From positions 1-31,873 of the IMG/VR virus record IMGVR_UViG_3300008117_000484: a stretch of DNA of 31,873 nt. One strand, written 5' to 3'. Position 1 is the stretch's first letter; each line of letters starts with the position of its first letter. The notes under the pieces are model-generated. The model was not told the origin of the DNA and searched no databases. It worked only from the letters and a program-made list of their open reading frames with translations. This document shows, one piece after another, positions 1 to 31,873 of this stretch. The DNA is from a virus. A program made the position numbers and the translations under genes.

Positions 1-636
1 AACATATGCATCGTTTTGATATCCAATAGAAAACGGTGTATCAAATCCACTTGAATTAATACCCATATTCACATAATGTAAATTTTCGTCACCATTGTCT
101 GCGGTTGCAACAATATCAGAACTCGCTCCAGCAGCCGAACTATTATTTTTTACATTTATTTGTGAATAAGTTTCAGTATTACCTAAAAAGTTTGCAATGT
201 TGTAACTACCTGAACTATATACACGTATCATTTCAGGGTTACCTGAAACTAAAGAACCGGAACCAATTAAAACAGGGTCGTTAACTCTTAAAAATCCTTC
301 AACAGTTAATGTATTCGCATCTTCACTTGTATGACCAATTCTTGGACTTACACTACCACTACCAAATCTAATATAACCCTGTTCAGGATTCAAAATTCCA
401 GTAATTTGTACGGTATCTAATACTCCACCATCTCCAATCCACGCACCATTAGAACCAAGTTTTATGTTCAATCCATCAGTTGTATGTGTTGATATAAATT
501 GGTCTCTTACATTACTACCACTTAATAAATTATCTACAGTTATTTTTTTGGTTTCACCATTGTTAACTATAGGTAATGTATCTCCAGATAATGGACTGGT
601 AAGTTCATTTAACTGTGAAATTTTTTGATCTGCCAT
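1..636 (-). CDS. Tail-fibre/appendage protein, C-terminus cut by window edge
   Basis: The frame is open from an ATG at 636 down to base 1 (212 codons, no stop), so the C-terminus lies outside the window. The product begins MADQKISQLNELT, continues with GDTLPIVNNGET and then becomes Gly/Ser/Asn-rich beta-type sequence. This N-terminus is clearly related to that of the long collagen-like fibre encoded at 4411-6882 (K-I-x-E/Q-L, then GD, then NNxGET), which points to a common virion-attachment module. No enzymatic motif is visible. It is the last of six minus-strand adhesin genes in the window. A TATTTATA box lies 21 nt before the start. The fibre role is inferred from the shared N-terminus and position; the partner it binds is unknown. 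Confidence 0.75.
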   Translation of the reverse strand, partial: MADQKISQLNELTSPLSGDTLPIVNNGETKKITVDNLLSGSNVRDQFISTHTTDGLNIKLGSNGAWIGDGGVLDTVQITGILNPEQGYIRFGSGSVSPRIGHTSEDANTLTVEGFLRVNDPVLIGSGSLVSGNPEMIRVYSSGSYNIANFLGNTETYSQINVKNNSSAAGASSDIVATADNGDENLHYVNMGINSSGFDTPFSIGYQNDAYV

Positions 637-657
637 TTTGTGTTTGTTTTTCTTTTA

Positions 658-665
658 TATAAATA
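658..665 (-). promoter_or_regulatory. Candidate late promoter box TATTTATA
   Basis: Exact TATTTATA on the minus strand, 21 nt before the ATG at 636, in the 54-nt gap between two fibre genes. Confidence 0.55.
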
Positions 666-690
666 GTTTTATTGTTTTGATTATTTAATT

Positions 691-1686
691 CTATACATTA
701 ATTGTAACACTAATATAAACAGGTTGACCTATAGTCCATGTTGTACCTGATTGAATTAAAACAGTATCTCCTGAAGGTGTGTTTGATGGTGGTACACCAA
801 CCCCTTTACCAAATACAAACCCTGTATTTGTTGGGGACGATGATACCCAATATTTAAGTGAATTTGTGTCTCCTGAATAAATGACGGTACTAGAACCTTG
901 TGTCATTGTTATTGTAACACTTTGACCTGTAAATTGTGAAAAATAACTTGATCTGTCTACACCATCACTATCTATATCATTCCAATAAAGTCCACGACTA
1001 CCGTCATCAAAAACATTTGGATTGGTATCTCCAGTGTTAATTCCACCAATATTGTTAATGATTGTGTTTCCTGATGATGGGAATGTATATGGTAATTCAA
1101 CCAAATTGAATGGGTATCCAACTAAATCTAATAATATGTTATTTCCATTTTCTTGTAATAAATCATCTCCATTTTCTTGTAATAAACTATCTCCAATAAC
1201 ACTTGTTGGTGTTGGTGTAGGAGTACTGGTTGGTTCTAATGTTGGAGTACTAGTAGGTTCTGGTGTTGGAGTACTTGTTGGTGCGGGTGTTAATGTTGGA
1301 GTTGATGTTGGTAAAGGTGTAACTCCCATTGCGAAGTTGGTCCAATACCCATTACTATTCAACCAAACTTTTGCGTCATTACCTGTACTAAAACTTTGAT
1401 TAAATTGAAAATTACATAAATTAATAAATGAATTTTCTGTTAAATCACCTGAACCCCAAAATCCAATGTGACATGGGACAAAAGAAATTGGATTCGGGTG
1501 TGTTCCACTCAAATCGACATAACCAATGATATATTGTAAATCTAAATCGGGAGATGCCCACCATTTAACTCCACCAATATTATTTGAATAATCTTGTGCC
1601 GTTGTACCTATTGCTAAATCACCGATTTGTTCGGTTCCTGAAATTGTACTACCTGTGTTATACGCGATTGGGATTATAGTTGCCAT
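691..1686 (-). CDS. Putative tail adhesin with Pro/Thr-rich linker
   Basis: 331 residues in three parts: an N-terminal domain of about 120 residues with no recognised family, a low-complexity linker of about 40 residues built from PTSTPTPEPTSTPT-like units, and a C-terminal beta-rich domain of about 170 residues. Just after the linker comes a short internal duplication, LLQENGDDLLQENG, which resembles the ILTQDG/ILTQNE pair in the protein encoded at 6900-7250. The linker composition is shared with the next gene upstream (1756-2847). I infer an adhesin or fibre-tip protein from its place among collagen-like fibre genes. A TATTTATA box lies 17 nt before the ATG. Nothing indicates an enzyme. Confidence 0.7.
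   Translation of the reverse strand: MATIIPIAYNTGSTISGTEQIGDLAIGTTAQDYSNNIGGVKWWASPDLDLQYIIGYVDLSGTHPNPISFVPCHIGFWGSGDLTENSFINLCNFQFNQSFSTGNDAKVWLNSNGYWTNFAMGVTPLPTSTPTLTPAPTSTPTPEPTSTPTLEPTSTPTPTPTSVIGDSLLQENGDDLLQENGNNILLDLVGYPFNLVELPYTFPSSGNTIINNIGGINTGDTNPNVFDDGSRGLYWNDIDSDGVDRSSYFSQFTGQSVTITMTQGSSTVIYSGDTNSLKYWVSSSPTNTGFVFGKGVGVPPSNTPSGDTVLIQSGTTWTIGQPVYISVTINV
1200..1320 (-). repeat. Pro/Thr/Ser-coding minisatellite (linker)
   Basis: Imperfect tandem DNA repeat (on the plus strand GTTGGTGT / GGAGTACT units) encoding a PTSTPTxxP linker inside the adhesin gene. The same kind of repeat recurs at 1759-2030 in the neighbouring gene. Confidence 0.8.
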
Positions 1687-1703
1687 TAAATCTTTGTTAC
1701 AAC

Positions 1704-1711
1704 TATAAATA
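1704..1711 (-). promoter_or_regulatory. Candidate late promoter box TATTTATA
   Basis: Exact TATTTATA on the minus strand, 17 nt before the ATG at 1686. Confidence 0.55.
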
Positions 1712-1755
1712 GTTATTTTTTATTTAATGACTATATAAATTAACAAAAAAATCAA

Positions 1756-2847
1756 CTACGGTGTAGGTGTTGGTGTACTAGTAGGAGGTAAAGTTGGAAA
1801 AAATGTTGGTGTAGATGTTGGTTCCGGTGTTGGGGTGTCAGTAGGTATTGGTGTAGGTGTACTTGTTGGAACCGCGGTCGGTAAAAATGTGGGAGTTGAA
1901 GTTGGTTCCGGTGTTGGTGTAGATGTAGGTAAAGGTGTTGGGGTTGTGGTAGGTGCCGTAGTAGGTAAAAATGTGGGAGTTGAAGTTGGTGTTACAGTCA
2001 TTGTTGGTGTTGGTGTCGGTGTAGACGTTGATACACCTAATCCGATTAAATTGTCAACACAATCACCACCACATTCAGTAATACTAAAATTAGGTTTTAT
2101 ATTTGTTTTATAATTGTCCTTTATCTGTAAATGTGTGAAAGGATATTCATAATAATTGTATTGTAATAAATCAAATTGTGTTTCACCTTCATGAATATCT
2201 CCAGATTCGACTGTACCACCACCAAATATTTGAACTAAATCATTTTCACTTTCTCTTTGCGAAGGAATAATTTCTTCCCAATTTTCTAAAGTATATAATT
2301 TTTGTCCGTTCAAATATATTTTTAAAACTCCTAATCTTGAATCTCTATTTTCATACCATTTTTCACTTAACTGTTCAACAATTGTGTAAACTTCTGTTGC
2401 ACCTGTTAACCAATCTAATTGACCTACGGTCATTGTTTTTCCTGTAATCAAATCATTTGTTCCACCGAAATTACACAAATCACATCCTTCTAAATCTTTA
2501 TATCTTTCAAAAACAATTGTTAAATTAAAATCATTTGACGTTCCACCTGAACACATTACAGATGTTTGTCCTGTTGCCGTGTAGTAAATCGGATTATCAT
2601 CACAACTTAATTTTTTGTAATGGATTGATTCCCACAACACTCTTCCATCATCAGTAAAAGAAAATGACAAATTATTATCAGCATAATTTTCTTGTTCTGT
2701 TTCACCACTGATTCCCCAATAGTAAAAAGTTGTTCCACCAGACCAATCAATTCCGTCTCTATTAAAAACAAAATCTAATGTCCATCCTTTTTCTGTTCTT
2801 TTTCTTATGTAAGGGTCCCCTGATTCTAAAATATATGTTGTTGCCAT
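1756..2847 (-). CDS. Putative tail protein ending in a Pro/Thr-rich repeat
   Basis: 363 residues. Residues 1 to about 270 form a folded-looking, aromatic- and Cys-containing part. It includes a G-V-L-K-I-Y-L-N-G-Q-K-L-Y stretch of the kind seen in concanavalin/LamG-like beta sandwiches, but this is only a resemblance. The last 90 or so residues are a TPTPEPTSTPTF-type repeat that runs directly into the stop codon, so no domain follows the linker. In the next gene (691-1686) a similar linker does carry a C-terminal domain. That difference suggests loss or exchange of a tip domain by recombination in the repeat. A TATTTATA box ends only 4 nt before the ATG. Confidence 0.7.
   Translation of the reverse strand: MATTYILESGDPYIRKRTEKGWTLDFVFNRDGIDWSGGTTFYYWGISGETEQENYADNNLSFSFTDDGRVLWESIHYKKLSCDDNPIYYTATGQTSVMCSGGTSNDFNLTIVFERYKDLEGCDLCNFGGTNDLITGKTMTVGQLDWLTGATEVYTIVEQLSEKWYENRDSRLGVLKIYLNGQKLYTLENWEEIIPSQRESENDLVQIFGGGTVESGDIHEGETQFDLLQYNYYEYPFTHLQIKDNYKTNIKPNFSITECGGDCVDNLIGLGVSTSTPTPTPTMTVTPTSTPTFLPTTAPTTTPTPLPTSTPTPEPTSTPTFLPTAVPTSTPTPIPTDTPTPEPTSTPTFFPTLPPTSTPTPTP
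1759..2030 (-). repeat. Pro/Thr/Ser-coding minisatellite at gene 3' end
   Basis: Imperfect tandem repeats encoding TPTP, PTSTPTF and VPTSTPT units up to the stop codon. They are related at DNA and protein level to the linker at 1200-1320. Confidence 0.8.
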
Positions 2848-2851
2848 TCTT

Positions 2852-2859
2852 TATAAATA
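2852..2859 (-). promoter_or_regulatory. Candidate late promoter box, leaderless spacing
   Basis: Exact TATTTATA on the minus strand, then AAGA, then the ATG at 2847. With a T4-like distance from box to start point, transcription would begin at or beside the A of the ATG. Confidence 0.55.
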
Positions 2860-2894
2860 TTAGTATAATCTTTCTATTGAAATCATTTTATTGT

Positions 2895-4394
2895 TTATTC
2901 ACCTACCCATCTTGCCTGAAACCAAGACCTTCCTTCGTATTGCGATCTTGAATTAGCCGCTCCACCAACATTTACAACGTTTATGAAATCAGTTGAACCA
3001 TTTAGATACACAATTTTTGTTACCTGTTGGGCCACTACACCAAAAGCACCAGCAGTAACAACAATTCCATTATTTTTCTTAATTGCCATAGCCGCTTCAA
3101 CATTGTTTAATCTATATACATCATAGGCTGCAGTAATTTCCCAATAACCAGCCTTCTGCGGAGTAAATGTATAAGTTGAAGTATTAAACCAACTACTTGA
3201 TACATTAACCGTATTATTCACAACACTATATCTACAAGGGTCTTCAGTAAATGAACCCGGTAAGGTATAAGTAACATTTGCGTATGCTTCAAGTAAATAA
3301 AGAGTTGGTGCAAGATTTGTTGATACACCATTTCCTAAAGTAGTCAAATCAAAATATCCACCTCTAGCGTTTCCACCCTGTTCAAAAATTCTTAATCTAT
3401 TTTGATAAGAATCAATTGTAATACCACTACCTGTAAGTGAGTTATTTGTAATTGATTTTGCTAATAGAATTTCTCCACCCTCATCCCCACTACCAGTTCC
3501 AATTTGTAATGCTGATGTTGTTATTATATTCAATGAACCACTTACTATTACTGAACCCGTAATATTTTGTGTTGTTGAAATTGAACCAGTTGTAATTAAT
3601 CCTATATAATCTACTAAACCACTTGAACCACTACTACCACTTGTTCCTGAAGTACCACTAGTTCCAGATGTACCATTATTAACAGTTACGGTTGGAGTTA
3701 ATTGTGTAATTTCATAACTAGCGTATCCACCATTGACTGTAATTGTATTATTTGTAGTTTGTCTTAATTCATATGTGGTATTTACCGAAGGTGTTACATA
3801 ATGAGTTGCGACTATTGTTGAAGAAACTTGAGTTCCACTTGTTACCGCTTCACCAAACGCTTCCACACCAACGTATGTACTATTTGTTACATCGTACCAT
3901 CTAAAAGTACCCCAACTAGAACTTGATTCAAATCTTCTAATAATTGCTTCTAGTTTATAGGTATTACCTGATGTTAATGTTACTTGAGTATTTGAACCTT
4001 TTGTAATTAAAGAACCATTTGATGCATTAGTCGTTTGGAAAATTACAGCAGTACCGTTACCGACACTACCCTGATTTGCATTGTTCGAAGCAAAAATATA
4101 TGAGGGACTTAAAGTAGTTGTTGCAACTCCTGATGGACTTGTTCCTGATGAACCTGATGAACCACTTGAACCAGAAGTACCTGATGTACCAGAAGTCCCA
4201 CTTGTTCCGTTTCCTGAAGTTCCACTAGTACCCGATGTACCATTTATACCACTAGTTCCAGATGTACCCGAAGTACCATTCACCACATATGACCTATCTA
4301 TCTCCCAATAATTTCCATTGAAAATATAATACGGTGAACTACCGCTTTGATATGTTTGACCTGATATTGGTGAAGATGGAAAATTTAATGCCAT
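2895..4394 (-). CDS. Collagen-like tail fibre with C1q/TNF-like domains
   Basis: 499 residues. The N-terminus MALNFPSSPISGQTY followed by a Tyr/Trp-rich stretch is a common start of fibre proteins in marine T4-like phages. Next comes a GTS-type collagen-like block (about residues 40-88), a beta-rich domain (about 95-235), a short second GTS block (about 240-258), and a C-terminal beta-rich domain of about 230 residues. The last part (AGYWEITAAYDV, then AIKKNNGIVV) looks like the jelly-roll of C1q/TNF-like heads. It is most likely a trimeric receptor-binding fibre. The start lies 16 nt after the preceding stop, with no exact TATTTATA box, so it is probably cotranscribed with 4411-6882. Confidence 0.8.
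   Translation of the reverse strand: MALNFPSSPISGQTYQSGSSPYYIFNGNYWEIDRSYVVNGTSGTSGTSGINGTSGTSGTSGNGTSGTSGTSGTSGSSGSSGSSGTSPSGVATTTLSPSYIFASNNANQGSVGNGTAVIFQTTNASNGSLITKGSNTQVTLTSGNTYKLEAIIRRFESSSSWGTFRWYDVTNSTYVGVEAFGEAVTSGTQVSSTIVATHYVTPSVNTTYELRQTTNNTITVNGGYASYEITQLTPTVTVNNGTSGTSGTSGTSGSSGSSGLVDYIGLITTGSISTTQNITGSVIVSGSLNIITTSALQIGTGSGDEGGEILLAKSITNNSLTGSGITIDSYQNRLRIFEQGGNARGGYFDLTTLGNGVSTNLAPTLYLLEAYANVTYTLPGSFTEDPCRYSVVNNTVNVSSSWFNTSTYTFTPQKAGYWEITAAYDVYRLNNVEAAMAIKKNNGIVVTAGAFGVVAQQVTKIVYLNGSTDFINVVNVGGAANSRSQYEGRSWFQARWVGE
3617..3687 (-). repeat. Short collagen-like GTS/GSS repeat
   Basis: Encodes about 24 residues of G-T-S and G-S-S triplets between two beta-rich domains of the fibre. 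Boundaries are approximate. Confidence 0.75.
4135..4280 (-). repeat. Collagen-like GTS/GSS repeat
   Basis: Encodes about 49 residues of Gly-X-Y triplets, mainly G-T-S, G-S-S, G-I-N and G-N, with one break in register. Boundaries are approximate. Confidence 0.75.
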
Positions 4395-4410
4395 TTATTA
4401 ATTTATATTT

Positions 4411-6882
4411 TTATTCAATTATTACGTTTCCAAATATTTTACCTGGTACATTTGTTGGGTCACAATAAATGTGTAAGGAATCAAATTGATTTATTGTTAA
4501 TCCTGAGAATACCCAAGTTCCAACTGTATTTGCGGTTAATGAAACTGAAGATGAAGTAATTAATGTTGCACTTGAAAAGGCAACACCATCGGCATTTTTT
4601 GCAACTCCAACAACCACATTATTAGGACCAGCGGCGTCTTGTCTTAAATAAACTGTTACTTTACTCAATAAGTTTGTTGTTGCCATGAACGCCGTTCTAT
4701 AGTTAGGTGCCGAATCATCATCCGATAATCTTGTCATAGATGTAAAATAAAACGCAGATGCTAAACTTCTATCGGTCGCAACAAATAATCTTATTGTTCC
4801 TTTTAATGTTGCACCTGGTGCTGCATACCAACTATCACTACCACTATTATATGTTAAAAGATATTGGTCCAAGGAACCAGTAATATTATCATTAACATCA
4901 CTTAATTGATATAATCTACTTGGACTTGTACCTGAAGTACCACTAGTACCAGTTGAACCTGACGTTCCACTTGTACCAGAGGTTCCTGAACTACTACCTA
5001 CAGCAACACCAACTTGTTTTAATAGAATAATAACTGACGGTGATGATGGCCTCGTAGGTGTTGTTTGTACATCAATTGCTGTTAATTGTACGTGGTTTTG
5101 GTCGGCAGACGCGTATAGTTGTACGTAGTCACCCGCATTTAAATCCAAAATATATGGAACAAACGGTAATTGATATGCACTATTTGATACTAATGTTATT
5201 GTGGAGGTAGTTCCTGTTACAGGTACTCCATTTATTGCTATCCAAAAGGAAACGTCTGTAGAAGTCCCTCCTTGTGTTTTTTCAACTTGTGCTGAAAATC
5301 CAAATTCGTACTGACCATCATATGGAACTGTGAATTTATTTCCATCAACTAATGTTATACCATATTGATAATCTATAGTGTTTCCTGATATAATAGTTGC
5401 GGAGTTTTCACCTATCAATTGATTTGTGGTGTCTGAATATTGTGCCGCCCAATTTGCGATACCAGCACCACTAGAACCCGCAGCACCACTTGTACCCGAA
5501 CTTCCACTTGTACCGGAAGTACCAGATTGTCCGCTAGTACCTGATGTACCATCAATACCACTAGTTCCAGAAGTCCCATCTATACCCGAAGTGCCAGATG
5601 TCCCATCAACACCTGATGTACCACTAGACCCACTTTCACCGCTTGTACCTGAAGAACCTGACTCACCTGATGTACCACTTGTACCTGAAGAGCCTGACGT
5701 TCCAGAAGTTCCATTACTACCAATACCTGATGTTCCACTAGAACCTGAAGTTCCAGATGTTCCGTCTATTCCTGAGGTACCAGATGAACCACTAGTACCA
5801 CTTGTTCCGACACCCGATGTACCAGATGTACCATTTGTACCTGATAAAGTTGGATTTGTAGGTACCCACTCTTCGTTTGTATATAAAATGTATGTACTAC
5901 CCTCAATACTATTAAACCATAAAGAACCTGTTGTTTGACCTGTCGGTTCAAAATCTGAAATAATTACACTCGAACCTAATCCTGATGTTCCTGAAGTACC
6001 GTTTGTACCATTGATACCACTTGTACCGGATGAACCGCTAGTACCCGATGTACCATTTGAACCAACTAAACCATTCGCACCTGATGTACCACTACTTCCT
6101 GATGACCCTGAAGTTCCGCTCGAACCATTATCACCTGATGTTCCTGAAGTACCATTACTTCCTGACACACCCGAACTACCACTGGTACCTGACGTTCCAT
6201 TATTACCACTAGTACCTGATGTTCCATCTATACCTGAACTTCCTGATGTTCCACTCGTACCATTTCCTGAAGAACCGCTAGTTCCTGAAGAACCATTACT
6301 TCCTGAAATACCCGACGTACCACTTGTTCCATCTATACCTGAGGTGCCGGATGTTCCGTTTATACCCGATGAACCAGATGTTCCACTACTTCCATTTGAA
6401 CCTGATAATCCACTTGTACCAGAAGAACCGTTACTTCCCGATGTACCTGAACTTCCGTTAGAACCCGAAGTACCACTAGTACCGTTTAATCCATCTTGTC
6501 CACTACTTCCTGATGTTCCTGAGCTACCATTAGAACCTGATGTACCGCTTGTACCGTTTTGACCACTAGTTCCTGAACTACCCGAACTTCCACTTAATCC
6601 ACTTGTACCTGAACTACCAGAAGAACCGGATATTCCTGAAGTACCACTACTTCCATTTGAACCTGAACTACCTGAGGAACCTGAAGTTCCATTAGAACCA
6701 TTTGAACCTGAGGTACCACTAGTTCCACTTGTACCAGATGTTCCTGAAGTTTGTGATGTACCTAATATTGTCTCACGAACTACTTTATATGTGGTTGTTT
6801 CACCACTATTATTCATTATAAAGTAAGCACCTGTGGTGTCTCCCGTGTATAATGGTAATTCGTTAATTTTTTTATTGTTCAT
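4411..6882 (-). CDS. Long collagen-like tail fibre with C1q-like domain
   Basis: 823 residues, the largest protein fully in the window. Residues 1-40 form an anchor-like N-terminus (KINELPLYTGDTTG, then NNSGET) related to that of the protein at 1-636. Residues 41 to about 302 are Gly-X-Y triplets dominated by GTS, GSS, GSN and GID with no proline. A short domain ending in LWFNSIEGSTYILYTNEEW follows; similar W/Y modules occur in other phage fibres. A second triplet block covers about 345-473, then comes a C1q/TNF-like beta domain (about 475-612, with YDGQYEFGFSAQV), a third short block, and a C-terminal beta domain of about 140 residues. I infer a trimeric rod-and-head adhesin. A TATTTATC box ends 4 nt before the ATG. 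Confidence 0.82.
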   Translation of the reverse strand: MNNKKINELPLYTGDTTGAYFIMNNSGETTTYKVVRETILGTSQTSGTSGTSGTSGTSGSNGSNGTSGSSGSSGSNGSSGTSGISGSSGSSGTSGLSGSSGSSGTSGQNGTSGTSGSNGSSGTSGSSGQDGLNGTSGTSGSNGSSGTSGSNGSSGTSGLSGSNGSSGTSGSSGINGTSGTSGIDGTSGTSGISGSNGSSGTSGSSGNGTSGTSGSSGIDGTSGTSGNNGTSGTSGSSGVSGSNGTSGTSGDNGSSGTSGSSGSSGTSGANGLVGSNGTSGTSGSSGTSGINGTNGTSGTSGLGSSVIISDFEPTGQTTGSLWFNSIEGSTYILYTNEEWVPTNPTLSGTNGTSGTSGVGTSGTSGSSGTSGIDGTSGTSGSSGTSGIGSNGTSGTSGSSGTSGTSGESGSSGTSGESGSSGTSGVDGTSGTSGIDGTSGTSGIDGTSGTSGQSGTSGTSGSSGTSGAAGSSGAGIANWAAQYSDTTNQLIGENSATIISGNTIDYQYGITLVDGNKFTVPYDGQYEFGFSAQVEKTQGGTSTDVSFWIAINGVPVTGTTSTITLVSNSAYQLPFVPYILDLNAGDYVQLYASADQNHVQLTAIDVQTTPTRPSSPSVIILLKQVGVAVGSSSGTSGTSGTSGSTGTSGTSGTSPSRLYQLSDVNDNITGSLDQYLLTYNSGSDSWYAAPGATLKGTIRLFVATDRSLASAFYFTSMTRLSDDDSAPNYRTAFMATTNLLSKVTVYLRQDAAGPNNVVVGVAKNADGVAFSSATLITSSSVSLTANTVGTWVFSGLTINQFDSLHIYCDPTNVPGKIFGNVIIE
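4920..4998 (-). repeat. Short collagen-like GTS repeat (block 3)
   Basis: Encodes about 26 residues of GTS/GST triplets between the C1q-like and C-terminal domains. Boundaries are approximate. Confidence 0.7.
5465..5850 (-). repeat. Collagen-like repeat (block 2)
   Basis: About 128 codons of Gly-X-Y triplets (GTS, GSS, GID, GES, GVD). The amino-acid repeat is strict but the codons vary from unit to unit. Boundaries are approximate. Confidence 0.85.
5977..6762 (-). repeat. Collagen-like repeat (block 1)
   Basis: About 262 codons of Gly-X-Y triplets, mostly GTS, GSS, GSN, GIN, GID and GLS, with occasional two-residue phase breaks (NG). No proline occurs in the block. Boundaries are approximate. 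Confidence 0.88.
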
Positions 6883-6886
6883 TTAA

Positions 6887-6894
6887 GATAAATA
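6887..6894 (-). promoter_or_regulatory. Candidate late promoter box (variant TATTTATC)
   Basis: TATTTATC on the minus strand, one mismatch from the window consensus, followed by TTAA and the ATG at 6882 (4-nt gap). Confidence 0.4.
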
Positions 6895-6899
6895 TATTT

Positions 6900-7250
6900 T
6901 TAATGTTGGTATTGAATACACTCTTCGTTTTGGGTAAGAATTGAAAATCCGTCCTGTGTTAATATTGTATAATCACAACCATACTCAATATTTGAATTAA
7001 CTGTGCTTTCATATATTATTGGTAATAATGGTTCACGACTGTTATCTAGTTGGAAATCATATTCTTCAGAAAAATCTAAAACTAAATCGACCCACTCAGT
7101 TTTATCAACTACGAAATCATTTAATTCAGAGAAATCTAAAACCAAATCCACCCATTCATTATTGTCTACCACAAAATCGTAAGTTTCTGAAATATCTAAC
7201 TTCAAATCCAATTTTGAACCATAATATTTCAAAATATTCTGTCTGGTCAT
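6900..7250 (-). CDS. Small repeat-containing protein, probable tail component
   Basis: 116 residues of unknown family. The centre carries about two and a half copies of a 19-20-residue acidic unit (DFVVDNNEWVDLVLDFSE; DFVVDKTEWVDLVLDFSE; then a degenerate DFQLDN). The C-terminus has the doublet YTILTQDGFSILTQNEE, similar to LLQENGDDLLQENG in the protein at 691-1686. It is the first gene of the minus-strand fibre cluster, read divergently from the plus-strand operon, and a TATTTATA box ends 5 nt before its ATG. Function is unknown; a small fibre- or baseplate-associated protein is a guess from position. It stops 17 nt before the long fibre gene starts. Confidence 0.7.
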   Translation of the reverse strand: MTRQNILKYYGSKLDLKLDISETYDFVVDNNEWVDLVLDFSELNDFVVDKTEWVDLVLDFSEEYDFQLDNSREPLLPIIYESTVNSNIEYGCDYTILTQDGFSILTQNEECIQYQH

Positions 7251-7255
7251 ATTTG

Positions 7256-7263
7256 TATAAATA
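7256..7263 (-). promoter_or_regulatory. Candidate late promoter box TATTTATA, leaderless spacing
   Basis: Exact TATTTATA on the minus strand, CAAAT, then the ATG at 7250. It forms one arm of a perfect 10-bp inverted repeat (7256-7265 with 7279-7288) whose other arm is the plus-strand box. Confidence 0.6.
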
Positions 7264-7280
7264 TCTTTCAGAAGATTTGA

Positions 7281-7288
7281 TATTTATA
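7281..7288 (+). promoter_or_regulatory. Candidate late promoter box TATTTATA
   Basis: Exact TATTTATA on the plus strand, 14 nt before the ATG at 7303, back to back with the minus-strand box at 7256-7263. Confidence 0.6.
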
Positions 7289-7302
7289 TAAAAAGTGTTT
7301 TA

Positions 7303-8052
7303 ATGAATAAATTTATAAAACAAGTAATTGAAGAGAAATTCGCTTCAAAAGCACAACAAAGATATTTTTACGCTCAAGCGGGTAAAGGTGGAAAAAAAGG
7401 GAAACAATGGTCTAAATGGGCCAAAGAGTTTTCTGATAAAACTGATTTTGATAAAATACCAGAAAAAGTAGAAAACGAAGAAACTGAAGTTGATGAAGTG
7501 GTTGACAAAAAAGGAAACATATCCAATAATAAAAAACCTACAAATATTGAAACAAAAGGAGTAACATCAAATAGTACAACTGATGAAGTTGTTAAAACAG
7601 GTAGAGGTGCTATGGGTTCTTACGGAACAACAGGTGTTCAGAATTATAGAAGATATTGGGGTGAGTCTGATATGTCAAAAGCATTAGGTGCTGATGACAC
7701 AATTATGAAAGACGCCGATTATGATGAGGCAAAAAAACATTTCGAAGATGAATTGGGTATTGAAGACCCAAAAGAATTAGAGGACAGATTGGGGCAAATG
7801 GGATATGACAAAAAATTACCAGACGATAAAGTTAGATTAGTTGAGAACCCTAAAAAGTTCATGGAAGAATATATTGAAAGTTTACTAAGAAAAAAGAATG
7901 AAGATTCTGATTTGGTAAAAAAAGATGAAGAAATTGAAGAAGTTGAATTAAATCCGATTGTTAAAAAACAACTTAAATCATTAAAAAATAGTATGAAGAC
8001 CTATGGTTTAAAACCCGACCATATTATGAAAGGATTGAAAGACGATGAATAA
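7303..8052 (+). CDS. Unknown charged protein, possible internal virion protein
   Basis: 249 residues, strongly charged and mostly helical. It starts MNKFIKQVIEEKFASKAQQRYFYAQA. The SKAQQRYFYA core resembles a short motif found near the start of many small phage proteins of unknown function. The first dozen residues (M, aromatic at 4, Ile at 9, Glu at 10-11) resemble the N-terminal capsid-targeting sequence of T4 internal proteins, which is cut by gp21; this parallel is my inference. The middle is low-complexity and hydrophilic, and the C-terminus is Lys/Glu-rich. It is the first gene of the plus-strand operon, behind a TATTTATA box, and its end overlaps the next gene by 8 nt. Confidence 0.7.
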   Translation: MNKFIKQVIEEKFASKAQQRYFYAQAGKGGKKGKQWSKWAKEFSDKTDFDKIPEKVENEETEVDEVVDKKGNISNNKKPTNIETKGVTSNSTTDEVVKTGRGAMGSYGTTGVQNYRRYWGESDMSKALGADDTIMKDADYDEAKKHFEDELGIEDPKELEDRLGQMGYDKKLPDDKVRLVENPKKFMEEYIESLLRKKNEDSDLVKKDEEIEEVELNPIVKKQLKSLKNSMKTYGLKPDHIMKGLKDDE

Positions 8053-8539
8053 AGAATTAAAACATAGGATATTTGATATACCACAAGATATATTAGATAA
8101 GATTAACCATACAGTTGTTGGTCTTAATGGGGAACATGTGAATGGTATCCAAAGAGCAAAAAAACTATTAAACGATAAAAAAGTAAAATACGGACAACTT
8201 AAAAGAATTATTCATGACATACAAAATATGGATAAAATTAATAATAGAGTTAAGTATGACTTGTCTGGTGGTGAGTTAATGGAAAGATGGGCAAAACAAT
8301 TTTTACAAGGGGAAAGAGATTTGATAAGTAATAGAAAAGATAGTAGAAAAAGAGCAGATGATATAGGAGGTTTAACAGGTGATAGAAAAAACAGTCATTT
8401 GAAAAAACACACAAAAAAATTTGGATTTAAAATACCATTAAATTTGGTTAAAAGTAATTCAGATTTAAACTCAATATCATCAATAAAACTAACTGGTTTA
8501 TTTGAACAAGTTAATAGAATTAAAAAATTAATGTTATAA
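8045..8539 (+). CDS. Unknown basic phage protein
   Basis: 164 residues, strongly basic. The N-terminus (KHRIFDIPQDILDKINHTV) and centre (GGELMERWAKQFLQGERD) look well ordered. The C-terminus LFEQVNRIKKLML is a short amphipathic helix that recurs, as LQESLRKIKRLMFS, at the end of the protein two genes downstream (8918-9646) and loosely at the end of the scaffold (26197-27420). I do not recognise a family. The start overlaps the preceding stop (ATGAATAA), and the next ATG follows its stop by one base (TAATATG), so it is translationally coupled on both sides. A virion-associated role is inferred only from operon position. Confidence 0.65.
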   Translation: MNKELKHRIFDIPQDILDKINHTVVGLNGEHVNGIQRAKKLLNDKKVKYGQLKRIIHDIQNMDKINNRVKYDLSGGELMERWAKQFLQGERDLISNRKDSRKRADDIGGLTGDRKNSHLKKHTKKFGFKIPLNLVKSNSDLNSISSIKLTGLFEQVNRIKKLML

Positions 8540-8540
8540 T

Positions 8541-8918
8541 ATGGCAACTCAATTAGAACAATTATCTGAAAAATTCAGAAAAGAACATTTGACACGTAAT
8601 TCATATGATTCAAAGAATTTATATAATTCAAACAACAGAAACGCACAGTCAGATGGTGATGAAAAAGGTAAAGGTGAATTAGACGGTCAAGTAGGTTCAC
8701 TAACAGATGTTCATACAAGAACAGAACTATTGGCTAGAAATAGATTTAATAGTGGTAATCTCTATGGACTTGGTAGTCCTGATGCAATATCTGATGGTGA
8801 TGAAAGAGGTAAAGGAGAAAATAATGGTCAAATAGGTTCTTTAAGTGACATCAACAAAAGAACTGAATTAATTGCATCTAACAAATTTGGTGAGAAAAAA
8901 AGATATCCTGATTTCTAA
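8541..8918 (+). CDS. Small protein made of a tandem duplication
   Basis: 125 residues consisting of two similar units of about 46 residues, each with the order R-N-x-(Y/F), NLY, SDGDE(K/R)GKGE, (D/N)GQ(V/I)GSL, then RTEL. The first unit spans about residues 17-64, the second about 65-112, and a third copy seems to begin at ASNKF. The units are Asp/Gly-rich and probably extended or metal-binding rather than globular. I do not recognise the family. Start and stop are tightly coupled to neighbours (TAATATG upstream, TAATG downstream). Function unknown; possibly a head or neck decoration or internal protein. Confidence 0.65.
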   Translation: MATQLEQLSEKFRKEHLTRNSYDSKNLYNSNNRNAQSDGDEKGKGELDGQVGSLTDVHTRTELLARNRFNSGNLYGLGSPDAISDGDERGKGENNGQIGSLSDINKRTELIASNKFGEKKRYPDF

Positions 8919-9646
8919 TGAGTTTAAATAAAGTCATATTAACAGTTCTTGAAGAACAAAACATACTCAAAACAACAAAAACAAAACCTATTGTTGATGC
9001 AATCAAAAATAGGAAGAAGATTTCATTTTATTATTCAGGACCTAGAAAACCAAAAAAAGATAGTGTAAAACCAGGTAAAAGAATTGATGCTGAAGCTGTC
9101 GCACTTGGATTAAGTAAAAGAGGTAATCTTATTATGAGAGCATATGTTCAACCACCTTCAGTTTCAAAAAAAGGTTTTAATAAAACTGGATGGAGAACTT
9201 TCATTTTATCGAGAATGAGTAATGTTGAAATTAGTGATGAAACATTTGACTCTAAAAGACCACAATATAAAGAGGGTAGTGATAATTCAATGTCAGTTAC
9301 TTATGTAACTTCAGATTGGACTAAACAACCTAAGGTTAAAAAAGAAAAGAAACCGGTTCAACCAACACCAAAACCGACTGAACCGACAGTCACACCTGAA
9401 AAACCAACAACTACAGTTACTAAACCTGAGGTGTCACCTGAACCAGAAAAACAAGAGTTACCACAACCAAAACCTGAGGTTAAACCGGAACCAATTCAAA
9501 AGGAACCTGAAACATCAGAACCTGAAAAGGAAGAATTGCCAGAACCAAAACCTGAGGAAAAACCATCTAAAAATCCTGAAGGTGAGGAAGAAGATAAAAA
9601 TCTACAAGAAAGTTTAAGAAAAATTAAACGTTTAATGTTTTCTTAA
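8918..9646 (+). CDS. WYL-like domain protein with Pro/Glu/Lys-rich tail
   Basis: 242 residues. Residues about 22-135 have the outline of a WYL-type beta domain: IVDAIKNRKKISFYYSG, a central GLSKRGNLIMRAYV strand, then TFILSRMSNVEI and a DETF turn. WYL domains commonly sense nucleic acid or nucleotide ligands in regulators, but no helix-turn-helix is attached here. Residues about 140-225 are a low-complexity P/E/K/T linker. The C-terminus LQESLRKIKRLMFS matches the end of the 8045-8539 protein. The start is a TAATG overlap with the preceding gene. The WYL assignment is by eye and unconfirmed. Position among unknown operon proteins suggests a virion-associated or ejected protein. Confidence 0.6.
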   Translation: MSLNKVILTVLEEQNILKTTKTKPIVDAIKNRKKISFYYSGPRKPKKDSVKPGKRIDAEAVALGLSKRGNLIMRAYVQPPSVSKKGFNKTGWRTFILSRMSNVEISDETFDSKRPQYKEGSDNSMSVTYVTSDWTKQPKVKKEKKPVQPTPKPTEPTVTPEKPTTTVTKPEVSPEPEKQELPQPKPEVKPEPIQKEPETSEPEKEELPEPKPEEKPSKNPEGEEEDKNLQESLRKIKRLMFS

Positions 9647-9668
9647 AATAAATTATATTATAGAAAAA

Positions 9669-9676
9669 TATTTATT
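9669..9676 (+). promoter_or_regulatory. Candidate late promoter box (variant TATTTATT)
   Basis: TATTTATT, one mismatch from consensus, followed by AAC and the ATG at 9680 (3-nt gap). Confidence 0.4.
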
Positions 9677-9679
9677 AAC

Positions 9680-10246
9680 ATGTCACAAGGTAAAGGAACA
9701 ATATCATCAAATGATTTAATGAGTAAATTAGTTCAAGCTAAAAAAGTTATGAATAAAGTTGACGGTGGAAATTATGAAAGAGGTCATATTGATGAATCAA
9801 TTTTGCTATCAGATCCCGCTGAATTAATTAATTCTGAAACCCCACAACAATCACCAACAAGAGTTGCAGGTGCACCATCGGTTGATAAAATACAAAATTC
9901 AAAACTACCTGATGCAATTAAAAAAGCAATGATGGAAAATCCTATTCCACAGATTTCACTTAACGATAGTTTAGATATGGACTTCGTAAAAGGTGCCAAA
10001 AGATTGATGGAACAAGAAGGTGTACAGACAAAAAAATCACAACCTCAAAGACAAGTAGTTAATTCGAATATAGATATGAATGCAATTGCGGTTCTTATTG
10101 AAAACACAGTAAGAAAAGTTATGGATGAAAAATTAAATCAAATTTTAACCGCACAACAAACACAATCTATCAACGAAAATTTAGTTTTAAAAGTTGGTGA
10201 TTCTGTTTTCAAAGGAAAAATTACAGGAGTAAATAAATCAAAGTAA
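9680..10246 (+). CDS. Unknown phage protein
   Basis: 188 residues, no recognised family. It begins with a polar Ser/Gln/Lys stretch, has a Pro-rich centre, a helical segment with FVKGAKRLMEQEG that echoes the RIKKLM-type ends of the two proteins before it, a second helix (IAVLIENTVRKVMDEKLNQIL), and a C-terminal beta-like LVLKVGDSVFKGKITGV. A TATTTATT box ends 3 nt before the ATG. It is the last of five consecutive unknown genes before the first glycosyltransferase. A structural or internal head role is possible but unproven. Confidence 0.6.
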   Translation: MSQGKGTISSNDLMSKLVQAKKVMNKVDGGNYERGHIDESILLSDPAELINSETPQQSPTRVAGAPSVDKIQNSKLPDAIKKAMMENPIPQISLNDSLDMDFVKGAKRLMEQEGVQTKKSQPQRQVVNSNIDMNAIAVLIENTVRKVMDEKLNQILTAQQTQSINENLVLKVGDSVFKGKITGVNKSK

Positions 10247-10270
10247 TTTTGTTTTTTCGATTTTATTCGT

Positions 10271-10278
10271 TATATTAT
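10271..10278 (+). promoter_or_regulatory. Possible host-type promoter upstream of glycosyltransferase
   Basis: TTTG at 10248-10251, 19 nt, then TATATTAT at 10271-10278, a partial match to the Bacteroidota -33/-7 pattern (TTTG, TAnnTTTG). The 53-nt gap has no TATTTATA box. Weak evidence. Confidence 0.3.
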
Positions 10279-10299
10279 AACATATAATAGTAATGTTTA

Positions 10300-11523
10300 A
10301 TGTCGAAAATTAAAATTTTAGCAATTCCATCAGATAAACACGGTGTGGGTAAGTTTAGAATGATGGACCCATATAAATTCATTGGTGAAAAGTATACAGA
10401 TGATATTCATGTTGATATTACGTTCAACGCAGATAACAGAGATGATTATTTTTTAAATTACGATGTTGTTGTTTTCCACACATTTATACATCAATTAGAT
10501 CACGATACTAATGTTAATAGAGTTAAATGGTTGAAATCCAAAGGAATAAAAGTTGTCATGGACATCGATGACTTATGGATGGTAGACCAAAGGCACCCAA
10601 TGTTTCATCAAATAAAAAATTCTAAAGTTGGTGAAATGAAGGTTGAGTTATTAAAACTTGTTGACTACGTTACGACTACAACACCGATTTTTGCTGACAC
10701 AATTAAAAGCAGATTAGGTGTTAAAAATGTTTTGGTTTTCCCAAACGCAGTTAATGAAGATGAACCACAATTTAAAATTAACCCGATTAAATCTGAAAAA
10801 GTAAGATTTGGGTGGCTAGGTGGTTCTTCTCACTTATATGATTTAGAATTGATGCAAAATGGAATATCATCAATTCATAATTCATTCAAAGATAAAGTTC
10901 AATTTGTTTTATGTGGATTTGATTTAAGAGGTACTGTAACCGAAATTGATACCAACACAAAACAACAAAGACAAAGACCAATTCAACCGTTAGAAACTGT
11001 TTGGTATAAATATGAAAGATTTTTTACTGATGATTATAAATCATTATCTCCTCAGTACAAAGAATATCTACATATGTTTCTTGAAACTCCACCATTTAAT
11101 GATGAAAATGAACCGTATAGAAGAAGATGGACACGTGAAGTTAATTCATACGCGACTAATTACAATTATTTCGATATATCATTAGCACCTTTAGTTGAAT
11201 CTATGTTTAATGCCAATAAATCTCAATTAAAAGTAATTGAGGCGGGTTTTCACAAAAAGGCAATTATTGCAAGTGAAACTGACCCTTATACATTAGATTT
11301 AATTTCCGCCGTTGATGAAGGTAAATTTAATGATAAAGGAAATTCGTTATTAGTGGGAACAAAAAAGAATCATAAGGATTGGGCAAAACATATGAAACGT
11401 TTAATAGAAAATCCTAATATGATTGAAGATTTGGGTAATAGATTATATGAAACAGTTAAAGACAAGTATTCATTAAAAAAAGTCTGTAAAGATAGAATAG
11501 AATTTTTTAAAACAATAAAATAG
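10300..11523 (+). CDS. GT-B fold glycosyltransferase (family 4-like)
   Basis: 407 residues, laid out like a GT-B enzyme. The N-terminal Rossmann half starts KIKILAIPSDKHGVGKFRM and contains DYDVVVFHTF and VVMDIDDLW (about 84-93). The C-terminal half starts VRFGWLGGSSHLYDLELM (about 168) and ends with the sugar-nucleotide region LKVIEAGFHKKAIIASE. It should move a sugar from an activated nucleotide donor to a phage or host acceptor; donor and acceptor cannot be read from sequence. DIDDLW stretches of this kind are common in glycosyltransferase-like phage genes. It is the first of three glycosyltransferases in this operon. The gap before it lacks the late box but has a weak host-type box. Confidence 0.75.
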   Translation: MSKIKILAIPSDKHGVGKFRMMDPYKFIGEKYTDDIHVDITFNADNRDDYFLNYDVVVFHTFIHQLDHDTNVNRVKWLKSKGIKVVMDIDDLWMVDQRHPMFHQIKNSKVGEMKVELLKLVDYVTTTTPIFADTIKSRLGVKNVLVFPNAVNEDEPQFKINPIKSEKVRFGWLGGSSHLYDLELMQNGISSIHNSFKDKVQFVLCGFDLRGTVTEIDTNTKQQRQRPIQPLETVWYKYERFFTDDYKSLSPQYKEYLHMFLETPPFNDENEPYRRRWTREVNSYATNYNYFDISLAPLVESMFNANKSQLKVIEAGFHKKAIIASETDPYTLDLISAVDEGKFNDKGNSLLVGTKKNHKDWAKHMKRLIENPNMIEDLGNRLYETVKDKYSLKKVCKDRIEFFKTIK

Positions 11524-11529
11524 AACAAC

Positions 11530-11766
11530 ATGTATTATTTAGTAACAATCGGTTATGAAACCGAACAAATGGACAGAGAAGGTAACCCACGTATCAAAAA
11601 AGTAAAGTACGTACTTCAAGCAGAATCAGTAGAAGAAGCGACTATTGTTGCGGCTAATTATCGTTCAGGTGATATTAGAGGTAGTGAAAGTTTAAGTGTC
11701 GTTAAAATGCCAATTGAATGTGTTATTGACGAAAAAAACACGCCAGAATATTACAAGAAAAAATAA
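11530..11766 (+). CDS. Small DUF4494-like protein
   Basis: 78 residues. The pattern YYLVTIGYETEQ, then a Lys-rich turn, then YVLQAESVEEA, matches in outline the short DUF4494 proteins of Bacteroidota and their phages (beta strands, a helix with the shared V-x-S-x-x-E-A-x segment, then another strand). The family name is from memory and untested. The function of that family is unknown. It starts 6 nt after the glycosyltransferase stop and so should be cotranscribed with it. Confidence 0.6.
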   Translation: MYYLVTIGYETEQMDREGNPRIKKVKYVLQAESVEEATIVAANYRSGDIRGSESLSVVKMPIECVIDEKNTPEYYKKK

Positions 11767-11784
11767 CAATTAAAACACCAATTG

Positions 11785-12003
11785 ATGGAATTCTATAGTC
11801 GTGAAATTCAAATTATGCGTCAATCACAAAGCAAAATGGCTTTGGAATATGTTCAATCAGTTGGTGTTAATGTTACTGTTGAAGAATTAGTTAGAATTAC
11901 AGATTTATTTGTAGAAATTTGTTTAAGACCACAAGATGATGACCTTAAGAAAAGAATTAAGGCACTTGATAAATGGATAGAAGAAAAAAAGAAAAATGGA
12001 TAA
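11785..12003 (+). CDS. Small helical protein of unknown function
   Basis: 72 residues from the ATG at 11785; an in-frame TTG three bases earlier is less likely. The product is helical with an amphipathic centre (VNVTVEELVRITDLFVEICL) and a Lys-rich C-terminus (DKWIEEKKKNG). Its stop lies inside the dUTPase gene (8-nt overlap, ATGGATAA), so translation is probably coupled to dUTPase. No family recognised. Confidence 0.55.
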   Translation: MEFYSREIQIMRQSQSKMALEYVQSVGVNVTVEELVRITDLFVEICLRPQDDDLKKRIKALDKWIEEKKKNG

Positions 12004-12610
12004 GAAAGAAGCTGAAGAATATTTGAAAAAATTACAAGATTTTGAAAAGGCAATAAATTCTGAGGATGAAGAAAATCTTGATATTAATTTCATTGATGAA
12101 ATTGAAACCTTATTAAGTAAATTAGATAAAGAAATTACCACAGATTCATTTGCAGTAAAAGAACAAACCGAATTTGATTTTAGTGTTAAAGTTAAAGTAA
12201 AAAAATTACACGAAAATGCGGTTATACCATCATATTCAAAAGTTGGAGATGCTGGTATGGACTTGACCATCACACAAATTATTGAAAACACATCATTTAG
12301 TGTTTCATATGGATTTGGAATTGCCATGGAAATACCCAAAAATTATGTGGGTTTAGTTTTTCCACGTTCTTCAGTTAGAAATCAAGAATTAATATTATCA
12401 AATTGTGTGGGTGTTATTGACAGTGGATACAGGGGTGAATTACAAGCAACGTTTAAAAAAACAAATGGTTTAGATAGTTTAAAATATAATGTTGGGGATA
12501 GAGGGGCACAGATTATAATCCTACCTTACCCTCAAGTAAAAATGGTTGAATCTGAAGATTTATCCGATTCAGAAAGAGGTGAGGGTGGATTTGGAAGTAC
12601 AGGGAAATAG
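11996..12610 (+). CDS. dut: dUTP diphosphatase (trimeric type)
   Basis: 204 residues. All five trimeric dUTPase motifs are present in order: motif 1 AGMDL (86-90), motif 2 PRSS (123-126), motif 3 GVIDSGYRGEL (139-149, with the catalytic Asp and substrate-stacking Tyr), motif 4 GDRGAQIIILP (167-177), and the C-terminal arm motif 5 RGEGGFGSTGK (194-204). It hydrolyses dUTP to dUMP and pyrophosphate, keeping uracil out of phage DNA and supplying dUMP. The first 60 or so residues are an acidic helical extension not found in typical enzymes of about 150 residues. It works with the dCMP deaminase at 23596-23999, which also makes dUMP. Confidence 0.93.
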   Translation: MDKKEAEEYLKKLQDFEKAINSEDEENLDINFIDEIETLLSKLDKEITTDSFAVKEQTEFDFSVKVKVKKLHENAVIPSYSKVGDAGMDLTITQIIENTSFSVSYGFGIAMEIPKNYVGLVFPRSSVRNQELILSNCVGVIDSGYRGELQATFKKTNGLDSLKYNVGDRGAQIIILPYPQVKMVESEDLSDSERGEGGFGSTGK

Positions 12611-12614
12611 GATA

Positions 12615-12622
12615 TATTTATA
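12615..12622 (+). promoter_or_regulatory. Candidate late promoter box TATTTATA
   Basis: Exact TATTTATA 5 nt after the dUTPase stop and 31 nt before the TTG start of phoH. Confidence 0.5.
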
Positions 12623-12653
12623 AACAATAAACCAATAATTAAAACGTAGAATT

Positions 12654-13385
12654 TTGGCGTTAAAACAGAAAAGTAGAAGAGAACAACCAACCACCGTATT
12701 ATTTGAAGAAAAGAAAATATCACATAAGGATAAGATTAGACAAATAATCAAACGTCCTAAAGAAAAATTCCTAACCAAAAACCAAGAAGAGTATTGGAAA
12801 ATACTCGGAGAAAATCAAATCACATTATGTTTTGGACCTGCGGGTGTAGGTAAATCTTATATTGCAATGAAAAGAGCGGTAGATTTACTTTGGGACGATT
12901 CTAACAAATATGAGAAGATTATTATAGTTAGACCCGCAGTTGAGGCAGAAGAAAAATTAGGTTCATTACCTGGTGGTTTGGAAGAAAAATTAGACCCATA
13001 CATTTACCCATCATATTATCTATTAAATAAGATTATTGGTAAAGACGCACGTGAAACTTTGAAGGATCAAGGTTATATTGAAGTTGCTGCTCTTGCTTAC
13101 ATGAGAGGTTGGAACGTCGATAATACTATTTTAGTTTTTGAAGAAGCACAGAATGCGACCCCTGCACAAATAAAGTTATTATTAACTCGTATTGGATTTA
13201 ACTCCAAATTCTTTTTATCTGGCGACTTAGAACAATCAGATAAATTCAAAGACAAAACTAAATCCGGTTTATATGACGCCAAAAAAAGATTAGAAGGTGT
13301 TAATGGAATTGGTGTATTTGAATTTGGTAGTCAAGATATTGTACGTAATCCAATTATTGGTGAAATACTTAACAGATACGATTAA
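12654..13385 (+). CDS. phoH: PhoH-like ATPase
   Basis: 243 residues. Walker A is GPAGVGKS (61-68), Walker B is TILVFEEAQ (158-166), and the PhoH-type sensor stretch is TRIGFNSKFFLSGDLEQSD (178-196). PhoH-like P-loop ATPases are frequent in marine and gut phages; proposed roles in RNA metabolism are not settled. The start is set by a stop at 12636-12638 and the absence of ATG before the Walker A region. TTG at 12654 is the only ordinary start codon that keeps the N-terminus. It probably has its own late-type transcript because a TATTTATA box lies 31 nt upstream. Confidence 0.9.
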   Translation: MALKQKSRREQPTTVLFEEKKISHKDKIRQIIKRPKEKFLTKNQEEYWKILGENQITLCFGPAGVGKSYIAMKRAVDLLWDDSNKYEKIIIVRPAVEAEEKLGSLPGGLEEKLDPYIYPSYYLLNKIIGKDARETLKDQGYIEVAALAYMRGWNVDNTILVFEEAQNATPAQIKLLLTRIGFNSKFFLSGDLEQSDKFKDKTKSGLYDAKKRLEGVNGIGVFEFGSQDIVRNPIIGEILNRYD

Positions 13386-13424
13386 TAAATAATTTTTATT
13401 CTTTACTTATACTTCATTCTATAT

Positions 13425-13432
13425 TATATTTT
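13425..13432 (+). promoter_or_regulatory. Possible host-type -7 box, leaderless spacing
   Basis: TATATTTT, one mismatch from TAnnTTTG, followed by CTGA and the ATG at 13437. No good TTTG at the expected -33 distance. Weak evidence. Confidence 0.3.
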
Positions 13433-13436
13433 CTGA

Positions 13437-14087
13437 ATGGAAATATACATTAGTATAGATGGTGTTATAAGAAATACAATTCAAAAATTCGATTACCATT
13501 ACAACGACGCTTATTTAGCTTCTGAATTTGAAAACGAGAATAATTTTGAGTATGGTGTTATCGAACCAATCTATAACAATAATTTATTAACTTCTTATAA
13601 GTTTCAATCTAAAGAAGAATTTGAATATTTTTTATTCATTGAATATCCAATTGAAATATTTGGTCATGCGGGTTTAAGTTATTCAACCACATTTACCGAT
13701 TTAAACAAAATGATTTACGATAATCCTGAACATAATTTTACTTTAATCGGATGTGATGAATTGGGTAAATCAAAACCTGCAACACTTTTCTTCTTATCTA
13801 AAAATGGTTTTTTAGGTAATAATATAAAATTTATTAAATCTGAAGACGTTTTAGATAATTGGAATCAATGTGATGTTTGGATTACAGACAACGAAAAAAT
13901 TATAAATTCTTGTCCCGAAAATAAAAATGTTATAAAATTCAAAACGTCTTATAATCAATACTTTACTTATAAAAAAGAAATAACTAAATTAACAGAAATA
14001 AACGAACCATGGTTGAAATCTACGGAAAAGAATATTACATCGACATCGATGGAATTACCGAAAAGTGTAGAACAGGAAATCAAATAA
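13437..14087 (+). CDS. HAD-like protein with altered catalytic motif
   Basis: 216 residues. The N-terminus MEIYISIDGVIRN has the shape of HAD motif I (DxDG[V/T]), but the first Asp, the usual nucleophile, is Ser. A mid-protein strand, FTLIGCDELG, sits where motif II is expected, and QCDVWITDNEKII resembles the acidic motif IV. I therefore read it as a degenerate HAD-fold protein that may bind rather than hydrolyse a phosphorylated ligand. This is tentative. It is the first gene after PhoH. Its last 79 nt overlap the next gene in another frame, a long overlap for this compact operon. Function unknown. Confidence 0.55.
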   Translation: MEIYISIDGVIRNTIQKFDYHYNDAYLASEFENENNFEYGVIEPIYNNNLLTSYKFQSKEEFEYFLFIEYPIEIFGHAGLSYSTTFTDLNKMIYDNPEHNFTLIGCDELGKSKPATLFFLSKNGFLGNNIKFIKSEDVLDNWNQCDVWITDNEKIINSCPENKNVIKFKTSYNQYFTYKKEITKLTEINEPWLKSTEKNITSTSMELPKSVEQEIK

Positions 14088-14293
14088 AAGATGAAGATGG
14101 TCAGGACGTGACCGAAGTTAATATCTTTAAATATGAAGTAATAAAAATGTGTTTAGATAGAATTCTTGGAGAATTTGAAGAACAAGATGAAAATTTAGGA
14201 GTTTTTACTTCTAAAAATACTAGTATCTCATTTAAAATTGCTTTTAATACATTAGTTAAAAATCAAATATTAATAGAAGAAGATGAACAATAA
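14009..14293 (+). CDS. Small unknown protein
   Basis: 94 residues: VEIYGKEYYIDIDGITEKC followed by an acidic, helical C-terminal two-thirds ending in ILIEEDEQ. No family recognised. The ATG at 14009 lies 79 nt inside the preceding gene. I keep it because YYIDIDGI looks structured and no other start lies between 14009 and the helical part. Its stop overlaps the next start by 11 nt (ATGAACAATAA), the same junction used between 14283-15347 and 15337-16125. Confidence 0.6.
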   Translation: MVEIYGKEYYIDIDGITEKCRTGNQIKDEDGQDVTEVNIFKYEVIKMCLDRILGEFEEQDENLGVFTSKNTSISFKIAFNTLVKNQILIEEDEQ

Positions 14294-15347
14294 AGAAAAC
14301 ATAGAAAAATTAGAACAATCTCTTAGTAGAATCGAAACAAAAGAAAATAACATTTATTTTTTAGTATACGACACTAAGAATAATGCTAGAGCATCTGTAA
14401 AACATATCTATGATATGGTCTTAACATTAAGACAAAATGGTTATTCGGCTAAATTACTTGTTGAAGATGAAAGTTATACGGGGGCCGAATGGTTAGGTAG
14501 TCAATATTCTGATTTACCAGTTGTTTCAATTAAAGGTGATAAAATCGAAATTAAAATTGAAGATGTGATTGTTGTACCTGAATATTATTCAAATGTTCTT
14601 CAACAATTATCTAACATAAGATGTATGAAAGTTATGTTAGTTCAACAAAAAGAATATATTTTTGAAACTTTACCTATTGGTAGTCGTTGGAGTGATTATG
14701 GTTTTGATAGAGTTATCACAACAACCGAACAATCGAAAAAATATATTTCAGAAGTATTCCCTGAAGCGTTGGTTCACATTATCCCACCAATAATTGGTGA
14801 CAATTTTAAACCTACTGATGGTATATCCAAACCATTTATTGCAATTAAATGTAGAGACAGAGTTCAACACAGAAAATTTATTTCTGAGTTTTATTTGAAA
14901 TACCCACACTTACGTTGGATTACATTTAGAGATATGGTTCAAATGAATTATGATGAGTTTTCAGAAGCGTTGAAAGAATGTATTGTTTCAGTTTGGGTTG
15001 ATGACGAATCAACGTTTGGTACATTTCCATTGGAATCTATGAAATCTGGTGTACCTGTTGTTGGTAAAATTCCTAAGAATGAACCAGATTGGCTTTCAGA
15101 AAATGGAATGTGGACTTATGATGAAGATAAATTAACTGAAATATTGGGGACATACGTATTAGCGTGGTTAGAAGGTGTTGAATTAACTGACGAAGTAAAA
15201 CAAAAAATGAAAGAAACTTTATTACCATACAACTCTGAAATTACACAAAATACAATTCTATCAATATTCAATTCTTTTAATAATAAAAGAAGTGAGACAA
15301 TTAAAACCGCATTAGAAAAATTAAAATTATCAGAAAATGAACAATAA
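14283..15347 (+). CDS. GT-B fold glycosyltransferase (family 4-like)
   Basis: 354 residues. The N-terminal domain (about 20-170) begins NNIYFLVYDT and ends with VHIIPPIIGDNF. The C-terminal domain carries IVSVWVDDESTFGTFPLE, where E242 and E251 form the EX7-8E-type donor-binding motif of GT4 enzymes, followed by SMKSGVPVVGK. It should be a retaining glycosyltransferase using a nucleotide sugar. It is joined by identical 11-nt overlaps to genes on both sides, so it is made with the small protein before it and the GT-A enzyme after it. The substrate is not visible; virion proteins, DNA bases or host glycans are all possible. Confidence 0.78.
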   Translation: MNNKENIEKLEQSLSRIETKENNIYFLVYDTKNNARASVKHIYDMVLTLRQNGYSAKLLVEDESYTGAEWLGSQYSDLPVVSIKGDKIEIKIEDVIVVPEYYSNVLQQLSNIRCMKVMLVQQKEYIFETLPIGSRWSDYGFDRVITTTEQSKKYISEVFPEALVHIIPPIIGDNFKPTDGISKPFIAIKCRDRVQHRKFISEFYLKYPHLRWITFRDMVQMNYDEFSEALKECIVSVWVDDESTFGTFPLESMKSGVPVVGKIPKNEPDWLSENGMWTYDEDKLTEILGTYVLAWLEGVELTDEVKQKMKETLLPYNSEITQNTILSIFNSFNNKRSETIKTALEKLKLSENEQ

Positions 15348-16125
15348 AAATATTACAATATTATTACCAATTCATAAAGTAGACGAAGATTATAAGGAGA
15401 TGTTAAAGAACGCTATGTCTTCGGTTGAACCGTTTCATAATGATGTTACCGTTTCAATAGTTTGTCCTAAATCAGTTGCAGACCAACTTGATTTTCCAAT
15501 TACTGATAAAGTTGAAATTAAAATTATTACGAATGAAGGAGAAACAGATTTTTGTTCTCAGATAAATTTAGGTATTGAAAAATGTGAAACTGAATGGTTT
15601 TCTATTTTAGAAATAGACGACGAATTTAAACCTATTTGGTTAAAATCAGTGAATGAATACATGAAAACATACACGGACGTTGATGTGTTTTTACCTGTTG
15701 TAAGAGATATTAATATTGAAGGTAAGTTTATGAGTTTTACAAATGAATCAACATGGGCTTATGGATTCACAGAAAAACAGGGATTTTTAGATAATGAAGT
15801 TTTATTAGATTTTCAAAATTACCAAATTAGTGGTGGTGTTTATAGAACACAAGTCATCAAAGATAATGGTTCTTTAAAAGAAAACATTAAATTAACATTT
15901 GGTTATGAGTTTTTCTTAAGGTTAACTCATAATGGCGTTAAAATTATGACTGTTCCAAAAATTGGATACCAACACTTAAACTTTAGAGAAGGTTCTTTAT
16001 TTTGGGAATACAAGAATAATGAATTAACAAAACTTAAAGAAGAGGAAGTAAAATTTTGGTTAGAAACAGCTAAAAAAGAATTTTTCTTCAAAAATAAACG
16101 TGATGTAAATTTTGAAACTGTTTAA
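15337..16125 (+). CDS. GT-A fold glycosyltransferase (family 2-like)
   Basis: 262 residues. It opens with the GT2 signature strand NITILLPIHKVDEDYKEML (5-23). A Ser/Val-rich second strand follows, then the metal/nucleotide-binding acidic motif EWFSILEIDDEF (86-97, DD in the DXD position). An acceptor-side region contains ISGGVYRTQVI and YEFFLRLTHNGVKIMTVPKIGYQH. It lacks membrane helices, so it should act in the cytoplasm. It directly follows the GT4-like gene with an 11-nt overlap, and its stop forms TAATG with the sigma-factor gene. It is the third glycosyltransferase in the operon. Acceptor unknown. Confidence 0.78.
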   Translation: MNNKNITILLPIHKVDEDYKEMLKNAMSSVEPFHNDVTVSIVCPKSVADQLDFPITDKVEIKIITNEGETDFCSQINLGIEKCETEWFSILEIDDEFKPIWLKSVNEYMKTYTDVDVFLPVVRDINIEGKFMSFTNESTWAYGFTEKQGFLDNEVLLDFQNYQISGGVYRTQVIKDNGSLKENIKLTFGYEFFLRLTHNGVKIMTVPKIGYQHLNFREGSLFWEYKNNELTKLKEEEVKFWLETAKKEFFFKNKRDVNFETV

Positions 16126-16826
16126 TGCCGAGAAAAAGAACCCAAAAAATTTATTTTGGTGAGGACCAAGAAAAGGCGGTTATTAATTACTTAGAAAGTA
16201 ATGACGAAATAGAAAGAAACAAAATATTCAATGAATTTTTGAGAGAACCATTAATCATTATGGTTGAAAGTATTATTCGTCGTTATAAGTTATATAGAAA
16301 GGATATGGAATTTGATGAAATTCATACGGATACTATGTCTTTTTTAATAACTAAAATCAGTAAGTTTGACCATACAAAAAACACAAAAGCATATTCGTAT
16401 TTCGGGACAATTTGTAAGAACTATTTGATGGGTGCAATTCAAAAAGACACCAAAGAAACAAATAGACAAGTATCTTATGATGATATATCTTCAGACATTG
16501 AGGAAGGAAGACCCGATTTAATTGTAACCATAGATGACGACGTTATTGATTATAGAGACGTTATAATCAAATTAACCATAGAATTAGAGGAGTTTATGGA
16601 GAAACAAAATTTGAACGAAAACGAAACAAAATTAGGATATGCCCTATTAGAAATATTCAGCAACTTCGATAAGATATTTCAAGTTGGGGACGGTAATAAA
16701 TTCAACAAAAACCTCATCTTACTCTCATTACGAGAAATGACGTCTTTATCTACTAAGGAAATTAGAATCTCACTCAAAAGGTATAAAAAACTATATGATG
16801 GGATTTTAGGTGGGTTTTTAGAATAA
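16125..16826 (+). CDS. 55: Late-transcription sigma factor, gp55-like
   Basis: 233 residues. Residues about 63-110 (FDEIHTDTMSFLITKISKFD, then AYSYFGTICKNYLMGAIQK) match region 2 of sigma-70 family proteins and T4 gp55 in pattern: an acidic first helix, a Phe-Asp turn, then the aromatic-rich AYSYF helix. No convincing region 4 is seen, although a basic C-terminal helix (KEIRISLKRYKKLYDGI) may bind DNA or a clamp-type coactivator. In T4, gp55 directs RNA polymerase to late promoters whose only conserved element is TATAAATA. Here the recurrent TATTTATA boxes are the likely target. Its start is a TAATG overlap with the glycosyltransferase gene. Confidence 0.8.
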   Translation: MPRKRTQKIYFGEDQEKAVINYLESNDEIERNKIFNEFLREPLIIMVESIIRRYKLYRKDMEFDEIHTDTMSFLITKISKFDHTKNTKAYSYFGTICKNYLMGAIQKDTKETNRQVSYDDISSDIEEGRPDLIVTIDDDVIDYRDVIIKLTIELEEFMEKQNLNENETKLGYALLEIFSNFDKIFQVGDGNKFNKNLILLSLREMTSLSTKEIRISLKRYKKLYDGILGGFLE

Positions 16827-16829
16827 ACC

Positions 16830-16837
16830 TATTTATA
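16830..16837 (+). promoter_or_regulatory. Candidate late promoter box TATTTATA, leaderless spacing
   Basis: Exact TATTTATA 3 nt after the sigma-factor stop, then GTGAT and the ATG at 16843 (5-nt gap). Confidence 0.6.
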
Positions 16838-16842
16838 GTGAT

Positions 16843-17115
16843 ATGAGAGACAGAAAAAACAACATTACATTAGACGTAGAGTCTGCTTTGGCTCTTATGC
16901 AAGAAATCTATAATGATGTGGTAGAAAACAGAAACGACTGTACAGAAAAAAAGATTTCATTAGTAAAATTACAGGGTGTTCTCCTTAAACAAAGTTCAGG
17001 TGGTGGTAAAGGAGTACCTATGGGAAAACTAGAACTATCAGATGAAGATAGAGAATTACTTGATAAAATGATAAATGATACACCAGACGGTAAAAAAGAC
17101 AATTATTCATTATAA
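16843..17115 (+). CDS. Small unknown protein at head of baseplate block
   Basis: 90 residues, no recognised family. The N-terminal part is helical (LDVESALALMQEIYNDVVEN), followed by a Gly-rich loop (SSGGGKGVPMG) and an acidic C-terminal helix (LELSDEDRELLDKMI). It begins the baseplate block immediately behind a TATTTATA box (5-nt gap) and overlaps the next gene as TAATG, so it is likely a virion assembly partner of the 674-residue protein. That role is inferred from coupling only. Confidence 0.6.
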   Translation: MRDRKNNITLDVESALALMQEIYNDVVENRNDCTEKKISLVKLQGVLLKQSSGGGKGVPMGKLELSDEDRELLDKMINDTPDGKKDNYSL

Positions 17116-19139
17116 TGAGTTTAAAAGACACGATAAGAAAAATCAATACAAAAATTGATATTTTACAGAAATCTTTGGAAGAGGACAAGTTTTCAAAAAA
17201 ACTTGAACTTAATCCGGAAGATTTGAAAATACCTCAAATTGATACGACTAAAATTAAAAATAAGTTAGAAGATTATCGTGCTCAACTAAGAAACAAAAAA
17301 TTAAAAAAACAAAATAAAGAGAGTGTTAACAATAATGGAATTTTTGGTGAAGTTGTGAGAATGTTTGATAAAATTTTGGCTGCGGGTAGAAAAGTAAATG
17401 AAAATGAAAAATATCCAGAAAGTTCAAGATTAAGAAAACACGCATTAGATTCTGCAGAAGCGACACAAAATGCATCCAAACAAATAATAATGGATTCCGT
17501 TAAAAAAGTTTTATTTGCTGGCGATGGTATTTGTGGTGGTAATGATAAATTTTTTGGTATTGATTTTGATAGTGTTAATATAAAACCACAAGAAATTGAT
17601 TTCTTACATATGTTAAGGGTGGACCCTAACAGTGACTACGGAAAAATAATGTTCGAAAGTCCAACCATTAAAAATAATAAGAAAAAAGTTAATAGAAGTT
17701 TATATGATTTGTTTACATCTGGTTCAACATATGACTATACAACTCCTAGCGAAAGAACTATTTTTCGTATGTCGTGGGATTCATCAAATCAAGAATACAA
17801 TATACAAGGCTTAACTATGGGTACCGGATCAACGTCAAATGTACAAAGTTTGACAGGTATTTCGGTGAATGAGTTTATCGATGATTATTATAGTAACATG
17901 GAATTTCCGGACATCAATGATGTTATTAAAAAATCTATGTTATTAACATTAAAAGCTGCAAGTGTTAAAGCTGATGGTTCTGGAATATCTGCAGGAACGT
18001 CGTTTACTGGTATGGATGACCCATTAAGTTTTACACCAAAATTAGATGAATCCATCAATAATTTAGAACGAATGTTAAACAAGTTATTTGCGTTTTGTAA
18101 CAATCGTAATAAATCTTTAAGTGGTCAAACAACAATAGACTTATTAAGTGAAACAGAAGAAGATGATGAATTTTATTTTAATTTTGATGATGTGGAAGGT
18201 ATTGATTTAGAAGATGAAGACGCGAGAAAAAGAAAAGTTTTAAGATTCAAAGATTGTAATAACTATGAGGTTCCATATAATGCTTCCATAATGGAAGATT
18301 TTGTTTATTTAGAAGATAAAATAAACAAAAATGAATGGATTAGAAAAACGTTGGATAAAGCTGCAATAGATGCTTATGAACAATCAGAAGGTAGTCTTGA
18401 GTTACCCGATTTTCAAATTTCTTTAAATTTAGGTTTTATTTTCAATATACCGAAGGCGGTCGTAATGTCTTCATTATCACCAAAAGTTTTTTTACCTATA
18501 ATGATAATTTATAGATTATTTGTGCCTGATGTTGAAATTGACACAAACTATGAAGCAAAAGATTTAATGAGAGATTTGAAAAAATTATTTAAAGAAATAA
18601 TTACTCAATTATTTTGGAAATTCTTGAGAGAATTGTGGCAAAGATTAAAAGTTGATTTAAAAAATTTCTTATTAAATATTGTAAGGAAAATTATTGCGGA
18701 TAAACTTAAAAGATACTATATTGTGGTGGCAGCATTAATTGCTTTATTAAAGAAAATTATTGAAAGTGGTATTGATAATTGTGATGGTTTGTTTGGTGCA
18801 ATTAACGCCGCAATTGAGGCTGCATTAAGTGCTACAGGAAATATAAAAATGCCAAATGTATTGTTATTACTAGCGGATAAATTACCAGGTTTTAGTGCAG
18901 TTAAAACAAATATGGAAGCTGCAGAAAAAATGAGTGCACTTGGAATACCAACAGGTGATGTAAACGGTGAACCAAATTATTTGTTGTTAGCACTTGGTGC
19001 AAATACAAACGCATTGGCCGATAACATAGCAAAAACACCTTTTGAATTTGTAAATAAAACTATGCCTGTTGCGGGTCCATTCCCTGGTGCGGTACCTGCT
19101 ATGGCAATGAGAGGGGCGGCATTGATGAAAACAAGTTAA
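17115..19139 (+). CDS. Large virion protein, probable baseplate component
   Basis: 674 residues, no family recognised with confidence. Order: a basic helical N-terminus (1 to about 100), a mixed domain (about 130-400), then a long helical section with two hydrophobic stretches, KVFLPIMIIYRLFV (about 456-469) and YYIVVAALIALLKKI (about 535-549), and an Ala/Gly/Pro-rich C-terminus. The hydrophobic segments could contact a membrane or pack in a helical hub. It lies directly before a coiled-coil protein and the gp5-type hub protein and is coupled to its neighbours by TAATG and TAATATG, so I place it in the baseplate or tail tip. A tape-measure role is less likely at this length. Confidence 0.6.
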   Translation: MSLKDTIRKINTKIDILQKSLEEDKFSKKLELNPEDLKIPQIDTTKIKNKLEDYRAQLRNKKLKKQNKESVNNNGIFGEVVRMFDKILAAGRKVNENEKYPESSRLRKHALDSAEATQNASKQIIMDSVKKVLFAGDGICGGNDKFFGIDFDSVNIKPQEIDFLHMLRVDPNSDYGKIMFESPTIKNNKKKVNRSLYDLFTSGSTYDYTTPSERTIFRMSWDSSNQEYNIQGLTMGTGSTSNVQSLTGISVNEFIDDYYSNMEFPDINDVIKKSMLLTLKAASVKADGSGISAGTSFTGMDDPLSFTPKLDESINNLERMLNKLFAFCNNRNKSLSGQTTIDLLSETEEDDEFYFNFDDVEGIDLEDEDARKRKVLRFKDCNNYEVPYNASIMEDFVYLEDKINKNEWIRKTLDKAAIDAYEQSEGSLELPDFQISLNLGFIFNIPKAVVMSSLSPKVFLPIMIIYRLFVPDVEIDTNYEAKDLMRDLKKLFKEIITQLFWKFLRELWQRLKVDLKNFLLNIVRKIIADKLKRYYIVVAALIALLKKIIESGIDNCDGLFGAINAAIEAALSATGNIKMPNVLLLLADKLPGFSAVKTNMEAAEKMSALGIPTGDVNGEPNYLLLALGANTNALADNIAKTPFEFVNKTMPVAGPFPGAVPAMAMRGAALMKTS

Positions 19140-19140
19140 T

Positions 19141-19341
19141 ATGGATAGTAATAAATTATTAGAAATTGCAAACGACGTACAAAATAAATCAAATAATGAT
19201 TTAATGTTAGTTGCAACGGAGTTATATGATGAGTTTGAGAAGACTAAACAATTGATTATTGATTTGACTAGACATATGGACGGTATTGAGGTTTTATATA
19301 ATAAGGTGAATAAAGAAATTGAAAATAGAACTAAGTTATAA
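19141..19341 (+). CDS. Small coiled-coil protein of baseplate block
   Basis: 66 residues, predicted by eye to be one or two amphipathic helices with heptad-like Leu/Ile spacing (LLEIANDVQNKSNNDLMLVA, then QLIIDLTRHMDGIEVLYNKV). It is coupled on both sides: its ATG follows the previous stop as TAATATG, and its stop overlaps the hub gene as TAATG. Likely a small structural partner or chaperone of the hub. No family recognised. Confidence 0.6.
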   Translation: MDSNKLLEIANDVQNKSNNDLMLVATELYDEFEKTKQLIIDLTRHMDGIEVLYNKVNKEIENRTKL

Positions 19342-20894
19342 TGAAAATAATAGATATTGCGAAATGTGTTGATAATGTTGACCCATTAGGTATAGGTAGA
19401 ATTAGATGTCAAAGATATAATGATATTATTGGTCAAAAAGAACGAGCTTTGGATTACGATGCTTGGACTGACAATGATTTATTTACCGCAATTCCCTTTT
19501 TACCTACCAATATTAACTACATACCCGAAATAGGTCAATCAGTTAAAATTATTACATATAATTCACAAAAAGAGAATGTAAACGTTGAATACATTGCAGG
19601 TCCTTTTACAACAATGTATGATTACAACTCACAAACTTTTTCACAACAAACCTCAGTTACAACTTACGGCACCACAACAAAAAAGAAAGAAGAGGTAAGA
19701 AATATCGATGGTAAATTTATCGATAAAAGAAGTGAAAATGTTTTATCTAAAAATAAAGATTTTGCCATTTATGGAAAATATGGTTCAGATGTTTTGTTTA
19801 CTGAAAATGGTTTACAATTAAGAGGTGGTAAATTAATCTCTAAAGATGCTGGTAATGAAACAACCAGACAGAAAATGATTGATTACCCATTATTAGCAAA
19901 AAAATACTCACGTTTATATCTTAAAAAATTTCCAAAAAAAATGGTTTATGAGGATGTATTGGCGGAGGAAATTGCTTTTGATAATAAAGATTTAAATTAT
20001 TTAGTTGAATATACCATAAGTGGTTCTACATTTAGTGGTGCAACAAATACAAATGGTTTATCACCTACTGAAGGTGAACCAACAACAATTTCTTTATACA
20101 TTTACAAAATTATAAATCCAAATGGTGATACTTTCAAAACAAATTATTTCAATGAACATTCAGTAGCACCGTCAGGTAATTTGAAATTAATAAATTTAAA
20201 TGGTTCAACTACCGGTGCAACATTTACTCAAACTGTAACAAATATTAATGAAATTTACATTGAAATAAGAAATAGACTATTTGAAATTCATGACCAAGGT
20301 TTAGTGGAACTTGATGACAATTATAATAGTGATGATATTCACCCATTCTTTTTTAGACCTACCACGGGTTTTAGAAATTTAAGTGGTGGGACACCGACTG
20401 AAAGTGAAAACAAAGCTACTATTTTTAGAAATGTAAATGTGGCCAGAAGAGGACCTACAAGCGGTTTAGTATTTTCTAAGAGAAGTGCAAAAATGAAGTC
20501 AACTAAAGTTAATTCTATTGTCAAAAAAATTAAATTTATTGATGATTCTCCAGAACAAACTTTTGGTTCGTTAATTTCTGATAAAATCTATTTTCTTTCT
20601 TCAGATTTGGGGACAAACGAAAGTCCAAATCCTGTACCATTTATTAATTTGGACGAATACGAATTAACCCAAGAGGATTATATAAAAAGAATAGAACCTT
20701 CAACATTTTCAACAGTAAGGGGTGAGAACTTATTAGAAGTTTTAAGAAAGATAATTGATGTTATTTTAACTCATAGACATAACCCATTAATGCCAATTAT
20801 CAACCAACCTGATTACCAAGACGGTAACGAATTAAAAGAACTTTATAAAACACTTGAGAACGACATTCTAAATAAATCGATTAGAATCAACTAA
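19341..20894 (+). CDS. 5: Baseplate hub protein with gp5-type OB domain
   Basis: 517 residues. The N-terminus (KIIDIAKCVDNVDPLGIGR, 2-20, then RIRCQRY) has the D-P-x-x-x-G-R-(V/I)-R pattern of the OB fold found in T4 gp5 and VgrG spike proteins, continuing to the IPEIGQSVKIITYN strand. Unlike T4 gp5 there is no lysozyme domain after it. Instead come beta-rich sequence (YGKYGSDVLFTENGLQLRGG), a variable middle, and a C-terminal helical stretch (LLEVLRKIIDVILTHRHNP). I infer the central hub or spike base of the baseplate. The gene symbol refers to T4 gene 5 by domain similarity only. Confidence 0.7.
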   Translation: MKIIDIAKCVDNVDPLGIGRIRCQRYNDIIGQKERALDYDAWTDNDLFTAIPFLPTNINYIPEIGQSVKIITYNSQKENVNVEYIAGPFTTMYDYNSQTFSQQTSVTTYGTTTKKKEEVRNIDGKFIDKRSENVLSKNKDFAIYGKYGSDVLFTENGLQLRGGKLISKDAGNETTRQKMIDYPLLAKKYSRLYLKKFPKKMVYEDVLAEEIAFDNKDLNYLVEYTISGSTFSGATNTNGLSPTEGEPTTISLYIYKIINPNGDTFKTNYFNEHSVAPSGNLKLINLNGSTTGATFTQTVTNINEIYIEIRNRLFEIHDQGLVELDDNYNSDDIHPFFFRPTTGFRNLSGGTPTESENKATIFRNVNVARRGPTSGLVFSKRSAKMKSTKVNSIVKKIKFIDDSPEQTFGSLISDKIYFLSSDLGTNESPNPVPFINLDEYELTQEDYIKRIEPSTFSTVRGENLLEVLRKIIDVILTHRHNPLMPIINQPDYQDGNELKELYKTLENDILNKSIRIN

Positions 20895-20899
20895 TTTGA

Positions 20900-20907
20900 T
20901 ATTTATA
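20900..20907 (+). promoter_or_regulatory. Candidate late promoter box TATTTATA
   Basis: Exact TATTTATA, 10 nt before the ATG at 20918, just after the hub-gene stop. Confidence 0.6.
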
Positions 20908-20917
20908 AAGAAAAAAG

Positions 20918-22221
20918 ATGTCATATTTTCGTTCATATTTTGAGAAAAATAACACAATTTTAAAGGATTTATACGTTAATACACCGATTTACAAAATAAA
21001 GTCGATAATGGTGACTTTATTATTACTACTGGTACAACCCATACACTACACCTTACAAATTGTATATTTGGAAACGAAACATTTAAAGGTGCACATAGAG
21101 GTACAGGTAGGGAAAGAGCAACATCTTTCGATTTGATTTTATTCAAAATTGAAGAGAATTGGGACGAAGGTGTGGGATTTGATTATGAAGAAGGTGGTAA
21201 TGAGATATCAACAGGAAATAACGCTTTTGTTCAAAGACCATCAAACTGGTTCTCAAAAACAACTAACGAACTGTGGGATGTAGAAGGAATTTATAGTACG
21301 GGTGCAACCATAGTTCAAACTATACATTTCGATAATGGAGACGAAAATATCAACGTCGATATAACTGATTATATTAATGATATATTGGATGGTACCGAAA
21401 ACAATTACGGTTTAGGTTTGGCGTTTGCGATTGATTTCCAAGATATATCAACTGATATAGAAAAATCTGTCTCATTTTTTACAAAATACACTCAAACCTT
21501 TTTTGAACCATACGTTGAAAGTTTTTTTGATGATAGGATATTAGATAACAGATATAATTTCATCGAAAAAACAACACAAAACTTATATCTATTTGTTTCT
21601 AAAAATGGTAATTACATAAATTTAGATGAATTACCTTTAGTTGATATATTGGATGCAACAAACACACCAATTTTCGGTTTAACGGGTTTAACAACGGAAC
21701 ATGTACGTAAAGGTGTGTATAAGGTGTCTTTCGGTTTTGATGGTTCCCTTTGTGACGGAAAAAGATTTTTCTATGATAATTGGACTAATTTAATATTGGA
21801 TGGTGTTAATTTATCTGATATTAAACAAAAATTCATACCAAAAAAATTATCTTCATCTATTATAATGGGTGAAAACAATACGAGTTTTGAAAGATTTAAA
21901 GTACAATTTTACGGTATTCAACAAAACGAAAAAATTATAAGAGGTGACGTTAGAAAAGTAGTGGTAAACTTCCGTTCTATCGATAATCCAATTAATACAG
22001 TCCTACCTGAATCTTATTATAGAATCTTTATTAAAGAAGGTAGAACAAATGTAATAGTACATGATTGGACGTTAATGGATGTAACAAATGAAAACTTCTT
22101 TATGATGGACACTACGAATTATATCCCAAGAGAATATTTTTTAGAAATCAAAGGAAAACACAATAACGAGGAAATTCATTATAACGAATATATAAAGTTC
22201 GAAATCTTATCCGAAAAGTAA
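20918..22221 (+). CDS. Tail/fibre beta-sandwich protein, frameshifted as sequenced
   Basis: One gene in two frames. The N-terminus MSYFRSYFEKNNTILKD reads from the ATG at 20918, but that frame soon becomes implausible and stops at 21136. From about 20980 the third frame reads sensibly (TDLQNKVDNGDFIITTGTTH, then FKGAHRGTGRERATSFDLI) and continues to the stop at 22221. A single missing base restores the frame; the A4 run at 20993-20996 is a good site (AAA then AAT AAA). The main body has a DNRLRE-like beta-sandwich look (RPSNWFSKTTNELWDVEG, then VDITDYINDIL), followed by further beta-rich domains. Probably a tail or fibre-anchoring virion protein. Sequencing indel, mutation or -1 slippage cannot be told apart. 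Confidence 0.65.
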
Positions 22222-22223
22222 AA

Positions 22224-22231
22224 TATTTATA
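22224..22231 (+). promoter_or_regulatory. Candidate late promoter box TATTTATA, leaderless spacing
   Basis: Exact TATTTATA, then GTTT, then the ATG at 22236 (4-nt gap). Confidence 0.6.
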
Positions 22232-22235
22232 GTTT

Positions 22236-22724
22236 ATGAAAGTAGTAAGAATCACAGAAACTCAATTGAGAAAAATGGTCTCAGATGTTGTTAAAGAACA
22301 AAAGATGGAAGAAAACTATATGTTTTTCTCTAACTTAGACCAAATAGAAAGACAATGTAAAATGTTAAGAGAAATGGACCCAAAAGTCATTGACAATTTA
22401 TTAAGTAATGGTCATGATTGGGCTGACGACCATTTTACAGAAGCAAAATCTTTAATCGATCAAGTTTTTGATTTTATAATGAATGAAGTGAAAGGTCACA
22501 AATCTGATAAAGAAGCCGTGACCGCAGATATGGATAGTTTCAGTTTGAACGAAGAAGAGGAAATTGATGAAAGTAAGAATTGTCCTACAGACCCAGCAAA
22601 ATGGGCTGCATCAAAAGCCGCAGCTAAAGCAAAATTTGATGTATATCCATCAGCATATGCAAATGGTTGGGCAGCGAAAAACTATAAATCGAAAGGTGGT
22701 GGTTGGAGAAAATGTAAAAAGTAA
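22236..22724 (+). CDS. Small phage protein with YPSAYANGWA domain
   Basis: 162 residues. N-terminus MKVVRITETQLRKMVSDVVK is an amphipathic helix of a type repeated in this genome (compare ILQISEEQFKRLF inside the next protein). The middle is acidic and helical. The last 45 residues (CPTDPAKWAASKAAAKAKFD, then VYPSAYANGWAAKNYKSKGG) form a compact, highly conserved phage domain that I have seen attached to many T4-like and other phage proteins; its role is not known to me. The start follows a TATTTATA box with a 4-nt gap; the next gene begins as TAATATG. Possibly a virion-packaged protein, by inference. Confidence 0.68.
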   Translation: MKVVRITETQLRKMVSDVVKEQKMEENYMFFSNLDQIERQCKMLREMDPKVIDNLLSNGHDWADDHFTEAKSLIDQVFDFIMNEVKGHKSDKEAVTADMDSFSLNEEEEIDESKNCPTDPAKWAASKAAAKAKFDVYPSAYANGWAAKNYKSKGGGWRKCKK

Positions 22725-22725
22725 T

Positions 22726-23595
22726 ATGAAAATTATCGTATCTAAAGAAGATAAAGATTATATTAACGAATGTCTTGAATCGGGTGAGGTTTTAAAAGAA
22801 GATCTTAGAAGATGGTTTAAAGAAAAATGGGTTGACGTTAGTAGAAAAGTTAAGGGTAAACACCCACCTTGTGGTAGAAAAGATGCTGACGGTAAAGCTT
22901 ATCCTAAATGTCGTCCATCAAAAAAAGTTTCAAAAGAAACACCAAAAACGGCTTCTTCTTATAGTAAAAAAGAGAAAAAGGCGATGACATCACAAAAAAG
23001 AAGAGCAGAAAAAAAAGACCCTAAAGTGGGTAAAGGAAATAAACCCACAATGACCCATTTTGATGAAAATCAACATGTTGACGAAAGAAGTAGAAGTTTT
23101 GCATTTACGAGAAAAAAAAGATTGTTTAGTCAACCTGAAAGAATGTCCAATCCACTTAGGTATAAAGAAGTTGATAGATTAAATGAAAATATGGAAAAAA
23201 GAATTATACTACAAATTTCAGAAGAACAATTTAAAAGATTGTTTGAATACAACGAAGAAACACCTGTGTTAATTTACGAAGACGAAGATGGTTCAGTTCA
23301 AAGTACGAATTTTGAATCCACAAACCTATTGAATGAAGCTGAATATCAAGGACGTAAAGTTCAATTAGGAAAAATCATGCAAGGAGACGTAAAGAAATTC
23401 AAAGTATATGTAAAAAACGATAAAGGTAAAGTTGTTAAAGTAAATTTTGGTTTTGGTGGTAAATCCGCTAAAGGTAAAAGAATGGTTATTAAAAAGAATA
23501 ACCCTAAAAGAAGAAAATCATTTAGAGCAAGACACAATTGTGACAACCCAGGTCCACGTTGGAAACCAAGATATTGGGCTTGTAGAACTTGGTAA
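22726..23595 (+). CDS. Two conserved phage domains joined (DUF5872-like plus C-terminal)
   Basis: 289 residues from the ATG at 22726, chosen because it forms TAATATG with the previous stop; the same frame is open further upstream but only overlaps the other gene. The N-terminal part (EKWVDVSRKVKGKHPPCGRK, then AYPKCRPSKK) has the W-V-D, CGR and YPKC spacing of DUF5872-type proteins (family name from memory). The middle holds EEQFKRLFEY, similar to the preceding protein's N-terminus. The C-terminal 85 residues (KFKVYVKNDKGKVVKVNFG, then RKSFRARHNCDNPGP and RYWACRTW) are a widespread, basic, Cys/Trp-containing phage domain, possibly nucleic-acid- or metal-binding. Function unknown. Confidence 0.68.
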   Translation: MKIIVSKEDKDYINECLESGEVLKEDLRRWFKEKWVDVSRKVKGKHPPCGRKDADGKAYPKCRPSKKVSKETPKTASSYSKKEKKAMTSQKRRAEKKDPKVGKGNKPTMTHFDENQHVDERSRSFAFTRKKRLFSQPERMSNPLRYKEVDRLNENMEKRIILQISEEQFKRLFEYNEETPVLIYEDEDGSVQSTNFESTNLLNEAEYQGRKVQLGKIMQGDVKKFKVYVKNDKGKVVKVNFGFGGKSAKGKRMVIKKNNPKRRKSFRARHNCDNPGPRWKPRYWACRTW

Positions 23596-23999
23596 TTAGT
23601 AATATATTACCTCGACCCCACATTCAAGGAGAAGTTGGTAGGATTTCGTTTGAGATTCAATCCATTTCTCCTTATTTTTTGTGGTACAATAATACCTCTA
23701 GCACAGTCCATACATGGTAAACCTGAAGTAAGATATATTGTTGAACCCTTCAGAGGTGTACCCACTCTAGCAGCGTTATATATTGCATTACGTTCAGCAT
23801 GTTCGAACCAAAAGTACTTTTCAGGTCTTTCCTGACGTTCTTTTTTTGAATCATCCATTCCCCTTGGAAATGAATTATAACCTGTAGAAAGTACCTCATT
23901 ATCTTCCCCAACGATAACCGCACCTATTTGTGTGGACTCATCTTTAGATTTTAGTTTAACTTGTTCCGCAATGTTTAAAAAATACTCAGTCCAATTCAT
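23596..23999 (-). CDS. dCMP deaminase, C-terminus frameshifted as sequenced
   Basis: Zinc-dependent deaminase converting dCMP to dUMP. With the start at 23999, the zinc motifs are HAE (67-69) and PCMDC (95-99), and ESTQIGAVIVG and TGYNSFPRGM are typical. After CARGIIVPQK the zero frame gives an atypical tail and stops at 23607. Adding one A at the A6 run (plus-strand T6, 23675-23680) gives NKEKWIESQTKS followed by YQLLLECGVEVIYY, a normal deaminase C-terminus, ending at 23596. So a base is missing, or the run is decoded by slippage. The ATG overlaps the SAP gene's stop as TAATG. An earlier in-frame ATG at 24029 lies inside the SAP gene and would add ten atypical residues. Confidence 0.85.
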
Positions 24000-24313
24000 T
24001 AAATTAATTTTTGTGGAGACCAATACCAAACCCTATCTTCTGAATATCTCCCAAGAGACCTACCTTCCTTTTTCTCTAAGATTTTACTGATTTGTAGTAA
24101 ATGTTCCCTATTATTTATGTCAATTCCAACCATGTAACCATTATTATCTTTTTGGTATAAAGTTTCCCTTAAGGGTTCAACATATTTTCCCTCGTCATAT
24201 AGTTTTAACATTTTAACCATTTCGTCCTTCTTCATTTTACATTCAATACCCCTTTCCAGTATTAGTTTTTGGAGAACGTCTTGTCTTAATTTACTATAAT
24301 CAACCTCATTCAT
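23999..24313 (-). CDS. SAP-domain small protein
   Basis: 104 residues. Residues 5-40 (YSKLRQDVLQKLILERGIEC, then KMKKDEMVKMLKLYDEG) follow the SAP helix-extended-loop-helix pattern, with a hydrophobic first helix, RG(I/L)xC turn, and a K-x-x-(M/L)-(V/L) second helix. SAP domains bind AT-rich DNA. The C-terminal half (GYMVGIDINNREHLLQISKI, then RVWYWSPQKLI) is compact and unassigned. It is first in a two-gene operon with dCMP deaminase behind a host-type promoter whose -7 box ends 4 nt before the ATG, so it may be an early or middle gene. Confidence 0.65.
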   Translation of the reverse strand: MNEVDYSKLRQDVLQKLILERGIECKMKKDEMVKMLKLYDEGKYVEPLRETLYQKDNNGYMVGIDINNREHLLQISKILEKKEGRSLGRYSEDRVWYWSPQKLI

Positions 24314-24317
24314 GGTT

Positions 24318-24349
24318 CAAATATACAAATAATTTTGGAATATACCAAA
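24318..24349 (-). promoter_or_regulatory. Bacteroidota-type promoter TTTG-N20-TATATTTG
   Basis: On the minus strand, TTTG (24349-24346), 20 nt, then TATATTTG (24325-24318), a full match to the Bacteroidota housekeeping pattern (-33 TTTG, -7 TAnnTTTG). The ATG at 24313 follows after 4 nt, so the transcript would be leaderless or nearly so. Confidence 0.65.
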
Positions 24350-24356
24350 AATAAAA

Positions 24357-24378
24357 AACCCCCGATTTCTCGAGGGTT
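24357..24378 (-). terminator. Rho-independent terminator after major capsid gene
   Basis: Stem AACCC-C-CGA with TCG-A-GGGTT (one mismatch) around loop TTTC. In the minus direction it is followed by TTTTTTATTTTT. It lies 22 nt after the capsid-gene stop (24401) and just upstream of the SAP/deaminase promoter, insulating the two units. Confidence 0.85.
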
Positions 24379-24400
24379 CTTTTATAGATAATGATTAAGA

Positions 24401-26167
24401 TTATCTTAATGTATCCAAACCAAATGATACTAAACCATGTACGTCGATTACACCGAAGTAACGGTTGTTCACCATTTTCTTCGCGTATCTTGTCATGATA
24501 CCCTTGATAGGAGTCATGTTGAATGGATTATACATTGTTGGAGTTAATTGTAAAGGTACATATGGAGCGTAAACATAACCAGCATCCAATAATGATTTAC
24601 CTTTATGACCAATCAATACTTTACCTGCTGGGAAGTAAGGATCACGATACACTTGGTAACGACCAGCTAATGTACCGATTTTCTCAATACCCATGTTGTA
24701 TTGATCTTGCTCTGGATGAGCGTTAGATACGTGGAAATATTCTAAATCATCGAATACTGCAGAAACTTCTGAAGATACAACAATCCAGTTAGCACCACCA
24801 CGTAATGTTGTTTTGTGGATTTGAGCTGAAACTTGGTTAATCTTAGTGATTAAAGTTTGATTCCAATCCTTTTGAGTGTAACCAGCAAATGCGTTACCGC
24901 CGTTACCGTATTTCCACTCATTGTAATCCCACTTAGCTTTCCATGCTGCACCTTTACGTAAGTCACGTAAGATTTCACGGTCAACTTCAGCTGCAATTTG
25001 CTCAGACAATAAAGCTGTTAATTCAGCTTCAGCGTCGATGTTGTGGAATGCACTAACGTCTTGTGCTAATTCTGGAGACCAGCTAGCTCTTAATTTTCTT
25101 TCAGTTACAGAAACTGTTACAGATTCTAAATCGAAAGAAACTTCACCAATTTGATCTTCGAATTCTAAGTTTGCGTAGTTTCTCCAAGTTGCTCTGAATT
25201 CAGAAGCTAATAATGTTGAACCACTTACTGTATAATCAGAAAATCCTGCTGTTGCATCATACTTTTGTAAATCAACTTGTACGTAGATTACACCGTCAGC
25301 ATCACAAATATTGTAATAACCACCTGTGTTTGCACCAGCACCAAATGATTTTGCACCATACTCTACAATACCTTTACCGTACTTTTGAGTTACGATATTG
25401 ATAGGTAAGTTAGCAGTTGCATCAACACCTAAGAAAGCTTGTAAGTTAGCGTCAGTTGTAACAACTTGTAATGAAGCTAAGAATTCTTCAGAATCCATTT
25501 CATGACCGTTAGGTCCGATTAATTTACCAGCACCACCTGCAGTGAAACCTGATAAAGCAAGAACTACATAAGATTTAGTAACACCTGTTGCTACTGAAGC
25601 TGCAGTTGTAACTACACCGTTAGAAAAAGTTGCGATACCGATAGAAGTACCAGTTACAACATCAAAAGAACCTTTTGAGTAATCAAAAAGACCTTGATCG
25701 TTTGCATCAGATGCTTCATAGAAACGGTCATACAAACTCTTTGCAGTTGAAGGATAACCCGCAGTTGCATCGTTGTTTGATGTTACACCGTTTGGACCAG
25801 AATATGGACTATAGTGACCATTTCCGTCTCTTTCTTGGATTTTAGGTACGAAGTAGAATAATTTACCGATTGGTAAGTTCATAGCTTGTACTGAAACGAT
25901 ATCGTTTGCTAATAATTTAGAGAAAACACGACGAATGATTGGGAAAACCACAGTCTCGAAAGAACCTGAAGCGTCAGAAACTGCTGCTTCATTGATTAAG
26001 TAAGATGCTTGGTTTTCGTACAATTGTGCGATGTTATCTTTTTGGTGACCGTCAAGACCTTCTAAAAAGCCTAATTCGTCCCATTTTTTGATGGTATCTT
26101 CTTTGATAACTCTAAGGTGCTTAAGACCGATGTTACCAACCATACCTGATTCTAATAATGCTCCCAT
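24401..26167 (-). CDS. 23: Major capsid protein, gp23-like
   Basis: 588 residues, HK97-fold capsid protein of the T4 type. T4-like landmarks are LRASWSPELAQDVSAFHNID then AEAELTALLSEQIAAEVDRE, TLAGRYQVYRDPYF, and the C-terminal DAGYVYAPYVPL with TPIKGIMTRYAKKM. T4 gp23 loses its first 65 residues through gp21 cleavage after an L-T-E site. Here YLINE|AAVSD, with E60 before the cut, sits in the equivalent place, just before the conserved FPIIRRVFSKLLANDIVSVQ region. A beta-rich insert of about 130 residues (about 160-290) makes it longer than T4 gp23 (521). It follows the scaffold gene by 29 nt with no promoter box of its own and ends at a strong terminator. Confidence 0.95.
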   Translation of the reverse strand: MGALLESGMVGNIGLKHLRVIKEDTIKKWDELGFLEGLDGHQKDNIAQLYENQASYLINEAAVSDASGSFETVVFPIIRRVFSKLLANDIVSVQAMNLPIGKLFYFVPKIQERDGNGHYSPYSGPNGVTSNNDATAGYPSTAKSLYDRFYEASDANDQGLFDYSKGSFDVVTGTSIGIATFSNGVVTTAASVATGVTKSYVVLALSGFTAGGAGKLIGPNGHEMDSEEFLASLQVVTTDANLQAFLGVDATANLPINIVTQKYGKGIVEYGAKSFGAGANTGGYYNICDADGVIYVQVDLQKYDATAGFSDYTVSGSTLLASEFRATWRNYANLEFEDQIGEVSFDLESVTVSVTERKLRASWSPELAQDVSAFHNIDAEAELTALLSEQIAAEVDREILRDLRKGAAWKAKWDYNEWKYGNGGNAFAGYTQKDWNQTLITKINQVSAQIHKTTLRGGANWIVVSSEVSAVFDDLEYFHVSNAHPEQDQYNMGIEKIGTLAGRYQVYRDPYFPAGKVLIGHKGKSLLDAGYVYAPYVPLQLTPTMYNPFNMTPIKGIMTRYAKKMVNNRYFGVIDVHGLVSFGLDTLR

Positions 26168-26196
26168 TTTAAAATATTGGTTTTAATTTTTATTTA

Positions 26197-27420
26197 TTAT
26201 TTTATTTTACTCATCATCTCCTTAATTCTTCTGAATTGAGGGTTCTCATATGCTTTAGACTCAGCTAAAACTTCAGTAGAAGAAGAAGTTGTTGGAGTGT
26301 TAGTGATTTTTTCGGCTACAGTTTCGGTTACTGTTGTTTTTGTTCCTAACTCAGCCTTTATTGTTTCGAATAAATTTTTAGATTCATTCATAGTTGAAAC
26401 TGAATCAAATCTCTTTAAAATATTCAATTTCTCTTGTTTTGTTGTAGTATGTTCAGTGAATAAACGAGTAGCGTAAGCTAAGTTCGCATTAAACACTGCA
26501 ACCTCATTTAATTTTTCTTTGAAAAGAACAAGGGCTTTCTTGTACTCAGCATTTTGCTTTTTCAAGTTTTCTACTTCCTCATTCATTTCATGACGACCAG
26601 CTTTGAACTTTTTACCTTGATTAGCAGGAACTCTAACGTCATTAGCGAAAGTACGAGAGGCTTCGGTAGCTTCAACTTCTTTAGGTTCTTCTTCTGATTC
26701 ACCTTCAGTAGCTTCAACTTCTTTTTCTTCTTCCTCTTCTTCGTCCATTTCGATTTCGTAGATAGTTTCTTCTTCCATAGATTCCTCTTCTTTAGATTCT
26801 TCTTTTTCTTCAGAAACTTCTTCTTCCATATTCCAATCTTCGTCAACTTCAGACTCTTCACCATCTAATTTGATGATATATTCGTCATCAGCTGTTTCAA
26901 GTTCAACATTATTTCCGTCTTTTTTAACTACGATACCATCTTCAGGTTTCATAGCTTTGAACACTTTCAATACTTCTTCGTCAGAAGCACCTGTCATGTC
27001 CATGACGTCTTCATCATCCATACCCATGTCGTCAGAAGGTAATTCTAATGAATCTTCAGAATCCATAGATTTATCATCCATTGATTCTTCATCACCCATT
27101 TCATCACCAACTTCTGAATCTAATGATTCAATGTCTTTGCTTGGTTCGTTATCGAGGTCGCCTTCATCTTCAGAATCGTCATCAGCTTCTTCATCATCAG
27201 CTGGTTGTTCTGACATATCTTTTTCTTCCTCTTCTTTAGGTTCCATAGACTCTTCTTCTGAAGCTTCTACTTTCTCCTCTTCTTCCAATGATTCTTTTAG
27301 CAAATCTTTAAGTTCTTCCTTCATAGTTGAAGCAAGTATACCTTTTGCATTTTGCTTTACTGCTTCTTCAAGATTCTGTACTTGAAGTAACGCTTGTTCT
27401 AAAATTGATTTTTCAGTCAT
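26197..27420 (-). CDS. 22: Prohead scaffold/core protein (gp22 position)
   Basis: 407 residues. The N-terminus is helical (SILEQALLQVQNLEEAVKQN), residues about 45-265 are an extreme Glu/Asp/Ser-rich acidic block, and the C-terminal third is a coiled-coil-like helix ending PQFRRIKEMMSKIK. Acidity, length, and position between the prohead protease and capsid gene fit the T4 core protein gp22, which fills the prohead and is degraded by gp21. The end resembles the RIKKLM-type C-termini of proteins at 8045-8539 and 8918-9646. A TATTTATA box lies 26 nt upstream, probably driving both scaffold and capsid genes. The homology to gp22 is by position and composition, not by recognisable motif. Confidence 0.75.
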   Translation of the reverse strand: MTEKSILEQALLQVQNLEEAVKQNAKGILASTMKEELKDLLKESLEEEEKVEASEEESMEPKEEEEKDMSEQPADDEEADDDSEDEGDLDNEPSKDIESLDSEVGDEMGDEESMDDKSMDSEDSLELPSDDMGMDDEDVMDMTGASDEEVLKVFKAMKPEDGIVVKKDGNNVELETADDEYIIKLDGEESEVDEDWNMEEEVSEEKEESKEEESMEEETIYEIEMDEEEEEEKEVEATEGESEEEPKEVEATEASRTFANDVRVPANQGKKFKAGRHEMNEEVENLKKQNAEYKKALVLFKEKLNEVAVFNANLAYATRLFTEHTTTKQEKLNILKRFDSVSTMNESKNLFETIKAELGTKTTVTETVAEKITNTPTTSSSTEVLAESKAYENPQFRRIKEMMSKIK

Positions 27421-27446
27421 TGTGAAAATTTGTTATTTTTATTACA

Positions 27447-27454
27447 TATAAATA
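27447..27454 (-). promoter_or_regulatory. Candidate late promoter box TATTTATA
   Basis: Exact TATTTATA on the minus strand, 26 nt before the scaffold ATG at 27420, directly after a 7-bp hairpin (27457-27476). Confidence 0.6.
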
Positions 27455-27456
27455 CT

Positions 27457-27476
27457 CGAGTTTAGAGAAAAACTCG
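27457..27476 (-). other. Hairpin upstream of scaffold promoter
   Basis: Perfect 7-bp arms CGAGTTT and AAACTCG (27457-27463, 27470-27476) with a 6-nt loop, 31 nt after the protease stop. There is no T-run after it on the minus strand, so it is not a standard terminator. It could be an mRNA 3' end stabiliser or a protein-binding site next to the late box. Confidence 0.4.
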
Positions 27477-27507
27477 GTTTATTAATATTCCAGCCGTTAA
27501 AATTTCT

Positions 27508-28191
27508 TTATTTGGATAAAAATCTATCTAAACCTCCCATCAATTTTACCATTCTATCATCCAACGATGGTTTCTTTTCTTCGGATTCTTGATACTGCTC
27601 TCTTTCCGAAGGGTCAGAAAAAACATACGCTCCTGGTGTTGATGGTGATGATACTAAATCAAAACAAACCAATTCGAAGTCGTCCTGAACTATGTTTTGA
27701 CCTTTAACGTTTTTAAGTGAACCCACACCACGAGAAGATATTCCTAAAGTGGCTCCATTCATTAATAACATTGCGGCTTGGTCACCCTTAGTTGATACAA
27801 TACCCATTTTTCTCCAACCTGGAGAAGTGAATAATTTTATTTTACCCATTAGGATTTTACCATCCCACCATGTTTCAAGAATTGAATGTGAAACTCTATC
27901 TAAATCGATAAGTGAAGAAGAAGGATGATTTAATTCATTTAAAGCTCCTCCTTTTTTAATAAGTGTTTGGTATTTTTCGTTTTCTCTTTTTAATAAAACT
28001 TCAGGATAGATTCTTCCGTTTTTATTTGGAGTGTCGTATTTTTGTAACACAGCATAAAGAATTAGGTCTTGTGAAAAGTCCATTTCTTTAGCCTCTCTAA
28101 TAATTTGTTTATTCTCTTCTGGTGAAACGTGACCAGCATCGTATTCAATTAAAATACCATGTCCGGTATCTTTCGGTCCCAATATCTTCAT
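27508..28191 (-). CDS. 21: Prohead maturation protease, gp21-like
   Basis: 227 residues, the size of T4 gp21. NGRIYPEVLL precedes LNELNHP (His89, catalytic candidate), then RVSHSILETWWDGKILMGKI, and TLGISSRGVG (Ser152 or Ser153, nucleophile candidate), as in the herpes-type/HK97-type prohead serine proteases that include gp21. It cleaves scaffold and capsid precursors inside the prohead at hydrophobic-x-Glu sites in T4. Its neighbours are the unknown 141-residue protein upstream and the scaffold downstream, the canonical T4-like order. A TATTTATA box lies 16 nt before the ATG. Confidence 0.9.
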   Translation of the reverse strand: MKILGPKDTGHGILIEYDAGHVSPEENKQIIREAKEMDFSQDLILYAVLQKYDTPNKNGRIYPEVLLKRENEKYQTLIKKGGALNELNHPSSSLIDLDRVSHSILETWWDGKILMGKIKLFTSPGWRKMGIVSTKGDQAAMLLMNGATLGISSRGVGSLKNVKGQNIVQDDFELVCFDLVSSPSTPGAYVFSDPSEREQYQESEEKKPSLDDRMVKLMGGLDRFLSK

Positions 28192-28207
28192 CTATAGATT
28201 TTATTAC

Positions 28208-28215
28208 TATAAATA
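28208..28215 (-). promoter_or_regulatory. Candidate late promoter box TATTTATA
   Basis: Exact TATTTATA on the minus strand, 16 nt before the protease ATG at 28191, in the 38-nt gap after the 141-residue gene. Confidence 0.6.
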
Positions 28216-28229
28216 CATCAATATCTCTA

Positions 28230-28655
28230 TTATTTTTTGGATTTATGAAAATTGAATAATTTTTTATCTGTCAAACCATTTTCAATCACAGATGTGAGAA
28301 TATCTTTTACGTTATTTTTTACTTCTTTTGTTTTAACATCAAATTGTCTATTCACATACAAAGTAACCTCCATATTCATAAAGGATCTTTTTTCTAATTT
28401 AATTCCTTTAGTTCTGATATCTAAATCAACTATTGATTGTTGTTTAAACAAAGGATTTTTTAAATTATAGATTATTTCTTTAACTCGACGTCGAGATTTG
28501 TATATCATTTCCTCGAAATCATCAGACTCATTTTCTGGTTGTAACCAAGAATTAAATTTCAAATAAATGGTTTTAAGATTTCTAAAATCTACGGTCCCAT
28601 ACCCGATTTTAACATCATTGTACGTCCCTAAAGGGATATACTTTCCGGTTTTCAT
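28230..28655 (-). CDS. Unknown protein of head module
   Basis: 141 residues, basic, mixed alpha/beta, with no recognised family. It contains VDFRNLKTIYLKFNSWLQPE in the N-terminal half and a basic helix (YKSRRRVKEIIYNL) in the middle; the C-terminus is Lys-rich (FNFHKSKK). It sits between the bS21 gene (divergent from it) and the protease gene in the head cluster. There is no exact TATTTATA box in the 102-nt divergent gap before it. A small head assembly or connector protein is possible; no motif supports a specific role. Confidence 0.6.
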   Translation of the reverse strand: MKTGKYIPLGTYNDVKIGYGTVDFRNLKTIYLKFNSWLQPENESDDFEEMIYKSRRRVKEIIYNLKNPLFKQQSIVDLDIRTKGIKLEKRSFMNMEVTLYVNRQFDVKTKEVKNNVKDILTSVIENGLTDKKLFNFHKSKK

Positions 28656-28757
28656 TATTTCAACATATTATAAAATTTTATGGTGTAATTAAAAAATACA
28701 TAAAATTTATTAAAATACCAAAAAAATTTTCATATATTTGTGATATACTTATATTAT
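28656..28757. promoter_or_regulatory. Divergent AT-rich intergenic region
   Basis: 102 nt, almost pure A/T, between the 141-residue gene (minus) and bS21 (plus); the longest gene-free stretch in the window. It holds a TATATTTG -7 box for bS21 (28733-28740). I see no exact late box for the minus-strand gene and no clear -33 TTTG. Confidence 0.5.
28733..28740 (+). promoter_or_regulatory. Host-type -7 box for bS21 gene
   Basis: TATATTTG exactly fits the Bacteroidota TAnnTTTG -7 element, 17 nt before the ATG at 28758. A TTTG at the usual -33 distance is not seen, so the promoter may be weak or activator-dependent. Confidence 0.45.
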
Positions 28758-28949
28758 ATGATTATAATCAATTTAAACAACGAAAAAAATATTGAATCTG
28801 CTTTAAGAACTTATAAACAAAAAGTTCAAAAAACAAAACAAATTCAAAAATTAAGGGAAAGACAAGAGTTTGTAAAACCTTCTGTCAAAAAAAGAAGCCA
28901 ACGTTTAAAAGCTATCTATGTACAACAAATAAAAAATGGTCTTAATTAA
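28758..28949 (+). CDS. rpsU: Ribosomal protein bS21 (phage-encoded)
   Basis: 63 residues. MIIINLNNEKNIESALRTYK, then LRERQEFVKPSVKKRSQ, then KAIYVQQ matches bS21 in order, length and spacing: the short beta start, I-E-x-A-L-(R/K)-x-Y-K helix, R-x-R-Q-x-F-x-K-P-S centre, and K-A-x-Y-x-Q end of Bacteroidota bS21. The ATG at 28758 was chosen because residues before it do not fit the family. bS21 sits near the 3' end of 16S rRNA and, in Bacteroidota, helps hide the anti-Shine-Dalgarno sequence. A phage copy could replace the host protein and favour phage mRNAs. It is the only plus-strand gene in the head region, and its end overlaps a head gene. Confidence 0.92.
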   Translation: MIIINLNNEKNIESALRTYKQKVQKTKQIQKLRERQEFVKPSVKKRSQRLKAIYVQQIKNGLN

Positions 28950-28961
28950 GACCATTTTTTA
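28930..28961. terminator. Perfect palindromic bidirectional terminator
   Basis: A 32-bp perfect palindrome (arms AAAAAATGGTCTTAA and its complement, plus one outer T-A pair). In either direction it makes a hairpin flanked by A-run and T-run. It contains both stop codons and the last codons of the two convergent genes. Confidence 0.82.
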
Positions 28962-29679
28962 ATTCCGATAATCTGAAATAATTATATCTCGAAGGTGACA
29001 TTTCATTCACCTCTTTTTTAACACTATCTAATTTATTTTTTAATTCTAAATCATTTGATTCTGTTAATAAACTATCAACTTTATTTAAAATTGATTCTTG
29101 TAATTCACTAGTTTTAGTAATTAAATCTTCATGAGAAATTGATAAAATATTTTTCAATTCTTCTTTTTGTGATTCTGATAATGTATTAGAATATAAAACA
29201 TTAAAATTATTAGTTAATACAGCGTTTAATAATGATTCATTAGGAACTATTGTTATTTTTTTAGTTTCCATGATTTCTTTATTAGTTGTTAAATGTTCTA
29301 CCAATTTCTTTTTTGCAATAACTTTCTTTTCGATATTTGATAACGTGTCTTTATCCATTAATTGGTCTAATGATTCATATAAACTATTCGTTGTTATTTC
29401 AACATCACCTAACTTTTTATCTAAAGATTCACAAAATTCCAGTAAACCATTTTTTTGTTGATTAATCATAGTCTCAACGCCGTCAACAAACAATTTTGCG
29501 GTTTCTTTATCTTCAATGTATTTGTTCTCTATTTCTTCGTAAAACAAATACATTTCTTTAAATTCTTTATTTTCTTTTATAGTTTTTAAAATATCTTTCA
29601 TCTCACTTTTATCTTCTTTCTTATAAGATTCAGTAAGTTTATTCAATATTTTACTTTTTACGGTACCAAACTTATTCAT
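28942..29679 (-). CDS. Unknown helical head-module protein
   Basis: 245 residues, almost entirely helical and Lys/Glu/Leu/Asn-rich, with coiled-coil-like stretches (for example FVDGVETMINQQKNGLLEFC and SLYESLDQLMDKDTLSNIEK). It follows the portal gene at once and precedes the protease, the place where T4 has small prohead core genes (67, 68), so a scaffold- or portal-associated core protein is my best inference. No sequence motif proves it. The N-terminus MNKFGTVKSKILNKLTES resembles other short amphipathic N-termini in this genome. Its last five residues KNGLN are identical to those of bS21 because both are encoded by the palindrome at 28930-28961. Confidence 0.65.
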   Translation of the reverse strand: MNKFGTVKSKILNKLTESYKKEDKSEMKDILKTIKENKEFKEMYLFYEEIENKYIEDKETAKLFVDGVETMINQQKNGLLEFCESLDKKLGDVEITTNSLYESLDQLMDKDTLSNIEKKVIAKKKLVEHLTTNKEIMETKKITIVPNESLLNAVLTNNFNVLYSNTLSESQKEELKNILSISHEDLITKTSELQESILNKVDSLLTESNDLELKNKLDSVKKEVNEMSPSRYNYFRLSELKNGLN

Positions 29680-29681
29680 TT

Positions 29682-31454
29682 TTAGTCGTTTAAAATGTCC
29701 TTCAATTTATTTTCTATTTCATAAATATTACGTTGAGCTTTATCCATGTCAAATAAATCGACAAATTCTAATTTTTCTTCACCCAACATACCTAATATCT
29801 TTGATTTTTTAGATTTAGATTCACTTAAAGGTTCTCCACCACCTTCAGCTGGAGGAGGAGGTGCTCCACCACCCAAATCCATTCCACCACTTTCTCCACC
29901 ACCTTGTGCTGCCGCTTGCATCGCCTTTTCTCTTTCCTCTTCAGGTATTCCATATTTTTTATCAACCTCATCAAATACACCTGAACGTCTAATTACATTT
30001 TGTGTGTTTGTTAATTCAAAACCTAATGCACGTTCTAAACGTTGTTGTTGTAAGTCAAGTAATACCTCACTATCGCTCATACCAAGAATATTTTTCTTAG
30101 CCCATGTGTGTGATACTGGTAAAATACCCATTTGAGATTGGTCTGAGGTTGCGTCTTTATAAAGTGTAATCTTTTCTTTCCATTGTTCAATACGTAATAA
30201 ATCAGATTGAGCTGATGGATTTGTTAATGACAATGTAAAATTATTTAATTCATCTTCCATACCTGTTAGGTATAAATGAATTAAAGCGATTTTATTTAGT
30301 TCTTGTATTAATGATTTTTGAATTCTATTAATTGTTCTTGCAAAACGAATATCCATCAAGGCTAAACTCTTACCTTCACCAACAACCTCTTCAAATCCTA
30401 AAAACGCCTTTGGTATACGAAGTGCCGCTAATAATTTCTTTTGGATATACTCAATATCAGCAATTTCACCCAAATTTTGTGCTCCCGGCAAAGTTTCAAT
30501 TGGATTTGTTTGTGATGGGTCACGAACCGGAATGAAATAATCTTGGTCTACCGCCATTTGATTATATCTCATATCAACTTGTCCGTTATTTGGATTTTGA
30601 ATTTGATCTCTTTTGAATTTGTTTGCAACACGTTGTACATATGGTTCGATATCTTTATCATCCATATTTCCAACAAATATTTTGAATACACGTCTTTCGG
30701 GTGCTCTTGATGTTCTATAAATCAACATTGCGTCTTCCGCAAGTAAAAGTTGTTTCCAAATTCTTCTGATTTTATCTAACATAGAAGTTCCATAAGGAAG
30801 TTTTCTATCGTCACCCAATAACCTAAAATGGGCAATTTCCCAAGCTTGGAATTCCATGTCTTTATTCTTCCATGTAAAACGTAATTCACGACTAGGTAAT
30901 TTTACGTCAGCAACCTGTCCATGACTTCTTGCTGATGCACCTTCTAATCTTTCAATCTCAATGTTTGGTAATTGTTGACAACCAACAATACCTTTTTCGG
31001 GATCTATTTTCAAATAAACAAAATCATCACCGTACTTACAAACTCCACGAGCCCACATTGATAGATTAGTGTTAATGTCTAATTTATTCAAAAACAAATC
31101 ATCTAAAATTGATTTAATTCTATCCGACTCAGAATATATTGTAAGAATATCACCCTTTTCTGATAATGTTGTTGATTCTTCAGCATAGATGTCTAACGCC
31201 GCGGATATTTCAGGTGTGAACTCCATAGATTCGTAATCAAAATATGCCGCCAATCTATTTGGTTCATAATAAACTGATTGATTATAAAGTGATTGGTCTA
31301 GTTTAGCCCATTTGTCTGCAATATATTGACTTTGTTGAGCTTGCAACATAGCCTTTTCAAATTCTTCCCTGCTATCTGTTTTTAAAAGTTCGTCTTTGTT
31401 AAAATTAAATGATGGTGTGTTTTCCTTTTTTACTTGTCCGGGATATAAAGGTAT
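29682..31454 (-). CDS. 20: Portal protein, gp20-like
   Basis: Portal (DNA-packaging vertex) protein of the T4 gp20 type: RLAAYFDYESMEFTPEISAA, then LPYGTSMLDKIRRIWKQLLL, AEDAMLIYRTSRAPERRVFK, and TLPGAQNLGEIADIEYIQKK followed by LAALRIPKAFLGFEE are characteristic. The C-terminus has a Gly/Pro-rich stretch and an acidic helix. The first ATG is at 31349 (555 residues), but the frame stays open and protein-like for 35 more codons upstream (SFNFNKDELLKTDSREEFEK) to ATA at 31454, where TAATA replaces the TAATG junction used elsewhere. I therefore place the start at 31454 (590 residues), either as a rare ATA start or a G-to-A change; 31349 is the fallback. Confidence 0.9.
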   Translation of the reverse strand: MPLYPGQVKKENTPSFNFNKDELLKTDSREEFEKAMLQAQQSQYIADKWAKLDQSLYNQSVYYEPNRLAAYFDYESMEFTPEISAALDIYAEESTTLSEKGDILTIYSESDRIKSILDDLFLNKLDINTNLSMWARGVCKYGDDFVYLKIDPEKGIVGCQQLPNIEIERLEGASARSHGQVADVKLPSRELRFTWKNKDMEFQAWEIAHFRLLGDDRKLPYGTSMLDKIRRIWKQLLLAEDAMLIYRTSRAPERRVFKIFVGNMDDKDIEPYVQRVANKFKRDQIQNPNNGQVDMRYNQMAVDQDYFIPVRDPSQTNPIETLPGAQNLGEIADIEYIQKKLLAALRIPKAFLGFEEVVGEGKSLALMDIRFARTINRIQKSLIQELNKIALIHLYLTGMEDELNNFTLSLTNPSAQSDLLRIEQWKEKITLYKDATSDQSQMGILPVSHTWAKKNILGMSDSEVLLDLQQQRLERALGFELTNTQNVIRRSGVFDEVDKKYGIPEEEREKAMQAAAQGGGESGGMDLGGGAPPPPAEGGGEPLSESKSKKSKILGMLGEEKLEFVDLFDMDKAQRNIYEIENKLKDILND

Positions 31455-31873
31455 TATCTACGTTTACCAAATAACCAAGAATTTTCTGCATAGATTTCTT
31501 TTCTAACGTTCATTTGTCCTGTTCTTGGGTCTCTCGAACCCATTCCATCAATTCCCATAGAACCAATTTGGTCAAAAGAAGAACCGTACGAATAGAACGA
31601 TTTGTTTGGTTCATATGTTCTTTCAGATAAAGTCCAAGATTCTAACATGGCCTTATTTTTAGATTCATTTCTTTGTAATTGATTAAAACAAATATCCCCA
31701 GCATATAAAGCCATAGAAAGGCTCATAATTGAATCGTCATGTGCACCCTTCATGTGGTCAGGTCTTCCATTTATATAAACAAACGTATTAAGTTCATTTA
31801 GTAATCTTGTAGAACGTATTGCAAATCCTTTTCTAACTTGTTCTTCAAACGCAGCAACAATTTGAGTTCTTTT
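31454..31873 (-). CDS. 17: Terminase large subunit C-terminus, gp17-like (partial)
   Basis: 139 residues in frame from the window edge (31873) to the stop at 31454; the N-terminal ATPase part lies outside. VAAFEEQVRKGFAIRSTRLL, then NELNTFVYINGRPDHMKGAH and DDSIMSLSMAL are the end of the RNase H-like nuclease domain. The HDD (45-47 of this fragment) contains the last catalytic Asp of the gp17 family, which cuts concatemeric DNA during head filling. The C-terminal tail ENSWLFGKRR is polar and basic. The ATG at 31753 is internal, not the real start. Its stop overlaps the probable portal start, so terminase and portal are translationally coupled. Confidence 0.88.
   Translation of the reverse strand, partial: KRTQIVAAFEEQVRKGFAIRSTRLLNELNTFVYINGRPDHMKGAHDDSIMSLSMALYAGDICFNQLQRNESKNKAMLESWTLSERTYEPNKSFYSYGSSFDQIGSMGIDGMGSRDPRTGQMNVRKEIYAENSWLFGKRR

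What the first reader, a model, noticed from the sequence alone, without database searches (positions are those of the whole stretch)
28758..28949. Phage bS21 in a genome without Shine-Dalgarno sites
The 63-residue product is a clear bS21. Phage bS21 genes are known from metagenomic and cultured phages. In Bacteroidota, bS21 takes part in hiding the anti-Shine-Dalgarno tail of 16S rRNA. Here it coexists with leaderless-type late promoters, TAATG-type coupling and no visible Shine-Dalgarno sequences. It may therefore re-tune host ribosomes toward leaderless or A/U-rich phage starts. It has a host-type -7 box rather than the late box, so it could be made before the structural genes.
Basis: partly seen in the sequence, partly recalled or inferred. 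Interest (0 to 1): 0.78.

Follow-up and report, generated by a model that had tools for sequence, protein, structure and literature searches.

The report
Phage bS21 freed from host feedback
A virus of lake bacteria carries its own copy of the ribosomal protein bS21, already known from this virus group; new here is that the viral gene lacks the control signal by which flavobacteria limit their own bS21, and that it shares a two-way transcription stop hairpin with the gene facing it.

Summary
The 63-aa bS21 at 28758-28949 is real: Pfam PF01165 47 bits, best solved relative F. johnsoniae bS21, ASD-contacting Tyr54 kept. It lies inverted inside the T4-like portal/protease/capsid cassette. Chen et al. 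2022 described exactly this kind of phage, its bS21, its Bacteroidetes hosts and its late transcription, so the gene is a new member of a known kind. Three things appear new. (1) The anti-SD-pairing leader found on all 66 distinct flavobacterial rpsU leaders tested (median -19.5 kcal/mol) is absent from all 37 phage bS21 leaders (median +0.6): the phage keeps the protein but not the feedback. (2) bS21 and its convergent neighbour end inside one shared covarying hairpin that encodes KNGLN at both C-termini, so bS21's conserved tail need not reflect ribosome binding. (3) One relative has lost bS21. Best reading: a late, feedback-blind replacement bS21 that keeps ribosomes closed to SD mRNAs. Retuning toward leaderless starts is untested.

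The parts
28758..28949 (+). phage bS21 gene, 63 aa
   Evidence: PF01165 47.2 bits vs cut-off 27; PHROG 21469 S21; PDB 7jil E 5e-13; Tyr54 conserved; dN/dS about 0.06-0.29 from NG86 values against eight relatives
28745..28753 (+). late-type promoter box ATACTTATA, ending 4 nt before ATG
   Evidence: matrix built from 46 late boxes of a 335-kb relative: 7.3 bits, reached by about 1% of random positions; start at -13 in 26 of 38 distinct relatives
28733..28740 (+). host-type -7-like box TATATTTG
   Evidence: kept in 32 of 44 distinct upstream regions; TTG -33 element at the right distance in only 7 of 44
28930..28961 (.). hairpin, bidirectional intrinsic-terminator-like, overlapping both stop codons; both proteins end KNGLN
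   Evidence: -14.9 kcal/mol, z -4.8; terminator scan; compensatory synonymous changes
28942..29679 (-). convergent neighbour (bS21_CN of Chen et al.), 245 aa, all-helical, possible prohead core protein; overlaps bS21 by 8 bp
   Evidence: convergent 4- or 8-bp overlap in the window and all 80 bS21 loci; AlphaFold pLDDT 80, all helix; no PDB fold match; position between portal and protease
28230..28655 (-). divergent neighbour, 141 aa, unknown function
   Evidence: found about 100 bp upstream of bS21 in every locus with enough sequence; no Pfam or PHROG match
28691..28721 (-). host-type promoter of the divergent gene, TTG-N20-TATTTTTT
   Evidence: TTG-N18-22-TAnnTTT in 37 of 44 distinct intergenic regions, spacing 20 in 33; 4.6% of random windows; kept in L297, where bS21 is absent
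27508..28191 (-). prohead protease (T4 gp21-like)
   Evidence: PF03420 78 bits
29682..31349 (-). portal protein (T4 gp20-like)
   Evidence: PF07230 259 bits
24401..26167 (-). major capsid protein (T4 gp23-like)
   Evidence: PF07068 253 bits
16125..16826 (+). late sigma factor-like gene (gp55-like)
   Evidence: PHROG 234, E 1e-4

Best explanation
A bS21 gene, probably of flavobacterial origin, was taken up once by an ancestor of these T4-like Bacteroidota phages and sits inverted in the head-gene cassette under a phage late box. Its product replaces or tops up host bS21 on 30S subunits late in infection and keeps the anti-SD tail sequestered (Tyr54 kept), the state that favours SD-less mRNAs, which is what phage mRNAs are. 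Because the phage gene has no SD, it escapes the host circuit in which bS21-depleted ribosomes boost bS21 synthesis; phage bS21 should also damp host rpsU through that circuit. A shared two-way terminator inside the overlapping gene ends insulates the inverted gene from the head operon. Shown here: protein identity, Tyr54, monophyly, lack of SD, late box, hairpin with synonymous covariation. Inferred: promoter and terminator activity, donor lineage, ribosome incorporation, feedback bypass, effect on host rpsU.
For: bS21 identity and Tyr54. Phage bS21 are one clade (100/100), attached next to Flavobacterium rows on a long branch. Anti-SD pairing: flavobacterial rpsU leaders 66/66 at or below -16.8 kcal/mol, phage bS21 0/37 at or below -7. 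Late box at the modal late position; late transcription published (PMC9723584). Hairpin covariation: 91/91 distinct rows stay complementary at two positions, each with about 5 changes (at least 3 forced) on the neighbour's tree, all at third codon positions of Asn and Gly codons in both genes. bS21-lacking F. johnsoniae ribosomes favour rpsU and do worse on SD-less mRNAs (PMC9976891).
Against: No data on incorporation of this protein into ribosomes. Host not identified for this contig; rpsU of many other Bacteroidia also lacks a strong SD (only 4 of 30 at or below -7), so the feedback bypass matters only if the host is of the flavobacterial kind. Phage genes in general lack SDs, so the lack on bS21 may follow from general phage mRNA design. 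L297, nested inside the clade, has no bS21 beside the neighbour gene, so bS21 is dispensable at least at that locus. The anti-SD sequence used in the pairing test was supplied from memory.
Confidence: 0.55

Rival explanations
1. Specialised ribosomes: phage bS21, diverged in its N-terminal helix, makes 30S subunits prefer phage (leaderless or A/U-rich) starts over host SD-less starts.
For: Proposed by Chen et al. 2022 from residue divergence; phage clade on a long branch; late boxes sit so close to ATG that leaders would be near zero under T4 geometry (inference).
Against: Host mRNAs are SD-less too, so little separates them from phage mRNAs; no initiation data; the host already translates SD-less mRNAs with its own bS21 (PMC9976891).
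Confidence: 0.2
2. Simple dosage: the phage supplies bS21 because it is lost from ribosomes or no longer made after host shut-off, with no change in mRNA choice and no role for feedback escape.
For: bS21 is a late-assembling, exchangeable protein (PMC9976891); purifying selection; late box.
Against: Does not by itself explain why bS21 rather than other exchangeable proteins is carried; not otherwise excluded.
Confidence: 0.2
3. bS21 is packaged or acts in head assembly, or outside the ribosome, given its place among head genes.
For: Location in the head cassette; co-conservation and shared terminator with a neighbour that may be a prohead core protein.
Against: The gene is inverted with its own promoter-like region; ribosomal residues including Tyr54 are conserved; no packaging evidence.
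Confidence: 0.05

Closest known systems
bS21-encoding freshwater Bacteroidetes myophages, clades a-e (Chen et al. 2022, PMC9723584)
   Same: inverted bS21 in the TerL/portal/protease/MCP region, flanked by two hypothetical protein families, Tyr54, Bacteroidetes hosts, late transcription
   Different: that paper's text has no mention of promoter, terminator, hairpin or rpsU; the SD contrast with host rpsU, the late box and the shared terminator are added here; its reading of the conserved C-terminus as a ribosome-binding feature is weakened
Flavobacterium johnsoniae bS21 / rpsU autoregulation (McNutt et al. 2023, PMC9976891)
   Same: same protein family, Tyr54, ASD sequestration expected
   Different: the phage gene lacks the extended SD that drives host feedback
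T4 head gene cassette and gp55-type late promoters
   Same: portal, protease and capsid gene set; short late box near the start; gp55-like sigma gene
   Different: box reads TATTTATA, the reverse complement of T4's TATAAATA (T4 box from memory)

Membership tests
bS21 ribosomal protein (PF01165) | profile match over curated cut-off across the domain | tested here: met
   47.2 bits vs 27, profile 2-54 of 55
bS21 ribosomal protein (PF01165) | incorporation into the 30S subunit | not testable with these tools
   needs ribosome purification
Bacteroidota-type ASD-sequestering bS21 | aromatic residue at position 54 | tested here: met
   Tyr54 aligned with F. johnsoniae; Tyr at this place in the relatives listed
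SD-autoregulated rpsU | extended SD with pairing below -13 kcal/mol | tested here: not met
   0 of 37 phage leaders at or below -7; all 66 distinct flavobacterial rpsU leaders at or below -16.8
Chen et al. bS21 phage clades | bS21 inverted in the TerL/portal/protease/MCP cassette with a convergent neighbour | tested here: met
Chen et al. bS21 phage clades | placement in clades a-e by TerL phylogeny | not tested
   the candidate terminase fragment is cut by the window end and TerL sequences of that paper were not fetched
Intrinsic terminator, bidirectional | stable stem followed by a T run on both strands | tested here: met
Intrinsic terminator, bidirectional | termination activity | not testable with these tools
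   needs RNA 3'-end mapping
Phage late promoter | late-type box at the modal late position | tested here: met
   one base off consensus in the window
Phage late promoter | late TSS at the expected place | not testable with these tools
   needs TSS mapping

The most novel reading that the evidence does not exclude
The phage makes an autoregulation-blind bS21 that both silences host rpsU through the host's own ASD circuit and yields ribosomes that prefer near-leaderless phage late mRNAs: a virus-made specialised ribosome in Bacteroidota.
Probability: 0.15. Interest if true: 0.85.

Novelty: new member of a known kind. Interest (0 to 1): 0.5.

Why it matters
bS21 is by far the ribosomal protein most often carried by phages (PMC9976891), and why is unsettled. 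The contrast found here, an SD on every flavobacterial rpsU tested and on no phage bS21, gives a direct, testable reason: a feedback-blind supply of bS21. The shared coding terminator also warns against reading C-terminal conservation of phage bS21 as a ribosome-binding signature.

Tried and rejected
CCAAAA upstream of bS21 as a bS21 operator: rejected; read on the other strand it is the -33 element of the divergent gene's promoter, and it stays in L297, where bS21 is gone. Host-type box as the only bS21 promoter: rejected. KNGLN tail as purely a protein constraint: weakened by synonymous covariation and by L331-L334, where the hairpin in the bS21 direction is lost and bS21 ends KIKK; but Flavobacterium bS21 tails (KDSLE) resemble KNGL, so a protein origin of the motif stays possible. 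A first regex count scored L331-L334 as lacking bS21; reading the DNA showed a shortened bS21 with KQSV. Structure of the neighbour gave no informative PDB match and only uncharacterised phage proteins in BFVD. tblastn of bS21 and of the neighbour against the phage collection found nothing at E 1e-3 and 1e-2. The first genome-contig scan with the phage bS21 alone found no relative.

Full report
Observation. The ORF 28758-28949 (+) is a 63-residue bS21: PF01165 47.2 bits against a cut-off of 27, the only match in this record, PHROG 21469, best solved relative F. johnsoniae bS21 7jil, E 5e-13. Tyr54, the residue that stacks on the anti-SD tail (PMC9723584), is kept. The gene lies inverted between the portal side and the protease side of a T4-like head cassette.

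Known background. Chen et al. 2022 (PMC9723584) describe this kind of phage: bS21 inverted in the TerL, portal, protease and MCP region, Bacteroidetes hosts, Tyr54 or another aromatic residue, late transcription together with a convergent neighbour (bS21_CN, here 28942-29679). The finding is therefore a member of a published group; its clade by TerL was not tested.

Promoter. In a 335-kb relative (G001, from L055; genes called here with a simple longest-ORF caller) TATTTATA occurs in 53 near-upstream regions against 2 further upstream, with modal position -12 to -5 before ATG. A matrix from 46 such sites, bS21 left out, scores the window's ATACTTATA at 7.3 bits, reached by about 1% of random positions, and 36 of 38 distinct bS21 upstream regions exceed the 95th percentile of random positions. 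The two exceptions (L022, L023 types) carry an ATATTTAT at -27. Many of these regions are related, so the count is not a count of independent events. The host-type TATATTTG is kept in 32 of 44 distinct regions and has a TTG at -33 distance in only 7. If the T4 geometry applies (own knowledge), late mRNAs would start at or next to the ATG; this is inference.

Shine-Dalgarno contrast. Pairing of the 24 nt upstream with an anti-SD tail CACCUCCUUUCU gives a median of -19.5 kcal/mol for 66 distinct flavobacterial rpsU leaders (all at or below -16.8) and +0.6 for 37 phage bS21 leaders (none at or below -7). The rpsU set is the 80 best matches, nearly all Flavobacteriaceae; four metagenome bins carry other genus labels and are probably mis-binned. 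The anti-SD sequence was supplied from memory, and its match to the rpsU leaders supports it. In 30 rpsU genes from a class-wide draw, taken as the best Pfam scorers and thus not a random sample, only 4 reach -7, so the contrast applies to the flavobacterial kind of host. The phage bS21 clade (100/100) attaches beside Flavobacterium rows on a branch of 3.05 changes per column with 64 columns; the donor is not resolved by that tree. McNutt et al. (PMC9976891) show that ribosomes lacking bS21 favour rpsU through its SD and do worse on SD-less mRNAs; from this the feedback bypass is inferred.

Shared terminator. Both bS21 and the convergent neighbour stop inside one hairpin (28930-28961, -14.9 kcal/mol, z -4.8), with T runs on both strands. 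In the window and 80 loci the two genes overlap by 8 or 4 bp. In 91 distinct neighbour rows two stem positions vary (T-A/A-T and T-A/C-G) and are complementary in every row; each label needs about 5 changes on the neighbour's tree, at least 3 forced by starred branches. The varying positions are third positions of Gly and Asn codons in both genes, so protein selection alone does not explain the pairing. Two rows (L079, L325) have a different stem and were not parsed.

Natural variants. L331-L334 carry a bS21 that ends KIKK with KQSV for KPSV; the hairpin is lost in the bS21 direction and moderate in the neighbour's. L297, nested with L300 and L301 (98/97), has the neighbour, a terminator and the divergent gene's promoter but no bS21 between them; its contig is 12 kb, so a copy elsewhere is not excluded.

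Divergent gene. The CCAAAA block upstream of bS21 reads, on the other strand, as the TTG of a TTG-N20-TAnnTTT promoter for the 141-aa gene: 37 of 44 distinct regions, spacing 20 in 33, against 4.6% of random windows; CACCATAA is present in 44 of 44.

Verdict. Ordinary as a gene find, since the group is published; of interest for the SD contrast and the coding bidirectional terminator. Six paper searches were made; the two key papers were read in part, and one search found no mention of promoter, terminator, hairpin, palindrome, leaderless or rpsU in Chen et al.; supplementary files were not read. So 'new' means not found there.

Noticed in passing
L297:3206-3600: neighbour gene and divergent-gene promoter present, bS21 absent; nested among bS21 carriers, so probably a loss.
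   Followed up: partly
L331-L334, around 3235: bS21 shortened to ...KIKK with KQSV; shared hairpin lost in the bS21 direction.
   Followed up: partly
28678-28685: CACCATAA on the minus strand, present in 44 of 44 distinct intergenic regions just downstream of the divergent gene's -7 box; role unknown.
   Followed up: no
window, upstream of many genes: late box TATTTATA is the reverse complement of T4's TATAAATA (T4 box from memory).
   Followed up: no
2895-6882: two proteins with long GTSGTSG-type repeats, probably tail fibre or adhesin; by eye.
   Followed up: no
691-2847: two proteins with TPTPTP-type repeats; by eye.
   Followed up: no
bS21, 28758-28949 (search): no bS21 of this kind in 50,697 deposited phage records at E 1e-3, so no cultured phage was found in that collection.
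   Followed up: no
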